Shown one piece after another: positions 1-64,000 of a DNA stretch of 64,000 nt. Positions within the stretch are counted from its first letter, which is position 1. The number at the start of each line of letters is the position of its first letter. The DNA comes from Sulfurospirillum sp. (GTDB lineage Bacteria > Campylobacterota > Campylobacteria > Campylobacterales > Sulfurospirillaceae). A model generated the notes under the pieces. It was not told the origin of the DNA and did no database searches. It was given only the letters and a program-made list of their open reading frames with translations. The stretch is from the NCBI GenBank assembly GCA_014859685.1, contig JACUTU010000002.1, forward strand, positions 186,001 to 250,000, given 5' to 3'. The translations under genes and the position numbers were made by a program.

Positions 1-406
1 AGAAGGAATGAGAGACCTCAAAACTCTCCGAATCGAAGAACAAAACGCAGGAGTAGATTTAGATAAATCATCTTCTGCATTGGGTCTTAAACATTTTGAA
101 AATCACACATATATAAGTTTAGATAATTCTGTGAAACACACCATAAAAATAGACAAAAGCGAAAGTTACAACAAGAGAAGCTATCTTGTTTCATCAAATG
201 CAAAAGCGATAGAGCATACATATGCACCTAAAAATCAAACAATAAGTTTTGAAGGACATGTAGATTTAAAATTAAGCTTTTACCTTCCACAAGCGTGTAC
301 GCTCGATGTAACACCTAAAAGCTACAAAACTCTCGTCAGTGGAAACAACATAAGTTTCGAGTTTACAAATACTAAAAAGGCTGTTGTGCATGCATTATGT
401 AGATAG
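1..406 (+). CDS. PelA-like protein, C-terminal end (cut by window edge)
   Basis: The reading frame is open from the first base to the TAG at 404-406, so this is the end of a gene that begins before the window. The translated tail matches the last ~130 residues of the complete PelA-like protein at 4666-7419. Shared blocks are GLKHFENHTYISLDN, SYLVSSNAK and FEGHVDLKL. In PelA this region follows the deacetylase domain and is likely a beta-rich accessory module. The Met at position 8 is internal (the second copy has SGMKELKTLR, this one EGMRDLKTLR), so it is not a start. The next gene overlaps its end. It could be a full second pelA or only a fragment; the window cannot tell. Confidence 0.75.
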   Translation, partial: EGMRDLKTLRIEEQNAGVDLDKSSSALGLKHFENHTYISLDNSVKHTIKIDKSESYNKRSYLVSSNAKAIEHTYAPKNQTISFEGHVDLKLSFYLPQACTLDVTPKSYKTLVSGNNISFEFTNTKKAVVHALCR

Positions 407-1451
407 TGAACATACTAAAAATTATGTCGTTACCTATCAAGAACTTGTTTTTATATTTGTTGCATTTTGTGTTATTTTAATCGTTTTATATCCAAAAGAT
501 TTACTTAAAGAACAAATTTTATCCGAAAAATCAAATTATGATTTGAGTATGTTGTACTTAAAAACTCTTTTAGAACATGATCCTAAAAATGAATCTTTAA
601 TGTTGATTTTGGCTGAACAAAGTTTAAGAACAGGCAAAAAAGATCTTTCTTTGAGGCTGCTTGAACTCCTTCTCAACAGTGAGAGTCAAGAGTACAGAAA
701 CAAGGCTACTTTGCTGAGTTATGAACTTAAAAAAGATGACTATTATTATATACAAGATGAGAGCTTGCAGTCTGTGCAAAAAGAGGTCCTAAGAAAACTT
801 TTTCTGAATATTGTAAACAAAGAGATGTATTCTGAGGAGAGTATCGAGCAATGGTATAATGAGTCTATTTTTCTGCAAGAAGATGCAGCTATGTACCTTT
901 TTGTAAAGAAAAAACTTCTCAAAGAAGAGTCGAATGTAGCCTTGCTTGAAATCGCATATTATCTTTCAGTGAAACTACATAAGCCTGAGGAATCTTGGCA
1001 ATATGTTTCGCTTCTCTCTAAGTATGACAAAGAAAAAAAAGACAAATGGGTATTGGATGGATACTATATGCTCATAAACAACAAACTCTTTGACAAAGCC
1101 CTAGAGTTATTGTATGCACATGTGGATGATTCACCAGAATGGAAAAATCGGCTTGCAAACTTTTATTTAATGCGTCAGCAATACATCAAAGCCTCTGACA
1201 TGTATTTAGAAATGTTTGCCATGGCACAGGAATATACGATGAAGAAACAATATTTCTTTCAGGCAATGCGTGCCTTGCAGGCAGGAAATGAGATGGAAAG
1301 AATCGTGGCTTTAGCCAAAAAATATGAGTTAAACTATATAAAAGATATAGAGATAAGAAAATTTTTACTCAAAATTTATCTTGCTACGGGTAATTTGGAT
1401 CAGGCTGCTGTTTTGTCGAAAAAAATATTACAAAGAGAGATAAAAAAATGA
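390..1451 (+). CDS. pelE: PelE-like membrane-anchored TPR protein
   Basis: The protein has 353 residues, with one membrane segment at about residues 19-34 (LVFIFVAFCVILIVL) after a short polar N-terminus. The rest is alpha-helical with tetratricopeptide-like pairs (for example LYLKTLLEHDPKNESLMLILAEQ and the C-terminal YLATGNLDQAAVLSKKIL). PelE of the Pel polysaccharide machinery is an inner-membrane protein with cytoplasmic TPRs. That architecture, together with pelB and pelA next door, is the basis of the call; similarity beyond architecture was not checked. ATG 390 is preferred because AAGG at 377-380 lies 9 bases upstream; a TTG at 384 is possible. The start overlaps the preceding pelA-like gene, and its TGA overlaps the ATG of pelB (ATGA), so translation is probably coupled. 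Confidence 0.55.
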   Translation: MHYVDSEHTKNYVVTYQELVFIFVAFCVILIVLYPKDLLKEQILSEKSNYDLSMLYLKTLLEHDPKNESLMLILAEQSLRTGKKDLSLRLLELLLNSESQEYRNKATLLSYELKKDDYYYIQDESLQSVQKEVLRKLFLNIVNKEMYSEESIEQWYNESIFLQEDAAMYLFVKKKLLKEESNVALLEIAYYLSVKLHKPEESWQYVSLLSKYDKEKKDKWVLDGYYMLINNKLFDKALELLYAHVDDSPEWKNRLANFYLMRQQYIKASDMYLEMFAMAQEYTMKKQYFFQAMRALQAGNEMERIVALAKKYELNYIKDIEIRKFLLKIYLATGNLDQAAVLSKKILQREIKK

Positions 1452-4400
1452 AAACAGTTATCTTGATACTTTTTGCGTTTATATCCCTTTTTGCGCAGTC
1501 TGAAGAGACTTGCTACACGGTACAGTTGATAAGCATGAACAACTCAAGCAAAAATTTGAATGTTCTGCAAGGCAGAACCTATCCAAAAAACTGTAAGACA
1601 ATGGAAATTGGCAATATGCTTACTGTGAGATGTGGTTGTTTTGAAAATATATCTTTGGTAAACACAGAAAAGAAGACACTTCAAAAAAAATATCGTGCTG
1701 CTGCGGTGGCCAGTACATATAAATATAGATTTGATGAAGACAAAAAAGATTTAAAAGTGTCGGCAATTCGTGAAGAAAGTATGGAACAAATCAATCAAGA
1801 AATTAAAAATGCAAAAAAAGTTCAAAAGATAGCACAAGAAAAAAAATTCATAGCCTTAAACGATGTTCCAAGTGACGATGAAGAATTGAGACTTATGCTA
1901 CAGATTTTTCTAGGAAAAAGTGATTTAGAATCCGCATATGTAGTAGCAACGAAGGGCTATAAGAAAAATCCAAATTCTTACTATTGGAATCAAAAAATGG
2001 CTGAAATTAGCCAATGGACAAACCGTTCGGCTAAATCTATGAAATATCTTAAATTTATGTATGAAGTGAATTATGACCCTGTCATAGAACAAAAATTAAT
2101 AGAGTACGGCTCAACATTTTATCAATATGAAGAGATCGAACCTTTAGTGGTAAAAAAAGCCCTTAGAGAGCCTACAGAAAAAAATATTGACCTTATGATT
2201 CTTATTTATAAAGAGATGGGCGAACCTGAAAAAGTAGTCAAAGTATTAGAAACCCAGTACTACAAAGACACATCCAACAGACTCTTGCTTGCCAAGATAT
2301 TAGAGCTAAGTCTTGAGATGGGCAACTTGGAGTTGATACAGAAATTTGTCAATATACTTGAGCCAAATAAGCCCTACAGTAAAAAAGAAGCTTCTTTAAT
2401 TGCGCGTTATCATTACATTACAAATAACATTGCAATTGCTTATAAAAGCTTGATGGATATAGATGCCCTAGAGGCAGTAGATGAACATGAGAATATAAAA
2501 TACTATCAACTTAAAAGTGATTTAGGATGGTATTTGCAAGAAAATGTGAGTGCTGCAACTGCTTCTAAATATTTGATGGATATAGGCAAGGCGCGTTTTG
2601 TGGATTATGAGCGCGTGAGTTTTGTGTTTCAGGAAAAAGACCCAGAGCTCGCAGCAAGAGCCGTTAAAAAAGCCTATAACGAGCATAAACTCTCTTACTT
2701 GTTTTACAGTTTTGCCAACAAAGCTCTCAATCTCAAACAGTATGATGTCTTGAATGAACTTATTGAAGAATTTGATGCGAAGCAAGCGGTGTTTTTGCAA
2801 GAATCTTTATATTGGATTATCAAATCAAAAGTGTATGCGCATTATGAAAAAAGAGATTTAGAAAAAATCGCCTTACTTAAAGCACTTGAATCAGAACCGG
2901 ATAATTATCAAATTAAGTTGACGCTACTTTGGTTTTTTATGGATATCAACGACACGCAAAATGTCAAAATAATTTTAACAGATATGACAGAGGATCAAGA
3001 ATTGGATTCGAGCTTTTATCTTCCTATAGCTTCGGCATATTTTTATCTTCATGATATTAATCGCGCTTCTTATTATACGCAAAAACTGCTTGCGCTCAAT
3101 GATTCCACAACAGAACTCAACCAGTTTAAATTTTTGCAAGCGTATATCTATCAAATACAAAATAATGAACCTGCGTTTATGAGCTATATGTATAAAATTG
3201 TCTCCGATTTAAAAGAAAAAGCAGAGCTGAGACCGGACTTGAAAAAAGAAGACGAGTATTTATCAAATTATCTTCGAGCTGGTATGCATGTGTGGGATTC
3301 CGATAAATTTGAAGAAAAACTTGATAAAGCAAAAAAATATTTAAGAGAAGAAAATTATAATGAGATAGCTTACTCTTGGGCGGTTACTAACGGTGCATAT
3401 GAGAAAAGTTTTAAAATCTATCATAAAATGAATAAGAAAGAGTTGTGGGTTAGATTGAGTAATGATACTATTGCCCAAGACCATACTAGAATTGAGAATT
3501 TATTGGATTTGTACTTGGAGAGTCTTTCGATGGGTGATGCGGCACAAGCCTCTTATAAGGATGGACAGAAGTCACTTTCACAAACAATTACTTTTGAAAG
3601 TCTCTTAAAAAATGATAACAGTCAAAATGCTTATATACAGCACAGAGATTTAAGTAAGGAACGCTCCGATTTGTTTGAAGCAAAACTTTCAAACTCGAAC
3701 AGAGACCCGTTGTTGCAGCAATCAACTCAGTTACAAAATCGTACATATTTGCAGCAAGGTTATTATCTATACTCAGAATTTGATTATTTTGCCAACACTA
3801 CCTTGGATAAAAAAATACTTCCAACTGTCCCTAAACATACGCTAGAAGCTGATTTGAGTTTGAGAAAAATATACGACAGAGGGTATCTTCAAGGGCATAT
3901 AGAATTTCATGATTCTATGCAAAGTTATATTGGATTTTCACTTTTGAGTCATTACAGGTGGAGTACGGATATCAGCACAAATATAACTTTTGCGAAAAAT
4001 GCAAATGCACTTGAGAGTACACAGCTTCTTTTGGGTGGTAAAAAAGATATGCTTTCTTTAAGTCTACTTTGGAGTATTTTAGATTCTACATCTGTAGAGT
4101 TTTTACATGAAAACAATAGCTATGCCTCACAAGATAAAGTTGATTTGGGTACAGGAAATTATTCTCGTCTCTCTCTTAGCCATCAAATAAGAAACGGCTA
4201 CCCCGATATGAGAATCGGGCTATTTTATGATGTAGGTACTTACAACGAAGCATCAGGTTCAAAAGGTATCATAGATAGACTTCAAATTGAAAACAATCTC
4301 GTTTTACCTGAAAATTTTTATAATATAGGGGTAAACTTTGCTTATGGTATGGCTAACAGTGAAGCATATACTCGCGTTTGGCGACCATATTTTGAGATTT

Positions 4401-4582
4401 ATTCTTATTACAATGAGCCTTTAGAAGATTATACCTATGGCGGAATTGTAGGATATGGTGGTAAAGTATGGCATCAAGATCATATGTCAATAGGTGCATC
4501 GTATACCAATTCTGTAAACGGCATTGGAGGTAGTGTTTTTGAGATATTTTTAAAATATCAGTTTATGTATCGCCATCCGTAA
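1448..4582 (+). CDS. pelB: PelB-like outer-membrane export porin with TPR domain
   Basis: The protein has 1044 residues. It starts with a Sec signal peptide (MKTVILILFAFISLFAQS) and then a small SPOR-like region at about residues 20-95 (CYTVQLIS). A long helical TPR superhelix follows to about residue 740. The last ~290 residues alternate short amphipathic strands (for example YLQGHIEFHDSMQSYIGFSL) and end in YQFMYRHP, as in an outer-membrane beta-barrel. PelB of Pseudomonas has the same TPR-plus-barrel plan: the TPRs bind PelA and the barrel exports the de-N-acetylated Pel polymer. The ATG overlaps the pelE stop (ATGA). The SPOR-like start differs from the Pseudomonas N-terminus, so the periplasmic anchoring may differ. 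Confidence 0.7.
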   Translation: MKTVILILFAFISLFAQSEETCYTVQLISMNNSSKNLNVLQGRTYPKNCKTMEIGNMLTVRCGCFENISLVNTEKKTLQKKYRAAAVASTYKYRFDEDKKDLKVSAIREESMEQINQEIKNAKKVQKIAQEKKFIALNDVPSDDEELRLMLQIFLGKSDLESAYVVATKGYKKNPNSYYWNQKMAEISQWTNRSAKSMKYLKFMYEVNYDPVIEQKLIEYGSTFYQYEEIEPLVVKKALREPTEKNIDLMILIYKEMGEPEKVVKVLETQYYKDTSNRLLLAKILELSLEMGNLELIQKFVNILEPNKPYSKKEASLIARYHYITNNIAIAYKSLMDIDALEAVDEHENIKYYQLKSDLGWYLQENVSAATASKYLMDIGKARFVDYERVSFVFQEKDPELAARAVKKAYNEHKLSYLFYSFANKALNLKQYDVLNELIEEFDAKQAVFLQESLYWIIKSKVYAHYEKRDLEKIALLKALESEPDNYQIKLTLLWFFMDINDTQNVKIILTDMTEDQELDSSFYLPIASAYFYLHDINRASYYTQKLLALNDSTTELNQFKFLQAYIYQIQNNEPAFMSYMYKIVSDLKEKAELRPDLKKEDEYLSNYLRAGMHVWDSDKFEEKLDKAKKYLREENYNEIAYSWAVTNGAYEKSFKIYHKMNKKELWVRLSNDTIAQDHTRIENLLDLYLESLSMGDAAQASYKDGQKSLSQTITFESLLKNDNSQNAYIQHRDLSKERSDLFEAKLSNSNRDPLLQQSTQLQNRTYLQQGYYLYSEFDYFANTTLDKKILPTVPKHTLEADLSLRKIYDRGYLQGHIEFHDSMQSYIGFSLLSHYRWSTDISTNITFAKNANALESTQLLLGGKKDMLSLSLLWSILDSTSVEFLHENNSYASQDKVDLGTGNYSRLSLSHQIRNGYPDMRIGLFYDVGTYNEASGSKGIIDRLQIENNLVLPENFYNIGVNFAYGMANSEAYTRVWRPYFEIYSYYNEPLEDYTYGGIVGYGGKVWHQDHMSIGASYTNSVNGIGGSVFEIFLKYQFMYRHP

Positions 4583-4665
4583 AAAGAGTCAAAGGTAAAG
4601 CTTGAGTGACTGAATACAATTTTGACTGGTTCAAATTGTATGAGATTTATTAGAAAGAGAGTTAA

Positions 4666-7419
4666 ATGAAGTATTGTTGTTGTCACAGATTTGTATTTGT
4701 GTTGTTAGTTCTAGTCTCGTCGCTTTTTGGCGCGCTCAAAGATAAAAGTGTTATGGTTTACTATGGCAAAGATATTTCTTATCCAATGGTCGGGAGTGCT
4801 GAATATATTATTGTACAGCCTGCATTCATTAACACCAACAGTCATGGATTTAGCGTTTACAAAGAAAAAATATATGCCTATGTAAGCATAGGTGAGACAG
4901 ATAAGCATATAAAAGGGTATCAAAACATACAAAAAAATTGGATACTTGCAGAAAATAAAGCATGGATGAGTGAAGTACTCGACATAAAAAACAAAGAGTA
5001 TCAAGAGTATCTGTTTAAAGAGATGATAGAACCTAGAATAAAAGAGGGCTTCAAAAATTTCTTTTTTGATACCTTGGACTCTTATCAGTTGGCTTCTAGC
5101 ACAAAAGAAGAACGAGAAGCCAATGAAAAGGCTCTAGCCTCTTTTATCAATCTCTTCCATCAGAAGTATCCCGATGTAAAATTAATTATAAATCGTGGTT
5201 TTGAAATTATAGCGGATGTTCATGAAGCGATTGAAGCAGTTTTATTTGAATCTTACTATATGGGTATCGGGGGTGAAAAACTTGCTTACAAAGAAGTCTC
5301 AGATGAAGATAGAGTATGGCTGGATATTCACATAAATAAAATAAAATCGTACGGCATTGATGTTATAAGTTTAGAATATTTAGACCCAAAAGATATGGAT
5401 AAAGCACCGGCTATCATAGAAAAAGTACAATTAAAAGGGATGATTCCTTATGTTGCAAAGCGTGAACTTGATACTTATGGGATGTCTTCTAAAAATGCGC
5501 TCAAACGGGAAGTTTTTACTTTAATAAATGAAGGAAAACTTGACAAAGTCTTTAGCAGCGCACATCGCCACGGTGCCTTGGTTTTAGAGTATATGGGATA
5601 TATTCAAAAGCTTCATGATGTACGGAGCGGTTTGCCTGAAATTGATGATATGAACCATTACGCTGGTGTTATCATCTGGCTAGATGATGCGTATAAAGAT
5701 CCTGAAAAATTGATGCAGTGGGTAAAAAGTGTAACATTATCTGGTATCAAAGTAGTATTTGTTAATAATTTTGGAGTAAGAATAGATGACGATAGCTTAA
5801 AAACTATGGGAATTAGTGTAGATAAAAACACTAAAGAAATAAAGAAAATCTTACACAAACATACAATGATGGGTTTTGAGATTGATCCTCCTTTGCTGCA
5901 TTCGTCTGTACAAATTCACTCAAAAAACAAAGAACCGCTGCTCATATATGAAAATACGGACGGCACAACTTCGACTCCAGCGGCAATTACTGAGTGGGGA
6001 GGATATGTACTAGGAGATGCAAATATGCTAAATATTAATGATAACTATTTATGGGTTGTAAATCCTTTTGAGTTTTTTGAATCTGCTCTTGGTCTCAAAA
6101 GTATCTTAGTTCCTGACCCTACTACTGAAAATGGAAATAGGCTGCTTTTTTCTCATATAGATGGGGATGGGATTATGAATAGAGTTGAGGGAAATTCTGA
6201 ACATTTTTCCGGAGAGATAATTTTAGAAGAAATTTTAAAAAAGTATAAGATACCGCACTCGGCTTCTCTCATTGGTGCAGAGATTGATACGCATGGACTT
6301 TATCCTGAAATAGCAGATAAATTAAACAATATCGCCAAAGAGATGTACAGCTTAGAAAATGTGGAAGGCGCTACACATACATTTTCCCATCCATTTATTT
6401 GGAACGAGATTAGAAATAATTCTTTAGACGAACAATACAGACTTAAAGTAAAAGATTATAATTTTTCAATTGAAAGAGAAATTTCTCAAACTCTTGATGA
6501 AATAAACTTGCAACTCTATCCGCCACATAAATCCCCTGCGCAAACAATTTTTTGGACAGGTGATTGTTTGCCGCAAGAAGAAGCTTTAGCATATGTTTAC
6601 TCTCATAATATCTTAAATATAAATGGCGGAGATACCTATATTACAAACGAAAACCCTTGGCTTGAAAATATAGCCCCGCTAGGCTTGCAAAGAGGTGCAT
6701 ATTATCAGATTTATACAGGAGCACAGAACGAAAATATCTATACAAATAACTGGTTGGGAGCGTTTTGGGGTTTCAAGAAAGTTATTCAAACATTCAAGCT
6801 GACCGACTCTCCGCGAAGATTTAAGCCTATAGATATTTACTATCATATGTATTCTGGTTCAAAAATGGCTTCACTCAAGGCCTTGGAGTATGTATTTAAC
6901 TGGGCTCTCAAACAGGAAGTTATGCCGATATTTACTTCTGAGTATATCCCCAAGGTAATGGATTTTTATATTGTTTCTATAGCGAATGAAAATGATGATT
7001 GGCTCGTAAGCGGCATGAAAGAGCTAAAGACACTTCGCATAGAAAAAAAAGGAGCATCTGTTGATTTTAATAATTCTAAATCAACAGTTGGTTTGAAGCA
7101 TTTTGAAAATCATACATACATTAGTTTAGACAACTCAAGTCAACATTTGATACGAGTAGATCAAGATAAAAGCTATAAAAAAAGCAGTTATCTTGTATCA
7201 TCCAATGCAAAAATCACAGAGTATATAAATGAATCAAAAACGCAAAGTATCTTTTTTGAAGGACATGTAGATTTGAAGCTACACTTCAGGATCAAAGAAG
7301 GTTGTAAGTTAAGTTCTCAGCCTCAGGCAAGGGAGATACATAAAGAAAATGAGATGACTTATTTGGAGTATAAAGATGTTAAAAAAGCAAACATATATAT
7401 AATTTGCGAGGGACTTTAG
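4666..7419 (+). CDS. pelA: PelA-like bifunctional Pel polysaccharide hydrolase/deacetylase
   Basis: The protein has 917 residues with a signal peptide (RFVFVLLVLVSSLFG). An N-terminal TIM-barrel glycosidase domain spans about residues 30-270, with FFFDTLDS near residue 135 and LFESYY near 194, in line with the GH166/GH114-like hydrolase of PelA. A middle domain covers about 300-480. A polysaccharide deacetylase domain follows with SHIDGDG near residue 498 and HTFSHPF near 569, which supply the metal Asp and the two His. The C-terminus is the module duplicated in the partial gene at 1-406. PelA partially deacetylates the GalNAc-rich Pel polymer in the periplasm and can cleave it. AGAAAGAGAG lies just before the ATG. 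The gene is preceded by an 83-bp gap after pelB and ends convergently with galE. Confidence 0.85.
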   Translation: MKYCCCHRFVFVLLVLVSSLFGALKDKSVMVYYGKDISYPMVGSAEYIIVQPAFINTNSHGFSVYKEKIYAYVSIGETDKHIKGYQNIQKNWILAENKAWMSEVLDIKNKEYQEYLFKEMIEPRIKEGFKNFFFDTLDSYQLASSTKEEREANEKALASFINLFHQKYPDVKLIINRGFEIIADVHEAIEAVLFESYYMGIGGEKLAYKEVSDEDRVWLDIHINKIKSYGIDVISLEYLDPKDMDKAPAIIEKVQLKGMIPYVAKRELDTYGMSSKNALKREVFTLINEGKLDKVFSSAHRHGALVLEYMGYIQKLHDVRSGLPEIDDMNHYAGVIIWLDDAYKDPEKLMQWVKSVTLSGIKVVFVNNFGVRIDDDSLKTMGISVDKNTKEIKKILHKHTMMGFEIDPPLLHSSVQIHSKNKEPLLIYENTDGTTSTPAAITEWGGYVLGDANMLNINDNYLWVVNPFEFFESALGLKSILVPDPTTENGNRLLFSHIDGDGIMNRVEGNSEHFSGEIILEEILKKYKIPHSASLIGAEIDTHGLYPEIADKLNNIAKEMYSLENVEGATHTFSHPFIWNEIRNNSLDEQYRLKVKDYNFSIEREISQTLDEINLQLYPPHKSPAQTIFWTGDCLPQEEALAYVYSHNILNINGGDTYITNENPWLENIAPLGLQRGAYYQIYTGAQNENIYTNNWLGAFWGFKKVIQTFKLTDSPRRFKPIDIYYHMYSGSKMASLKALEYVFNWALKQEVMPIFTSEYIPKVMDFYIVSIANENDDWLVSGMKELKTLRIEKKGASVDFNNSKSTVGLKHFENHTYISLDNSSQHLIRVDQDKSYKKSSYLVSSNAKITEYINESKTQSIFFEGHVDLKLHFRIKEGCKLSSQPQAREIHKENEMTYLEYKDVKKANIYIICEGL

Positions 7420-7424
7420 TCCCT
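7409..7424. terminator. Convergent-gene hairpin over pelA/galE stop codons
   Basis: AGGGACTTTAGTCCCT is a perfect 7-bp stem with a two-base loop (or 6 bp with a TTTA loop). It covers the TAG of pelA (7417-7419) and the TAA of galE (7416-7418, minus). A hairpin shared by two convergent ends is typical of a bidirectional terminator. No clear U-tract follows on either strand, so strength is uncertain. Confidence 0.45.
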
Positions 7425-8429
7425 ACTATACCCATTAGGATTTTGTGATTGCCATCTCCAGCTGTCCTCACACATCTCATCTATTCCTTTTTCTGCTCTC
7501 CATCCCAAAACCTCAAAAGCATAACTAGGGTCTGCAAAACATTTTGCCACATCACCGGTTCTTCTTGGCGCTATTTTATAAGGAATTTTTTTGTTGGATG
7601 CTTTTTCAAATGCTCGTACCATATCCAAAACAGAGTAACCATTTCCAGTTCCTAAATTGACGCTTAGGACATTTTGTATTTTGTCTATATTGTGCAAAGC
7701 TTTCACATGTCCTTGAGCCAAATCTACGACATGAATATAGTCTCTCACGCCAGTGCCGTCATGCGTGTCATAATCATCACCAAAAATATTTAAAAATTCT
7801 CTTTTTTGTACGGCTGTTTGCGATATAAACGGCATGAGATTGTTTGGTATGCCATTTGGGTCTTCACCTATTAAACCCGACTTGTGTGCGCCGACAGGGT
7901 TGAAGTAGCGAAGCAGTATAATCTTCCATTCATTATCGCAAATGTACAAATCACGTAAAATTTCTTCTATAAAGAGTTTTGTTCTGCCGTAAGGATTTGT
8001 AGCAGAGAGTGGAAAATCTTCTTTTATTGGGGTTGTATGCGGGTCGCCATAAACAGTAGCCGATGAGCTAAAGACTATTTTTTTACAGTTGTATTCCTGC
8101 ATAACCTGACATAACACTAGAGTTCCATTGACATTGTTATCATAGTAATGTAGAGGCTGTTCAACAGATTCACCAACAGCTTTTAAACCTGCAAAATGGA
8201 TGACGGAATCAATCTTGTGGGTATCAAAAACATTTTGCAAATCTTGTTTATTGCGTATATCACCACGATAAAATGGAATCTTTTTGCCAATTATTTTTTC
8301 TACTCGTGCCAAACTCTCTTGTGAGGAGTTGCATAAATTATCAAAAATTACAAAATCAAAACCCGCCTCATGTAAAGATATACATGTATGTGAACCGATA
8401 TAACCAGCTCCCCCTGTTACTAAAACCAT
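7416..8429 (-). CDS. galE: UDP-glucose/UDP-GlcNAc 4-epimerase
   Basis: The protein has 337 residues and belongs to the extended short-chain dehydrogenase family. It begins MVLVTGGAGYIGSH (NAD-binding GxxGxxG). It contains the catalytic Ser region FSSSATVYGDP and the YGRTK Tyr/Lys pair. GalE-type epimerases interconvert UDP-Glc/UDP-Gal and in some cases UDP-GlcNAc/UDP-GalNAc. Pel is rich in GalNAc, and several Pel loci carry such an epimerase (PelX), so placement beside pelA suggests precursor supply; specificity cannot be read by eye. The start at 8429 is chosen because TAGGAGATTC lies directly upstream; a longer frame to 8489 lacks this. The start is followed upstream by a TACAAT -10-like box (minus strand, 8481-8486). 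Confidence 0.88.
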   Translation of the reverse strand: MVLVTGGAGYIGSHTCISLHEAGFDFVIFDNLCNSSQESLARVEKIIGKKIPFYRGDIRNKQDLQNVFDTHKIDSVIHFAGLKAVGESVEQPLHYYDNNVNGTLVLCQVMQEYNCKKIVFSSSATVYGDPHTTPIKEDFPLSATNPYGRTKLFIEEILRDLYICDNEWKIILLRYFNPVGAHKSGLIGEDPNGIPNNLMPFISQTAVQKREFLNIFGDDYDTHDGTGVRDYIHVVDLAQGHVKALHNIDKIQNVLSVNLGTGNGYSVLDMVRAFEKASNKKIPYKIAPRRTGDVAKCFADPSYAFEVLGWRAEKGIDEMCEDSWRWQSQNPNGYSRD

Positions 8430-8552
8430 AGAATCTCCTAACAAAATAAAGTGTAAAACTACACTATTAATGTGAACTTTATTGTACAAAGAATAAACTT
8501 ATAATTTACCTTACGCATCAAGGAATTAAAGTTGCTTAGTCCCAAGTATGAA

Positions 8553-8642
8553 CTGACCTTACGCACTTTTGTAAAAAAGTTCGTAAATACCTCTAATTTT
8601 CTCGAAAAGTATCCTTTTCGTAGCTTTAGTGCGTAACATCAG
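8553..8642 (-). repeat. MITE-like element, copy A (short, 90 bp)
   Basis: The left end CTGACCTTACGCAC and right end GTGCGTAACATCAG are imperfect inverted repeats. The 7-bp sequence GTATGAA lies immediately on both sides (8546-8552 and 8643-8649), a perfect target-site duplication. Inside is the conserved hairpin CGAAAAG-TATC-CTTTTCG followed by GTAGCTTT. It is about 70 bp shorter than copies B, C and D, lacking the segment between TAGCTTT and the right end. Removing the element plus one flank restores a continuous start of the transposase remnant, so it inserted into older mobile-element debris. It is oriented like copy D and opposite to B and C. Confidence 0.8.
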
Positions 8643-8644
8643 GT

Positions 8645-8776
8645 ATGAAAATAGATTACATTGAAATCTATGCGGATTATCCAATCAACACTAATGGTTA
8701 TGTGGCGGCAAGATAAAGCAATATTATGTGCCAGCACTTTGCTCATACGGTCGATAGATTAGTGTATTGGGGGTAA
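8645..8776 (+). pseudogene. Decayed N-terminal fragment of an IS transposase
   Basis: ATG at 8645 opens MKIDYIEIYADYPINTNGY and meets a TAA at 8714. In the same frame the reading continues to 8776 with HTVDRLV. From memory, several IS4-type transposases begin with an IxxYADYLI...ATATGLS...SHDxVTRFL pattern, and this fragment follows it loosely on both sides of the stop. No remainder of a transposase follows. The assignment is by eye on a short, degenerate stretch and could be wrong. Confidence 0.33.
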
Positions 8777-8845
8777 AATTGTTGTTGAAAGCCAAGAAAA
8801 GTAGATATTTTCTGCATTGCAAAGATTGAAAGGTGCGTAAAACAA

Positions 8846-9097
8846 GTGGATAAAAAAGCAGTAAAAAACTATATACAAAATCAAAAAAATACTCGAAGTC
8901 TGCGTGATCCTCGTTTGTACAAAATCCTTGCGTTTGCTAAAACTTATGGTGTTGCGATGTATGAAAATGAGGTATTGGCAAGAGAGCTTTTTGATTTGCA
9001 AAATAAAAAGCAAACAAACAAACATACATTGGAACAATTTATGCAAGTGCTACAATGTTGCCAAATGGCTCTATCAAAAGCCCAAATGAGCTCTTGA
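8846..9097 (+). CDS. Small conserved-looking hypothetical protein (83 aa)
   Basis: The predicted product is a soluble, basic, helical protein (VKNYIQNQKNTRSLRDPR ... YENEVLARELFDLQ) with no signal peptide or membrane segment. A GTG at 8846 is the only reasonable start, with a weak AAAGG about 12 bases upstream. The gene lies between mobile-element debris and tpx (convergent, 14-bp gap). Codon use looks ordinary for the window and charged residues are spaced as in a real helical protein, which favours a genuine gene. I do not recognise the family and assign no function. Confidence 0.5.
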   Translation: MDKKAVKNYIQNQKNTRSLRDPRLYKILAFAKTYGVAMYENEVLARELFDLQNKKQTNKHTLEQFMQVLQCCQMALSKAQMSS

Positions 9098-9111
9098 TAG
9101 AAAGTTAGTGC

Positions 9112-9657
9112 TTAATTGCAACAACCACTTGATGAACAGCATCCCTCACTCAAAGTAGCTTTCAAAGCGTCTAATGCAGAAACATAATCTGGTTCTTGTG
9201 TGATCTCTTCACAGATATCTTTGTATGCAATTTTGCCATCTTTGCCTATGATAAATATAGCTCTACATGTAACGCCCGCCAAAGGACCATCAGCTATCAA
9301 AACGCCATAAGCATTTGCAAAATCTTTGTTTCTAAAATCACTGCCAACACTTAAATTCTCGATACCCTCAGTGGTGCAAAATCTACCCATTGCAAATGGA
9401 AGATCCATAGACACAACACTAACACTAACACCATCATAGCTTGCAGCTTCTGTGTTAAATCTTCTTGTTTCGCTTGCACATACAGGTGTATCCAAAGATG
9501 GAACAACAACTATAAGTTGTGCTTTATCGTTAGCGCCACCAATTGTAAGTTCGCTGAGGTCTTTTGCGACCACTTTTACGATCGGTGCAAGATCGCCTAC
9601 TTGTAGTTCGTTGCCTGCTAGATTGACTGTGTTGCCTTTGAGCTTTGTAGTTGCCAT
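9112..9657 (-). CDS. tpx: Thiol peroxidase (Tpx) with Cys-rich C-terminal tail
   Basis: This is a 181-residue atypical 2-Cys peroxiredoxin. VVPSLDTPVCASETRRFN carries the peroxidatic Cys with the PxxxTxxC-type context, and MGRFCTTEGI carries the resolving Cys. Tpx reduces H2O2 and alkyl hydroperoxides with thioredoxin as reductant; in Epsilonproteobacteria it serves microaerobic oxidative-stress defence. The start at 9657 (MATTKL) is preferred over 9663 because AAAGGA sits at the right distance. The last residues, EGCCSSSGCCN, are unusual for Tpx and give four extra cysteines; they might bind metal or be a redox tail. It is monocistronic, divergent from rpsB. Confidence 0.92.
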   Translation of the reverse strand: MATTKLKGNTVNLAGNELQVGDLAPIVKVVAKDLSELTIGGANDKAQLIVVVPSLDTPVCASETRRFNTEAASYDGVSVSVVSMDLPFAMGRFCTTEGIENLSVGSDFRNKDFANAYGVLIADGPLAGVTCRAIFIIGKDGKIAYKDICEEITQEPDYVSALDALKATLSEGCCSSSGCCN

Positions 9658-9759
9658 TTTCATCCTTTAAAGTTAAATTGTAACAAAATTATAGCAAACT
9701 TGAATAAACAATATCTTAATGTATTACTATGCAAAAGCTGTATTTAAATGTTTTTTTAC

Positions 9760-9880
9760 TATAATCACGCTCCCAAGCGGAAAATTCTGCTTGATTTCTC
9801 ACACACCAATCCTTCTTAGGTTGCACTTTTGTGTTGATGGGTGTGGAGGCAAAACCAAAAAACATTACAAGGAGTAGTTC
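9760..9880 (+). promoter_or_regulatory. rpsB promoter and structured S2 leader
   Basis: A consensus TATAAT at 9760-9765 is followed by a leader of about 110 bases. In it CACACC (9802-9807) can pair with GGTGTG (9840-9845), enclosing two small hairpins (CCT-TCTT-AGG and CAC-TTTT-GTG). AAGGAG follows, 6 bases before the rpsB ATG. Autoregulatory rpsB leaders bound by S2 are known in several bacterial groups; whether this fold is one of them is inference. Confidence 0.5.
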
Positions 9881-10678
9881 ATGGTAACTATGAAAGATTT
9901 ACTAGAATGTGGTGTGCACTTCGGTCACCAAACAAGACGCTGGAATCCAAAGATGAAAAAATTCATTTTTGGTGAAAGAAAAAATATCTACATCATTGAT
10001 CTTCAAAAGACTTTGCGATATTTTAGGCATACTTACAACATCGTACGCGATGCAGCAGCTGAGGGAAAATCAGTTCTCTTTGTTGGTACAAAAAAACAAG
10101 CAACCAGTGCTATCAAAGAAGCAGCACTTTCATGTGGAATGCCTTATGTAAACCACAGATGGCTAGGCGGTATGCTTACAAATTACAATACAATCAAACT
10201 CTCAATCCGCAAACTTGATATCATCGAAAAGATGGAAGAAGATGGACAAATTGATTTGCTTACTAAAAAAGAAGCATTGATGCTTCGAAGAAAGAAAGAA
10301 AAATTACTTGATTATTTAGCTGGTATCAGAGACATGAAGTCTACTCCAGATTTGATGTTTGTTATCGATACTGTAAAAGAAAAAATCGCTGTCAATGAAG
10401 CAATAAAGCTTGGCATCGAAGTAGTTGCACCACTTGATACAAACTGTGATCCTGATGTTGTTACCTACCCAATTCCAGGAAATGATGATGCTATCAGATC
10501 TATTCAACTTTTCTGTAAAGAGATGGCTGAAGCTATCAATGAAGGTAAAATGTTGCGTGCTCAAGACAATGAAAAAGAAGAAGTTCTTGTAGCAAGTGAA
10601 GAAGAGATACAAGAGATAATCGAAGAAGCTAAAAGCGAGGAAGATATTTCTAAAGAAGATTTTGTAGAGGAAAAATAG
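9881..10678 (+). CDS. rpsB: 30S ribosomal protein S2
   Basis: The protein has 265 residues. It opens with [25 protein letters not shown], the standard S2 start, and contains [12 protein letters not shown] and the [11 protein letters not shown] segment. S2 binds the 16S rRNA head-body junction and is required for S1 docking. The C-terminal ~30 residues are strongly acidic ([20 protein letters not shown]), longer than in E. coli but common in this phylum. The TAG is immediately followed by the ATG of tsf with no gap, indicating coupled expression. The start is supported by AAGGAG. Confidence 0.97.
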
Positions 10679-11746
10679 ATGGCTGAAATTACTGCACAAA
10701 TGGTGAAAGAGTTAAGAGAATCTACTGGCGCTGGTATGATGGATTGTAAAAAAGCCCTCGTTGAAACAGATGGAGATATGCAAAAAGCTGTTGATGTTCT
10801 TAGGGAAAAAGGCTTAGGAAAAGCAGAAAAAAAAGCAGATAGACTTGCGAGTGAAGGTCTTGTAAATGTTGAAGTTGATGCTACATGTAAGAGTGCTACA
10901 ATCGTTGAAGTAAACTCAGAAACAGACTTTGTTGCTAAAAATGAAAATTTTATAGGACTTACAAAAGATACAACATTGCATATTCAAGCTAGCAGAGCTT
11001 GCGAAGTTTCACAAGTCATGGCTTCTACTTACAACGGTGTAAAATTTGAAGAGTATTTTAACTCTAAAATCGCAACTATTGGCGAAAATCTTGTGTTGCG
11101 AAGATTTGCGAATATTCATGCATCACAAAATGGTGTAGTTAATGGTTACACACACTCTAATGGACGCGTAGGTGTTATCATCGCCGCTGCTTGTGATAGT
11201 GAAAAAACAGCAAGTGCTGCGGCCGAATTCATCAGACAACTTTGTATGCATGCCGCTGCCATGAAACCTTCTTATCTGCATTACAGCGAACTTGATGCTG
11301 CATTTGTTGCCAAAGAAACTATCGGTATGAAAGCTGATATTGAAAAAGAAAATGAAGAACTCAGAAGACTTGGTAAACATGAAAAGAAAATACCAACTTT
11401 TGTGAGCATGTCACAACTTAATGATGCAGTGTTAGCACAAGCACAAGAAGATATCAAAGCGGAACTCAAAGCACAAAATAAACCTGAAAAAATCTGGGAT
11501 AAAATCATCCCTGGACAAATGGAAAGATTTATTGCTGATAATACACAACTTGATCAACAAAAAACACTTTTAAGTCAATTTTATGTTATGGATGACAAAA
11601 AAACTGTGGCACAAGTGGTAGCTGAAAAAGCAAAAGAACTCGGCGGAACTATCGAACTTGTATCATATGTTCGATTTGAACTTGGCGAAGGTTTAGAAAA
11701 AAAGGGATGTGATTTTGCAGCAGAAGTTGCTGAACAATTAGCATAA
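10679..11746 (+). CDS. tsf: Elongation factor Ts
   Basis: The protein has 355 residues, the long form seen in Campylobacterota (E. coli has 283). It starts MAEITAQMVKELRESTGAGMMDCKKAL, the UBA-like N-terminal domain that contacts EF-Tu. TDFVAKN follows in the core, and it ends with VRFELGEGLEKK, the usual EF-Ts C-terminal signature. EF-Ts exchanges GDP for GTP on EF-Tu. It abuts rpsB and is followed by a strong hairpin before the ABC ATPase gene. Confidence 0.97.
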   Translation: MAEITAQMVKELRESTGAGMMDCKKALVETDGDMQKAVDVLREKGLGKAEKKADRLASEGLVNVEVDATCKSATIVEVNSETDFVAKNENFIGLTKDTTLHIQASRACEVSQVMASTYNGVKFEEYFNSKIATIGENLVLRRFANIHASQNGVVNGYTHSNGRVGVIIAAACDSEKTASAAAEFIRQLCMHAAAMKPSYLHYSELDAAFVAKETIGMKADIEKENEELRRLGKHEKKIPTFVSMSQLNDAVLAQAQEDIKAELKAQNKPEKIWDKIIPGQMERFIADNTQLDQQKTLLSQFYVMDDKKTVAQVVAEKAKELGGTIELVSYVRFELGEGLEKKGCDFAAEVAEQLA

Positions 11747-11758
11747 ATTCCCAAAAAT

Positions 11759-11782
11759 CCAAGGAGGAAATCTCCTCCTTGG
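11759..11782 (+). terminator. Perfect 10-bp hairpin after tsf
   Basis: CCAAGGAGGA pairs perfectly with TCCTCCTTGG around an AATC loop, 12 bases after the tsf stop. There is no run of T after the stem, so it is not a classical intrinsic terminator. It may act as an attenuator or RNA-processing/stabilising hairpin that separates highly expressed rpsB-tsf from the genes downstream. The left arm contains AGGAGG, a hidden Shine-Dalgarno-like sequence. The next gene starts 17 bases later, using AAGGAT at 11790-11795. Confidence 0.5.
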
Positions 11783-11799
11783 CACAATGAAGGATCAAA

Positions 11800-12435
11800 A
11801 TGTCACTGCTTAGAGTAACAAATCTTTCGCACTCCTTTGAATACCCTCTTTTTGAAAATATCTCATTTTCGCTTGACAAACAAAAATCACTTGCCATAGT
11901 CGGTGTTAGTGGCAGTGGCAAATCAACACTTTTACATATCTGTTCAACTTTACTCAAACCGTTGAGTGGCTCTGTTTGTCTTTTTGGTGAAGATCTCTAT
12001 AGTAAAAGCCCACAAGAGATTCTCCAACTTAGAAGAGAATCTCTTGGTATCATTTTCCAATCACACTATCTTTTTAAAGGATTTAAAACCAAAGAAAATT
12101 TAGAATTAGCGTGTTTACTCAATAACACTTCCTTAGATGGTGGATTGCTAGAAAAAATTGGTATATCGCAACTTATGGATCAAAAAGTAACCGAACTTTC
12201 AGGCGGGCAACAACAGCGCGTTTCCATAGCAAGAGTGCTTGCAAAAAAACCAAAAATTCTTTTTGCAGACGAACCAACTGGAAATCTAGATGCAAAAACA
12301 GCTGGCGAGGTCATGGATATTTTGTTTGATTATATCGCACAAAATGATGCTGCATTGATGTTAGTAACTCATGATATGCAGCTTGCAAGTAGATGTGATA
12401 CAACGCTACACATTGATGATTTTATGCCACAGTAA
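11800..12435 (+). CDS. LolD-like ABC transporter ATP-binding protein
   Basis: This is a 211-residue nucleotide-binding subunit with Walker A GVSGSGKSTLLH, Q-loop FQSHYLFKGF, signature LSGGQQQRVSIARVL, Walker B ILFADEPTGNLD and H-loop LVTHD. The DEPTGNLD form and length fit the MacB/LolD/FtsE group, in which ATPases power lipoprotein release or cell-division membrane proteins. No permease gene is adjacent, so its partner is elsewhere. The same orphan ATPase sits between tsf and fliR in C. jejuni. Its stop overlaps the fliR start by one base. Confidence 0.85.
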   Translation: MSLLRVTNLSHSFEYPLFENISFSLDKQKSLAIVGVSGSGKSTLLHICSTLLKPLSGSVCLFGEDLYSKSPQEILQLRRESLGIIFQSHYLFKGFKTKENLELACLLNNTSLDGGLLEKIGISQLMDQKVTELSGGQQQRVSIARVLAKKPKILFADEPTGNLDAKTAGEVMDILFDYIAQNDAALMLVTHDMQLASRCDTTLHIDDFMPQ

Positions 12436-13205
12436 TGTTAGCTTTAGTTGATTTTTTAGGGCAAAATAGCGTTATTCTTTTTCTCTTATTGTTTGCAAGA
12501 TTGAGCGGTCTGCTCGCTTTCTTTCCATTTTTTTCTCATATGAAGATACCTATGAGTATCAAAACAGCACTTGTTATTTTTCTAACAATCTTTCTGTTTC
12601 CGCTTGCTAGTATGCCAAACATAGAACTGAGTGTGATGAGCTTAGTTTTAGCAATTCTTTCAGAGATGATGCTAGGTTTTATTGCAGGAACTTTTCTGAT
12701 ACTTGTTTTTGCGATGCTTGAAATGGCTGGTATGCAGATCTCTTTTGTTATGGGATTTACGATGGCAAGTGTTATCGACCCACAATCAAATGTTTCTTTG
12801 CCCATAATCAGCCAGATACTTACTTTTATCGCCCTTATAGTACTTTTGGGTTTCAATGGTCATCATGCGATGCTCACATTTATAACCCAGTCGCTTACGC
12901 AATTGCCGTTGGGTTCTTTTTATCCATCGCATGGCGTGTGGAAATACCTCTTAAAAGCTTCCACAGATATGTTTATTTTTGGTTTTATCCTCTCTTTTCC
13001 TATCGTAGGTATGTCGCTTCTTGCCGATGTTGTTTTTGGTATGCTCATGAAAACAATGCCACAATTTAATCTATTGGTGGTAGGTTTTCCTATCAAAATT
13101 ATGGTTGGATTTGTCGTTCTTATAGCGGTTATTTCTGGGATTATGGTTATATTTCAAAGAGAATTTATCCGCGCTCTTGAACACTTACAGCTTTTAATGG
13201 GATGA
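12435..13205 (+). CDS. fliR: Flagellar export apparatus protein FliR
   Basis: The 256-residue integral membrane protein has about six hydrophobic segments, starting LVDFLGQNSVILFLLLFARL and including FFPFFSHMKIPMSIKTAL and the QISFVMGFTMASVIDPQS loop conserved in FliR/YscT proteins. FliR forms part of the FliPQR export gate of the flagellar type III secretion system. Its ATG overlaps the TAA of the ABC ATPase gene. Its presence implies a motile cell. The convergent EamA gene begins its 3' end 25 bp downstream. Confidence 0.92.
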   Translation: MLALVDFLGQNSVILFLLLFARLSGLLAFFPFFSHMKIPMSIKTALVIFLTIFLFPLASMPNIELSVMSLVLAILSEMMLGFIAGTFLILVFAMLEMAGMQISFVMGFTMASVIDPQSNVSLPIISQILTFIALIVLLGFNGHHAMLTFITQSLTQLPLGSFYPSHGVWKYLLKASTDMFIFGFILSFPIVGMSLLADVVFGMLMKTMPQFNLLVVGFPIKIMVGFVVLIAVISGIMVIFQREFIRALEHLQLLMG

Positions 13206-13230
13206 TTTGATGCTAAGTGTTTGAACATAT

Positions 13231-14082
13231 TTAATGGCGCGATAATAAGTAAATATATATACCACTTAGGATGATTGTTGCGGAAAAAATAAGTTTCAAA
13301 GTAAGATTTTCATCTAAAAATATAACTCCTAAAAATATAGCAATAGGAGGAATTAAAAGTTGTAATATCCCAGAAGTAGTGATTTTTATATTTGGCAATA
13401 AATAGTACCATAAAAGATACCCAATAGCGGAAGTTATCCCCCCTGAAATAAAAGCTAAAAATATCCCATAACTTGATACATGTAAATTATCAATAAATAA
13501 AATAAAAAATATCGCCAAATAAAAAAGAGATTTGCAAAAGTTATCGGTTGTGTTTAAAACAGCATTTGAAGAGACTCTTCCAAATATCGTATAAAAGCCC
13601 CAAGCAATTCCAGAAATTATCATCAAAATAGAGTGATAAATAGATATTTCAATATTTTGTGTAGGATACAAAAGGTAAACAAGTCCGCCAAAAGAGACAA
13701 TAATCCCTAATGATTTTATAAAGTTTAGCCTCTCTTTTTTGATTAAAGCTACAACAATAATCGTAAGTTGCACAGAAGCAAAAAGGATCAAGGCCCCAAG
13801 CCCAGCTTCTAAATTAATATAAGCATATGAAAAACAAATGGCATATAAAAAAAGTGCAAAAGAGCTATGCCAGTTTTTTGTAAGTGTTAAATTGAATTTT
13901 TTTTCTTTACTATATAAAATTATAAGCAATACTAAAGCACCAAAAAAAAGTCTGAAAAAGCTAAAACTATAGGCATCTATGGAATTATGTATCAATGCAG
14001 CTCTACCAAGGAGAGAACTTGTTGATAAGAAAAATAGTGTTATGGTTGTTAAAAATATTAGTTTAAAATTCATAAACATCAT
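13231..14082 (-). CDS. EamA-family (DMT) transporter
   Basis: The 283-residue protein has ten hydrophobic helices arranged as two EamA repeats, including FFRLFFGALVLLIILY, LEAGLGALILFASVQL, and in the second half SGGITSAIGYLLWYYLLP and IPPIAIFLGVIFLDENLT. DMT permeases export or import small metabolites such as amino acids or nucleotide sugars; the substrate is unknown. Three Mets (14082, 14079, 14073) are possible starts and no good Shine-Dalgarno separates them. It stands alone on the minus strand between fliR and a MITE-like element, and its bases look more AT-rich than the neighbours, which may mean later acquisition. Confidence 0.85.
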   Translation of the reverse strand: MMFMNFKLIFLTTITLFFLSTSSLLGRAALIHNSIDAYSFSFFRLFFGALVLLIILYSKEKKFNLTLTKNWHSSFALFLYAICFSYAYINLEAGLGALILFASVQLTIIVVALIKKERLNFIKSLGIIVSFGGLVYLLYPTQNIEISIYHSILMIISGIAWGFYTIFGRVSSNAVLNTTDNFCKSLFYLAIFFILFIDNLHVSSYGIFLAFISGGITSAIGYLLWYYLLPNIKITTSGILQLLIPPIAIFLGVIFLDENLTLKLIFSATIILSGIYIYLLSRH

Positions 14083-14391
14083 TATAGCTTATTTTTTTAG
14101 ACGAAGGATAAGAGATGATTGGATCAAATCTAAAATAACTTTATGATAGATGTTACGCATTAAAACGAACGCCACTCGCTTTAGTGGCAGGTGTAAATCT
14201 CTCTACAACCACCCCCCCTAAAAGCTACGAAAAGGGTACTTTTCAAGAAAATTAGAGGTATTTGCAAACTTTTTTACAAAAGTGCGTAAGATCAGTTTAT
14301 AAACAAAAATAATATATTTCTAAGAAACTTTTTGAAATAGTTTAGCTACAATTCATTTGTGACAAAAAAGTTATTTTGATAAAGGAAATCA
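14083..14391. promoter_or_regulatory. Non-coding region with MITE-like copy B and glgP promoter
   Basis: This 309-bp gap contains the 149-bp MITE-like element at 14147-14295. It then has a TACAAT -10-like box at 14347-14352, preceded by GC (extended -10 style), and AAAGGA at 14382-14387 before the glgP ATG. Nothing else is recognised. Confidence 0.55.
14147..14295 (+). repeat. MITE-like element, copy B (149 bp)
   Basis: The left end TAGATGTTACGCAT and right end GTGCGTAAGATCAG form the imperfect inverted repeat. The flanks TTTATGA (14140-14146) and TTTATAA (14296-14302) match at 6 of 7 positions. The interior contains GCTACGAAAAGGGTACTTTTCAAG, an imperfect version of the family hairpin, the conserved AAAATTAGAGGTATTTGCAAA stretch and an extra local hairpin GCCACT-CGCTTT-AGTGGC. 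It is oriented like copy C, opposite to A and D, and lies between the EamA gene and glgP. Confidence 0.78.
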
Positions 14392-16041
14392 ATGCATTTA
14401 CACACTTATGATATTAACAAAAAATTTGCAACAAGTGTTGCTTATTTTTCTATGGAGTTTGCAATAGATCAAGCTTTAAAGATCTACTCTGGCGGTCTTG
14501 GCTTTTTGGCAGGCTCACACATGCGAAGTGCATATGATCGCAAACAAAATGTAATTGGCATTGGGATGTTGTGGAGTTTTGGTTATTATGATCAAGCTAG
14601 ACATGAAGATAGAACGCTCAAACCTGTACATCTTCGTAAATTTTATTATTTTTTGCAAGAGTTAGAACAAAAAGTCACCGTAAAAATTGAAGGTACAGAT
14701 GTAGTGATTAAAGCTTTTTTACTCCATCCAGATACTTTTGGAACAGCTCCTATGATTTTGCTTTCAACCGATGTTGATGAAAATGACCATCTTTCCCGTA
14801 CAATTACTCATAAACTTTATGATGCCAATGCAAGAACAAGAGTGGCACAAGAGATCGTTTTGGGTGTAGGCGGTGTGAAAATTCTTGAAGCAATCAACCA
14901 AAAAATTGATATCTACCATATGAATGAGGGGCATGCAATACCGCTTGTATATGAATTATACGCAAAATTTGGAGACATGAAGAAAGTAAAAGAGCGTGTA
15001 GTTTTTACAACCCATACGCCAGAAGCGGCTGGAAATGAAACCTATGATGCGCGTTTTTTACATCAAATGGGGTTTTTTGGTGAACGATCTTATGATGATG
15101 TGTGTTCGCTTTGTTCCCTTATTGAGGGGGATAGATATAGTCTCACGGTTGAAGCGTTGCGTTGTGCAAAAAGAGCAAATGCTGTTTCTAAGATCCATCA
15201 AATAGTTTCTAATCACATGTGGGAAGGTGTGAGCGATAAATGTGAAATTATAGCAATCACGAATGCACAAAATAAAAAATACTGGTCAGACAAGATACTT
15301 GCAAGAGCGCTTGATGAGCATGAAGACTATGAACTAATCGCACGAAAAAAACATCTCAAAAAGCTTCTTTTTGATGAAGTAGCAGATCAAACTGGAAAAA
15401 TGTTTAATCCTGAAGTATTTACGATAGTTTGGGCAAGAAGATTTGCTGAGTATAAACGACCAGGGCTTTTAAAGTATGATTTTGAACGCTTTGAAAAATT
15501 TGTAAATAATCAAGAGATGCCCGTGCAAATTATTTGGGCTGGTAAACCTTATCCAAAAGATGAAGGCGCTATCGCAATTTTCAATGAACTCATTCGCCTT
15601 AGTCACCTTTATAAAAACATAGCGGTACTGATAGGATATGAATTGAGTCTCTCAAAACTCTTGAAGCAAGGTAGTGATTTGTGGCTCAATACTCCACGAA
15701 TTACTCGAGAAGCAAGCGGTACAAGCGGAATGACTGCGAGTATGAATGGTTCTGTGCATTGCTCAATCAATGATGGATGGCATCCAGAATTTGCCAGAGA
15801 TTGCCGTAATGCTTTTACTATTCCTGAAGTTGATTATACTTTACCAATCGAAGAGCAAGATAGGCTTGATAATAAAAATATGATGTGTATTTTAGAACAA
15901 AAAATATTGCCAATTTACTATAAAGATCCAGATAAATGGACGCAAATTATGAGAAGTGCGATGATGGAGATAGAAGTTGAATTTGATTCAGGTCGCATGG
16001 CAAGAGAATATTACGAGTTGATGTACGATTATACATATTGA
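14392..16041 (+). CDS. glgP: Short GT35 alpha-glucan phosphorylase-like protein lacking the PLP lysine
   Basis: The protein has 549 residues, matching the short archaeal/thermophile-type alpha-glucan phosphorylases rather than the ~800-residue form. Motifs are AYFSMEFAID (residues 17-26), YSGGLGFLAG, YHMNEGHA, FTTHTPEAAGNE, WARRFAEYKRP and, near the C-terminus, EASGTSGM. In GT35 enzymes the residue after that Met is the lysine that binds pyridoxal phosphate (EASGTxxMK); here it is Thr448. Phosphorylases release glucose 1-phosphate from glycogen, but without the lysine this may be inactive or use another chemistry. It opens the alpha-glucan cluster; its TGA coincides with the left flank of MITE-like copy C. 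A TACAAT box and AAAGGA precede it. Confidence 0.82.
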   Translation: MHLHTYDINKKFATSVAYFSMEFAIDQALKIYSGGLGFLAGSHMRSAYDRKQNVIGIGMLWSFGYYDQARHEDRTLKPVHLRKFYYFLQELEQKVTVKIEGTDVVIKAFLLHPDTFGTAPMILLSTDVDENDHLSRTITHKLYDANARTRVAQEIVLGVGGVKILEAINQKIDIYHMNEGHAIPLVYELYAKFGDMKKVKERVVFTTHTPEAAGNETYDARFLHQMGFFGERSYDDVCSLCSLIEGDRYSLTVEALRCAKRANAVSKIHQIVSNHMWEGVSDKCEIIAITNAQNKKYWSDKILARALDEHEDYELIARKKHLKKLLFDEVADQTGKMFNPEVFTIVWARRFAEYKRPGLLKYDFERFEKFVNNQEMPVQIIWAGKPYPKDEGAIAIFNELIRLSHLYKNIAVLIGYELSLSKLLKQGSDLWLNTPRITREASGTSGMTASMNGSVHCSINDGWHPEFARDCRNAFTIPEVDYTLPIEEQDRLDNKNMMCILEQKILPIYYKDPDKWTQIMRSAMMEIEVEFDSGRMAREYYELMYDYTY

Positions 16042-16044
16042 TAA

Positions 16045-16205
16045 CTGATGTTACACACTCAAACGAATGCGTCCATTTTTCTAAAAAAGCTTCGTTTTAT
16101 AGCAGAGACTAAAGTGTCTGCAAGCCCTTAAAGCTACGAAAAGGATACTTTTCGAGAAAATTAGAGGTATTTACGAACTTTTTTTGAAAAAGTGTGTAAG
16201 TTTAG
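16045..16205 (+). repeat. MITE-like element, copy C (161 bp), on the glgP stop codon
   Basis: The left end CTGATGTTACACAC and right end GTGTGTAAGTTTAG form the inverted repeat. Both ends carry the same change relative to the other copies (ACAC for GCAC on one side, GTGT for GTGC on the other), so pairing is kept. The interior hairpin is CGAAAAG-GATA-CTTTTCG. Flanks TTGATAA (16038-16044) and TGAATAA (16206-16212) match at 5 of 7. The left flank contains the TGA stop of glgP (16039-16041), so the element starts three bases after the gene ends. Confidence 0.78.
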
Positions 16206-16220
16206 TGAATAAACAAAAAC

Positions 16221-16323
16221 AAGGGGGGTAGACAATGAAAACAATACGATGCACAGCATTGTGCTTTAGTCGCGAGGAATTTTTGGTGAGCTTTGCTTGC
16301 CAAAAGGGGGGTAGACAATGAAA
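16221..16323 (+). repeat. Duplicated 20-bp ribosome-binding site and start codon
   Basis: AAGGGGGGTAGACAATGAAA occurs at 16221-16240 and again, identically, at 16304-16323, 83 bp apart. Each copy supplies a purine-rich Shine-Dalgarno-like stretch and an ATG. The second starts the nucleotidyltransferase gene; the first starts a 28-codon leader reading frame. Confidence 0.9.
16235..16321 (+). CDS. Putative 28-aa leader peptide coupled to the next gene
   Basis: ATG at 16235 follows a copy of the same 20-bp start region used by the gene downstream. The frame encodes 28 residues (beginning MKTIRCTALCFSREEF and ending QKGGRQ) and stops with TGA at 16319-16321, overlapping the ATG at 16318 (ATGA). 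This geometry is typical of translational coupling or a regulatory uORF. It could also be an accident of a start-site duplication. No similarity is recognised; it contains three Cys and no signal peptide. Confidence 0.4.
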   Translation: MKTIRCTALCFSREEFLVSFACQKGGRQ

Positions 16324-18822
16324 GCTGTAGTAATGGCAGGGGGGTTTGGTACGCGAATTCAACCTCTCACACACTCAAGACCAAAACCGATGTTGCCAAT
16401 CATGAATAAACCGATGATGGAACACACGATGATGATGCTCAAAAATTTGGGTATCAGCGAGTTCATTGTATTGTTGTATTTTAAGCCCGAAATTATCAAA
16501 GATTACTTCAAGGATGGGAGTGATTTTGGTATCAAGATCACCTATGTTCTTCCTGATGATGATTATGGAACGGCGGGTGCTGTAAAGCTCGCTCAGGAGT
16601 ATATTGGTAATGAAAATTTTATCATTATTAGTGGCGATTTAGTTACTGACTTTGATTTTCAAAAGCTTTTTGATTTTCATGCAAATGCAAATGCAAAACT
16701 TTCCATTGGTCTGACTAGCGTTGAAAATCCACTACAATTTGGTGTGGTTATCGCCAATGAAGACAATGTCATAGAAAAATTTTTAGAAAAACCAAGCTGG
16801 GGAGAAGTCTTTAGCGATACGATCAACACAGGTATCTACATCATCGAGCCAGAAATTTTAGAGTATATTCCAAAAAATGAAAATTATGATTTTGGAAAGG
16901 ATCTTTTTCCAAAACTCATGAAAAATGGTGTGACGCTTATGGGATTTACTTTAAATGGCTATTGGAGGGATGTCGGCAATCCTGAGAGTTATCGCGAAGT
17001 GTATGAAGATATCTTAAATAAGAGAATAAAATTTGACATTGATGGAGAAAAAAGCAAATATCCAGATGGTGTTTTGTACACATCTGAATCCTATAAACTT
17101 GATAAATCGATTGAGATTGTAGGCACGGTTATGCTTGGCAAAAATGTATCGATAGAAAATGGCGTGAGACTCAACAATGTTATTGTTGGTGATAATGTAA
17201 CCATCAAAAAGAATTGTAAATTACGCAATAGTGTTCTATGGGATTATGTTGCTATCGACAAAAATACAACGCTTGATAATAGTGTCATTTGTAACAACAA
17301 TATTATCGGTAAAAATGTCTCAATTAAAGCAGGACTTATTCTTGCGGAGGGTTGTGAGATAGGCGAGCTTGCATCTTTTGAACGGGATGTGACGATCTGG
17401 CCTGATAAGCAAATTCAAGCAGCGTCTATTGTGAGCAATAACATTGTTTTAGGAAGCAGATATAAAAATTCTATATTTGAAAACGGTACGGTTATCGGTA
17501 CGAGCAATATCGAGCTTTCGTGTGAAATGGTAACAAAATTGGGTGAAGCATTTGCAGCACAATTACCGATTGGGACTGTTGTTATCGTGGGTAGAGACGA
17601 GGATAAAAACTCACGAATGCTCAAGCGAGCTTTTTTGGGCGGTTTGTTGAGTGCTGGTATTAATGTGGTTGATATAAAAAATATCCCACAACCTGTTATG
17701 CGTCACACGCTAGCCAACGATGAAACGCTTAACGGAGGCATACATTTTAAAAGATCAGCGATCGATACAACGCATTCTGAGATCACTTTTTTCAATGATC
17801 AAGCTATTCGCATCAACTCTTCGATGGCAAAATCTATAGAAAAAGCTTTTTTTACTGAAAAATTTCGCAGAGTAGATTATAAAAATATCGGTAAAATCTT
17901 TGAATCTCCGGTACAAGCTCAATACAGTGCGTACAAAATGATGATCGAAAAAACACTGGATTATGCGAGCATAAAACACAACAACTTTCGTGTTGCACTT
18001 GATTTAATGCACGGAAGTAGCGGAGAACTTTTGCCAACTATACTCAACGAACTTGGTATAGAAAATGTCATACTCAATACTAATTATGATGAGCAAAAAC
18101 TTTCAAATATGAAGGCTTTACAAAAAAGATCTCAAGAAAATATCGCAAAAATTGTTGTAGCGCTAGGTTATAATCTAGGTGTTGTTATCTATCCAAATAT
18201 ACAAAGAATTACTCTTGTAAGTGACAATGGTGAAGTCCTTGATAAGATCAAAGGCCTTTATAGTGTTTTATGCCTTGTAAACGCTGATGCAAAAGGCAAA
18301 GAGCTACGAAAAGTCTTTTTACCAACTTGGGCTCCTGATATTATTTATTTTGAAAATCTCATTATCGAACGGGGTAAATACGCAGATTTTACACTCGAGC
18401 AACTCAAGCAATATGACCTTATAGCAACGATGGACGGAAATTTTAGCTTTAAAGAGTTTAGCTATACAAGAGATGGACTCTATGCAACACTCAAGATCAT
18501 GCAACTACTGTGTGCGAACAATTTAAAACTTTCAGATGTGGCCAAGGAGATAGATTATTTTTACTATAAAAGTTTTAAGATAGATTGTGTGCAATCGCTC
18601 AAAGGGAAAATGATGCGAAAGTTCCTTGAAAGCGCAAAAAACAAAAAGTCTTCTTTGTTAGATGGCGTAAAAATTTGGGAAAATGAAACAGATTGGATAC
18701 TTATGATTCCAGATCAGTATGGAGATTTTCTAAATATCTACATGCAAGCTAAAAATGATGAAAGTGGAGCATTGCTCTATGAAAAATACACACAAAAAAT
18801 CGAGAAATGGATGAAAGAATAA
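16318..18822 (+). CDS. NTP-transferase / left-handed beta-helix / degenerate phosphomannomutase-like fusion
   Basis: The 834-residue protein has three parts. Residues 1-235 are a nucleotidyltransferase (MAGGFGTRIQPLTHSRPKPM; GYWRDVGNPESY) of the mannose-1-P guanylyltransferase/glucose-1-P uridylyl- or thymidylyltransferase type. Residues ~250-375 are hexapeptide repeats (left-handed beta-helix). Residues ~390-830 have the phosphohexomutase fold. In the last part the active-site TASHNP motif reads KRSAID (Ser480 kept, His-Asn lost) and the metal loop DxDxDR reads YPNIQR (Tyr625, Asn627, Gln629), so mutase activity is very doubtful. It lies between the phosphorylase and GH57 genes, suggesting NDP-glucose supply in the absence of glgC; that is inference. 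Confidence 0.82.
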   Translation: MKAVVMAGGFGTRIQPLTHSRPKPMLPIMNKPMMEHTMMMLKNLGISEFIVLLYFKPEIIKDYFKDGSDFGIKITYVLPDDDYGTAGAVKLAQEYIGNENFIIISGDLVTDFDFQKLFDFHANANAKLSIGLTSVENPLQFGVVIANEDNVIEKFLEKPSWGEVFSDTINTGIYIIEPEILEYIPKNENYDFGKDLFPKLMKNGVTLMGFTLNGYWRDVGNPESYREVYEDILNKRIKFDIDGEKSKYPDGVLYTSESYKLDKSIEIVGTVMLGKNVSIENGVRLNNVIVGDNVTIKKNCKLRNSVLWDYVAIDKNTTLDNSVICNNNIIGKNVSIKAGLILAEGCEIGELASFERDVTIWPDKQIQAASIVSNNIVLGSRYKNSIFENGTVIGTSNIELSCEMVTKLGEAFAAQLPIGTVVIVGRDEDKNSRMLKRAFLGGLLSAGINVVDIKNIPQPVMRHTLANDETLNGGIHFKRSAIDTTHSEITFFNDQAIRINSSMAKSIEKAFFTEKFRRVDYKNIGKIFESPVQAQYSAYKMMIEKTLDYASIKHNNFRVALDLMHGSSGELLPTILNELGIENVILNTNYDEQKLSNMKALQKRSQENIAKIVVALGYNLGVVIYPNIQRITLVSDNGEVLDKIKGLYSVLCLVNADAKGKELRKVFLPTWAPDIIYFENLIIERGKYADFTLEQLKQYDLIATMDGNFSFKEFSYTRDGLYATLKIMQLLCANNLKLSDVAKEIDYFYYKSFKIDCVQSLKGKMMRKFLESAKNKKSSLLDGVKIWENETDWILMIPDQYGDFLNIYMQAKNDESGALLYEKYTQKIEKWMKE

Positions 18823-18826
18823 AAAT

Positions 18827-20848
18827 ATGAAACTCAACTTCTTGTGGCATATGCATCAGCCCGATTACCGTGATGCAAGTGGAATTATGCAGATGCCATG
18901 GGTTTTTTTACATGCTATCAAAGATTATTATGATATGCCGTGGATGGTGGCTCAAGTAGATGGCATCAAGGCTACTTTTAACATTACGCCTCCTTTGATA
19001 ACACAACTCGAACTCTATTACGAACATTCTCATACAAAGGATAAGTTTTTGAGTTTGTGGTATGCAAACCCTACACAACTTCAAGAAGATGATCGCAATT
19101 GGTTGATTAAGATTTGTAAAACTCCCCAATACGAACGGATGATAAATCCTCTTCCTCGATTTGTGCAATTGCACGCAATGGAGCATTACAATAACGCTGA
19201 ACTTATCGAACTTGAAGTGCTTTTTATGCTCGCATGGTGTGGAACATATCTCAAAACACAAAATCCAACCATCAAAGCATTGATCCAAAAAACATCGGGG
19301 TTTACTCAAGAAGATAAGATCGTTTTACTTTTAGAATTAGAACAGTTTGTTTCAAAGATTTTTGCATACTACAAAGAGTTACATGTAAAGGGTATTGTAG
19401 CACTTGCAACAACACCTCTCAATCATCCGATTTTGCCACTTTTGCTTGATATGAACAACGCCATTGCGGCAAATCCATCGACAAATATCCCCACACAGCA
19501 CATCTGTTTGAGAGATGATGCACTCATGCAGGTGCAAAAAGCACAAGAGCTTTTTGTAGAAAAATTTGGATTTAAGGCGCGTGGATTTTGGCCAGCAGAG
19601 GGAGCTGTGGATGTAAAAAGTGCAGAGATATTTCGTTCAAGCAATCTTGAATGGATAGCAACAGATGAGGCAATACTCTTAAAGTCCTTACATGTAAACG
19701 ATAAAAATCATATCTATGTTCCTTATGATTTTAATGGCTTAAAGATCTATTTTCGTGACCACTATTTGAGTGATTTGATAGGTTTTGAATACCGATATAA
19801 AAACGAGCAAACTGCCGCTGATGACTTTGTGTCCCGGCTACAACGCATACAAGATACAAATCCGCAAGCATTAGTTTCGGTGATACTTGATGGTGAAAAT
19901 GCGTGGGAATTCTACGAACAAAATGCCTATAAGTTTTTTATGGCACTGTATACTTCTTTGCAAAAACTTTCTTGGTGTGAGTTGATTACGATGGATGAAG
20001 CCCTTTCTTTACCTGCTACAAAACTCGATACTTTAGCCTCTGGAAGTTGGATTCATGGTGAATTTAACACTTGGGTTGGACACAAGGAAAAAACGCGTGC
20101 TTGGGAGTTATTGTTTGTTGCTAAAAAGGATTATGAATACCATAAAAATGATTTGGATGAAAAAACTATCCAGCAGATTACGCATCATTTTTTAGCCGCA
20201 GAATGTTCTGATTGGTTTTGGTGGTATGGAGATGATCATTTTAGTGACTTTAGCACAGAATTTGACGCCCTTTTTCGCTCACATCTCATCGATATCTATC
20301 TGCTTATGCAAGTAACGCCGCCAGCCGATTTTTTCATACCAATTGCTAAAAACAAAAGTGTGCAAAATTTTTGGATCCAACCACAATCAGACATCAGCCC
20401 TCGAATAGATGGCAAACGCGATTCTTTTTTTGAGTGGATTGGATGTGGCGTTGTTGATGAAAGTCGGATATTTTCCACGATGGATAAAGTGAGAGGTCCA
20501 GTAAAGCGAATTTTGTACGGACAAGATGCGCAAAAAATCTACTTTGCATTTGAACCAGATGGCGGCGATCAATGCTTCGCTAGTGCCATCAATATTTTTA
20601 TAGAACCAGAACAAATTCAAGGCACAATTTACCTTGATAAGCAAGATATTCGTGTCGATAATCTTACAATTCACACTACATGTAAGGAGTGTTTGGAGTT
20701 TAGCATAGAAAAAACAAAGCTAGATTCTTCTGAGATATCTATCCGTTTTGAAGTGCTAAAAAATGGCCAAATTATCCAAACACTACCAGGATTTGGCATA
20801 TTAAAAATAACACTCAATGATGATTATAGTCATAATTGGTTTGTATAA
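18827..20848 (+). CDS. Glycoside hydrolase family 57 protein (alpha-glucan acting)
   Basis: The 673-residue protein starts MKLNFLWHMHQPDY, the GH57 motif 1. GFWPAEG carries the predicted nucleophile Glu258 and VILDGENAWE the predicted acid/base Asp355. The GH57 catalytic barrel covers about residues 1-400. The C-terminal ~200 residues are a beta-rich extension with IFIEPEQI and KITLNDDYSHNW. GH57 enzymes include amylases, 4-alpha-glucanotransferases, amylopullulanases and branching enzymes; the exact activity cannot be read here. There is no signal peptide, so it acts on intracellular glucan. It lies 4 bp after the preceding gene and 12 bp before the second GH57 gene, clearly one operon. Confidence 0.88.
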   Translation: MKLNFLWHMHQPDYRDASGIMQMPWVFLHAIKDYYDMPWMVAQVDGIKATFNITPPLITQLELYYEHSHTKDKFLSLWYANPTQLQEDDRNWLIKICKTPQYERMINPLPRFVQLHAMEHYNNAELIELEVLFMLAWCGTYLKTQNPTIKALIQKTSGFTQEDKIVLLLELEQFVSKIFAYYKELHVKGIVALATTPLNHPILPLLLDMNNAIAANPSTNIPTQHICLRDDALMQVQKAQELFVEKFGFKARGFWPAEGAVDVKSAEIFRSSNLEWIATDEAILLKSLHVNDKNHIYVPYDFNGLKIYFRDHYLSDLIGFEYRYKNEQTAADDFVSRLQRIQDTNPQALVSVILDGENAWEFYEQNAYKFFMALYTSLQKLSWCELITMDEALSLPATKLDTLASGSWIHGEFNTWVGHKEKTRAWELLFVAKKDYEYHKNDLDEKTIQQITHHFLAAECSDWFWWYGDDHFSDFSTEFDALFRSHLIDIYLLMQVTPPADFFIPIAKNKSVQNFWIQPQSDISPRIDGKRDSFFEWIGCGVVDESRIFSTMDKVRGPVKRILYGQDAQKIYFAFEPDGGDQCFASAINIFIEPEQIQGTIYLDKQDIRVDNLTIHTTCKECLEFSIEKTKLDSSEISIRFEVLKNGQIIQTLPGFGILKITLNDDYSHNWFV

Positions 20849-20860
20849 AGGATCTCAATA

Positions 20861-22858
20861 ATGTCACAAAGCGTCTCTTTTCTTTTTGGTATCCACATGC
20901 ACCAACCAGTGGACAATTTTTCCTTTTGCATAAAAGAAGCGGTGCAAAAAAGTTATCTGCCATTTTTTGAAACGGCAGCAAAGTATCCTGCATTTAAATT
21001 TGCCGTGCATTCTAGCGGCTGGCTACTTGAGCAGATTGAAACAAATTATCCTGATCTTTTTGCACTTATGCGAAAGCTTACGCAAGAAGGATCCATCGAG
21101 TGGTTTAGTGCTGGATTTTATGAGCCAGTTTTGAGCTGTATTCCATCAAAAGACAGAAGAGGACAGATCAAAAAACTCAACACTTTTTTGCATTCACGAT
21201 TTGGTGTGCAAGCACAAGGTTTATGGTTGAGCGAACGAGTTTGGGAGAGTGCTATCATCCCTGATCTTGCTACATGTGGCATCAAATACAGTGTAGTTGA
21301 TGATTATCACTTTTTAAGTAGCTCATTTGCAAACGATAAGCTTGATGGTTATTATCTTAGTGAGGAAGGCGGTGATGAAAATGCTCTCTTTCCAATTTCA
21401 AAAAAACTTCGCTATGTGTTGCCTTTTGCAAGTGTCGATAAAGCAATCGAAACTATTTTAAGTTACGCATGTGCAGATGATGCAGCGGCTATCTTTTTTG
21501 ATGATGCTGAAAAGTTTGGTTTGTGGCCAAATACTTATGATTGGGTCTATAATCAAGGTTGGCTTGAGCAATTTATCGCACGAGTTGTAAGCGATGAGCG
21601 AATACTCTCCACACATTATGGCACATTTTTTCAAAACCATCGCCCCAAAGGGTTGGCATATCTCAACAACACTTCTTATATCGAAATGGGCGAATGGAGT
21701 TTGGCAGCAAGTAAAGCAAAAGCATTTAAAGAACTCAAGCAACAAGTGGGTGAGAAATATTTTGAAGAGTGTGGCATAAGTTTTATCAAAGGCGGGATTT
21801 GGAAAAATTTCTTTATCAAATACGCTGAAAGCAATTATCTGCACAAAAGAATGCTAAACCTAAGCGGCAAACAAAAATTATTTTCAAAACAACAAAAAGA
21901 GCATTTGTATAAGTTGCAAACCAATGATGTTTTTTGGCATGGCGTTTTTGGAGGCATATATCTGCCAAATCTACGAGACAATGCTTACCGTTATCTGCTT
22001 GCTATTGAAAAAGAGTTAGATGATGCAAAAATGCAAGTGTTCGATATAGATAAAGATGGCTATGATGAACTCAAAATCAAAACAAACGACCTTTCATTTG
22101 TTTTTTCAAGTCGGTATGGTGGACAAATGATGGAATTTGGTTCTTTTGAAACACTTTTTAATTGGCAAAATACGATGCGAAGGACACAAGAGATTTACCA
22201 TCTTTTTGATGAGAAACATGATCAAAAAGAGGAAATCGATTCTATACATGATGGTGTAAAAATGGATGAGGATTTGCGGAGTGAACTTCGTTTTGATATT
22301 TCTCCTCGTTATTCATTTATCGATCATTTCAGCGATGAAACGATTACGCTTGTGCGTTTAAGTGAGCTTGATTTTAGAGAAATTGGCGATTTTGCAGACC
22401 AGTCTTTTGTGCTTGATGGTGCAAAATGCTCGTTTTCTAAGAAAGGATTTTTACAAGGAAATTTTGAGAGCTTTTTGCAAAAAACTTACCACTGTAAGGG
22501 AAAAAGCCTCAAGCTTGATATTGCATTTGAAACAGCGATGCAATCAACATTTTTTTATACAAATGAACTTAATTTGCATTTTGCACATATGCAAGATATT
22601 CGCATCAATGATCAATTGCTAATTGATGGTTTGAGCTTGCAAGCGTGTAGCGAGATACGCATATGTGACGATTTTACACAAAAAATGTTAGTGCTAAAAA
22701 CACAAATACCATGTGATTTTAATGCTTGTATCATCCATACTATCGCAAAAAGTGAGCGAGGTTTTGAGAAAACACCACAGCATATTGCATGTACTCTTGG
22801 CTTTACATGTAGCCCATCATTTCACACACAAATCACACTAGAGATGCAAGATGTCTGA
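20861..22858 (+). CDS. GH57 4-alpha-glucanotransferase / alpha-amylase-like enzyme
   Basis: The 665-residue protein starts with FLFGIHMHQPVDNF. LWLSERVWE places the nucleophile at Glu125 and FFDDAEKFGLWP the acid/base at Asp214/215. These sit almost exactly where Thermococcus litoralis 4-alpha-glucanotransferase has them (Glu123, Asp214), and the length (659) is close. The C-terminal half resembles the DUF1925/DUF1926 beta-domains of that enzyme. It would rearrange or trim maltodextrins from glycogen in the cytoplasm. It is less like the GH57 upstream, so the two are not recent duplicates. Its stop overlaps the start of galT by 8 bp. Confidence 0.88.
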   Translation: MSQSVSFLFGIHMHQPVDNFSFCIKEAVQKSYLPFFETAAKYPAFKFAVHSSGWLLEQIETNYPDLFALMRKLTQEGSIEWFSAGFYEPVLSCIPSKDRRGQIKKLNTFLHSRFGVQAQGLWLSERVWESAIIPDLATCGIKYSVVDDYHFLSSSFANDKLDGYYLSEEGGDENALFPISKKLRYVLPFASVDKAIETILSYACADDAAAIFFDDAEKFGLWPNTYDWVYNQGWLEQFIARVVSDERILSTHYGTFFQNHRPKGLAYLNNTSYIEMGEWSLAASKAKAFKELKQQVGEKYFEECGISFIKGGIWKNFFIKYAESNYLHKRMLNLSGKQKLFSKQQKEHLYKLQTNDVFWHGVFGGIYLPNLRDNAYRYLLAIEKELDDAKMQVFDIDKDGYDELKIKTNDLSFVFSSRYGGQMMEFGSFETLFNWQNTMRRTQEIYHLFDEKHDQKEEIDSIHDGVKMDEDLRSELRFDISPRYSFIDHFSDETITLVRLSELDFREIGDFADQSFVLDGAKCSFSKKGFLQGNFESFLQKTYHCKGKSLKLDIAFETAMQSTFFYTNELNLHFAHMQDIRINDQLLIDGLSLQACSEIRICDDFTQKMLVLKTQIPCDFNACIIHTIAKSERGFEKTPQHIACTLGFTCSPSFHTQITLEMQDV

Positions 22859-23873
22859 GATACGATATGATAAGATTCATAACCAGCATGTCCTTATTGC
22901 ACCAGAGAGACTCTATAGACCAAATATAGATTTTCAGAAAAAAAAGATTGTTACTAATCTAAAAAGATGCCCATTTTGTGAGGGCAATGAACATTTGACG
23001 CCTGCTGAAGTGTTTGCGATACGAGACAATAGTGCCAATACGCAAGGCTGGAAAACAAGAGTTGTGCCAAATCTCTACAAAGCAGTGCAAATAGAACTTG
23101 ATGGCGCTTCAAGACGAAATGGGATTTTTGAAGCTCGTGATGGCTTAGGTGCGCATGAAATCTTAATTGATTCGCCAAAACATAGTTGCGGTTTTGAGTC
23201 TCTCGGCGTTGCAGGGATAGAAAATTGGTTGCGTTCAATCATCATCAGAGTAGAAGATTTACAAAAAGATGGCAGGCTTATCTATGTAAGTGTTTTTAAA
23301 AATGTCGGAGAAAGAGCAGGAGCCACGCAAGAACACCCGCATACACAAATTTTAGCACTCCCGATGATGCCCAAAAATGAACTTGTTTTTTTGCAAAGAA
23401 ATGCTGATTATTACCGCTTGCATGGTCGAGGAATTCTTGAAGATGTTTTGCACAATGAATTGTTTTTTGAGAAAAGAATTCTCACTAGTGTGGGGGATTT
23501 TGTTGCTTTTTGTCCTTATGCAAGTGCTTTTTCTTTTGAAGTGATGATAGTTCCTACGCAAAATTTAAAGCATATTTTTAAATGTTCTAGAAAACAAGTG
23601 AATGATTTTGCTATTTTGCTAGAAAAAGTTTTTAGTATGCTAGCGCAGCAATTAGGAGTGTTTGATTATAATCTTGCTTTCTCTTTTGCTCCTTTAAATA
23701 GCAACTTTGAAAATGAAATTTTTATGCCCAATATAAACAAAAATTATCGTTTTAGTCTGCGTATCATTCCACGCATTTATACACTCGGAGGCTTTGAATT
23801 AGCTAGCGGAATGTTTATAAATTGTGTGAGTCCAGAAGAGAGCGCGAAGTTACTTCGAGGAGACAAGTCGTGA
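22851..23873 (+). CDS. galT: GalT-family hexose-1-phosphate uridylyl/nucleotidyltransferase
   Basis: The 340-residue HIT-superfamily protein has the metal-binding RCPFCEGNEHLTP, the catalytic EHPHTQILALP (His-x-His) and a C-terminal region with NKNYRFSLRIIPR. GalT moves UMP between UDP-glucose and galactose 1-phosphate; relatives act on ADP- or GDP-sugars. In this cluster, without other galactose genes except the distant galE, it may recycle sugar nucleotides for glucan synthesis. It starts inside the GH57 gene (ATG 22851) and its TGA overlaps the GTG of glgA (GTGA), so it is translationally embedded in the operon. Confidence 0.88.
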   Translation: MSEIRYDKIHNQHVLIAPERLYRPNIDFQKKKIVTNLKRCPFCEGNEHLTPAEVFAIRDNSANTQGWKTRVVPNLYKAVQIELDGASRRNGIFEARDGLGAHEILIDSPKHSCGFESLGVAGIENWLRSIIIRVEDLQKDGRLIYVSVFKNVGERAGATQEHPHTQILALPMMPKNELVFLQRNADYYRLHGRGILEDVLHNELFFEKRILTSVGDFVAFCPYASAFSFEVMIVPTQNLKHIFKCSRKQVNDFAILLEKVFSMLAQQLGVFDYNLAFSFAPLNSNFENEIFMPNINKNYRFSLRIIPRIYTLGGFELASGMFINCVSPEESAKLLRGDKS

Positions 23874-25237
23874 AAGTGTTATTTTGTGCTAGCGAAATCT
23901 ATCCTTACGCCAAAACAGGTGGGCTTGGAGATGTCGGCGATGCATTACCAAAAAGTTTGCAAAAATACGCAGATGTAGCAGTAGCAATGCCTATGTATAG
24001 TTTTATCTCTTCTGATGATTTGCAAGTTTTTGCAAGTTTTTCATTGCAGATGGGCGGTATAGACTATGAGATTGAGATTTATAATACACAAAATTATTAC
24101 TTCATCAAAGCACCGTTGCTGAGTAGCACTGAAAATCTCTACGGTAATGCCCTCGGTGATTATGCTTCCAACGATATCCGCTTTGGTTTGTTTGCAAAAG
24201 CAATCGTTGAACTTTGCACATTGATGAGTGTTGATATCTTACATGTAAATGATTGGCATAGTGCTTTAGCCCCACTTTTTATCAAAGAAAAAGGCTTACA
24301 TGTAAAGAGTGTCTTGACGATTCATAACCTTGCATATCAAGGTATTTTTTCAAAAGAATCATTGCAAAGACTTGGGCTTGATAATAGCTATTTTCGTATG
24401 GAAGCGTTAGAGTTTTATGGCAAAATAAATTTTCTCAAAGCGGGCATTGCATTTTGTGATGCACTCACAACCGTGAGTCCAAGTTATGCACAAGAGATTC
24501 TCACGCCAGCTTTTGGGTGTGGGCTTGATGGTTTTTTACAGGCACACAAATATAAATTACACGGTATTTTAAATGGTATCAATGCAGATTTTTTTGATCC
24601 AAAAACAGATAGTTTTTTAGCTTATAATTATGATGCAAATCATCTTGAAGACAAACGCAAAAACAAGGTTGCATTCTTAAAAAAAATCAAACTCAAAGAT
24701 CCGAGAAAACCTCTTTTTATAGTGCTTTCTCGTTTAGTGCCACAAAAAGGAATTGATCTCATTTGCAAAGCACTTCCAGAAATTTTAGCGCATAAAATCA
24801 ATCTTTACATCCTTGGAGATGGCGAGGGTGATATGATTTCACAACTCACACAAGCTGCTTTGCGGTATGAAAATTTTGTATTTGAAAATTGTTATGATGA
24901 AAGCCTTTCGCATCAAGCCTATGCGGCGGCCGATTTTGTATTGATGCCCTCTTTGTTTGAGCCCTGTGGACTTGTGCAAATGATTGCTATGCGTTACGGT
25001 GTTATCCCTATCGTTTTTGCAACCGGAGGATTGAGGGATAGCGTTTTTGAGGATCAAGATAAGTGCGGCAGAGGCGTTGTATTTACCAAATACTCCAAAA
25101 AGCAGTTTCTTTTAGCTTTGCAAAGAGCACTTTTGTTGCAAAAAGATGATGCTCTCAAAAAAGCCAATATGGCGTGTGATTTTTCATTTCAAAAGAGTGC
25201 AAAAGCATACTTTGAAATTTATAAGGCACTCGTGTGA
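23870..25237 (+). CDS. glgA: Glycogen/starch synthase, paralog 1
   Basis: The 455-residue GT5 enzyme starts (GTG 23870) VKVLFCASEIYPYAKTGGLGDVGDALP, with the KTGGL sugar-nucleotide motif. HVNDWHSAL and the C-terminal MPSLFEPCGLVQMIAMRYG follow, with the E-x7-E-type catalytic region. It extends alpha-1,4-glucan from ADP- or UDP-glucose. GAGGAGA at 23857-23863 and GTGA overlap with galT decide the start; the frame extends back to 23822 but would give a basic non-homologous leader. It is clearly diverged from the second glgA (26057-27502): VQMIAMRYG here against NQIYSLRYG there, so substrate or role may differ. Confidence 0.93.
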   Translation: MKVLFCASEIYPYAKTGGLGDVGDALPKSLQKYADVAVAMPMYSFISSDDLQVFASFSLQMGGIDYEIEIYNTQNYYFIKAPLLSSTENLYGNALGDYASNDIRFGLFAKAIVELCTLMSVDILHVNDWHSALAPLFIKEKGLHVKSVLTIHNLAYQGIFSKESLQRLGLDNSYFRMEALEFYGKINFLKAGIAFCDALTTVSPSYAQEILTPAFGCGLDGFLQAHKYKLHGILNGINADFFDPKTDSFLAYNYDANHLEDKRKNKVAFLKKIKLKDPRKPLFIVLSRLVPQKGIDLICKALPEILAHKINLYILGDGEGDMISQLTQAALRYENFVFENCYDESLSHQAYAAADFVLMPSLFEPCGLVQMIAMRYGVIPIVFATGGLRDSVFEDQDKCGRGVVFTKYSKKQFLLALQRALLLQKDDALKKANMACDFSFQKSAKAYFEIYKALV

Positions 25238-26055
25238 AACTATGTATCGATGCTGGAGGAACTTATTTTCGTTATGAACTTTATGAAAATAACCAGCAAA
25301 TTGGTGCAAAAAGTGAAAAAAATGAGGGCGTTGGAATCTGTTTTTGGATCGAAAATATCCTTCAACAATATCCGAAAATCCAAATTATCGCCGTAGGTTA
25401 TGCCGGTCAAGTAAAAGATGGAATTATCCTCGCTTCCCCAAATATAACAATCGATAAAGCAAATATAAAAAGCTATTTTGAACAGAAGTATGGGGTGAAA
25501 TTTTTTATACAAAATGATCTCGAATGTGCCGTGCTAGCTGAAGCAAATTTTCATAAAAGCCCTGATATCTGTGCCTTATATCTAGGCAGTGGCATGGGAC
25601 TTGGCGTTATTAGTGGTGGCAAGCTTTTGCAAGGATTTGGCGGTGTTGCTACTGAAATTGGTCATATTCCTTATAAAAAAAGCCCCTTTACATGTGGCTG
25701 TGGCAGAGATAATTGCATCGAACTTTTTGCTTCAGGCATTGGACTTTTGGGATTTAAAAAATATTTGAGTCTTGATGCAAATCTTACTTTGGAGCAGTTG
25801 CGAGTAGCTCAAAGTTCATTGTATACACAGTTTGAAGAGGCACTTTTGTATGCGGTTGGAACTGTGATCACACTTTTTAATCCGCAGATTTTAGTTCTAG
25901 GTGGCGGTATTTTTGCAAGTGACAGTGAACTTTTTGCAATAGTATCGGAAAAATACGCAAATTTTACCTTGCTAGTGAGTGCAAAACAAGTTACAATCAA
26001 AAAAACACAGATACAAAATGCCGTCTTATCGGGTACGAGATTATTGGGAGTTTAA
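25234..26055 (+). CDS. ROK-family glucokinase
   Basis: The 273-residue ROK sugar kinase has N-terminal phosphate loop CIDAGGTYFRYELYE, IQNDLECAVLAEA with the catalytic Asp, GSGMGLGVISGGKL, and the ROK zinc motif EIGHIP...CGCGRDNCIELFASG. It would phosphorylate glucose released by the GH57 enzymes to glucose 6-phosphate. The GTG start at 25234 overlaps the glgA TGA (GTGA). The next gene, the second glgA, follows after one base (ATG 26057). Confidence 0.88.
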   Translation: MKLCIDAGGTYFRYELYENNQQIGAKSEKNEGVGICFWIENILQQYPKIQIIAVGYAGQVKDGIILASPNITIDKANIKSYFEQKYGVKFFIQNDLECAVLAEANFHKSPDICALYLGSGMGLGVISGGKLLQGFGGVATEIGHIPYKKSPFTCGCGRDNCIELFASGIGLLGFKKYLSLDANLTLEQLRVAQSSLYTQFEEALLYAVGTVITLFNPQILVLGGGIFASDSELFAIVSEKYANFTLLVSAKQVTIKKTQIQNAVLSGTRLLGV

Positions 26056-26056
26056 A

Positions 26057-27502
26057 ATGCAAGAAAAATTAAAGATAGCTTTCATAGCTTCAGAGGTTGT
26101 GCCATTTGCTAAAACAGGTGGGCTTGCTGATGTGGCAGGAGCTTTACCAAAAGCGCTTAAAAAATTGGGGCATGAGATTATTGTGATTATGCCACGGTAT
26201 TATAAGATAGACAAGACACAACTTACAAAATTACCTGAACCTCTTGGTGTGCCGATGGGATCTATGGGTGAGCTTTGGGCGGCAGTTTATACTACGATGT
26301 TACCAAATAGCACAGTGCGTATTTATTTTATAGATTATGAACAGTATTTTGGCAGAAGTGGATTGTATGAGGAAAACAATATCTCTTTTGCAGACAATGG
26401 TGAACGGTTTGTTTTTTTTACAAAAGCGGCGATGCAACTTTGTAAAATGCTCTCTTTTGTGCCTGATATTTTTCACGCAAATGATTGGCATAGCGCAAGC
26501 GTTGCGATACTTGCAAAAACTAGATTTGTACATGATTTTGCACACGCAAAAACAGTTTTGACGATCCACAATATGCAGCATCAAGGTATTTTTCATAAAG
26601 GTTTGATGAATTTACTTGAGATAGGTTGGGAGCATTTTAATTCTTGCGAGTTTGAAAGTATGGGTGGACTCAATATGCTCAAAGGTGGCATCATGCACGC
26701 TGATGCTGTAACGACGGTCTCGAGTGGCTATGCAGCAGAAATTCAAACACCAGATTTTGGCTTTGGACTCGATGGACATCTTAGAGCGCATAGCCAAAAA
26801 ATATATGGCATTTTAAATGGTGTTGATTATGACGAATGGAATCCATCAAAAGATAAATATATCGCGAAAAATTTTGATGTGGATGCTATGAAGGGTAAAA
26901 ATGTGTGCAAGCGAGCATTGCAAAAACATTTTGGACTCAAACAAAAATACGGCGTACCTGTTATCGGATTTGTGGGCAGATTTGCAGAGCAAAAAGGCAT
27001 AGGACTTATCGCCTCGGTTATATCTGGCTTGCTAGATATGGATGTGCAGATTGTGATGCTAGGTGCTGGAGAAAAATGGGCCGAAGGATTTTTCTCACAC
27101 GAGGCATATCATCGAGAAAATTTTGGTTTACATGTAGGTTATAGCGAGGAATTGGCACATCAGATAGAAGCTGGTTGTGATCTGTTTTTGATGCCATCTC
27201 TCTTTGAGCCATGTGGACTCAATCAAATCTATAGTTTGCGTTATGGTACGCTACCGATCGTGCGTGCAACGGGTGGGCTTGATGATACGATAGAAAACTA
27301 TGATGCAAAAAACAATAGCGGCAATGGCTTTAAGTTTTATGAAGCTTCAAGTGATGCGCTGTACCATACTGTAAAATGGGCTTTAGATTTGTATTTTGGC
27401 GATAAAGAAGCATTTGAGCAGTTACGCACTCGTGCGATGCGTGCACATTTTAGCTGGGAAGATGCGGCGAAAAATTATGTGGAGGTGTATCGTGGCATAT
27501 GA
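26057..27502 (+). CDS. glgA: Glycogen/starch synthase, paralog 2
   Basis: The 481-residue GT5 glucan synthase starts KIAFIASEVVPFAKTGGLADVAGALP, the standard GlgA N-terminus. Further motifs are HANDWHSASVA, GGLNMLKGGI, GILNGVDYDEW, and MPSLFEPCGLNQIYSLRYG, which is closer to canonical GlgA than paralog 1. It transfers glucose from ADP-glucose to the growing chain. TGGGAG at 26045-26050 supports ATG 26057; an upstream in-frame ATG at 25979 lies inside the ROK gene and is rejected. Its last codons overlap the start of glgB. Confidence 0.94.
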   Translation: MQEKLKIAFIASEVVPFAKTGGLADVAGALPKALKKLGHEIIVIMPRYYKIDKTQLTKLPEPLGVPMGSMGELWAAVYTTMLPNSTVRIYFIDYEQYFGRSGLYEENNISFADNGERFVFFTKAAMQLCKMLSFVPDIFHANDWHSASVAILAKTRFVHDFAHAKTVLTIHNMQHQGIFHKGLMNLLEIGWEHFNSCEFESMGGLNMLKGGIMHADAVTTVSSGYAAEIQTPDFGFGLDGHLRAHSQKIYGILNGVDYDEWNPSKDKYIAKNFDVDAMKGKNVCKRALQKHFGLKQKYGVPVIGFVGRFAEQKGIGLIASVISGLLDMDVQIVMLGAGEKWAEGFFSHEAYHRENFGLHVGYSEELAHQIEAGCDLFLMPSLFEPCGLNQIYSLRYGTLPIVRATGGLDDTIENYDAKNNSGNGFKFYEASSDALYHTVKWALDLYFGDKEAFEQLRTRAMRAHFSWEDAAKNYVEVYRGI

Positions 27503-29411
27503 AATGTTACAAGGCGTAACGCTTTTTAGTGAGTTTGATATCTATCTTTTTAAGCAAGGTGTTCATTATAAACTTTACGAAAAACTAGGCGCTCACCTAC
27601 ATGTAAGCGATGGAAGAAGTGGCGTGTATTTTGCTACTTGGGCGCCAAATGCTACTAGTGTTTCGGTAATCGCAGATTTTAACCATTTTGATATTTCAGC
27701 TCATCCTTTGCAAAAAAGAGCAGATGATTCGGGTATTTGGGAGGGATTTGTATGCGATGTAAACGCGGGCGCGGTTTATAAATACTTTATCGATTCACCC
27801 AATCCGCACACTTCAAAACAAAAAGCTGATCCGTACGCATTTTTTGCAGAAGTTGCACCAAATTCTGGCTCACGCGTTTGGGATGTGCAAAATTATGCGT
27901 GGAATGATGCTAGTTGGATGAAAAATCGCAAAAAAAATAATTCACACAAAAGTCCTATCAGTATTTATGAGGTGCATCTAGGCTCTTGGCGAAGAAAAGT
28001 AGAAGAGAATAATCGGTTTTTAAATTATATTGAAATAGCGTATGAATTAAGTAGCTACGCAAAAGAGATGGGCTTCACACATGTAGAGCTTTTACCGATC
28101 ACGGAGTATCCATTTGAAGGCTCATGGGGATATCAAACAACGGGATATTTTGCACCAACCGCTCGTTATGGAACGGCTGAGCAGATGCAAGAATTTATTG
28201 ATATTTTGCACCAAAATGGCATCGGCGTTATACTTGATTGGGTGCCGTCGCATTTTGTAACTGACGGGCATGGTTTAAGCAATTTTGATGGCAGTTGCTT
28301 ATATGAACATAAAGATCCTAAAAGGGGTTATCACCCGCAGTGGAAAAGTGCAATTTTTAATTATGATCGCAATGAAGTGCGGGCATTTTTGATAAATTCT
28401 GCACTATTTTGGCTTGAGATGTATCATTTTGATGGTATTCGTGTGGACGCTGTTGCTTCTATGCTGTATCTTGATTATGCGAGAGAAGAGGGTGAATGGA
28501 TACCAAATGAAGATGGCAGCAATGTAAACCGCGGTGCTGTACAATTTCTCAAAGAACTCAATAGTGCTGCTTATGGGGTACATAAAGATATCATAATGTT
28601 TGCTGAAGAATCCACAAACTATTCGATGGTAACCCGACTCGTAAGCGATGGCGGACTTGGATTTGGCTACAAATGGAATATGGGCTGGATGCACGACATA
28701 CTCAAATATATGAAACAAGAGCCTATCGCAAGACAACACCACCATGATGATTTAACCTTTAGCTTTGTTTACATGTACAATGAAAATTACATCTTACCAC
28801 TTAGCCATGATGAAGTGGTGCATATGAAAGGCTCTCTTATCGGCAAAATGCCAGGTGATTATGCGAAAAAATTTGCAAATTTGCGTGCAATGTTTGCTTT
28901 GATGTTTGCACATCCTGGGAAAAAACTGTTGTTTATGGGTGCAGAATTTGCTCAATTTGCAGAGTGGGCGTATGATCGAAGCCTTGATTGGCATTTGCTT
29001 GATTATGAGAGCCACAAAGGGGTGCAAAAGTGCATACAAACACTTAACCACATGTATGCAAATGAGCCTTGTTTGCACAAAAACGATGTCCTTAGTAGCG
29101 GCTTTGAGTGGATTCATGAAAATGACTGTAACGCCAATGTTATCTCATTTATCAGAAAAGGCACAACCAAAGACAAACCCCTCATCGTAGTGTGTAATTT
29201 TGCAGACAAAGAGCATATCGGCTACGAATTAGGACTGCCAACCAAAGGTGAATATAAAGAGATTTTTAATTCCCAATCAACTCAATTTGGCGGGTATGTA
29301 GCTATAAGCCAAGATCCCATAAAAACCCAAAACCAACCCTGCCACGGTCGCAAAAATATGCTCAAATGCAACTTGCCAGCCTTAAGCGTAGTGTATTTGA
29401 AAAAGATTTGA
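27492..29411 (+). CDS. glgB: 1,4-alpha-glucan branching enzyme (GH13)
   Basis: The 639-residue protein has an N-terminal CBM48 domain (YFATWAPNATSVSVIADFN) and a GH13 catalytic barrel. The motifs are DWVPSHF, DGIRVDAVASML (nucleophile Asp), AEEST (acid/base Glu) and LSHDEVV. GlgB cuts alpha-1,4 chains and makes alpha-1,6 branches in glycogen. GTG 27492 is chosen as start because GGAGGTG lies at 27481-27487. The start overlaps the glgA stop by 11 bp. It is the last gene of the alpha-glucan operon; no terminator hairpin is evident in the 200 bp after it. Confidence 0.96.
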   Translation: MAYEMLQGVTLFSEFDIYLFKQGVHYKLYEKLGAHLHVSDGRSGVYFATWAPNATSVSVIADFNHFDISAHPLQKRADDSGIWEGFVCDVNAGAVYKYFIDSPNPHTSKQKADPYAFFAEVAPNSGSRVWDVQNYAWNDASWMKNRKKNNSHKSPISIYEVHLGSWRRKVEENNRFLNYIEIAYELSSYAKEMGFTHVELLPITEYPFEGSWGYQTTGYFAPTARYGTAEQMQEFIDILHQNGIGVILDWVPSHFVTDGHGLSNFDGSCLYEHKDPKRGYHPQWKSAIFNYDRNEVRAFLINSALFWLEMYHFDGIRVDAVASMLYLDYAREEGEWIPNEDGSNVNRGAVQFLKELNSAAYGVHKDIIMFAEESTNYSMVTRLVSDGGLGFGYKWNMGWMHDILKYMKQEPIARQHHHDDLTFSFVYMYNENYILPLSHDEVVHMKGSLIGKMPGDYAKKFANLRAMFALMFAHPGKKLLFMGAEFAQFAEWAYDRSLDWHLLDYESHKGVQKCIQTLNHMYANEPCLHKNDVLSSGFEWIHENDCNANVISFIRKGTTKDKPLIVVCNFADKEHIGYELGLPTKGEYKEIFNSQSTQFGGYVAISQDPIKTQNQPCHGRKNMLKCNLPALSVVYLKKI

Positions 29412-29569
29412 GTTTTTGAAGTTTCTATCTAGTTTGTTGCCATTGGATATGTGATTGTGTGGGTTATCATAACAATCAAAAACACAATGAATTCTTGCGC
29501 CATTTTTACTCAATTTAAATTTAAATTTTATATTTAATTATTTTTTTATCATTTTTTTTAAAATCAGAC

Positions 29570-29575
29570 TATAAT
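29570..29575 (+). promoter_or_regulatory. Probable promoter of the lipoprotein gene
   Basis: TATAAT at 29570-29575 lies in a very AT-rich stretch (29512-29600) with T-runs upstream at 10-base spacing. This is the usual sigma-70 promoter style of Campylobacterota, which lacks a clear -35 box. It is 40 bases before the lipoprotein ATG, and TAGGAGG sits close to that start. Confidence 0.55.
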
Positions 29576-29615
29576 TATATGAAGTATATATCTATGAATT
29601 TATAGGAGGATTTTT

Positions 29616-30182
29616 ATGTATGGTAAACTTTTTTCACTCTTTGTATTTCTTTCTTTGTCTGTTTTTTTCAGTGGGTGTTCTAGCGATGAAGTTCCAACTC
29701 CAAAGCTCTACGCACAAGGAGGATTCAGTACTTTTACCCTTCCTGAAGATACAGAAACTAGTCTTATCAAAGATCCAAGCAGTATGATAAAGTTTTGTGG
29801 CGCACGGGAAAGTGATGCTGTGAGTGCTAAACAAAATGGTTTTTCGCTAGGTTTTGGTATTGGAGGTGCTCAAGAATCTGTTGGTGCAACAAACGGCGGT
29901 GGCGCACTCTCTTTAGGTGGACGCGATCCGTTGGTGCTTATAACGCGTGAATTTCTGTACCGTGTTTGTGAACTCTCTTTAAATCACAATTTAAACAAAC
30001 AAGAAACGATTGAATTATACAAGTACTTTATCGAAAAGCTACTTGTTATGGCACCGCTTACAAAAGCAGATGGTGCTGCTTCTGCTGGTATCGCGCCCGT
30101 TGCTCCCACAAGCAGTGAGAAAAGTTCTAAAAGTAAAGATGATACAAAGGATGATATCTTTGATGATAAAAGCGGGTTTTAA
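29616..30182 (+). CDS. Lipoprotein of unknown function
   Basis: The 188-residue product has a lipoprotein signal peptide ending in the lipobox VFFSGC (Cys about residue 21), followed by SSDEVPTPK. The central part is glycine-rich (FSLGFGIGGAQESVGATNGGG), then a helical segment EFLYRVCELSLNHNLN. The C-terminal ~35 residues are low-complexity (SSEKSSKSKDDTKDDIFDD). The strong TAGGAGG before the ATG and a good promoter suggest substantial expression. It has no recognised family. A second exported protein follows after 50 bp, so the two are likely co-expressed and may act together at the cell envelope. Their position between the glycogen cluster and the Entner-Doudoroff operon may be chance. Confidence 0.8.
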   Translation: MYGKLFSLFVFLSLSVFFSGCSSDEVPTPKLYAQGGFSTFTLPEDTETSLIKDPSSMIKFCGARESDAVSAKQNGFSLGFGIGGAQESVGATNGGGALSLGGRDPLVLITREFLYRVCELSLNHNLNKQETIELYKYFIEKLLVMAPLTKADGAASAGIAPVAPTSSEKSSKSKDDTKDDIFDDKSGF

Positions 30183-30232
30183 TGGTGTTCTTCGGAGCAG
30201 TTTTGTATATTTTATAGATAAAGGAAAAACAG

Positions 30233-31570
30233 ATGAAACGAACCATATTTAAATTCTGTTGCATTTTATGCCTCATCAGCTCTTTTGCGTATGCACAAAG
30301 CGATGCTACTTTTTTGGAAGCTGTGCATAAACTATTTGATCAAGAAAAAGTTTTTCAAGTTGAATCCAAACGACTCATGAAAAACACACAAGAGATTGAT
30401 CATGCTCTTATCAATTTTGAAACGCTACTCAATGCTGAACATAAAACAACACAAGCACTTATTACTTTAGATACAGCGCTTGGAACAATTGAAAAAGTTC
30501 TCGTTATAGCTGAACTAGTTCCTCAAACTAAAGAAGAAGCTCAAATACTCAAAAAAAATATCGCAATTGTGCATAAGCCTGTTGCAACTGCGGCAAAAAA
30601 GATGTCTCAAATAGATGCCAAGATTGTTCCGTTGCAAAAAGCTACTCACAAAACTGAAAAAGTAACTTCCGCTCTTGTAAAAGTAGAAACAGGATTTCGC
30701 GAAATGAGTCTTCGCTATTTTGATGCAGTTGGTTTGGTTGCGCAGTGTGAACACGATGATACAATTTTAGGTATTGTAAACCATTCATATGTAGTGTATG
30801 TGGGCATTGATAAAGAGGTCAATCATATCAATAATACTTATGATAATATCAAGCATATTCCACAAAAAAGTCTGCACGCTTTGAGTGTAGAATTTGAAAA
30901 ATTAGCAAAATTGGAAGCACCATTGCTCAATTTGCATAAAAAACTTGTGCCACTTTATCACGCACTCAACGACTTAGAACATGTTCTAAATCAACACATC
31001 GGAGTAAAACCAGCTTATCCATGTGGGGTAAAAACTTGTCATCATGAAGTATCCTATCCATGTGGGGTAAAAAAATGTAAAAAATTGGGTGCATCTTATC
31101 CGTGTGGTGTAAAAACTTGCACAAAAAAAGCTCCTTATCCATGTGGGGTAAAAACTTGTCATGTCGAGATCTCTGTCTCAGTTGCAGATGCAATCAAAGG
31201 GGCGGATATGATCGAACATAAAATTGAGTCAAGTGTAAGTTCATTTGTTTACAAGGCTTTAAAGGAAGTAGGATTGGGGTCTATCGTAAAAGATCTTGAA
31301 CATCAAGCACAAAACCTTCTCAAACCAGTTTTAAAAAAGCTCAATCTCTCCATCGATACATCTTTGCCATCTTTAGATATCAATCTTAATTTAGCAATGA
31401 TTGAAGCGGGAATTGCTGATCTGGAAAAATTTGAAAATGAACTCATTAAGTTAGGAAAAATCCTTGACATGCAAAGTCCTACTTTTGCACCATACACGCA
31501 AAAACTTGAAGTTCTCAACGCAGATATCAAAGCAGTATTAGGTTCACCGCGTTGTAAAAATATAAAGTAA
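30233..31570 (+). CDS. Exported coiled-coil protein with four YPCGVKxC repeats
   Basis: The 445-residue protein has a Sec signal peptide (FCCILCLISSFAYAQ). Residues ~25-250 are predicted helical/coiled coil, rich in Ala, Lys and Glu. Residues 262-310 hold four units beginning YPCGVKTC, YPCGVKKC, YPCGVKTC and YPCGVKTC at 13-14-residue spacing. The rest (about 320-445) is again helical. Units 1 and 4 read CGVKTCH, a C-x4-C-H pattern known as a heme site in some multiheme cytochromes; units 2 and 3 lack the His. Metal binding or disulfide formation are alternatives. AAAGGAAAAAC precedes the ATG. No family is recognised, so the function is unknown. Confidence 0.82.
   Translation: MKRTIFKFCCILCLISSFAYAQSDATFLEAVHKLFDQEKVFQVESKRLMKNTQEIDHALINFETLLNAEHKTTQALITLDTALGTIEKVLVIAELVPQTKEEAQILKKNIAIVHKPVATAAKKMSQIDAKIVPLQKATHKTEKVTSALVKVETGFREMSLRYFDAVGLVAQCEHDDTILGIVNHSYVVYVGIDKEVNHINNTYDNIKHIPQKSLHALSVEFEKLAKLEAPLLNLHKKLVPLYHALNDLEHVLNQHIGVKPAYPCGVKTCHHEVSYPCGVKKCKKLGASYPCGVKTCTKKAPYPCGVKTCHVEISVSVADAIKGADMIEHKIESSVSSFVYKALKEVGLGSIVKDLEHQAQNLLKPVLKKLNLSIDTSLPSLDINLNLAMIEAGIADLEKFENELIKLGKILDMQSPTFAPYTQKLEVLNADIKAVLGSPRCKNIK
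31016..31159 (+). repeat. Four in-frame DNA repeats coding YPCGVKxC
   Basis: Units start at 31016, 31055, 31097 and 31136 (spacing 39, 42, 39 bp). Units 1 and 4 share the same 24 bases, beginning TATCCATGTGGGGTAAAAAC; unit 2 differs at a few bases and unit 3 uses synonymous changes. Near-identity at DNA level suggests recent or ongoing copying within the gene. Confidence 0.92.
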
Positions 31571-31636
31571 TTTTTTTGAAGATTCTCAAGATGTTGGACC
31601 CGCTAAATCTGAGACTTCAAGAACAAAAAGTATCAA

Positions 31637-31670
31637 ATTGCTTTACATGTAAGCTTACATGTAAAGCAAT
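31637..31670. terminator. Perfect 34-bp palindrome between convergent genes
   Basis: ATTGCTTTACATGTAAG is followed directly by its exact reverse complement. It holds two copies of the iterated palindrome TTACATGTAA. It lies between the stop of the YPCGVK gene (31570) and the stop of pgi (31682, minus), so it probably ends transcription in both directions. Short T-runs occur beyond each side but not immediately. Confidence 0.6.
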
Positions 31671-31681
31671 CCTTGGTTGTT

Positions 31682-32884
31682 TTATCGCATCAATTTTTGT
31701 TTTAAGATGATCTTTCCTGCTTCAACGCCGGGTTGGTTGTAGGTATTGATACCCAATAGCTTACCTACTAAAGAAGTGAGAATTTCGAAGCTGAACATTA
31801 ATTTTGCTAGATTGTATGCGTCAATTTTCTCAATCACGATCATATCGCATGGGATATCTTTGAGGTCTGTGATGGCTTGCATAGTTGCATCTGCTTGGTG
31901 ATTGATGAGTTCACTAAATGCTAAGCCATTAAGCATATCAAGTTCCTCGAGTCCCTCAAGAGAAGTGTGCGGTATCGCACTTTTGTCTCCAAAATCTTTT
32001 ATCTTGATAAATGTAACTGTCTTATCTCGCTTACCCTCCATGATGAGTTGCAAAAAGGAGTGCTGATCAACAGGTCCTTGGATGCCTATTGGAGTGAGTC
32101 CTTTGTGTTTTTTGGCACTGTCGATTTTTCCTAAACTTTCTCCCCACAATTGCACAAACCATTTGTTAAATCCATCAAATAGTATAGAATAACTAAAGAT
32201 AACATTGATGCTGTATTCGTGTGAATTTTCTGCGATAAACCTTGCTTTGTTTACGAGCGGTGTAAATGTTTCGCCTTGCGTAAAGAATGTGTTATAAAAA
32301 TCTTTACAGCCTGCAAGCAAGTCATCTATATCGATACCAACAATAGCCAAAGGCACGAGTCCTACGGTGCTAAATACAGAAAATCTTCCACCAACGGATT
32401 TTGGAATTTCAAAAGAGTTGATACCATTTTTTGTAGCAAATATTTGGAGTTTGCTATCGCTTTCTGTGATAACTAAAGAGTTTTTGTTGTCGATATGTAC
32501 TTTTGTGCTGAGGTATTTAAAAATCGTTACCGTCTCGGTTGTTGTGCCTGATTTGCTGATCACGATAAAAAGTGTATCGGCTAGATCAATGCTTGCTATG
32601 CGGCCATTTATATCGATAGGATCGGTTGATTCAAAAAAGATGAGTTCTTTTTCAAAATGATTTGTTTTGCGTAAAAAATCATATATTGCCAAAGTTCCGA
32701 GATTGCTACCGCCAATGCCGATAACGGCGATATATTTTTGTGTAACTTGTTTTGCATACTTTTTTATCTGGGATACATCAGCAAAAGGCAGGCGATAATA
32801 CCCGATTTGTTCTTGTTCCTGTTTTAAACTCTCAAGGAGTTCAACATCGCTTTGTCTTGGTGTGTAATTGTTTGAATAACTCAT
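31682..32884 (-). CDS. pgi: Glucose-6-phosphate isomerase
   Basis: This is a 400-residue enzyme, the short form typical of Campylobacter (about 406) rather than the 549-residue E. coli type. Motifs are VIGIGGSNLGT, VISKSGTTTET, GGRFSVFSTVGL, and near the C-terminus QPGVEAGKI with a conserved catalytic Lys region. It interconverts glucose 6-phosphate and fructose 6-phosphate, linking the Entner-Doudoroff operon to gluconeogenesis and glycogen. The start at 32884 (MSYSNNY) follows AAGGA; an upstream extension to 33028 overlaps pgm and is rejected. It is the last gene of the operon, 10 bp after pgm. Confidence 0.95.
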   Translation of the reverse strand: MSYSNNYTPRQSDVELLESLKQEQEQIGYYRLPFADVSQIKKYAKQVTQKYIAVIGIGGSNLGTLAIYDFLRKTNHFEKELIFFESTDPIDINGRIASIDLADTLFIVISKSGTTTETVTIFKYLSTKVHIDNKNSLVITESDSKLQIFATKNGINSFEIPKSVGGRFSVFSTVGLVPLAIVGIDIDDLLAGCKDFYNTFFTQGETFTPLVNKARFIAENSHEYSINVIFSYSILFDGFNKWFVQLWGESLGKIDSAKKHKGLTPIGIQGPVDQHSFLQLIMEGKRDKTVTFIKIKDFGDKSAIPHTSLEGLEELDMLNGLAFSELINHQADATMQAITDLKDIPCDMIVIEKIDAYNLAKLMFSFEILTSLVGKLLGINTYNQPGVEAGKIILKQKLMR

Positions 32885-32894
32885 GGTTTTCCTT

Positions 32895-34529
32895 TTATAA
32901 AATTGCTTGTGAGACGATCTGTTGTGCCTCTTTTTGAATCTGTGCGAGATGTTCGCTTGAGATGAAACTTTCTGCATAGATTTTGTATATATCCTCAGTT
33001 CCGGATGGTCTAGCTGCAAACCAGCCATTTTGAGAACAAACTTTGATGCCCCCTATGGGCGCGTCATTTCCTGCTGCGTTTGAAAAAATATGTTCTATCT
33101 TTTCACCCGCAAGTGTTGTGCTTTGTATGTCTTGTGGCTTGAGATTTTTGAGTTTTGCTTTTTGTTCGCTTGTGGCAACGGCGTCAATTCTGGCGTAAAA
33201 AGCTTTGCCGAATTTCTTTTCAAATTCTTGGTAGATGAGTGCAGGATCTTTTTGCATTACAGCGGTGATCTCAGCGGCCAAAAGATTTAAGATGATGCCG
33301 TCCTTGTCAGTTGACCACGCACTCCCATCAAAGCGTAAAAAAGAAGCTCCAGCGCTTTCTTCTCCGCCGAATCCCAAAAATCCACTATGCAAACCCTCTA
33401 CAAACCATTTAAATCCCACAGGCACTTCGTAAAGGTTTCTGCCCATATCGCTTATGACTCTATCGATCATCGAACTTGAAACTAAAGTTTTGCCGATAGC
33501 ACTATCTGCGCTCCATTTTGTTCTGGTGCGTAAAAGATACCAAATAGCAACACTGAGATAATGGTTTGGATTCATAAGTCCTGCACTTGGAGTGACTATG
33601 CCGTGTCTATCAAAATCAGGGTCATTGGCAAAAGCAAGATCAAAGTTGTCTTTGAGTGCCACAAGTGAATGCATCGCATATGGCGAGGAACAATCCATGC
33701 GGATTTTACCATCATGGTCACAGCACATAAATGAAAAAGTTGGATCGGTGTATTGGTTGGTGATAGCTAAATCAAGTCCATAAACCTCATTGATCTTTTG
33801 ATACACTGCAATGCCAGATCCGCCTAGAGGATCAACAGCTAATTTTAAACCAGCATTTTTAATAGCTTCGATGTTTATAATCTGTGGCAATTGCGCTACA
33901 TACGGTGTTACAAAATCAAACTCTTGTACAAAACCGCTCTGCATTGCTTCTTGGAGTGAAACTCTTTTGACATCTTGCAAGTTGTTTGCGATGATTTCAT
34001 TGGCGCGTTTTTCTATGATTGAGGTTACATCTGTATCGGCAGGACCACCATTTGGGGTATTGTACTTAAAACCGCCATCACTTGGGGGATTGTGTGATGG
34101 GGTTATGACAACGCCATCACTCGTAAGTTTAGAAGTTTTGTTAGCTTCAAGGATAGTAAAAGAGATGAGCGGTGTTGGAGTGTAACCGTCGTTTAAGGCA
34201 ATCTTACATGTAACCTCATTGGCTGCAAAAACTTCCAAAGCACTCATCTGAGCAGGAGCTGAGAGTGCGTGTGTGTCTTTGCCTATAAATAGGGTTCCTG
34301 TTATATTGTTTTCTTTACGATATTCGCATAATGCTTGTGAAATAGCTAGGATGTGTGTTTGATTGAATGATTTTTTGAGTGCATTTCCTCTGTGCCCAGA
34401 TGTACCAAAACTTACCTGTTGTGTTTTGTTTTTGCAATCTGGTGTGAGGGTAAAATAAGCACTGATGAGATTTGGAATATTTTCAAGGATCTCTTTTGGT
34501 GCCACCTTTGATGCAAATGAATGGATCAT
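32895..34529 (-). CDS. pgm: Phosphoglucomutase (alpha-D-glucose phosphate-specific)
   Basis: The 544-residue enzyme matches the E. coli Pgm type. FGTSGHRG is near the N-terminus, VVITPSHNPPSDGG carries the catalytic phosphoserine, DPDFDRHG binds Mg, and GGEESAGASF recognises the substrate. It converts glucose 1-phosphate (from glycogen phosphorolysis) to glucose 6-phosphate and back, so it connects the glycogen cluster with zwf. Its ATG overlaps the eda TGA (ATGA). Unlike the mutase-like domain at 16318-18822, all motifs are intact here. Confidence 0.96.
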   Translation of the reverse strand: MIHSFASKVAPKEILENIPNLISAYFTLTPDCKNKTQQVSFGTSGHRGNALKKSFNQTHILAISQALCEYRKENNITGTLFIGKDTHALSAPAQMSALEVFAANEVTCKIALNDGYTPTPLISFTILEANKTSKLTSDGVVITPSHNPPSDGGFKYNTPNGGPADTDVTSIIEKRANEIIANNLQDVKRVSLQEAMQSGFVQEFDFVTPYVAQLPQIINIEAIKNAGLKLAVDPLGGSGIAVYQKINEVYGLDLAITNQYTDPTFSFMCCDHDGKIRMDCSSPYAMHSLVALKDNFDLAFANDPDFDRHGIVTPSAGLMNPNHYLSVAIWYLLRTRTKWSADSAIGKTLVSSSMIDRVISDMGRNLYEVPVGFKWFVEGLHSGFLGFGGEESAGASFLRFDGSAWSTDKDGIILNLLAAEITAVMQKDPALIYQEFEKKFGKAFYARIDAVATSEQKAKLKNLKPQDIQSTTLAGEKIEHIFSNAAGNDAPIGGIKVCSQNGWFAARPSGTEDIYKIYAESFISSEHLAQIQKEAQQIVSQAIL

Positions 34530-35164
34530 AACTCGCCTCCTTTTTTGAGAGATTGTAGGGATTGTTTACATAATTTTGTGATGGTATCAAATTCTTTGTT
34601 GGCGATAAGTTTTGTATCACTAAGCCAAGTACCACCTACGGCTAAAACATTGCTAAGAGCTAGAAAATCGTGCATATTTTCCATCTTTACGCCCCCTGTT
34701 GGGCAAAATTTTACATCTCCAAAAGGTCCAGCAAATGCCTTGAGTAAAGCAACACCACCTAGAGCCGAGGCCGGAAAAAGTTTGCAGTTATAAATCCCAG
34801 CACTCATCGCAAGCATAATTTCGCTAGCACTCGCAACGCCAGGGATAAAAGGGTATGCTGTTTTTGCTGCGACATCAAGTAACTCTAATGAAATTCCTGG
34901 AGAGAAAACAAACTTTGCTCCCGCATCGATAGCTTGTCTAAATTGCAAGGCATTGCATACAGTTCCAGCACCTAGATACATGTGAGGTACCTCTTTTGCG
35001 ATGAGTTCCATAGCTTCAAGTGCGCAGGGTGTTCGAAGGGTTAATTCTAAGATGTGAATGCCACCATCATATAAAGCTTGTGCCAATGCAACGGCATCAT
35101 TTTTATCACTAAGACTTACCACTGGTATGATCGGTGATATACTCATAATCTCTCGTGCGTTCAT
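34526..35164 (-). CDS. eda: 2-keto-3-deoxy-6-phosphogluconate aldolase
   Basis: This is a 212-residue class I aldolase. HILELTLRTP supplies the catalytic Glu, YLGAGTV and FVFSPG follow, and CKLFPAS carries the Schiff-base Lys; PTGGV is the phosphate-binding loop. It splits KDPG to pyruvate and glyceraldehyde 3-phosphate. The start at 35164 (MNAREIM) is preceded by GAGAGGAAAG and overlaps the edd stop (ATGA). The longer frame to 35197 is not needed. Confidence 0.96.
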   Translation of the reverse strand: MNAREIMSISPIIPVVSLSDKNDAVALAQALYDGGIHILELTLRTPCALEAMELIAKEVPHMYLGAGTVCNALQFRQAIDAGAKFVFSPGISLELLDVAAKTAYPFIPGVASASEIMLAMSAGIYNCKLFPASALGGVALLKAFAGPFGDVKFCPTGGVKMENMHDFLALSNVLAVGGTWLSDTKLIANKEFDTITKLCKQSLQSLKKGGEL

Positions 35165-36975
35165 GCTCTTTCCTCTCCTGGTGTTTGAAATACGCAAGCT
35201 CCTTCGCTAGCTTGTGAAACGAGTGAGCGGATTGGTGCGAAAAGTTCTGTGCCGCAGCCATATTTTTGTTGTTTATATGTGCCAATTTTTCTTACATGTA
35301 AGAGATTTTCTTCTACATGTAAGTGTACTTCTTTGTTGGTGAAATCAAGTGTAATATGATCCCCGTCTTGTATTTTTGCTATAACACCACCATTTGCAGC
35401 TTCTGGACTCATATGGATAGCACTCGGCACTTTTCCAGAGGCACCTGACATGCGTCCATCGGTGATAAGTCCTACTTTGTAGCCGAGATCTTGTAGTGTG
35501 CCTAAAGCTGGCAATAGCCCGTGCAATTCAGGCATACCATTTGCTTTTGGTCCTTGATAACGAACAACAGCTATGAAATCCTTGTGCAGTTCTCCGGCCT
35601 TAAACGCTTTTTGCAATGCTTCTTGTGAATCAAAAACAACAGCAGGCGCACTGATGTAGAGCTGTTCTTTTTTTAAGGCTGAACTTTTAACTATGCTTGT
35701 GCCGATATTTCCATGAAGAATTTGGATCCCACCTTGTTTATCAAAAGGTGTATCAATCGTGGAGATAACTTGTGTATCTTTTGAATAGATCTGCTCGTGA
35801 GAAAAAATAACATCCGTACCTTGCAAAATAGGTTCACAAGCAAACCGTTGCAAGCCAAAACCAACAACAGTTTGCACATCTTGATGTACCAATCGAGCCT
35901 GTAAAAGTTGTGCGATGATAACACCCATGCCACCTGCGTCACGAAAGTGATTTACATCTGCGCTACCATTTGGATAAAGTTTGCACAGCAATGGTGTGAC
36001 TGATGAAATTTGATCAAAATCTTCCCACTTTAAAATGATGCCAGCCATCTTTGCCATGGCGATGAGGTGGATCGTATGGTTGGTTGAACCTCCTGTTGCC
36101 ATAAGTCCGACGATAGCATTAACAAAACTTTTTTCATCGATTATTTTATACAGAGGCCATGGATCTTGAGCTTGTATGTTTTGAAGCAATGTGAGAGTTG
36201 CGTGTTTTGTGAGGGCGTCTCTAAAAGGAGTATTTGTATTGATAAAGGAGCTATTTGGCAGTTGCAACCCCATCATTTCTAAAAGCATTTGATTTGAATT
36301 TGCAGTACCATAAAATGTACATGTACCGCAACTATGATATGATTTTGTTTCTACTTCAAGTAAGGCAGTTTCGCTCACTTTGCCTTGTGCAAATTCTTGT
36401 CTTATTTTTGATTTTTCACTATTTGATATACCTGAGGGCATAGGTCCTGCTGGGATAAAGATCGTTGGAAGATGTCCAAAACTAAGTGCTCCCATGAGCA
36501 ATCCAGGGACAATTTTATCGCAAATTCCTAAATATATCGCTCCATCAAAAACATTATGCGACATCGCAATTGCAGTTCCCATGGCGATATTGTCTCTGCT
36601 AAAAAGACTCAGTTCCATCCCTTTTTGTGATTGTGTGACTCCATCACACATAGCAGGAACGCCTCCGGCAACTTGTGCTGTAGCTTTATGATCTTTGAGC
36701 GTTTGTTTGATGAGATCTGGATAAGTTTTATAAGGGGCGTGTGCAGAGAGCATATCATTGTAAGCCGAAACTATGGCGATATTTGGACTGTTTGTAAAAG
36801 CAAATGAATTTTTTTTCTCCGCATTCATAGAGGCTACACTGTGTGCTATATTGCCACATTTGAGTGTTTTTTTGCCATTTTGTGTAGCTTCTTGCATACG
36901 AGAAAGATATACGGTTCTACTTTGTTGTGATCTTTTGATGATCGCATCAGTGACTTGTTGGATTGTGGTATTCAT
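35161..36975 (-). CDS. edd: 6-phosphogluconate dehydratase
   Basis: The 604-residue IlvD/Edd-family enzyme contains [47 protein letters not shown], and [17 protein letters not shown] with cysteines for the [4Fe-4S] cluster; [14 protein letters not shown] lies near the C-terminus. It converts 6-phosphogluconate to KDPG, the defining step of the Entner-Doudoroff pathway, which is uncommon in Campylobacterota. Its ATG overlaps the pgl stop (ATGA) and its stop overlaps eda. Confidence 0.97.
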
Positions 36976-37643
36976 ATCATATAAACCTTTATGTTTTTTA
37001 GAGTTTGGCGCAATACACTAAGGATTGGATATTTGTATATATCACCACTTGCAAGAGCATTTTCAAGCACCTCTTTTTTCTTTTTTCCCTCTACATGTAA
37101 GAAGATATACTGTGCGTTTAAAATCGTTTTGAGCCGCATGCTTATACGCTCATATGGAGTGTTTTGTGGTGTAATATGGATGTAAAAATCTGTACTTTGT
37201 AAGTTGTACGCTTCTGGTAGTTTTTCATGATTTGGAAAAAGCGATGCGGTGTGTCCATCGTCGCCCATACCCAAAATAAGCACATCAATATCTGTAATCT
37301 TTGGTGCATTTTTAAGCGATGATGGTATAGACATATCATCATAAAGCGGGATAAAAGTAGCACTTGCAGCTCGTTCTTGCAAGAGATATCGGCGTACAAG
37401 GTGTGCATTGCTGTCACTACTTTCGCTAGCAACACATCTCTCATCAACTAAAATGATAGTAACATTTTGCCATGCAATCGCACTTTTGGCTAGTTTTTGA
37501 AAAAGTTTGATAGGTGTTTTTCCACCAGAAACCGCCAAAGTGGCATGATCTTTCTGTTGCACGGCAAGATGCAATTTTTCAGTTATCTCATATGTAAGTG
37601 CTTCAAGGCAATTAACATCCATCTTCATGCCAGTTTCTTCCAT
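36972..37643 (-). CDS. pgl: 6-phosphogluconolactonase (DevB type)
   Basis: The protein has about 220 residues. LAVSGGKTPIKLF is the sugar-phosphate loop, IILVDERCV and LGMGDDGHTASLFP are typical of 6PGL/NagB-fold lactonases. It hydrolyses 6-phosphogluconolactone made by Zwf. The start is uncertain: ATGs at 37643, 37628 and 37622 are all within the end of zwf (overlap 32, 17 or 11 bp) and none has a strong Shine-Dalgarno; MKMDVNCLEAL (37628) looks the most natural N-terminus. The stop overlaps the edd start. Confidence 0.92.
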   Translation of the reverse strand: MEETGMKMDVNCLEALTYEITEKLHLAVQQKDHATLAVSGGKTPIKLFQKLAKSAIAWQNVTIILVDERCVASESSDSNAHLVRRYLLQERAASATFIPLYDDMSIPSSLKNAPKITDIDVLILGMGDDGHTASLFPNHEKLPEAYNLQSTDFYIHITPQNTPYERISMRLKTILNAQYIFLHVEGKKKKEVLENALASGDIYKYPILSVLRQTLKNIKVYMI

Positions 37644-39084
37644 CTTTTGCGATGAGACTTACAGCGGCACTTGGGCCATCCGTACCTGCTGGATATGTTT
37701 TCATGATACTTTGGTTTGCTTGCCAACCTTGAATGATAGCATCTGCCCACTTCCATGCTTCTTCAACTTCATCAAGTCGCATAAAAAGAGTTGGATTGTT
37801 TTTGATGATATCAAGCAAAAGTCGCTCATAAGCTTCATGCTTGATCACTTTTGTTGTGTCATGTGAGTTGAGTTCTAAATCAACCTCTTGCAGACGCATA
37901 TCTGAGCTAATGCCAGGGATTTTATTCATCATTTTGAGATTTATACTCTCATTTGGTTGCAAAGTAATGACGAGTTTGTTTTCACTCAAACATTTGCCCT
38001 CATGAGGAAAAATTGAATGGGGAACGGATTTAAAATGTATAACAATCTCTGAATTTTTTTCACGCATCCGCTTGCCACTGCGTATATAAAATGGTACTCC
38101 ATTCCATCTCCAATTGTCTATATCAACACGAATGGCCGCAAATGTTTCAGTAGTGCTTCCCTTTATTTCTTCACTATCAAGATATCCAGGTACTGCTTCG
38201 CCTTGTGAAAATCCTTTTGTGTATTGCGCGCGAACAGTTTTTTCCTCGATATCGCTTGGTGTCATCTTGCGGAATGAACGCAAAACTTTAACCTTTTCAT
38301 CGCGAACATTGTTAGCATCAAGCGAACAAGGCGGCTCCATAGCAACTAAACACAAGAGTTGGATTAGGTGGTTTTGGATCATATCACGCATGGCTCCGTA
38401 TTTGTCATAATACCCAGCCCTACCCTCTACGCCAACGCTTTCAGCGACAGTGATTTGTATGTGATCAACATCTCTTGAACCCCAAACGGGCATAAATATA
38501 CGGTTGGAAAATCGCAATGCCATGATGTTTTGTACGGTATCTTTTCCCAAATAATGATCAATGCGAAATATTTGTGATTCACTAAAGTATTGCAAAACTT
38601 CTTGATTGATTTTGCGTGAAGTATCCAAACTTCTACCTAAAGGCTTTTCGAGTACAACTCTGCTTTGTTCGGTGATGAGATCGCAAGTATGTAAATTTTG
38701 GGCTATAGAGCCAAAAAAATCAGAAGCAGTGGAGAGATAGTAGATTCGTTCACGATCTGTTTGCATATCAAGAAATATTTTCAGATTTGCATAGGAAGAT
38801 GGATCTTGAAAGTCAATATAAGCTATTTCTAATTGTTCTGAAAAATCTGCAAAAAAATCTGCATCAAAAATATCAGCACTGATAAATTCCTCTAATTTTG
38901 ATTGCATAAGTGCAATGTGTGTTTCTCGATTCATCGGGCGTCTAGAAATTGAGATAATGCGACTTTGCTTATCGATAAATCCAGCAAGTCGAAGGTTGTA
39001 AAGGGCGGGCATCAATTTTCTAAAAGCCAAATCCCCGTGTCCGCCGAAGATTACTATGTCAGTTCTGTGGGAACTTGTTTCCAT
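37612..39084 (-). CDS. zwf: Glucose-6-phosphate 1-dehydrogenase
   Basis: The 490-residue enzyme contains the NADP-binding loop IFGGHGDLAFRKLMP (GGHGDLA in place of the more common GASGDLA), the active-site RIDHYLGKDTVQN with its catalytic His region, and FYIRSGKRM. It oxidises glucose 6-phosphate to the lactone and makes NAD(P)H. It is the first gene of a six-gene minus-strand operon, zwf-pgl-edd-eda-pgm-pgi, all overlapping or within 10 bp. It is transcribed divergently from the ChePep-like gene across a ~200-bp region. Confidence 0.97.
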   Translation of the reverse strand: METSSHRTDIVIFGGHGDLAFRKLMPALYNLRLAGFIDKQSRIISISRRPMNRETHIALMQSKLEEFISADIFDADFFADFSEQLEIAYIDFQDPSSYANLKIFLDMQTDRERIYYLSTASDFFGSIAQNLHTCDLITEQSRVVLEKPLGRSLDTSRKINQEVLQYFSESQIFRIDHYLGKDTVQNIMALRFSNRIFMPVWGSRDVDHIQITVAESVGVEGRAGYYDKYGAMRDMIQNHLIQLLCLVAMEPPCSLDANNVRDEKVKVLRSFRKMTPSDIEEKTVRAQYTKGFSQGEAVPGYLDSEEIKGSTTETFAAIRVDIDNWRWNGVPFYIRSGKRMREKNSEIVIHFKSVPHSIFPHEGKCLSENKLVITLQPNESINLKMMNKIPGISSDMRLQEVDLELNSHDTTKVIKHEAYERLLLDIIKNNPTLFMRLDEVEEAWKWADAIIQGWQANQSIMKTYPAGTDGPSAAVSLIAKDGRNWHEDGC

Positions 39085-39243
39085 ATTTTTGCTCTTTTTT
39101 TTTCGGTATATGTTGCTTTTTTAAAAAGTAACTAAATTATATTAGCATTTCTAAGCTTGTTTTTTGTATATATCTTGTGTAGTTTTTCGGACAAATGTAT
39201 TTATCTGCAATTTTTTGTAAGAAAATTTTTGAGATAGTTTTGG

Positions 39244-39249
39244 TACAAT
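39244..39249 (+). promoter_or_regulatory. Probable promoter of the ChePep-like gene
   Basis: TACAAT at 39244-39249 is preceded by TTTTGG, in the same style as the TACAAT box before glgP. It lies 40 bases before the ATG, with GAGGGG as ribosome site. The divergent zwf promoter must lie in the AT-rich stretch 39085-39200, but no single box stands out. Confidence 0.45.
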
Positions 39250-39288
39250 GTTTTGCAACAAGAAGTTCATTTATCGAGGGGTTATTAT

Positions 39289-40683
39289 ATGCGTATTCTT
39301 CTTATCAACACCAATCCAGCTGTTTCAAGGCTTGCAAAACTAAGTATCGAGAAGTTAGGCTATAACTTTGATGAAGTCGGTAGTTTTGAAGAGGTTTTAT
39401 TGGCTGATTATGATATTATTTTTATAGATAGTGATTGTTTTGATGATGAAAAATCAAGCTCACTCAAGGAAAGCAACATTACAAATAACATCGTGTATCT
39501 TGCAAAAAGAGGCGATGAGCAACCGTCTAGTGTTGATTTTATGCTTGCAAAACCTTTTTTGCCGACAGACTTTATGGAACTTGTCGAAAAGATAGGCACA
39601 CAAAAAAGCACACACGACTCTGAAAATTACGATGCAACAGACTCTTTAGAAGATTTAGAGACGCCACAAATACAAGAGTTTGAGCCAGAAGAAGAAATCG
39701 GTTTAGATTTAGAAGAGTTTGGCACACAAGAAGACTCAGAAGATTTGCAAGCTCATTCCAAAGAGGGTTTAGAACTCGATGATTTAGGAATTGATGATGT
39801 GATTATTTCACAAAGTGAATTTGAAAATGCACATTCCTTAAATGAAGAAGATGATTTGTTGCCAGCACATGTGTTAGATAGCGACGAGATAGATGAGGTC
39901 AAACATCTTTTGGATTTTGAAGATGTAGACGAGCAAGAGTTGCAAGAAGATACAAAAGAGACAGAAAAGATAGAAGAAATTGATTTTAAACTTGAAGATG
40001 ATGTTCAAGATGAGAATTTAGAAGATGAACAATTGGATCTTTCCTTGGTAAATCTCCATTTGGATGAGCAGCAAGATGCACAAGATTTGGATATTGATGA
40101 TTTGGAATTTCAAGAGGACGCAGAAGATGAGGATGAAGCCTTACATGTAGAGGATGAATACAAAATAGATGCGTTAGATACTATGGTTGATATTTCTAAG
40201 GAAGAAGAGTTGGATGATGATGCACCTCTACATGTAGATACGCCCAATGAGGAAGAGAAGGAAGAAGAGACAACATTTGATGCGTTTGAAGAGCAATTTA
40301 ATGCGATAGAAGTTTCTGATGAAGATAAGGCTTTGCTAGAAGAAGATGTAGCGGAAGAATTATTTGAAACGCCTCTTGAAATCCAAGAAGATTTTTCCGA
40401 TGCGTCTTTGGAAAATTTAGAAACCACACTTGAGAATTTTACGCAAGCAAACGAGCAGCCTGCGAGTGAAATTGCAAGTCTTGATGATTTGAAAGAAGAT
40501 GATATCTTGAAGGCTTTTGGGTTGCAAGGACAAGATACGCTAGCAAAACCACAAGACGATATCGGCGCTGATTTACAGGAAATTATCTCACAAAGCGTTT
40601 CGCACGGTCTGCAAGAAAGCAAATACAAAGATGCGCTCAAGGGTATGAAACTCAATATCTCCATCACATTTGACGAGTTATAG
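39289..40683 (+). CDS. ChePep-like acidic chemotaxis/polar protein
   Basis: The 464-residue product begins with a response-regulator-like receiver fold (MRILLINTNPAVSRLAK; FIDSDC with a phospho-acceptor-like Asp; MLAKPF with the conserved Lys; residues 1-100). About 320 residues of highly acidic, probably disordered sequence follow, rich in Glu and Asp. The C-terminal ~40 residues (LQEIISQSVSHGLQESKYKDAL) look structured. In H. pylori the poly-E-rich protein HP0322 (ChePep), a flagellar-pole chemotaxis regulator, has the same plan and the same neighbours gmk, tatA and argS. The identification rests on architecture and synteny. The start at 39289 follows GAGGGG; an upstream TTG at 39253 is rejected. 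Confidence 0.72.
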   Translation: MRILLINTNPAVSRLAKLSIEKLGYNFDEVGSFEEVLLADYDIIFIDSDCFDDEKSSSLKESNITNNIVYLAKRGDEQPSSVDFMLAKPFLPTDFMELVEKIGTQKSTHDSENYDATDSLEDLETPQIQEFEPEEEIGLDLEEFGTQEDSEDLQAHSKEGLELDDLGIDDVIISQSEFENAHSLNEEDDLLPAHVLDSDEIDEVKHLLDFEDVDEQELQEDTKETEKIEEIDFKLEDDVQDENLEDEQLDLSLVNLHLDEQQDAQDLDIDDLEFQEDAEDEDEALHVEDEYKIDALDTMVDISKEEELDDDAPLHVDTPNEEEKEEETTFDAFEEQFNAIEVSDEDKALLEEDVAEELFETPLEIQEDFSDASLENLETTLENFTQANEQPASEIASLDDLKEDDILKAFGLQGQDTLAKPQDDIGADLQEIISQSVSHGLQESKYKDALKGMKLNISITFDEL

Positions 40684-40685
40684 AA

Positions 40686-41303
40686 GTGCGAGGCAATATT
40701 CTTATTATTTCAGGGCCAAGCGGTTCTGGAAAAAGTTCGTTAATGCAAAAAGTATTGCTCGAGATTGAGGATGTGTATTTTTCCATCTCAACCACCACAA
40801 GATCCATTCGAGAGGGTGAGATTGATGGTGTGAATTATCATTTTACTTCAAAAGAAGAGTTTGAAGCCGATATCGACAATGGTTTATTTTTAGAATGGGC
40901 AAAAGTGCATGAGAATTATTATGGAACTTCGCTCAAACCTATACTAAAAGCTTTGCATGCTGGAAAAATTGTTGTGTGCGACATAGATGTGCAAGGACAT
41001 AAAATCGCAAGAGAAAAGTTCGGCAATATCATCACTTCAGTTTTTTTAACAACACAAAATCAAGAAATTTTACGCCAAAGATTGACTATGCGAGGAACAG
41101 ATTCTTTAGAAACTATAGACAAACGGATCTCAAATGCCGTTTCTGAAATGACAAGAATTCGTGAGTATGATTATCTGATCATCAATGATAATTTTGAACA
41201 AACCCTCACTGAACTTCTATCTATTGCGCAATCTTCAAGGCATAAAGTAAGTGCTATTGATACGGAAAATTTTATCGCTTCATGGGCAAGCGAAGAGGTG
41301 TGA
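40686..41303 (+). CDS. gmk: Guanylate kinase
   Basis: The 205-residue enzyme starts (GTG 40686) MRGNILIISGPSGSGKSSLMQKV with the P-loop, followed by STTTRSIREGEIDGVNYHF and EWAKVHENYYGT, the GMP-binding and guanylate-kinase signature regions. It phosphorylates GMP to GDP. It begins two bases after the ChePep-like stop, so the two are co-transcribed. Confidence 0.96.
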   Translation: MRGNILIISGPSGSGKSSLMQKVLLEIEDVYFSISTTTRSIREGEIDGVNYHFTSKEEFEADIDNGLFLEWAKVHENYYGTSLKPILKALHAGKIVVCDIDVQGHKIAREKFGNIITSVFLTTQNQEILRQRLTMRGTDSLETIDKRISNAVSEMTRIREYDYLIINDNFEQTLTELLSIAQSSRHKVSAIDTENFIASWASEEV

Positions 41304-41335
41304 GGACTTAAAGAGTTTCAAAAGAACTCAGATGG

Positions 41336-41341
41336 TATAAT
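41336..41341 (+). promoter_or_regulatory. Probable promoter of tatA
   Basis: TATAAT at 41336-41341 in the 71-bp gap between gmk and tatA is followed by AAAGGAG and the ATG at 41375. It would allow tatA-argS to be expressed separately from gmk. Confidence 0.5.
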
Positions 41342-41374
41342 GCTTCATTTTTAGATGAGATTAAAGGAGAATTT

Positions 41375-41599
41375 ATGGGTCCAAGTGTTCAGCAGTTATT
41401 GATTGTTTTAGTTATCGTCGTGCTACTTTTTGGAGCAAAAAAGATTCCAGAACTTGCAAAAGGTTTAGGAAAAGGCATCAAGAGCTTTAAAAGTGAAATG
41501 AGTGAAGAAGAAGCAAAAAGTGAAGAATCTGAAAAAATAGAAAAAAAAGATGAAAAAAAAGATGCAGCTGAAATTATAGAAGAAACTAAAAAAGTATAA
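41375..41599 (+). CDS. tatA: Sec-independent protein translocase TatA
   Basis: The 74-residue protein has one N-terminal membrane helix ([32 protein letters not shown]) with the FG hinge and the following amphipathic helix, then a charged tail rich in Glu and Lys. TatA oligomers form the twin-arginine export pore. It sits between gmk and argS, as in H. pylori. Good AAAGGAG before the ATG. Confidence 0.95.
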
Positions 41600-41608
41600 G
41601 GCATAGAA

Positions 41609-43195
41609 TTGAAAAAATGTGTCACAAATGCTTTATATGATGTGCTTAAAAAAGACTTTGTTCTCGAAAAACCAAAAGATCTCTCTTTCGGGCATTATGC
41701 AACGCCATTAGCTTTTTCACTTGCAAAAGAGCTACGAAAATCTCCCCAAATCATCGCACAAGATCTGTGCCAACAATTCCAAAAAAATCCAATGTTTTGT
41801 GAAGTATCTGCAATCAGTGGGTATATAAATTTCAAACTGAGTGAAGCTTTTTTGGATGAAAGAGCTACATGGGCAATCGCACATGAAGAGCTGTTTGCTA
41901 GGGCAGATTATAGCGAAAAGATACTCTTAGAATTTGTGAGCGCAAATCCTACTGGACCTTTGCATATAGGACATGCAAGAGGTGCTATCATCGGTGATGC
42001 TCTTTATCGCATCGGCAAACATCTGGGTTATGACATCAAAACCGAATACTATGTCAATGATGCTGGAAACCAGATTTATCTCCTTGGACTTTCTTTGTAT
42101 CTTGCTGGAAAAGAGCAGATATTGCACCAAAGTGTACAATGGCCACAAGAGTTTTACAGGGGTGAATATATCATCGATTTGGCGCATGAGGCTTCAAACG
42201 AACTAGGCTTAGAAATCTTTAATGATGAGGCAAATATAGAAAAACTCTCTAACTGGGGTAAAGATAAGATGTTGCAGCTTATTCGTAGTAACCTTGCTGG
42301 AGTTGGCATAGAATTTGATAATTTTGTCAGTGAAAAATCATTGTACGATAAATGGGACAGCAGTTTTGAAAAGCTACAAAAATCCCAAAAAACATACACG
42401 CAAGAGGGCAAAACATGGATCCGCTCAAGCGATCTTGGTGATGAAAAAGATAGAGTTGTTATAAGGGATGATGGACGACCTACCTATCTAGCTGGCGATA
42501 TCATTTATCATGATGATAAATTTCAACGAGGATTTGATCGTTACATCAATATTTGGGGCGCTGATCATCACGGTTACATCGCAAGAGTAAAGGCCGCTAT
42601 TCATTTTTTAGGATTTGATGAGAGCCGTCTTGAAGTAATTCTAGCACAGATGGTTTCACTTCTCAAAGGTGGAGAGCCTTACAAGATGAGCAAACGAGCT
42701 GGTAATTTTATCTTAATGAGTGATGTTGTAGCAGAAGTAGGCAGCGATGCACTTCGTTTTGTGTTTTTGAGTAAAAAAAGTGATACGCAATTGGAATTTG
42801 ATGTGGATATGTTTGCACAAGAAGATAGTTCAAATCCGATATTTTACATCAATTACGCCCACGCTAGAATCAATCAAGTGTTTGCAAAAAGTGGTAAAGA
42901 CAGCAATGCGATTGTGGGCATAAAACTTGAAAATTTAAGTGAAGATGCTACCAATTTACTCTACAGCGCACTTTTATTGCCAGAAGTTTTAGAAGAAGCC
43001 TTCCATCAAAGACAAGTACAAAAACTTCCAGAGTATCTCAAAAATCTCGCAGCTGCATTCCATAAATTTTACAACGAAAACAGAGTAATCGGCGAGAAAA
43101 ACGAAGACAAATACCTAAAAATATTCGCCACAGTAGCCCTCAGCCTAAGAGTAGGCCTAAGCCTAATAGGAATAAAAGCCAAAAACAAAATGTGA
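41609..43195 (+). CDS. argS: Arginyl-tRNA synthetase
   Basis: The 528-residue class Ia synthetase has an N-terminal Add-1 domain, VSANPTGPLHIGHARGA (HIGH), GADHHGYIARVKAA, YKMSKRAGNFI (KMSKS-like) and a C-terminal anticodon-binding domain ending FHKFYNENRVIGE...LRVGLSLIGIKA. The start is TTG 41609 with AAGG 7 bases upstream; no in-frame ATG is close. The stop at 43195 is followed almost at once by the 70-bp tandem repeat. Confidence 0.96.
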   Translation: MKKCVTNALYDVLKKDFVLEKPKDLSFGHYATPLAFSLAKELRKSPQIIAQDLCQQFQKNPMFCEVSAISGYINFKLSEAFLDERATWAIAHEELFARADYSEKILLEFVSANPTGPLHIGHARGAIIGDALYRIGKHLGYDIKTEYYVNDAGNQIYLLGLSLYLAGKEQILHQSVQWPQEFYRGEYIIDLAHEASNELGLEIFNDEANIEKLSNWGKDKMLQLIRSNLAGVGIEFDNFVSEKSLYDKWDSSFEKLQKSQKTYTQEGKTWIRSSDLGDEKDRVVIRDDGRPTYLAGDIIYHDDKFQRGFDRYINIWGADHHGYIARVKAAIHFLGFDESRLEVILAQMVSLLKGGEPYKMSKRAGNFILMSDVVAEVGSDALRFVFLSKKSDTQLEFDVDMFAQEDSSNPIFYINYAHARINQVFAKSGKDSNAIVGIKLENLSEDATNLLYSALLLPEVLEEAFHQRQVQKLPEYLKNLAAAFHKFYNENRVIGEKNEDKYLKIFATVALSLRVGLSLIGIKAKNKM

Positions 43196-43198
43196 GAA

Positions 43199-43351
43199 CC
43201 GTTAAGCAAATGACACCTGCGTGTCATTTGTAGGTTCGAAACCAAAGCGTTATGCGAGGAACGAGCATCCGCGAAGGAAACCCGTTAAGCAAATGACACC
43301 TGCGTGTCATTTGTAGGTTCGAAACCGAAGCGTTATGCGAGGAACGAGCAT
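43199..43351. repeat. Two tandem 70-bp repeats with strong hairpins between argS and nadD
   Basis: Units at 43199-43268 and 43282-43351 differ at one base (ACCAAAG against ACCGAAG) and are separated by 13 bp. Each contains a 9-bp perfect hairpin (AAATGACAC, loop CTGC), the short palindrome GGTTCGAAACC and a third weak hairpin. The second unit ends directly at the stop codon of the minus-strand nadD gene. The hairpins lie between convergent genes and probably serve as a bidirectional terminator that has been duplicated. Confidence 0.9.
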
Positions 43352-44233
43352 TTATTCTGTCGGCATTGCCTTTCTCATTTCTTCATCGCGGTGTGCTAAA
43401 AAATCTTCCAAATTGTATCGTGAGCGATAAGCTGGAGTCATAAGGTGAATCAAGATATCACCCATATCAACCACAACCCATTCTCCCTCAGCATCAATGC
43501 CAAGAAAATTTTCTCCTTGTTCTTTTAATTGTGTTTTAAGATGATCTAACAAAGCAAAACCATGTTTGTCGCCCAAAGTTGTAGCAAGTACAACTTGTTC
43601 AACAAAATAATCTTTTTTGCTCATATCAAAAACTTGGATATTTTCCGCTTTTTTCTCATCAAGAATTGCAACAATTCTTCCTATTCTCTCTTCCATTTTT
43701 TTCCTTGCATAGTGCATTTTTATTTCATTTTCGATATTTTTTGGTATGAACGCTATGTTCATATTTTCTCGAAGTTTTGAGGAACTGATAGTAGCATTTA
43801 TAGACAATTTTTTCAAGTTTTTTGGTATATCTATGTTATCTCTTGAGGCAATTACAAAAATAACTCGCTCTTTTAGTGCTTCATATCTATACCAACTGCT
43901 TACATGTAAGAAATTATCAGCTCCCATGATGAGATAAATCTTATCTAAATCATAGATACTATCAAGATACTCAATCGTTTCCATGGTCGGCACTTTTTTA
44001 TTTTGTAAAATTTCATAATCCAAAATCTCAACATTTTTATAAGGCTTAAAAATAACATGTAGCCATTCAAAACGAGTTTGTGCATCAGCATAAGATTTTG
44101 TTTTAAAAGGATTGAGATAGGTCGGAACTATAAAAATTTTCTCGACCTCAAGTGTTTTTATAGCCTCTTTTATTATTTTTACATGCCCTACATGTGGAGG
44201 ATCAAAAGAGCCTCCAAAAACAGCTATATCCAA
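43352..44233 (-). CDS. nadD: NadD-RsfS fusion: nicotinate-nucleotide adenylyltransferase plus ribosome silencing factor
   Basis: The 293-residue single frame has two domains. Residues 1-178 are NadD (VFGGSFDPPHVGHV nucleotidyltransferase motif; MGADNF; ISSSKLRE). Residues 180-293 are RsfS/Iojap (MEERIGRIVAILDEKKAENI; EWVVVDMGDILIHLM). NadD makes nicotinate adenine dinucleotide for NAD synthesis; RsfS binds L14 and blocks subunit joining in starvation. In C. jejuni the two are neighbouring separate genes beside gapA. An internal ATG at 43696 preceded by AAGGA (6-7 bases) could also give a free RsfS of 114 residues. Divergent from gapA. Confidence 0.9.
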   Translation of the reverse strand: MDIAVFGGSFDPPHVGHVKIIKEAIKTLEVEKIFIVPTYLNPFKTKSYADAQTRFEWLHVIFKPYKNVEILDYEILQNKKVPTMETIEYLDSIYDLDKIYLIMGADNFLHVSSWYRYEALKERVIFVIASRDNIDIPKNLKKLSINATISSSKLRENMNIAFIPKNIENEIKMHYARKKMEERIGRIVAILDEKKAENIQVFDMSKKDYFVEQVVLATTLGDKHGFALLDHLKTQLKEQGENFLGIDAEGEWVVVDMGDILIHLMTPAYRSRYNLEDFLAHRDEEMRKAMPTE

Positions 44234-44271
44234 GATTTCAGCCTTTAAACTTTTTTATACTTCATTTTTGC

Positions 44272-44277
44272 TAGAAT
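44272..44277 (+). promoter_or_regulatory. Probable promoter of gapA
   Basis: TAGAAT at 44272-44277 follows TTTTGC in the 78-bp gap between the divergent nadD-rsfS and gapA genes. AAGGAAAG precedes the gapA ATG. Confidence 0.45.
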
Positions 44278-44311
44278 GTTTCAAAAATGTATTATAGCGA
44301 AAGGAAAGTTT

Positions 44312-45310
44312 ATGGCACTAAAAGTAGCAATCAACGGTTTTGGACGGATAGGAAGATGTGTTGCGAGGATTATCGATAGTAGAGATGATGTAGAACTTGT
44401 TTGTGTTAATGACACAGCAAGCAGAGATATGACGGAACAATTACTCAAATACGATAGTGTTCATGGGGTTTTTGGTGGCGTTGTGAAGAGTCTCGATGAT
44501 GATTATATGCAGATAGGAAAATCTAAAGTTAAAATGTTTGCAACAAGAGATGCAAAAGAGCTCAATTTTGCAGATTTTGGCGCTGAAGTTGTTTTGGAAT
44601 GTACAGGTGCTTTGCTCACGCGTGAAAAAGCACAAGTTTTTATAGACAATGGCATAAAAAAAGTGGTAATGTCGGCACCTGCAAAAGATGACACACCAAC
44701 ATTTGTTTTAGGCGTCAATGAAGATACTTATGCAGGACAATCAATCATTTCTAACGCAAGTTGTACTACAAATTGTTTAGGGCCGATAGCAAAAGTGCTT
44801 GATGATGCTTTTGGTATTGATAAAGGGCTGATGACTACGATTCACTCCTATACAAATGATCAAAATATTCTTGATGTGAAACATTCTAAAGATCTAAGAC
44901 GCGCAAGAGCAGCCGCTGTAAATATGATACCAACAACAACAGGTGCTGCGAAAGCTATCGGACTTGTACTGCCACAACTTCAAGGTAGATTGCACGGACA
45001 AAGTGTTCGTGTTCCAACTCCAGATGTTTCCATGGTAGATCTCAATGTGCTTGTAAAAAAAGATACAACTATTGAAGAAATCAATACACTTTTTAGGCAA
45101 AAAGCACAGAATTCACTCAAGGGCATTTTGCTTGTTGATGATGAACAAAGAGTTTCTCAAGATTTTCAAACTTGTGCATTCAGTACTATCGTAGCAAGTG
45201 ATTTGACGCAAGTTATCGCAGGCAATATGGTAAAAGTGATGGCATGGTATGACAATGAATGGGGATATTCTACACGCCTTATCGATATGGCGTTACATGT
45301 AAGCAAATAA
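44312..45310 (+). CDS. gapA: Glyceraldehyde-3-phosphate dehydrogenase
   Basis: The 332-residue enzyme contains VAINGFGRIGRCVARII (NAD binding), SNASCTTNCLGP with the catalytic Cys, HSYTNDQNILD with the active-site His region, and WYDNEWGYSTRLIDM. It works in both glycolysis and gluconeogenesis. Here it receives the triose phosphate made by Eda. The start at 44312 follows AAGGAAAG; the longer frame to 44276 is not supported. It is followed by pgk after 9 bp. Confidence 0.97.
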   Translation: MALKVAINGFGRIGRCVARIIDSRDDVELVCVNDTASRDMTEQLLKYDSVHGVFGGVVKSLDDDYMQIGKSKVKMFATRDAKELNFADFGAEVVLECTGALLTREKAQVFIDNGIKKVVMSAPAKDDTPTFVLGVNEDTYAGQSIISNASCTTNCLGPIAKVLDDAFGIDKGLMTTIHSYTNDQNILDVKHSKDLRRARAAAVNMIPTTTGAAKAIGLVLPQLQGRLHGQSVRVPTPDVSMVDLNVLVKKDTTIEEINTLFRQKAQNSLKGILLVDDEQRVSQDFQTCAFSTIVASDLTQVIAGNMVKVMAWYDNEWGYSTRLIDMALHVSK

Positions 45311-45319
45311 GGAAAAATC

Positions 45320-46516
45320 ATGGTTAGATCTATCAAGGATACAGATTTAAAAGGCAAGAGAGTATTTATACGGTGTGATTTTAATGTTCCTTTAGATGAA
45401 TATCTCAATATCACCGACGATAGACGCATAAAATCAGCATTGCCTACGATCAAATACTGTTTAGATCACGGCTGTTCCATCATCTTGGCAAGTCACTTAG
45501 GTCGTCCAAAAGGAGTGTATGAGCAAAAATATTCGCTTGAACCTGTATATAAAAGATTGACGCGCCTACTTGATAATGAGATTAAATTTGCAGAAGATGT
45601 TGTGGGAAATGATGCAATTTCAAAGGCACAAGAGTTACAAGATGGAGAGATTTTACTACTTGAAAATCTTCGTTTTGAAAAAGGCGAAACAAAAAATGAT
45701 CCAGAATTTGCACAAAAATTAGCCTCATTGGCAGATATCTATGTCAATGATGCTTTTGGTGTTTGTCATAGGGCGCACGCGTCTGTTGTGGCAATTACTG
45801 AATGTTTTGGATTGGAAAAAAGTTTTGCTGGATTTTTATTGCAAAAAGAGATTGAGTTTTCACAAAATCTTCTTAAACGGCCATCAAGACCATTTGTCGC
45901 TGTTGTTGGCGGAAGTAAAGTGAGCGGTAAGTTGCAGGCTTTAAAAAACTTAATTCCACGCATAGATAAACTAATCATTGGTGGCGGTATGGCGTTTACA
46001 TTTTTGCGTGCGCAAGGTCTGGATGTGGGTAATTCGCTTGTTGAGGATGATCTTGTGACGGAAGCATTGGTGGTGCTAGAGGAAGCAAAAAAACAACATG
46101 TAAAACTCTACTTGCCAGTTGATGTAGTGGCAGCACAAGCATTTGCTCCTGATGCAACAAGTAAATTTGTCACCACGCAGGAGATTCCAAAAGGTTGGAT
46201 GGGCTTAGATATCGGACCTGCAACTTCTCGATTATTTAGAGAAGCACTCAACGATGCACAAACTATTTTATGGAATGGACCGATGGGTGTTTTTGAATTT
46301 GAAAAATTCTCTAAAGGCAGTACTAAGATGTCACATGTAATCGCTGAAACACACGCGATAACAGTTGTCGGTGGCGGTGATACCGCTGATGTTGTGGCAA
46401 GATCTGGCGATGCTGATGAGATGACTTTTATCTCAACAGGCGGTGGTGCAAGTTTGGAACTTATTGAAGGAAAAGAGCTTCCAGGGATCAAACCTTTGTG
46501 CATCAACGAGCTTTAA
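45320..46516 (+). CDS. pgk: Phosphoglycerate kinase
   Basis: The 398-residue enzyme has [54 protein letters not shown] and WNGPMGVFE, then [13 protein letters not shown]. It interconverts 1,3-bisphosphoglycerate and 3-phosphoglycerate with ATP formation. It lies 9 bp after gapA and one base before tpiA, as in C. jejuni. Confidence 0.97.
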
Positions 46517-46517
46517 G

Positions 46518-47228
46518 ATGGTAGTAGCGGCAAACTTTAAAACAAATCATACGCGAGCAAGCACTACTGAGTTTATCTCTTTTGTGAATGATTTTATAGC
46601 CAATGGCAACGATAAACATCAAGTTCGCATCTATCCATGTGCCACGGCATTTGATAATTTTACACTCCAAAGTGTTTGCAAGGTCGGCGCACAAAATTTT
46701 TATCCAGTGGATAACGGCTCTTTTACGGGTGAAGTTGGATTTGATCAATTAGCAGAATTTGATATCGATTCGCTTTTGATAGGACACTCTGAGCGACGCC
46801 ATATACTTGGTGAATCTCAAGAATTCATCGCTAGAAAATTTAATTTTGCAAAAGAGAGAAACAAAGAGATTATTTACTGTGTAGGTGAACCTTTGGCCGT
46901 GCGAGAGGCTGGAATAGAAGCCGTGATGCAATATCTTTGGGAGCAGTTTAGCGATATTGACATAACATATCCTAGATTGATTGTAGCCTATGAGCCTGTT
47001 TGGGCAATAGGAACAGGTTTGGTTGCAAACATAGAAGATATAGCACAAACACATGCAAGGTTACGGGAAAAGATAGATGCTCCGCTACTGTATGGTGGAA
47101 GCGTAAAAGTAGAAAATATAAGTGAAATTTTAGGTGTCGCAAATTGCGATGGAGTTTTGGTTGGTACTGCTAGTTGGCAAAAAGAGGCTTTTTGCAATAT
47201 GATCAAACTAGCACAGATGATTCAATAA
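46518..47228 (+). CDS. tpiA: Triosephosphate isomerase
   Basis: The 236-residue barrel has AANFKTN with the catalytic Lys (usually AGNWKMN), IGHSERR with the catalytic His, AYEPVWAIGTG with the catalytic Glu, and LYGGSV/VGTASW for phosphate binding. It is shorter than typical (about 250) but similar to Campylobacter TpiA. The start at 46518 is one base after the pgk stop; an upstream frame inside pgk is rejected. The TAA (47226-47228) is contained in the left flank of MITE-like copy D. Confidence 0.94.
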   Translation: MVVAANFKTNHTRASTTEFISFVNDFIANGNDKHQVRIYPCATAFDNFTLQSVCKVGAQNFYPVDNGSFTGEVGFDQLAEFDIDSLLIGHSERRHILGESQEFIARKFNFAKERNKEIIYCVGEPLAVREAGIEAVMQYLWEQFSDIDITYPRLIVAYEPVWAIGTGLVANIEDIAQTHARLREKIDAPLLYGGSVKVENISEILGVANCDGVLVGTASWQKEAFCNMIKLAQMIQ

Positions 47229-48238
<1,010 letters not shown>

Positions 48239-48241
48239 TCC

Positions 48242-49201
48242 ATGATTCGTGTAGCACTCCAAAAATTCTTTTATGTTGTGCTTATGCTTTTTATTATCAG
48301 TGTTATTTCTTTTGGGGCTATCCATGTAGCTCCAAACTCTTTTTTCGCTTCAGGTGAACTCAATCCAAATATAACGCAAGACGCACTTTTGCAACTACAA
48401 AAAGTTTATGGACTCGACAAGCCTTTACATGTACAGTTTTTTTCATGGATAAGTGCTTTGTTGCAACTTGATTTTGGCATCTCTTTTGCAAGTGGTAAAG
48501 CCGTGCGGGATGAAATCCTTTCAAGACTTCCGATCACCCTACTTATAAATTGTATCACGCTTGTTTTTGTCTTTGTTATTGCACTTTTTTTAGGGATAAA
48601 ATCCGCACTTTTACAAGAAAAAAAATTTGACAAATTTACAAAACAATTTTCACTCATAAGCTACTCTATGCCCTCATTTTATCTTGCTCTCTTGCTTGTA
48701 ATTGTGCTAGCTGTGGAGTGGAAAATTTTTCCTATTTCGAGCCTGCATTCGCCTGATATAAATAGCGATTTTGGATATTATCTTGATTTTGCTTGGCATC
48801 TTGTGTTGCCTATATTTGTGATGATTTTTGGTGGTATCGGGAGCTTAAGTATGTATATTCGCAGCTTAACGCTCAGTGTGTTAAAGAGTGATTATCTTTT
48901 TTTTGCAAAATCCAGAGGAATTGAGGGATATAACTTGTTTCGGTATTTTATAATACCAAATATCTCACCGTCCATTATAACAATCCTTGGACTTTCGCTA
49001 CCAGGACTCATAGGCGGTAGCGTGATTTTAGAATCTATCTTTGCTATCAACGGTATGGGTTTGCTTTTTTACCAAAGTGCGCTTGCAAGAGATTATCCTG
49101 TGATTATGGGCATACTCATTATTTCTGCTTTTTTAACACTTCTTGGAAATATCATCGCAGATCTTATCCTTGTAAAACTTAACCCTTATTTTAGGGGTTA
49201 A
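48242..49201 (+). CDS. OppB/DppB-type ABC transporter permease (orphan)
   Basis: The 319-residue inner-membrane protein has six hydrophobic helices and the binding-protein-dependent permease motif around SRGIEGYNLFRYFIIPN (an EAA loop variant), with the OppB-type N-terminus and a periplasmic loop containing YGLDKPLHVQFFSW. It would form half of a dipeptide/oligopeptide or nickel importer channel. No second permease, ATPase or binding protein is adjacent, so its partners must be elsewhere or it works alone. It starts 3 bp after fabI and its stop overlaps the nusA stop (convergent, 4 bp). Confidence 0.82.
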   Translation: MIRVALQKFFYVVLMLFIISVISFGAIHVAPNSFFASGELNPNITQDALLQLQKVYGLDKPLHVQFFSWISALLQLDFGISFASGKAVRDEILSRLPITLLINCITLVFVFVIALFLGIKSALLQEKKFDKFTKQFSLISYSMPSFYLALLLVIVLAVEWKIFPISSLHSPDINSDFGYYLDFAWHLVLPIFVMIFGGIGSLSMYIRSLTLSVLKSDYLFFAKSRGIEGYNLFRYFIIPNISPSIITILGLSLPGLIGGSVILESIFAINGMGLLFYQSALARDYPVIMGILIISAFLTLLGNIIADLILVKLNPYFRG

Positions 49202-50316
49202 ATTCCACCAAAAAGGTTTTTTAGGGCGTTTGGATCTCGCGGCTCTTCTTTGTAGCTATCGTTGAGTATTGTGTTTTTAGCTTCAGTTTCTACAAGTTCT
49301 ATCTGTTTGCCAACAAGCATCGCAGCAAGTCTTATGTTGATGCCACTTTTGCCTATGGCTTTGGATTTTTGATCGCTTGAAAGCGTTACGATCGCTTTCT
49401 CGCCATCAATTTTTACATGTGAGATAACAGCTGGTGCAAGCGCTCGTGCTACGAAGATTTCAGGGATACTTGAATACTCAACGCAATCGATATTTTCATT
49501 GTGTAACTCTTTACTTACAGCATTTATTCGCATGCCTCTTGTGCCGACTGTTGCACCGACTGCATCGATATTTGGATGTAGCGAAGTAAGTGCAACCTTG
49601 GCTCGTTCTCCGGGAATTCTTGCTGAAGCATTGATGATGATCAGCTCATCTTTTATCTCAGGAACTTCCATCGCTAGAAGGGATTCTAAAAACTTTGGAG
49701 ATGTTCTTGAAAGTTCAACTTGAATACCATTGGCTTTATCGATAAAAACTTTGCGGATAACTGCTTTGACTACATTGCCAACTTTAAATTTTTCACCTTT
49801 GATTCTGTTTTTTCGAGGTAAAATCGCTCTAATTTCCTCAAATTCTATAAAAGTACTCTCGTCATTATCAACTCTACTTACCATACCAAATATAGTTTTA
49901 TTGACCATATTTTTATACTTTTCAAAGAGTTGGTTTTCGATAAGTCTTTGGATGTGATACTCAAGTTCTCTTTGCAAAGTAGCAGCCGCTGTTCTGCCTA
50001 GATTATCAAGTGGTAATTCATAAGTGAGTTCATCGCCTATCTCTACATGTGGATCAACTTCTTTGGCGTCTTTTAAAAGGATATATTTTTCAAGCTTGGG
50101 ATCATATTTTGGATCATTTTCATCCACAACAAGAACTTTTTGATACAGTTTGAGTGTTTTGGTTTTTTTATCTAATTCGGTATTGTATTCATACTCTTCA
50201 CCATATACTTTTTTAGCAGTTTTTGTAAGTGCCATACGAACAGTTTCTTGTACATCTTTGATGTCCAAACCCTTTTCATGCGCGATAGAATCGATAATAT
50301 CTATAATTTTTTCCAT
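49198..50316 (-). CDS. nusA: Transcription termination/antitermination factor NusA
   Basis: The 372-residue protein has an N-terminal RNA-polymerase-binding domain (MEKIIDIIDSIAHEKG), an S1 domain (NKTIFGMVSRVDNDEST), and two KH domains (GERAKVALTSLHPNIDAVGATVGTRG; SKAIGKSGINIRLA). It lacks the C-terminal acidic repeats of E. coli NusA, as usual in this phylum. It modulates pausing and Rho-dependent termination. The start at 50316 follows AGAGGAA; the longer frame to 50361 is rejected. It is divergent from the HP0268-like gene. Confidence 0.96.
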   Translation of the reverse strand: MEKIIDIIDSIAHEKGLDIKDVQETVRMALTKTAKKVYGEEYEYNTELDKKTKTLKLYQKVLVVDENDPKYDPKLEKYILLKDAKEVDPHVEIGDELTYELPLDNLGRTAAATLQRELEYHIQRLIENQLFEKYKNMVNKTIFGMVSRVDNDESTFIEFEEIRAILPRKNRIKGEKFKVGNVVKAVIRKVFIDKANGIQVELSRTSPKFLESLLAMEVPEIKDELIIINASARIPGERAKVALTSLHPNIDAVGATVGTRGMRINAVSKELHNENIDCVEYSSIPEIFVARALAPAVISHVKIDGEKAIVTLSSDQKSKAIGKSGINIRLAAMLVGKQIELVETEAKNTILNDSYKEEPRDPNALKNLFGGI

Positions 50317-50458
50317 ATTTCCTCTTTTGTAATAAACACTCTTTTGCAATAAACAAAACAATGAGATCGGGATGATTTTTGCAGATTGCTAAGAAGACTG
50401 ATATTATAGCTTAAGACATCTTTTATTTTCTTTAATACGCAATTTATTGAAAAGTTGT

Positions 50459-50464
50459 TATAAT
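50459..50464 (+). promoter_or_regulatory. Probable promoter of the HP0268-like gene and miaB
   Basis: TATAAT at 50459-50464 is in the 181-bp gap between divergent nusA and the HP0268-like gene, 33 bases before the ATG. AAAAAGGAAG gives the ribosome site. Confidence 0.5.
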
Positions 50465-50497
50465 CTTCGATTAAAGTAAGCAAAAAAGGAAGCCTAA

Positions 50498-50740
50498 ATG
50501 GAATTAAAATTAGCGAGAAGTCAAGTCAATGCAAAACCTAAAAGTGTGCAACTTGCAAAAATTGAAGAGGTCATTGAAAAAGAGGGACAGAAAATTTTTT
50601 ATTTTGATAGAGAAAATTCCCACAAAGATCTTGTAGCTTTGGTTGAGCATTTTGAAGAAAAAGAGTTTAGCGTATATCTTCGCGAGGTAAAGTATGGACT
50701 AGGTGAAGAGGATTACATGTATGAGATTCACATCTTATGA
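50498..50740 (+). CDS. HP0268-like small protein (putative nuclease)
   Basis: This 80-residue protein matches the length and pattern of H. pylori HP0268 (IFYFxxxNxHKDxxxxVxxFxEK...YLxEV...YMYEIHI). HP0268 has been reported to have nicking-endonuclease and RNase activity. Here IFYFDRENSHKDLVALVEHFEE and YLREVKYGLGEEDYMYEIHIL are visible. As in H. pylori, miaB follows directly, after 9 bp. The function in tRNA or RNA metabolism is suggested by that conserved pairing but not proven. Confidence 0.8.
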   Translation: MELKLARSQVNAKPKSVQLAKIEEVIEKEGQKIFYFDRENSHKDLVALVEHFEEKEFSVYLREVKYGLGEEDYMYEIHIL

Positions 50741-50749
50741 GGCGAGTCG

Positions 50750-52060
50750 TTGCGTAGCGTAAAAAAACTTTTTATTGAAACTTTGGGATGTGCGATGAAC
50801 ACGCGTGATTCTGAACATATGATAGCAGAGTTGCAAAGTAAAGAAAATTATGAAATCACTGATGATGCCAAGAGTGCTGATCTTATCCTTATCAACACAT
50901 GTAGTGTACGAGATAAGCCTGTGCAAAAGTTATTTTCAGAGATAGGCGTGTATAAGAAGCTCAAAAAAAAAGGTGCAAAGATAGGCGTTTGTGGTTGTAC
51001 GGCAAGCCATTTGGGAGATGCCATATTTAAAAGAGCGCCGAGCGTGGATTTTGTATTGGGTGCTCGCAATGTATCTAAAATTTCAGAAGCTGTTAATACA
51101 CCAAAATTTATTGATGTTGCTATAGATTATGATGAGAGCAACTTTGCTTTTAGTGAGTTTCGTGCCTCCCCATATAAAGCATACATCAATATCTCCATAG
51201 GTTGTGACAAGCAATGTACTTATTGCATTGTGCCACACACTAGAGGGGAAGAGATCTCTATACCGCTTGAGCTTATCATAGCAGAAGCTACAAAAGCAGC
51301 AAATAGCGGAGCAAAAGAGATTTTTTTACTTGGACAAAATGTCAATAATTATGGTAGAAGATTTTCAACAAACAGTGATAAAAAAATCGATTTTTCAGAT
51401 TTGCTTGATGCAATAAGCCAGATCGATGCGGTGCAAAGAATTCGATTTACTTCGCCACACCCTTTGCATATGGATGACAAATTTTTAAATACTTTTGCTA
51501 ACAATCCTAAAGTTTGCAAATCGATGCACATGCCATTGCAGAGTGGTTCAACACGGATTTTAGATGGAATGAAACGAGGCTACTCTAAGGAATGGTTTTT
51601 AAATAGAGCTTTAAAGTTGCGCGAAATGATTGATGATGTTTCCATTAGCACTGATATCATCGTTGGATTTCCAGGCGAAAGTGATGCTGATTTTGAAGAT
51701 ACAATGGATGTACTTGAGCAGGTGAAATTTGAGCAAATTTTTGCTTTCAAATACTCGCCAAGGCCACTTACAAAAGCAGCCACTTTTGATAATCAAGTGG
51801 ATCCACTTATCGCTGCTGCTAGACTTGATCGTTTGCAAAAAAGACAAGATGAAATTTTGGATGCGATTGCTTTGAGTAAGCAAGATAAGATTTTGCAAGT
51901 ATATTTTGAAGAGTTACGAAGCAGTGGATTTATAGCAGGGAGAAGTGACAATAACGCACTTGTGCAAGTAAAAGCCAGTGATTCTGTTTTGGGGCAAACC
52001 CATAATGTTTTGATCACGAATCCAAAAAGACTCTCACTTTATGGGCAAATAGTTGATTAA
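50750..52060 (+). CDS. miaB: tRNA-2-methylthio-N6-dimethylallyladenosine synthase
   Basis: The 436-residue radical-SAM methylthiotransferase has an N-terminal UPF0004 domain ([33 protein letters not shown]), the radical SAM cluster [19 protein letters not shown], and a C-terminal TRAM domain. It adds the methylthio group to i6A37 of tRNAs reading UNN codons. The start is TTG 50750 ([14 protein letters not shown]), 10 bp after the upstream stop. Its end overlaps the acyltransferase gene by 8 bp. Confidence 0.95.
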
Positions 52061-52679
52061 AAAATTCCAAAAAAAGGTATTGCAACTCCTTGCGCCACCA
52101 ATTATTTATGTGCTCAATCACTTGCTTTACCTTACATGTAAGAAGAATTTTCACTATAACAAAGAGAAAAAAGCTCCAACTCCAAGTGTGTTTGTGCTGT
52201 GGCATGGGGAGCTTTTAATGCTTGCTTTTGCGTATGTTGCGTATAGAGGATCAAAAAATATCGATTCTATCATCAGTGAGCATGGCGATGGAGAGATTGC
52301 AAGTCGATATATCCGTTTGTTTGGCGGCGGTGTTATCCGTGGGAGTTCAACAAGAGGTGGTATCAAAGCCCTGAAGGCAGCTTTTAATGCAATCAATCAA
52401 AAACGAGATATAGGCATCACGCCAGATGGCCCAAGAGGTCCTAGATACTCTATCTCAAATGGTGTTGTGCAAATAGCGCAGAGAAAATCTGTGCCAATTG
52501 TATGTCTCAATGTTCGTCCATCTTCGTGTTGGAGATTTGATAGTTGGGACAAATTTTTCATTCCAAAGCCTTTTGCGACGCTGGATTTTTACATCTCAGA
52601 GCCATTTTATATCGATGGGATGGACGAAGAGGCGGCAAAAAAATTTATTCAAGAGAGGTTGTTGCGTAATGCTTTCTAA
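52053..52679 (+). CDS. DUF374 lysophospholipid acyltransferase-like protein
   Basis: The 208-residue protein has [12 protein letters not shown] (the W-H motif), [25 protein letters not shown] and [21 protein letters not shown], which are the DUF374/PlsC-like acyltransferase motifs. Members may acylate lipid A or lysophospholipids. The TTG start at 52053 overlaps the miaB stop, and its own stop overlaps the next gene. The same order is kept in H. pylori and C. jejuni. Confidence 0.85.
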
Positions 52680-53121
52680 GGCGTATCTTATAGTACTCGT
52701 TTTTGTGATTTTTGCAGGGAGTTTTTTCTACTTTTCTAGCAATTCATCGTATAAAAACTCAACCCAATCTCGTGTGTATTATTTTCTAGGAGATTATGAA
52801 AAAGCCTTGTATCATGCACAGATTGCTTATGAACTCGATAGCTACAACAAGATGGCATTTACAGTTTTGACACAAAGTAAGATTGCTAAAAAATATGAAA
52901 ACTACATACAAGAAGGCAATCTTTATTTGCAAAAAATAGCAACAATTTCTGATAAAACTATCCTTGGCGATGGTGATCGATTTCGTATAAAAATGATGTG
53001 TGAAGTGATGATAGATAGCTTTGATATGCTCACACCAACCGCACTCACAGATAAAAACTTACTTGAAAATGCAAAAAAGATGCAAGAAAAGTTCAAACAA
53101 CTCTATAAGGAGTTATTTTAG
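52669..53121 (+). CDS. Membrane-anchored TPR-like hypothetical protein
   Basis: This 150-residue protein has one N-terminal membrane helix (AYLIVLVFVIFAGSFFYFS) followed by helices with a TPR look (YYFLGDYEKALYHAQIAYELDSYNKMAF). The ATG at 52669 lies inside the end of the acyltransferase gene, with AGAGG 10 bases upstream; a longer frame from 52498 is out of phase with the upstream protein and rejected. No function is recognised. It is part of a conserved block leading to the PilM/N/O-like genes. Confidence 0.75.
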   Translation: MLSKAYLIVLVFVIFAGSFFYFSSNSSYKNSTQSRVYYFLGDYEKALYHAQIAYELDSYNKMAFTVLTQSKIAKKYENYIQEGNLYLQKIATISDKTILGDGDRFRIKMMCEVMIDSFDMLTPTALTDKNLLENAKKMQEKFKQLYKELF

Positions 53122-53159
53122 TGTTATTAGAGGCAGACTTAAGCAAAAATAGTTTAAAC

Positions 53160-53165
53160 TATACT
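53160..53165 (+). promoter_or_regulatory. Probable promoter of the PilM/N/O-like operon
   Basis: TATACT at 53160-53165 in the 74-bp gap, with AGGAAG at 53180-53185 before the ATG at 53196. The T-rich stretch between is typical of promoters in this phylum. Confidence 0.35.
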
Positions 53166-53195
53166 TTATTTAAAATTTTAGGAAGATAAAAAGAT

Positions 53196-54263
53196 ATGGC
53201 ATTTCGTTTCAATGGACTTATTCAAAAATATTTTACAAACATTTTTGTGTCTGTTGTGCGTTATGCAAATGAGTGGCATCTACACTCAAAAGTTGTAAAA
53301 AATGGAAAAATTTTGAGAAAATTTTCAAAATCTTTTCCCTTGCAAAGTAACGATACGCTTAGCAAAGAACTTCTTGATTATCTTGAAGAACTCTACAATA
53401 CTCACACCTACATGTACCTTTCTTATTTGCTAGATTCGATGGGGCAAGGAGCAATTTTTGGTACAAGTGCTCAAGATTTTGAAAACAATAGCATTGATTT
53501 TAAAAATATCATTCCTCTAACGGTAGAAAAAAAATGGTCTCTGTACGCATCTTTTATTGATATCAATTGGACAAAGAAGATCTTTGAACAAGCGCCCATT
53601 GATTTTATTTATTCTCCTTTTATACTGCTTTATGATTTTATTTGTACAAGTAAAAAATCACAGCAACCAATATTTTATATTTTCAACCATCAAGATTATG
53701 TAGCAATGGCTGTTTTTGCGGATACTACTTTGCTTTTTGCCTCCTTTTTTAAAACAGCGATAGATGAGGGTTTGCTTGGAAATGAAGCGGTTGAAAATTG
53801 GGAAGAAGAAGAGGCTTTGGATGATACGCAAAAAATTATTGAGCTAAGCGATGAACAGGAAGAAGCAGAGGATTTTGAATCATTAGAATCCCTTGATGAT
53901 CTTGAATCTTTCAATGCACTAGAGGGTTCACATGATTTAGAATCAGCCTTTGAATCTGAAAATGATGAGGATAAAGAAACAACAATGCTTGGTAGATTTG
54001 GTGAAAAAAATGATAATGATATACAAATTTATGGCAGAGATATGTATGCTTACAAATATTTACTCGTTTCTATCAAAGAATATTATAAAAATAGAGTCTA
54101 TGCAAGCGATTTTATAGAGAAAATTGTGATTTATGATGGGTATGAATTGAGTCGTGATTTTATAGATATGATCGAAAAAGATTTGATGATGGATGTTGAA
54201 ATCCATAAGATTGATATATCTCAAAGTGTTTGCGATTTGGCTATAAAGGAGATTGGGCTATGA
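53196..54263 (+). CDS. PilM-like protein with acidic insert
   Basis: The 355-residue soluble protein has no recognisable motif, but its position before single-pass PilN-like and PilO-like proteins matches the order of type IV pilus/type II secretion alignment genes, where PilM is an actin-fold ATP-binding protein. Residues ~206-265 form a highly acidic, low-complexity stretch (NWEEEEALDD; EQEEAEDFESLESLDDLES). Its C-terminal part has YKYLLVSIKEYYKNR. Recognition is by context only; typical PilM ATP motifs are not evident. The last bases overlap the next gene (ATGA). Confidence 0.5.
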   Translation: MAFRFNGLIQKYFTNIFVSVVRYANEWHLHSKVVKNGKILRKFSKSFPLQSNDTLSKELLDYLEELYNTHTYMYLSYLLDSMGQGAIFGTSAQDFENNSIDFKNIIPLTVEKKWSLYASFIDINWTKKIFEQAPIDFIYSPFILLYDFICTSKKSQQPIFYIFNHQDYVAMAVFADTTLLFASFFKTAIDEGLLGNEAVENWEEEEALDDTQKIIELSDEQEEAEDFESLESLDDLESFNALEGSHDLESAFESENDEDKETTMLGRFGEKNDNDIQIYGRDMYAYKYLLVSIKEYYKNRVYASDFIEKIVIYDGYELSRDFIDMIEKDLMMDVEIHKIDISQSVCDLAIKEIGL

Positions 54264-54784
54264 GATATAGTTTTATAGCCCCACAGAAAAAATCGCTTTT
54301 TAGTATGTTCACAAAAGTGTGGCTAATCTTTATCGCTAGTGTTGTGATAGTATTGATGGTTTTTGGTCTTTTTTTGTTTATTAGATCCACGCAATTCAAA
54401 AAAGATGCCACACTTTTAGATATGCAAAGAATTGCATTGGAGCAAGAAATTCAAACCGTTGATCATAGAATCGAATTTATCCTCAAACAAAAAACACTTG
54501 CTGAAGAGATTTATGCCAACAATCTTATGCTCAAAGAAAGCATAAAAAATCTTTTTGATCTTGTGCCAGATCAGATTACGCTTTCAAAAGTGATGATGGA
54601 TAAAACCTCACTTACCATTTATGGAACCACTCCAACAAAAGAGAGTTACAAATTTTTACTAGAAGTGCCTTTGCGTTCTATCTTTCAAGAGAGCGATACA
54701 GTTTTTTATCTCAGCGATAAAGGCTGGTATAATTTTGTAAGCACAAACAAAATCGTCACAAACGAATTGATGGGGGCGCAGTGA
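54260..54784 (+). CDS. PilN-like membrane protein
   Basis: The 174-residue protein has one membrane helix (VWLIFIASVVIVLMVFGLFLFI), a coiled-coil segment (LLDMQRIALEQEIQTVDHRIEF) and a C-terminal small fold with VPDQITLSKVMMDKTSLTIYG, the pattern of PilN ferredoxin-like domains. The ATG at 54260 overlaps the previous stop (ATGA) and AAGGAGA at 54246-54252 supports it. It is followed by a PilO-like gene overlapping by 4 bp. Confidence 0.6.
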   Translation: MRYSFIAPQKKSLFSMFTKVWLIFIASVVIVLMVFGLFLFIRSTQFKKDATLLDMQRIALEQEIQTVDHRIEFILKQKTLAEEIYANNLMLKESIKNLFDLVPDQITLSKVMMDKTSLTIYGTTPTKESYKFLLEVPLRSIFQESDTVFYLSDKGWYNFVSTNKIVTNELMGAQ

Positions 54785-55314
54785 TGGATAGAAGCATGGA
54801 GAAGATCGATATCTTAAAATTACTCATTTTTCTTATGGTTTTTATCGTGATCACCCTTGGTATGATTCTTTTTTTTATCATTCCAAATGTGAAATCTTAT
54901 CGTGCAAATAAAATAATCGATCAACGAGCGCTTACGCATAAGATGCGTGTAGAAAGTGTATTGCAAGAGAGAGAAGCAGAATTTGCAACACTTAAAGAGC
55001 AAAATAGACGCGCAATTACAGCTTTCGTGCATGGATTTTCAGATGAAGGATTTTTACAGTATGCACGAAATTTTTTTGATACAGCAACACTTAAGGCACT
55101 TGAAAAAGAGGATTATAAGCAAGATTTTACCACCTATGCCTTACATGTAAGAACAGCATTAAAGAGTCCTGTGAATTTTTATGATTTTCTCGAAGGTCTT
55201 AATAAATTTGAAAATATCATTCAAGCAGATTTTCCAATCCATATGGAATCAAATGCAAGCACTATCGATGCTTCTTTTATGATTCGTGTCTATGAGATTA
55301 ATGCAACTCGTTAG
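54781..55314 (+). CDS. PilO-like membrane protein
   Basis: The 177-residue protein has one membrane helix (LLIFLMVFIVITLGMILFFII), a coiled-coil (RVESVLQEREAEFATLKEQNRR), and a C-terminal domain with FYDFLEGLNKFENIIQADFPIHM, as in PilO. PilN and PilO form the periplasmic alignment heterodimer of type IV pili and type II secretion. GTG 54781 overlaps the previous stop (GTGA); ATG 54784 is the alternative. Its end overlaps the convergent tilS by 17 bp. Confidence 0.6.
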   Translation: MMDRSMEKIDILKLLIFLMVFIVITLGMILFFIIPNVKSYRANKIIDQRALTHKMRVESVLQEREAEFATLKEQNRRAITAFVHGFSDEGFLQYARNFFDTATLKALEKEDYKQDFTTYALHVRTALKSPVNFYDFLEGLNKFENIIQADFPIHMESNASTIDASFMIRVYEINATR

Positions 55315-56290
55315 GATTTATGTCCGCACTAAAAAGATAGGGGCGTATTTTTGTGGGAATTTTGCGAGTGCGACAAAGTTCTTTGAATTTTTTTGGCATA
55401 GTAGCGTTGCTATGTGGACAAACAAAAATAGATTCTAATCCCCATGCTACTGCTATCTTGCTAGCGATGATGCACTCTTGTGTTTTTGTGATCTCATCTC
55501 TTTGTTTTTTACTCAAAAGATAGCCCATATTTTTGCACATCTTATCAATCGCTCGTAAATTTTTAATCGTATCCATATCCTTTTGCACATAAGAGAGTTC
55601 TTTGATGGTATAAATCTTTTGTGGCAAAAGTTTTGTAGCATCTTCGTGTAAGTATGTAAAACTTTTTAGTACCCCTTTGGCATATTGGTGTAAAAATGGT
55701 GTTGCAAAAGCAGCTCTTATGCGATTTCTCTCGTGTGTTTGCTCCTCATTTGTATGGTCTAAAAAATATTGGATATTATTTTGTTCTAAAAAATAGAGTA
55801 TATTTTCTTTGGTAGTCATCAGTAATGGGCGGATAAGTTTGTAGCCTTGCCGTTCTTCTATTTGCTCAAAACCTAGCAGTTCAACCAATCCAGCACCTTT
55901 TGAGAGTTGCATCAAAAACCATTCAAATTTATCGTTCAAATGGTGTGCTGTAATGAGTGTGTCATAACCATTTTCTCTAATGATTTGTTCAAAAAACGCA
56001 TATCTTGCTACTCGTGCATTGTGTTCAAAATTGCTTTGTTCAAGCTTACATGTAAGGCTGTAGCAAGTTTTATGATGACTTTTTGCCAATGCTTTGGCAT
56101 ACGACTCTTCACTATCGCTCTGCATCCTTGTTTTGTAGTTAATGATAGCGATGTCAAATTCTATTCCATACGCTTGTAAGATGGTAAACAAAGCGTTTGA
56201 GTCGCTTCCCGCTGAATATGCTAAAAGATTTTTGCAACGCTTCAAAAGCGTTATGCTTTCATCACAAAGCTTCGGTAACTGTTGCAACAA
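55298..56290 (-). CDS. tilS: tRNA(Ile)-lysidine synthase
   Basis: The 330-residue N-type ATP pyrophosphatase has the PP-loop [13 protein letters not shown] (SxGxDS), the substrate motif [18 protein letters not shown] and [12 protein letters not shown]. TilS converts the wobble C34 of tRNA-Ile(CAU) to lysidine so that it reads AUA. The C-terminal domain is shorter than in E. coli. Its start overlaps the rimO end by 29 bp. In C. jejuni rimO and tilS are also adjacent. Confidence 0.92.
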
Positions 56291-57575
56291 GTTTATCTCC
56301 AGCGATCTGTGTTACAAGAGCTTTGTAGCACTTGCCCACAACCAAAACGCCCGCTTGCGTGTCATTGATCAAAATTTCTCCATCAATATCTCTATCCCAG
56401 AGAATTTTTTTTGCTCGCATAAAGTATGCATGCTCGCTACTTTCGCCTTCTATAACGACTTCTATCTCTTGATTGAGGTCAATTTGTAGGGATTTTTGTA
56501 GTCCGTCTTGTACTATTTTTTCTATGATATCAATGCGTTTGTTGATGAGTTTTTCACTTATTTTCTCTGGCATTTCAAAAGCTGCCGTAGCCTCTTCATC
56601 ACTATAAGGAAAAAGAGAAACACGGTCAAAATAACCTGCTCGCATAAACTCTAGTAACTCGTTAAATTCAGCTTCACTTTCACCAGGATGTCCGATGATA
56701 AGCCCTGTTCGCAAAAAGCTCTGTGGTGCATTTTTCATCATCTCTAAAAGTTCTTTTATTCTCGCACTTCCAGCTCCCCGCTTCATGCGTTTGAGCATAG
56801 CATCGCTGATGTGTTGGATAGGCATATCAAAATAATTGTGAAAGACTTTTGAATTGATAATACTTTGGATCAACAGATTGCTAGTTGTGGTTGGATACAG
56901 ATATAAAATCCTCGCAGATGTCACGCCTGTAATATTTTCAACCACTTTTATAAGTTCCACTAAACCATCTTTTATTCCTAAATCACGGAGATACGAACTA
57001 CTATCTTGTGAGATAAAACTAAAATCAAAATACCCTTTAGCAACAAGTGCTTGTACCTCTTTTTCAACTGATCGAAGTGTTCTTGAATAGAGTTTCCCCT
57101 TGAAGCTAGGTATTGCACAAAAACTACATGTTTGATTGCAACCCTCGGAGAGTTTGATGTATGCATGCGAATTTGAACCTGTAACTATTCGCTCCTCAGT
57201 ATCGAGTAAGTAAGTAGTAGGCGAAAAACGGCTTTGTTTTTTTTCAATAATCTCATCGATTTTATCATAATCCCCAACGCCTGTGAAAATATCAACTTCT
57301 TTGAGTTCTTTTTGTAACTCCTCTTTGTACCGTTCACTCAAGCACCCACTTACGACCAAAAGAGAATCTTTCTTTCTTGCTTCATGGAGTGAGAAAATAG
57401 TATTTAAACTCTCTTGCTTTGCAGGCCCAATGAAACCGCAAGTATTGACTATGAGTACATCTGCCTCATCAGCGTTATCTGTGAGCGTGTAACTTTGAAG
57501 TTTTCCTAGCATCACTTCTGAGTCCACTAAATTTTTATTGCATCCCAAAGATACAAGGTGTAATTTTTTTTTCAT
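56262..57575 (-). CDS. rimO: Ribosomal protein S12 methylthiotransferase
   Basis: The 437-residue MiaB-family radical SAM enzyme starts [26 protein letters not shown], typical of Rim[14 protein letters not shown], the cluster [19 protein letters not shown] and IVGHPGES-like [10 protein letters not shown] are visible, with a TRAM domain at the end. RimO methylthiolates Asp88 of S12. It differs from the MiaB at 50750 in the N-terminal cysteine context. One base separates it from panC upstream. Confidence 0.94.
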
Positions 57576-57576
57576 A

Positions 57577-58398
57577 TTAAATCCAAATATTGTCGATAAG
57601 TCTTGTTTGACCGACTTTTGCGGCTACTAAAATGATGCTATTTTTGATCTGTATTTCTTGTAAAACTTCAAAATCTCTGTTTGTTATGGCTATATATTGC
57701 ACTTGTATTGCGTGCATTACTTCTTGCATTTTGGCTATGATCGAGTCTACATGTAAGTTGCCTTGCATTATTTCTTTGGACGCTATCTTGAGTGATTTTG
57801 AAATGGCAAGTGCTTCTTGTTTTTCAATTTCACTCAAGTACGCATTTCTTGAAGAAAGTGCCAAGCCTTGTTCGTCACGAACTATTTCGCAAGGAATTAT
57901 ACTTACATGTAAGTATAATGCGGCTACCATATTTTGTATAAGATAGAGTTGTTGTGCATCTTTCTTGCCAAAATACGCACGCGTTGGATCTGTAAGTAGT
58001 AACAATTTTAGCACTACAAGCAAAACTCCATCAAAATGTCCTGCTCGATTGAAGCCCTCAAGAATGTAACTTTTGGCAAACGGTGCCTTGATGAGAGGTT
58101 CTTGGGGCGTATAGATCTCGCTCACGCTTGGCATAAAAAGCGCATCAACTCCAGCGAGTTCACAGATCTTTGTATCTGCTGCAATTCTTTTTGGATATGT
58201 CTCAAAATCCTCTCCAGCTAAAAACTGCGTGGGATTCACAAAAATAGAAACGATAGTATGCTCATTTTCTTGGATTGCTTGTTTGATCAAAGAGATATGC
58301 CCTTGGTGCAAGGCACCCATTGTTGGAACAAAACCGATATCGCCATTTAGAATTTTTCGGTATGATTGTAACTCACTGATGGTTGTAAATATTTTCAT
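57577..58398 (-). CDS. panC: Pantothenate synthetase
   Basis: The 273-residue enzyme has [15 protein letters not shown] (the HxGH nucleotide site), FVNPTQF and [10 protein letters not shown], and [19 protein letters not shown] (KxxSR-type loop). It joins pantoate and beta-alanine with ATP. The start at 58398 (MKIFTTI) is preferred by homologous start position, but the Shine-Dalgarno is weak. It is followed by rimO after one base and is divergent from prfB. Confidence 0.94.
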
Positions 58399-58451
58399 TT
58401 TAGGCACTTTATTGTAAAATATTTGCACATTATATCGAAAAAAGGAATCGT

Positions 58452-59549
58452 TTGGACAATTACGAATACACCGAAGTAATCAAAAAACTTGGCATAAAAA
58501 TAGACAATATTTCACAAATTATCAAACCAAAAATTTTACAAGAGCGACTCGAAGCGATAGAACAGATGCAACAAGATCCAGTATTTTGGTTGGACAATGT
58601 ACAAGCCGCTATCATCTCCAAAGAAAAAACAGCTACAACACAAATACTTACACGCTTTTTCAAGGCAAAAAATGCTCTTGATGATTCAAGTGAAATCTAT
58701 GAGATGGCATATGGCGAGGGTGATGAGGAAATGCAAAACCAAATCATCAAAGAAGTGCCAAATCTCGAAAAACTTGTAGGTGATCTTGAAGTAGCTATGA
58801 TGCTGAGTGGTGAAAATGATAGCAACGATGCAATCATTTCTATCCATCCAGGAGCTGGTGGTACTGAATCACAAGATTGGGCAAGTATGCTGTATCGTAT
58901 GTATCTCCGCTGGGCAGAACGACAAGGATTTAAAGTGGAAGTTTTGGACTTTCAAGAGGGCGAAGAAGCGGGGTTGAAAGATGTGAGTTTTATCATAAGA
59001 GGACTCAACGCTTATGGATATCTAAAAGTTGAAAATGGCATCCATAGACTTGTGCGAATTTCTCCTTTTGATGCTAATGCAAAACGACATACCTCTTTTA
59101 GTTCCGTGATGGTAAGTCCTGAAGTAGACGATGATATTGATATCGTGATTGAAGATAAAGATATCCGTATTGATACTTACAGAGCGAGCGGTGCTGGTGG
59201 GCAACATGTAAATAAAACCGACTCAGCAATCCGCATAACTCATGTGCCAACAAATATCGTTGTGCAGTGTCAAAATGATAGAAGCCAACATAAAAATAAA
59301 GCAAATGCTCTCAAAATGCTCAAATCCCGCTTGTATGAATTTGAGCTTGAAAAACAGCAAGCCATCAAAGATGGTGTAGAAAAAAGTGAGATAGGCTGGG
59401 GACATCAGATCCGTAGTTATGTACTCGCCCCTTACCAGCAAGTAAAAGATGGAAGAAGTAATATCGCTTATTCAAATGTAAGTGCGTTACTTGATGGTGA
59501 CATCAGCAAAATGCTCGAAGATGTCTTGATCGCAATGCAAAGCAAATAA
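58452..59549 (+). CDS. prfB: Peptide chain release factor 2
   Basis: The 365-residue RF contains [15 protein letters not shown] with the SPF tripeptide that reads UGA/UAA, and [17 protein letters not shown] with GGQ. The TTG start at 58452 follows AAAGGA. There is no programmed frameshift: the frame is continuous from the start and lacks the CTTTGAC site of E. coli. The gene is divergent from panC. Confidence 0.97.
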
Positions 59550-59560
59550 AAGGATAAAAT

Positions 59561-59887
59561 ATGACAAACGAAGCTCTTTTGGTGCAACTAGATTATACTC
59601 CAACAGATAGTTCTTTAACGCAAGTGGACAATATAAAAGCAAATACTTCTGGATTTGATTATGTGATGAAACATATCATTACGCTGCAAGATCAACTCAA
59701 AGCACATTTTTGTTTCGTAGCACTCTCCTCAACTAAAGACTATCTCAAGATAAAAAATGTTGCCAGCACAGCCCAAAGAGTAGATGAGGTCAATGAGATA
59801 ATCCAAAAATGGTCGAAAAAATACAAAATCAATTTAGAAAAAGTAGATGGAAAAGAAACATATTATGTGCTAGGATATGAGAGTTAG
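59561..59887 (+). CDS. Hypothetical protein (108 aa) downstream of prfB
   Basis: The protein is soluble and mixed alpha/beta (ALLVQLDYTPTDSSLTQVD; HFCFVALSSTKDYLKIK; VDEVNEIIQKWSKKYKINLEKV), without signal peptide or membrane helix. AAAGGA precedes the ATG, 11 bp after prfB, so it is probably co-transcribed. I do not recognise the family. It converges with the tRNA-Ala gene across 9 bp. Confidence 0.72.
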   Translation: MTNEALLVQLDYTPTDSSLTQVDNIKANTSGFDYVMKHIITLQDQLKAHFCFVALSSTKDYLKIKNVASTAQRVDEVNEIIQKWSKKYKINLEKVDGKETYYVLGYES

Positions 59888-59896
59888 TTTGAAAAA

Positions 59897-59972
59897 TGGT
59901 GGAGTGTAGGGGGATCGAACCCCTGACCTCGACGCTGCCAGCGTCGCGCTCTCCCAGCTGAGCTAACACCCC
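59897..59972 (-). tRNA. tRNA-Ala (anticodon GGC)
   Basis: On the minus strand the 76-base sequence begins GGGGTGTTAGCTCAGCTGG and ends with the T-arm GGGTTCGATCCC, acceptor ACACTCC, A and an encoded CCA. The anticodon stem CGACG/CGTCG holds loop CTGGCAG, giving anticodon GGC (Ala, codons GCC/GCU). It starts one base after the dnaX stop codon, so it is probably processed out of a dnaX transcript. Confidence 0.96.
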
Positions 59973-59973
59973 G

Positions 59974-61560
59974 TTAAATTTTCGGGTATATTTTAATATC
60001 TTTTACCTGAAACATCTCTTGTGCTTTACGGAAAAGATCACTTTCTATGATCTCTTTTGCTTCTGCTTCTATAGCATCTTTTCCTATGCGTCCTGCTATG
60101 CAACTATCGCCACCACTCATGATCGGTTCTTGAGGCGATGCAATAGTGTCTGCTGGCGTGATATCGTTCACATCTTCTTGCCTCACTTTTATCGCAGTAT
60201 TGATGCCATAAATCTCTTGTACAAATTGCTTGATGATATTGTAGCCGTGGCGGAGTTTCTTCTTGTCGTCATCATTTGCTTTTAAAGACCAAGTGAGTGT
60301 ATCTTCTTCAAAACTGATAAATGAAACATTTTTTTTGAAAACTTCGGCTAGCTCAAAGCTTCTATCTTCAATCATAGCGATAAGTTTGTCAAATAAGTTT
60401 ATCTCTTTTGCAGGTGTTGTTGTGGTTTGTGTGGATGTTACATGTGAAGGTTTTGCTGCATCTTTTTGCACAGTTGCATCTGTTGTGCCTACCACACGAA
60501 ACTTTTCACTCTCAAGCGAATCCACTAGCTCTTCAATTGTTTTAATTTGCATAGCTTCTATCATCTTGAAAAAGACTAGAGCCAATACAAAACCATTGTC
60601 TGCATTGAGAAAAAGCAGGCTTTTGGATTCACTTAAAATGCGAAAAAATCTCTCATAAAGTAGGGTTGAAAATCTATTATCTTGTTCATAAAAAGCATCT
60701 TTTAGATATGCGATAAGTGCATCGATAATCGCTTCGCACTCAAATTCTTCAAGTTTTTTTAACAGTTGCAAGAGTGCTTTTTTATCTTTTTTTAAGATCA
60801 CTTCAAAGATGTATTGTACAGTTGCTGGATCTAAAAAACCAAGCATTGTAGCAACACTTTTTGGTGTTACAAAACTTTTTGAAAAGATGATAGCTTGATC
60901 AAGCAAGGTAAGTGTATCTCGCAATGAGCCATTACCGGCTCGTGCTAGCATCTCTAGCGCATCTGGTTCATACTCTATTTTTTCTAAGTGTAGCAAGTGG
61001 CTAAGGTGGTGGATGATATCTGGTTTTGAAATCTGCTTGAAGCGAAAATGCTGCGTTCTTGAGAGAATCGTTGCTGGTAGTTTGAGCGGATCTGTTGTGG
61101 CTAAGATAAACTTTACATATGCAGGCGGTTCCTCAAGTGTTTTGAGTAGTGCATTGAAAGCTTGTGGGGTGAGCATATGCACTTCATCGATGATAAAGAT
61201 TTTGAATTTTGCAGTATTTGGCCTGTATTTTGTTTGCTCAACGAGATCTCGAATATCGTCGATGCCGCGGTTAGATGCACCATCCATTTCGATGATGTCT
61301 ATGTGCCTATTTTCATTTGCCATCATACAATTTGGACAAACTTCGCAAGGAGTTGAAGTTGGTGAATTGTCGCAAACGAGGGCTTTGGCAAATATCCTTG
61401 CAGTAGAAGTTTTTCCGCTTCCACGCAATCCAGAAAAAAGATAGGCGTGCGAAAGCCTATTTTGATCAAGCGCTAAGCTGAGTGTTTGTGTGATAGCGTC
61501 TTGTCCGATGAGCTTATCAAAAGAGTTTGGTCGGTATTTTCGTGCGAGTACTTCAAACAA
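59974..61560 (-). CDS. dnaX: DNA polymerase III subunits tau/gamma
   Basis: The 528-residue AAA+ clamp-loader ATPase has Walker A SGLRGSGKTSTARIFAKAL, a zinc module with CEVCPNCM, Walker B IIDEVHML, the SRC-type ILSRTQHFRFKQ arginine finger, and a variable C-terminal half. It loads the beta clamp and couples polymerases. No E. coli-like frameshift site is seen at the usual position, so a short gamma form is not predicted. It is followed by tRNA-Ala after one base. Confidence 0.95.
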   Translation of the reverse strand: MFEVLARKYRPNSFDKLIGQDAITQTLSLALDQNRLSHAYLFSGLRGSGKTSTARIFAKALVCDNSPTSTPCEVCPNCMMANENRHIDIIEMDGASNRGIDDIRDLVEQTKYRPNTAKFKIFIIDEVHMLTPQAFNALLKTLEEPPAYVKFILATTDPLKLPATILSRTQHFRFKQISKPDIIHHLSHLLHLEKIEYEPDALEMLARAGNGSLRDTLTLLDQAIIFSKSFVTPKSVATMLGFLDPATVQYIFEVILKKDKKALLQLLKKLEEFECEAIIDALIAYLKDAFYEQDNRFSTLLYERFFRILSESKSLLFLNADNGFVLALVFFKMIEAMQIKTIEELVDSLESEKFRVVGTTDATVQKDAAKPSHVTSTQTTTTPAKEINLFDKLIAMIEDRSFELAEVFKKNVSFISFEEDTLTWSLKANDDDKKKLRHGYNIIKQFVQEIYGINTAIKVRQEDVNDITPADTIASPQEPIMSGGDSCIAGRIGKDAIEAEAKEIIESDLFRKAQEMFQVKDIKIYPKI

Positions 61561-61603
61561 GATTTAGCCTTTACATGTAATTGTAAATTGTACAATTTTT
61601 AAC

Positions 61604-61609
61604 TATAAT
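61604..61609 (+). promoter_or_regulatory. Probable promoter of the small lipoprotein gene
   Basis: TATAAT at 61604-61609, with AAAAAAGGA at 61616-61624 before the ATG. It lies in the gap upstream of dnaX, which is transcribed the other way. A TTACATGTAA motif is at 61571-61580. Confidence 0.55.
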
Positions 61610-61633
61610 ATGAGCTAAAAAAGGAAAAATCTT

Positions 61634-61738
61634 ATGAAAAAAATTGTTTTAGCTGTTCTTGTATTGTTATCATTTGTTGCAATTTTTAGCGGATGTGAGC
61701 GAAATAATTATCAGCACCCATTGCATAGAAAATCATAA
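61634..61738 (+). CDS. Tiny lipoprotein (34 aa)
   Basis: The frame gives a signal peptide (KKIVLAVLVLLSFVAIF) with lipobox IFSGC and only about 14 residues after the Cys (CERNNYQHPLHRKS). A consensus TATAAT and strong ribosome site support expression. It resembles small LptM/entericidin-like lipoproteins only in size. Its end overlaps the murI stop (convergent, 6 bp). The function is unknown. Confidence 0.6.
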   Translation: MKKIVLAVLVLLSFVAIFSGCERNNYQHPLHRKS

Positions 61739-62482
61739 AAAAAGATCGCCTAGCCATTTTTTTGCGGTTGCTTTGAGATTTTCAGGATTTTCTGAAGCAA
61801 ATAGTTGTAATTTTGTAGCATTGCTTTGCTTTGCAAAATCACAATGTACTCTTAAATGCTCCACTATTGCTTCTCCTGAGTGGATCAATAAAGAATTTGG
61901 AAAGTAATTTTGAATAGCTGATGCGAGTAGTGGAAAATGCGTGCAGCCTAAGATAATAGCATCTGGAGTTACTAAATCTTTAAAATAATGCTCCATAGCG
62001 CTTTGCAAAAGGGCGCCTTCAAAAATTCCCTCTTCGACGATTGGAACAAATAAAGATGGTGCAAGACTTGTGAGATTATTGTAGCCGCAGTTTTGGAGTA
62101 AATGTGCATATCTTTGGCTAGCAATCGTAGCTCTAGTGCCTAAAATGAGGATATTTGTATCTTTATGTTTGAGTGCATTTTGTACCGCAAGCACTCCTGG
62201 TTCGATGACTCCGATAACCTTAAATGGCGCATTGACCCGCAACTCTTGTATGGCATAAGCGCTCACACTATTGCACGCAACGATAAGCATATCTATCTCA
62301 AAATTTTTAAAAAATTCTAGAGCTTCTAGTGAATAGCGAACGATAGTGTTTTTATCTTTGACGCCATAAGGAACTCGAGCAGTGTCTCCAAAATAGATGA
62401 TGCTTTCAAAAAGTTGGTGTTCAAGCAAACTCTTAACAACACTCAGTCCACCAACACCGCTGTCAAAAACGCCAACGCGCAT
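61733..62482 (-). CDS. murI: Glutamate racemase
   Basis: The 249-residue enzyme has VGVFDSGVGGLSVV, YFGDTARVPYG, MLIVACNSVSA with one catalytic Cys, and ILGCTHFPLL with the other. It supplies D-glutamate for peptidoglycan. It lies 5 bp after rho, as in H. pylori (HP0549-HP0550). Confidence 0.96.
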   Translation of the reverse strand: MRVGVFDSGVGGLSVVKSLLEHQLFESIIYFGDTARVPYGVKDKNTIVRYSLEALEFFKNFEIDMLIVACNSVSAYAIQELRVNAPFKVIGVIEPGVLAVQNALKHKDTNILILGTRATIASQRYAHLLQNCGYNNLTSLAPSLFVPIVEEGIFEGALLQSAMEHYFKDLVTPDAIILGCTHFPLLASAIQNYFPNSLLIHSGEAIVEHLRVHCDFAKQSNATKLQLFASENPENLKATAKKWLGDLFL

Positions 62483-62487
62483 TTTTG

Positions 62488-63828
62488 CTAGCCCTCATTC
62501 ATCATGGATAAAAACTCTTCATTGCTTTTTGTTTTGAGCATTTTTGCGTATAAAAATTTAAGTGCTTCAACATCTTCCATTTGACTGATTGCACTACGAA
62601 GCGCCCAAACTCTTTGGAGATTATCAGGACTTAAAAGTAATTCCTCTTTTCTTGTGGCTGATTTCATAACATTGATAGCTGGATAAATTCTGCGATCAGA
62701 GATATTTCTATCAAGTACGATCTCAGAGTTGCCCGTACCTTTAAACTCTTCAAAGATAACCTCATCCATGCGACTTCCTGTTTCGATGAGTGCTGTAGAT
62801 ATGATAGTGAGACTGCCTCCAAATTCTATATTTCTTGCTGCGCCAAAAAATCTTTTTGGTTTATGGAGGGCATTTGCATCCACGCCACCTGTGAGAATTT
62901 TGCCACTTGATGGGGTGACTGTGTTGTAAGCTCTTGCCAAACGCGTGATGGAATCGAGCAAAATAACTACATCTTTGCCCATTTCTACGCTTCTTTTTGC
63001 TTTTTCGATAACAAGATTTGCAACGCGCACATGATTGACTGCCGGTTGGTCAAAAGTTGAACTAAATACTTCACCTCGTACGCATCTTTGCATATCGGTT
63101 ACCTCTTCTGGGCGTTCATCTACAAGTAAAACGATGAGTTCTACTTCTGGATGATTGCGTGCGATGCCGTGTGCTAACTCTTTCATAATTTCTGTTTTAC
63201 CGCTTCTTGGAGGTGCAACGATAAGCCCTCTTTGTCCCTTGCCGATAGGAGTGAAAAGATCAAGTACGCGACCTGTTACATGTAAGGGATCGTACTCAAG
63301 TTTGATGGATTGCGTAGGATATAGTGGTGTGAGATTTTCAAACAATGGTCTTTTTTTGCTGTCTTTGAGTGGCATATAATTGATAGCTTCTATTTTCAAA
63401 AGAGCATTGTAGCGTTCTTGATCTTTTGGTGGTCGCACTTGACCTGTGACTATATCGCCACTTCGTAGAGCAAATTTTCGTACTTGCGTGGCACTTACAT
63501 ACGAGTCATTGACGCTATCGCTAAAGTTTGCATCAAGTTCACGCAAAAATCCATATCCATCAGGCATGATTTCTAAGATACCCGTAAATAGGATAAATCC
63601 ACCTTGTTTTACTTGTGCTTTGAGGATTTCAAACATCAAATCTTGTCGTTTTAATTCGCTGGGATTTTCCACCTCAAGTTCGAGTGCTATCTCGATAAGT
63701 TTATCGAGAGCTGTGCTTCTCAGTGTTTCTATCTTATAGCCCTCAACCGGTACATGTGTTCTTGATTTGTTTGAATGTGTAGGTGTGTGTGTAGTTTTTT
63801 GATTGCCATTAGCGTTGTTTTCGCTCAT
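62488..63828 (-). CDS. rho: Transcription termination factor Rho
   Basis: The 446-residue hexameric helicase has a disordered polar N-terminus ([21 protein letters not shown]), the cold-shock-like RNA-binding domain ([17 protein letters not shown]), Walker [18 protein letters not shown], Walker [17 protein letters not shown], and the Q/R-loop region. It terminates untranslated transcripts. It is followed by murI after 5 bp. Confidence 0.97.
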
Positions 63829-64000
63829 ATTACCTTCTTTTGCAGTTTTATCGTTTTTGAAGCTGGAACTCTATGAAGATTTGCTCTTATGCGATGTGTA
63901 GTTTTGGGTGATTAAGTATTTGCAGTGAAATTTTATAATAAAGCATCATTTTTGTCAAGAAATGCCAGAGTTTTTCTACATGTAAGAGGATTTTTTGATA
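63829..64000. promoter_or_regulatory. rho upstream region
   Basis: On the minus strand a TATAAA-like -10 (about 63930-63940) and AGAAGG at 63833-63838 precede the rho ATG. Rho leaders are often autoregulated. A CTACATGTAA variant of the iterated palindrome is at about 63977-63986. The window ends here. Confidence 0.3.

Follow-up and report, generated by a model that had tools for sequence, protein, structure and literature searches.

A clade of glycogen phosphorylase-like GT35 proteins without the PLP lysine, with a candidate replacement anchor at Lys425

Introduction

A GT35-like protein encoded in a glycogen cluster of Sulfurospirillum has threonine at the position of the lysine that binds PLP, and it belongs to a clade, termed here T35, in which this lysine is missing throughout. 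T35 is very probably an active enzyme, and there is a slightly better than even chance that it fills the role of a phosphorylase. The preferred reading, held tentatively, is that of an active enzyme in the phosphorylase role with a rebuilt cofactor pocket, where PLP has perhaps moved to another lysine, Lys425.

Glycogen phosphorylase is the standard example of an enzyme that employs PLP for the phosphate of this cofactor. A clade that spans three phyla, lacks the PLP lysine and seems to take the phosphorylase's place implies that the cofactor anchor can move, or that PLP is dispensable, or that the reaction is misnamed in many annotations. No description of a GT35 clade of this kind was found in the search listings and passages that made up the literature searched.

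The gene and codon 448

The open reading frame (positions 14392..16041, + strand) lies in the window, the whole 64-kb stretch of DNA that was analysed. It starts with ATG, has 549 codons and is preceded by AAAGGA (14381..14386, +), read directly 5 bases 5' of the ATG and a likely ribosome-binding site. In profile searches the 549 aa protein exceeds the cut-offs of TIGR02094 (420 bits, cut-off 191.7) and PF00343 (42.5 bits, cut-off 27), but with the classical phosphorylase profile TIGR02093 it gives 37 bits against a cut-off of 553. Profile libraries label T35 proteins phosphorylases by score alone.

Residues 440-448 read EASGTSGMT. The stretch aligns letter for letter with EASGTSGEK of the Segatella copri phosphorylase, a solved structure (9l6i), and this fixes the register. 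Codons 440-445 (EASGTS; 15709..15726, +) represent, by homology, the glucose and cofactor-phosphate loop. In phosphorylases the Glu of EASGT is followed, eight residues on, by the Schiff-base lysine, and T35 has Thr448 there, encoded by ACT (15733..15735, +; alignment to 9l6i). Register and codon thus bear out the earlier note, which had claimed that threonine replaces the Schiff-base lysine while other GT35 motifs are intact. As lysine is encoded by AAA or AAG, a single read error would not account for Thr448. T35 is filed under TIGR02094 by sequence and fold and not as a PLP-dependent phosphorylase, because the defining lysine of that family was looked for and not found.

Residue 448 across relatives

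How widespread is the replacement? T35 denotes GT35-like proteins with Thr, Ser or Ala at position 448, K35 the short-type proteins with Lys and GP the classical ones. The first motif pass covered 80 related loci taken from genomes, and further loci were added afterwards. A regex search of the 80 loci gave 77 motif matches of the T35 protein (T 65, S 11, A 1) and one extra match (R), which is an unrelated frame. HMM extraction yielded 160 distinct GT35-like proteins; 107 are T35 with a residue other than Lys at 448 (T 82, S 23, A 2), and the remaining 53, which are 51 short-type K35 and two classical GP, all have Lys. A later separate sample has Thr or Ser in 28/28 T35 and Lys in 6/6 short Lys-types, so that the two samples combined show Lys at 448 in 59/59 GT35 proteins outside T35.

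Alignment with the short GT35 clade, proposed earlier as a check, therefore finds the non-Lys state (Thr, Ser or Ala) conserved in all 107 T35, and Thr448 is not a chance mutation. The earlier statement that active GT35 enzymes always have Lys at this position holds outside the clade (59/59) and fails inside it (T/S/A in 107/107, T/S in 28/28).

T35 members occur in Campylobacterota, Bacteroidota and Verrucomicrobiota. In a tree of 68 rows a single branch (SH-aLRT 100) separates them from all the rest; the residue state changes once, and the stem is long (1.96 changes per column).

Two trivial causes were considered and rejected. A sequencing error or pseudogene is ruled out by the clade-wide non-Lys state together with a constraint equal to that on K35 (below). 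Short length as the cause of lysine loss is ruled out by six relatives of 578-641 aa that keep Lys, and also by L173 (614 aa) and L174 (569 aa). Seven of these eight short (569-641 aa) Lys-keeping relatives (L227-L232, L173, L174) were placed in the GP-rooted tree, where they form a clade of their own.

Active site residues

Potato phosphorylase contacts glucose through Asn561, Tyr651, Arg647, Glu754, Ala755, Ser756 and Gly757 and binds PLP by Lys762 (passages of PMC11465516). By motif register these contacts map to N291, Y354, R350, E440, A441, S442 and G443 of T35, and Lys762 maps to T448. The codon of Asn291, a glucose contact by homology, is at 15262..15264 (+), and codons 350-355, which include Arg350, Tyr354 and Lys355 and represent glucose and phosphate contacts by homology, are at 15439..15456 (+), both placed by alignment. 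All 107 T35 proteins keep N291, R350, Y354, K355, E440, A441, S442, G443, T444, S445, G446, H208 and W298; R349 is present in 106/107, Y416 in 101/107 and G34/G35 in 105/107, where the two exceptions are rows cut short. Glucose and phosphate residues that were checked are thus kept in 105-107 of 107.

Seven genomes carry both genes, and over their 21 genome pairs the mean identity between genomes is 70.9% for T35 and 67.8% for K35; T35 and K35 of one genome are 30-34% identical. The kept active site and a constraint equal to that on K35 speak for an enzyme and not a relic, as far as conservation can indicate this. Could T35 have lost catalysis and serve only to bind glucan or to regulate? It has lost a residue that is essential in classical enzymes, and it coexists with K35 in 12 of the 35 Campylobacterota T35 genomes. 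But the checked residues are conserved under the same constraint as in the Lys-bearing paralogue, and T35 is the sole GT35 in most Bacteroidota and Verrucomicrobiota carriers, among the matches listed. A dead protein is therefore very improbable, and the suggestion in the earlier note of a mere binding protein is not upheld.

A candidate anchor in an altered pocket

Seven lysines are at least 90% conserved in T35, and one of these, Lys425 (codon at 15664..15666, +; placed by alignment), sets the clade apart. It is present in 107/107 T35 and 0/53 Lys-types, and in 28/28 and 0/6 (short Lys-types), respectively, in the later sample. Overall this is 135/135 T35 and 0/59 Lys-types, and Lys at 425 and Lys at 448 are mutually exclusive. 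Column 425 is mostly hydrophobic in Lys-types, so that a buried lysine beside the vacated site is a natural reading of Lys425 as a candidate replacement anchor. Glu417 (15640..15642, +) and Ser421 (15652..15654, +), also located by alignment, are invariant in the 107 T35 and different in K35. Gln293, Pro386 and Gly415 are likewise changed in T35.

An AlphaFold2 model of T35 has a pLDDT of 90.5 and a pTM of 0.90, with lower values, about 77-81, for residues 431-450. The model shows residues 417, 421 and 425 spaced by roughly one turn each, from the beginning of helix 418-427 onwards along its length. By the usual Rossmann order this helix would adjoin helix 444-450, which carries Thr448.

In the proposed mechanism, T35 would perform alpha-glucan glucosyl transfer and take over from glycogen phosphorylase when glycogen is mobilised. 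Most likely it would still split glucan with phosphate and still use PLP. The anchoring lysine would have moved, in that Lys448 became Thr, Ser or Ala and a new invariant lysine, Lys425, arose on the neighbouring helix, from where it would point into that same cavity, sharing its helix face with Glu417 and Ser421. That PLP is in fact held by Lys425 is possible but doubtful. The changes at Glu417, Ser421, Gln293, Pro386 and Gly415 exceed the needs of a simple lysine move, and they count against the preferred reading. The earlier note had foreseen that a conserved lysine elsewhere might fill the pocket and overturn its view; Lys425, invariant only in T35, is a real candidate for this on sequence conservation.

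Might a phosphorylase do without a covalent anchor? PLP could be bound non-covalently, or T35 could be PLP-free with Pi alone being enough. The presence pattern among genomes and the kept phosphate-site residues fit such an enzyme as they fit the preferred reading, but it leaves unexplained a Lys425 that is invariant only in T35. Moreover, the phosphorylase mechanism given in passages of a review (PMC11046441) has the PLP phosphate as the proton source for Pi. This alternative is considered quite improbable.

Likeness to NDP-sugar enzymes

The main rival to the preferred reading holds that T35 is an NDP-glucose-dependent alpha-glucan glucosyltransferase, with a nucleoside in place of pyridoxal. 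The diphosphate would sit where the PLP phosphate and Pi sit in phosphorylases, and Glu417 would hold the ribose. The classical Schiff-base lysine is missing clade-wide while other GT35 motifs are intact, which leaves room for a transferase with another donor.

The T35 model has the phosphorylase fold, as it matches the short phosphorylase 9l6i with Z 34.5 (rmsd 2.2, 535 aligned) and the Escherichia coli maltodextrin phosphorylase 1qm5 with Z 32.5 (rmsd 2.4, 535 aligned). It also matches the ADP-bound glycogen synthase of E. coli, 2qzs, nearly as well (Z 31.8, rmsd 3.1, 440 aligned). These fold-search rows serve for rank order, and the absence of a family from them does not exclude that family. 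The 1qm5 and 2qzs matches are tied, and thus the fold cannot tell phosphate from nucleotide chemistry.

Sequence comparisons with GT5 are mixed. The equivalent of position 448 in 28 GT5 NDP-sugar enzymes is Y (16) or I (12) and never Lys. Median bits with the GT5 profile are 23.0 for T35, 5.7 for K35 and -1.7 for GP, and Gly415 of T35 is GT5-like (24/28 GT5). However, profile-profile scores to GT5 are equal for T35 and K35 (83 and 86), and of the 49 columns that differ between the two, 12 have the T35 residue as the GT5 majority and 8 the K35 residue, which is scarcely a preference. R349, T444, S445 and G446 of the cofactor loop stay GT35-like. A GT5-like T35 sequence was thus rejected as a decisive test, since the HMM bits lean that way and the column matches and profile-profile scores do not. 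T35 is not a GT5 glycogen synthase (GlgA) by profile, with 37.2 bits against the TIGR02095 cut-off of 328, and a relationship to GT3 glycogen synthase is rejected, as PF05693 gave no match to T35 at E up to 0.001.

Genomic context also bears on this rival. The adjoining gene is a nucleotidyltransferase fusion; but two GlgA genes are already present in the host, and T35 presence tracks the absence of a degrading enzyme (among the matches listed). Passages of a Chem Rev review (PMC11046441) suggest that, at the origin of GT35, the nucleoside monophosphate of an NDP-sugar enzyme gave way to PLP, an ancestry that would suit the rival. On the whole, NDP-glucose dependence is judged unlikely.

Did T35 return to the NDP-sugar state proposed for the origin of GT35, or could it be a survivor of it? 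Rooting leaves both. With GT5 as outgroup, T35 groups with K35 (support 80/88); placing T35 first among the GT35 branches costs 2.7 log units (p-AU 0.207) and T35 with GP has a p-AU of 0.27, the rooting of T35 in these trees being affected by long branches meeting. In the GP-rooted tree, T35 is sister to all short Lys-types (85/62). That T35 is a PLP-free NDP-sugar enzyme which split off before PLP capture, a living form of the proposed proto-GT35, is improbable. One purified T35 protein would make it possible to test directly whether GT-B transferases passed between NDP-sugar and PLP chemistry, as has been proposed.

T35 and phosphorylases across genomes

Of 100 Campylobacterota, 35 carry T35, 30 have GlgB over cut-off and 28 have the two together. 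K35 is found in 13 genomes, 12 of them T35 carriers, and GP in two, both likewise with T35. The 198 Bacteroidota comprise, among the matches listed, 24 with T35, 109 with K35, 37 with classical GP only and 28 with none. Glycogen-making Bacteroidota were defined by the presence of glgC (415 bits or more) or GT3; among the matches listed, K35 or GP occurs in 0/21 of those with T35 vs 72/87 of those without (Fisher p 4.5e-13, from counts that ignore shared descent). The 115 Verrucomicrobiota show the same, with K35 or GP in 0/15 T35 carriers vs 98/100 others, again among the matches listed and with shared descent ignored.

In the sampled Bacteroidota and Verrucomicrobiota genomes, T35 thus behaves like a phosphorylase substitute, among the matches listed and with shared descent ignored. 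A phosphorylase is not obligatory, as 15 of the 87 T35-less glycogen-making Bacteroidota have no GT35 at all among the matches listed. Nor is T35 always a replacement, since K35 (12) or GP (2) stands alongside it in 14/35 Campylobacterota T35 genomes, and two of the 21 T35 carriers among genomes G100-G120 (reached via Bacteroidota and Verrucomicrobiota loci), G103 and G106, have classical GP too. The possibility of a non-phosphorolytic glucan enzyme, raised in the earlier note, loses ground through the occupation of the phosphorylase's place (0/21 and 0/15 with K35 or GP, among the matches listed).

The glycogen cluster and gene neighbourhoods

In the window, T35 opens a glycogen cluster in which all genes are on the + strand and were assigned by profile searches. 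A nucleotidyltransferase-phosphoglucomutase-like fusion of 834 aa (16318..18822) is followed by two GH57 proteins (18827..20848, and 20861..22858, the latter of the alpha-amylase/4-alpha-glucanotransferase type), a GalT-like uridylyltransferase (22851..23873), a first glycogen synthase GlgA of GT5 (23822..25237), a glucokinase-like sugar kinase of the ROK family (25234..26055), a second GlgA of GT5 (25979..27502) and the branching enzyme GlgB (27396..29411). The two GlgA copies are divergent and flank the ROK kinase within this one cluster, with the GalT-like gene just upstream. The search of the Sulfurospirillum genome found no TIGR02094 gene other than T35.

GlgC over cut-off was found in 0/31 Campylobacterota genomes searched. 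All 31 have a frame of 829-874 aa (114-148 bits) like the nucleotidyltransferase-phosphoglucomutase fusion, which may supply NDP-glucose for GlgA.

Neighbours of T35 at other loci are catabolic: pgm and pgi (read from sequence), PFK, PGK and the ROK kinase. The gene order at locus L096 is K35, phosphoglucomutase, glucose-6-phosphate isomerase, T35 and the fusion (the two middle names being read from sequence). At locus L205, in a genome without T35 (G075), K35 occupies the T35 slot of an otherwise similar glycogen cluster. No constant T35 partner was found in the clustered Bacteroidota and Verrucomicrobiota loci, except that T35 is followed by a GT4-like gene in L047, L049 and L052.

The ROK kinase is directly upstream of T35 in L027, L040 and L211, and the two form one open frame in L105 (1420-4008, +; 863 aa) and L106 (2109-4670, -; 854 aa). 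Such an arrangement would suit an enzyme that frees glucose from glucan, by hydrolysis or by transfer to water or a sugar, for the kinase to phosphorylate. The phosphate-binding Arg350 and Lys355, however, would be needless in a hydrolase and are kept in 107/107, and glucose release seems a remote prospect.

Two observations concern Bacteroidota glycogen synthases. A eukaryote-type GT3 synthase (PF05693 over cut-off) is present in 6/198, all of them T35 carriers (G175, G198, G272, G292, G312 and G316). Frames of about 270-305 aa, for example in G100-G108, G111-G116 and G118, match GlgA over no more than its N-terminal half (TIGR02095 about 2-220).

Comparison with known systems

A lysine that changes its place has a parallel in the WNK kinases, where the conserved catalytic lysine has moved to another element with fold and function unchanged. 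Their fold is unrelated to that of T35, and in T35 the move is a proposal.

The ADP-glucose glycogen synthase GlgA (GT5) has, like T35, a GT-B fold and a residue other than Lys at the position equivalent to 448, but its cofactor-loop letters are absent from T35. Classical glycogen and maltodextrin phosphorylases (GT35, PF00343, TIGR02093) have the fold and catalytic residues of T35, which differs from them in having no PLP lysine. The short-type alpha-glucan phosphorylases (TIGR02094, e.g. 9l6i) have in common with T35 the fold, the glucose and phosphate residues and the EASGTSG loop. T35, at about 550 aa as against about 700-900 for most of them, is without their N-terminal part and their Schiff-base lysine, and has instead the invariant Lys425, Glu417 and Ser421.

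Follow-up and report, generated by a model that had tools for sequence, protein, structure and literature searches.

A putative disulfide-laddered beta-hairpin of YPCG modules in an exported coiled-coil protein of Sulfurospirillum

A gene for an exported protein with four YPCG-x-K-x-C modules marks the window, the 64,000-nucleotide stretch of Sulfurospirillum sp. DNA analysed here. In the reading preferred (probability about 0.6), the modules form an oxidised cystine-ladder beta-hairpin on an exported helical/coiled-coil protein. A single long, cationic, antiparallel hairpin would protrude from the middle of the protein. Its modules would be aligned two per strand, so that the cysteines face one another and may be joined by nested cross-strand disulfides (C264-C309, C269-C304, C277-C296, C282-C291). 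The signal peptide would direct the protein through Sec to the periplasm, where a Dsb system would oxidise it. The cysteine-repeat feature is real, rare and well conserved, and is a bacterial novelty as far as the searches reach; it is also a variant of a module already known from animals. The features of the region are the following.

29616-30182, plus strand: predicted lipoprotein ORF, 188 aa, with a lipobox-like ...VFFSGC-S (lipobox-like Cys in three homologues)
30233-31570, plus strand: cysteine-repeat ORF, 445 aa, ATG start, exported
30233-30295, plus strand: signal peptide, residues 1-21, cleavage expected after AYA (read from the sequence; Y-A at this place is common to the homologues)
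30305-30991, plus strand: N-terminal helical/coiled-coil part, residues 25-253, with one invariant cysteine, Cys172 (AF2 helices, alignment)
30995-31180, plus strand: predicted beta-ribbon, residues 255-316, with all four modules inside (AF2 strands)
31016-31039, plus strand: module 1, YPCGVKTC (C264, C269), residues 262-269, followed by H
31055-31078, plus strand: module 2, YPCGVKKC (C277, C282), residues 275-282
31097-31120, plus strand: module 3, YPCGVKTC (C291, C296), residues 289-296
31136-31159, plus strand: module 4, YPCGVKTC (C304, C309), residues 302-309, followed by H
31181-31567, plus strand: C-terminal helical part, residues 317-445, with one invariant cysteine, Cys441 (AF2 helices, alignment)
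31635-31672, no strand assigned: terminator-like inverted repeat, stem of 15-17 pairs, between the cysteine-repeat gene and the convergent pgi (consensus scan)

The earlier note, made from the sequence, had described an exported protein with four YPCGVK-x-C modules spaced 13-14 residues apart and nearly identical in DNA, two of them reading CGVKTCH, and its description holds. The ORF starts with a signal peptide (MKRTIFKFCCILCLISSFAYA-Q), and the modules begin at residues 262, 275, 289 and 302, at distances of 13, 14 and 13 residues. They agree in 19-24 of 24 nucleotides, modules 1 and 4 being identical, and CGVKTCH is found in modules 1 and 4 only. The pattern YPCGVK-x-C matches the 2.1-Mb genome at four places, every one of them in this gene, and the reversed pattern matches nowhere in the same genome, so the array is not a product of chance. 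A looser module pattern has 14 matches in 399 genomes of the order, 10 of which reside in genes of the cysteine-repeat family. The other four (L037, L038, L040, L042) are single motifs, never set within a repeat, and were rejected as chance; two of them overlap a dehydratase-like gene in another reading frame, and the other two lie in short frames that encode no recognisable protein. Scanning the whole genome for C-x4-C pairs at module spacing gave many unrelated matches.

The cysteine-repeat family counts four members, the window protein included. Homologues of 55% identity were found in 2 of 100 related genomes (G028 and G039); a third listed match, L008, is a chance one, with 32% identity over 65 residues and internal stops. 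A further homologue, L017 (4773-6029), 72% identical, resides in Helicobacteraceae bacterium CG2_30_36_10. Two scans of genome contigs were made, the first giving no homologue, the second three. None was added by 397 genomes of the phylum, plasmids, phages and viral contigs. In particular, tblastn of the protein against plasmids and phages gave no match, and the viral contigs matched neither the protein, nor a module pair, nor the neighbouring lipoprotein. Weak phylum-wide profile matches (L015, L016, L027, L030) were judged to be chance from their translations, the remaining ones being known loci. A match in a Pseudoalteromonas plasmid, also due to chance, consists of one YPCGSK lacking the second cysteine, and the module motif has only weak matches in phages (E at least 2).

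Codons of the window gene are under purifying selection, as judged from its comparison with L017 (dN/dS about 0.10; dN 0.126, dS 1.216); synonymous sites are close to saturation relative to the other homologues. In the four-module homologues L009 and L010, modules 1 and 2 differ in residues from modules 3 and 4 (A-D/K-I and T-K-T/M), unlike those of the window, all of the V-K type. This uniformity, and the DNA identity of modules 1 and 4 in spite of nearly saturated synonymous divergence between genomes, suggest a recent homogenisation or re-duplication of modules in the window lineage. L017 has two modules only. Its first module keeps the Ile and passes into the module 3 spacer (TKKAP), as would be seen if this copy had either lost two modules or never acquired them. 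An in-frame TAA lies just before the modules, and the part downstream is still conserved; L017 may be a decaying copy or pseudogene, or contain a sequencing error.

The window protein has cysteines at 264, 269, 277, 282, 291, 296, 304 and 309, in addition to the invariant C172 and C441, which may pair with each other. The spacing is 5-8-5-9-5-8-5 in the window protein, 5-8-5-13-5-8-5 in L009, 5-8-5-(4-5-4)-5-8-5 in L010, and 5-8-5 in the two-module L017. Cysteines paired from the outermost inwards share one common sum in each of the four members, that is, they are nested. Equal modules with two cysteines each yield part of this symmetry for free. What speaks for a hairpin is that the outer gaps are constant at 8 while the central gap alone varies (9, 13, 13), and that L010 (4203-5567) has a fifth cysteine pair in the putative hairpin turn (CKKNCGITTCHYPC, itself C-x4-C-H), set symmetrically inside the central gap (4-5-4), a placement expected by chance in about 1 case in 11. 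The innermost four cysteines of L010 read C-x3-C-x4-C-x3-C, a spacing also known from tachyplesin. Cysteines outside the signal peptide are even in number (10, 10, 12), and DsbB is encoded above cut-off in the window genome.

AF2 models, built on an input of three sequences, have no residue at pLDDT 90 or above. In the model of the window protein (mean pLDDT 65, pTM 0.41) helices flank two long strands, residues 261-284 and 287-310, with pLDDT of about 73-81 in blocks of 261-310. The L010 model (mean pLDDT 68, pTM 0.54) has strands at 265-291 and 294-320, and low confidence at the hairpin ends. In both models the region thus becomes two strands of equal length with a short connecting turn, flanked by helical parts, which would make one long hairpin. 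The turn falls one residue ahead of the centre of cysteine symmetry in both models (285.5 vs 286.5 in the window protein, 292.5 vs 293.5 in L010), hence the topology is supported and the register is not. Foldseek gave no match at E of 0.001 or less for either model, and a sequence search of solved structures no significant match.

A similar module occurs at the C-terminus of the animal Out-at-first protein (OAF). The Pfam model OAF_C (PF22873) matches the whole window protein at E 5e-4; whole-protein scores over the three homologues compared are 20.3 (the window protein), 18.1 and 10.7 bits, all under the gathering cut-off of 29. The isolated 52-residue repeat segment scores 28.7 bits (E 1.2e-6), just below this cut-off. 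None of nine shuffles which preserve the cysteine positions matches OAF_C at E of 1 or less, hence the match rests on more than cysteine spacing. Profile positions 23-53 match pairs of the bacterial YPC modules. Published work portrays the C-terminus of OAF as an extended hairpin whose two strands run antiparallel and show a 'nested arrangement of conserved cysteines', four disulfides being predicted (PMC9714404). For the bacterial proteins, the nesting had been computed before reference was made to this description. Nested cysteines are thus common to both, and the extended antiparallel hairpin described in OAF is predicted, in models of low to medium confidence, in the bacterial protein. In contrast to OAF, where the module makes the C-terminal mature peptide, four modules sit midway in a helical bacterial protein; the OAF N-terminal/BRICHOS domain has no Pfam match in the three homologues, which have a helical part in its place. 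Since whole-protein scores stay under the cut-off and the N-terminal domain is missing, membership in OAF_C is not claimed. The link may reflect shared ancestry, transfer or convergence. We know of no established role for animal OAF itself. The view that no described family has this repeat has to be amended, because OAF_C holds such modules and is matched below threshold.

The cysteine-repeat gene has a companion. The predicted lipoprotein ORF ends 50 bp upstream of it, and the two may be co-transcribed. Within the bacterial family the lipoprotein gene was found only in three genomes which carry the cysteine-repeat protein. In each of them the two genes are neighbours of like orientation, 50, 27 and 76 bp apart; the L017 locus is without the lipoprotein gene. 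The lipobox-like cysteine reads SGC, TAC and SAC in the three homologues. The lipoprotein has no match in Pfam or NCBIfam. Its core is strongly conserved (ALSLGGRDPLVLITRE..YRVCE.SLNHNL). In the window the pair is set between glgB and pgi, within a block of genes for glycogen and Entner-Doudoroff metabolism, and in the stretches of two relatives compared (19 and 16 kb) no other ORF matches the window; for these reasons the pair looks like an accessory unit. The surrounding genes have features of their own. Two different glycogen synthase (GlgA) genes (23822-25237 and 25979-27502) lie close to each other next to glgB, on either side of a ROK-family kinase gene. The genes pgi, pgm, eda, edd, pgl and zwf form the minus-strand block 31682-39084; they make up a complete Entner-Doudoroff set, here in a genome related to Sulfurospirillaceae. 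The pgi of the window shares only 45-49% identity with its counterparts in the five family members tested. The inverted repeat that separates the convergent genes is near-perfect, and likely a bidirectional terminator.

The same cysteines may be read in other ways. Each module could close its own disulfide loop, C-x4-C being paired within the module, to give a string of four small loops. In its favour are the invariant C-x4-C spacing, the gain or loss of modules as entire units (L017 has two, the other members four) and the ease of explaining a repeat of self-contained units; the nested spacing, too, is in part a consequence of having two-cysteine modules at equal distances. Separate loops, however, leave unexplained the constant outer gap of 8 around a variable centre, as well as the symmetric extra pair of L010, and both AF2 models feature two long strands rather than four short hairpins; this reading is rather unlikely. 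The earlier note had proposed that the array binds heme or a metal, or forms disulfide rungs, and the last is the part best supported, by the nested cysteines, the length change confined to the centre, the symmetric extra pair, the two models, the signal peptide and DsbB. Binding of a metal, for instance zinc coordinated by two modules at a time as in a zinc finger, would suit repeated cysteine pairs amid lysines, and zinc-finger models give weak, non-significant matches to the segment (TFIIIA, E 0.045). The best zinc-finger match is at 14.2 bits, far under the cut-off of 27, C-x2-C and conserved histidines are missing, and the protein is exported from a cell endowed with DsbB; metal binding lacks positive support and is highly unlikely. 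The sequence C-x4-C-H is a rare form of c-type heme attachment, and, as in cytochromes of this kind, it is found in an exported protein, in modules 1 and 4 and in the extra pair of L010 (CGITTCH). Unlike in those cytochromes, the histidine varies among modules and homologues: it follows the second cysteine in 2 of 4 modules of the window, being absent from modules 2 and 3, in none of the four YPCG modules of L010 (Y, K, T and S are found instead), and in one of the two of L017. No cytochrome family or model is matched, and attachment of heme is exceedingly improbable.

A different alternative concerns function, and is compatible with the ladder: the cysteine-repeat protein might be a secreted or contact-dependent antagonist, and the lipoprotein its partner or immunity protein. 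Two adjacent exported genes of patchy distribution, with differing neighbours, fit this role, as does the charge of the repeat segment (9 K/R vs 2 D/E in the window protein). Disulfide hairpins of animals are often antimicrobial, and tachyplesin, protegrin and arenicin are cationic single hairpins with cross-strand disulfides (PMC13001179), an architecture which the bacterial protein is predicted to share. These peptides are short and free, of 17-22 residues (PMC13001179), unlike a hairpin of about 50 residues held within a protein of 445. The hairpin stands mid-protein with no processing site shown, no toxin family is matched, helical toxins and colicin Ia come up in Foldseek at insignificant scores (best E 5e-3, TM 0.18), and patchiness suits many accessory genes. 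A role as antagonist is clearly unlikely.

In the preferred reading, the cystine-ladder hairpin would be kept rigid by its disulfide staples and would work together with the neighbouring lipoprotein, which it may contact, as an envelope spike or tether; taken alone, this role is suggested only tentatively. More broadly, and as a possibility that is itself doubtful, the exported coiled-coil protein, partnered by a lipoprotein of its own, may carry as its rigid spike an expandable cystine-ladder ribbon of OAF_C-type YPC modules, which would be gained, lost and homogenised as units. This would be an envelope structure of Campylobacterota not described before, derived from an animal module by transfer across domains or reached by a striking convergence. 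If the reading is right, a disulfide hairpin of the OAF kind would be available in a bacterial protein, a form expected to be easy to express and dissect. Since the number of modules varies between homologues, ladders with fewer or more rungs could be built to probe the function of the ribbon. An exported two-gene unit without known family would also be added to a group of environmental bacteria, the sulfur-cycling Campylobacterota.
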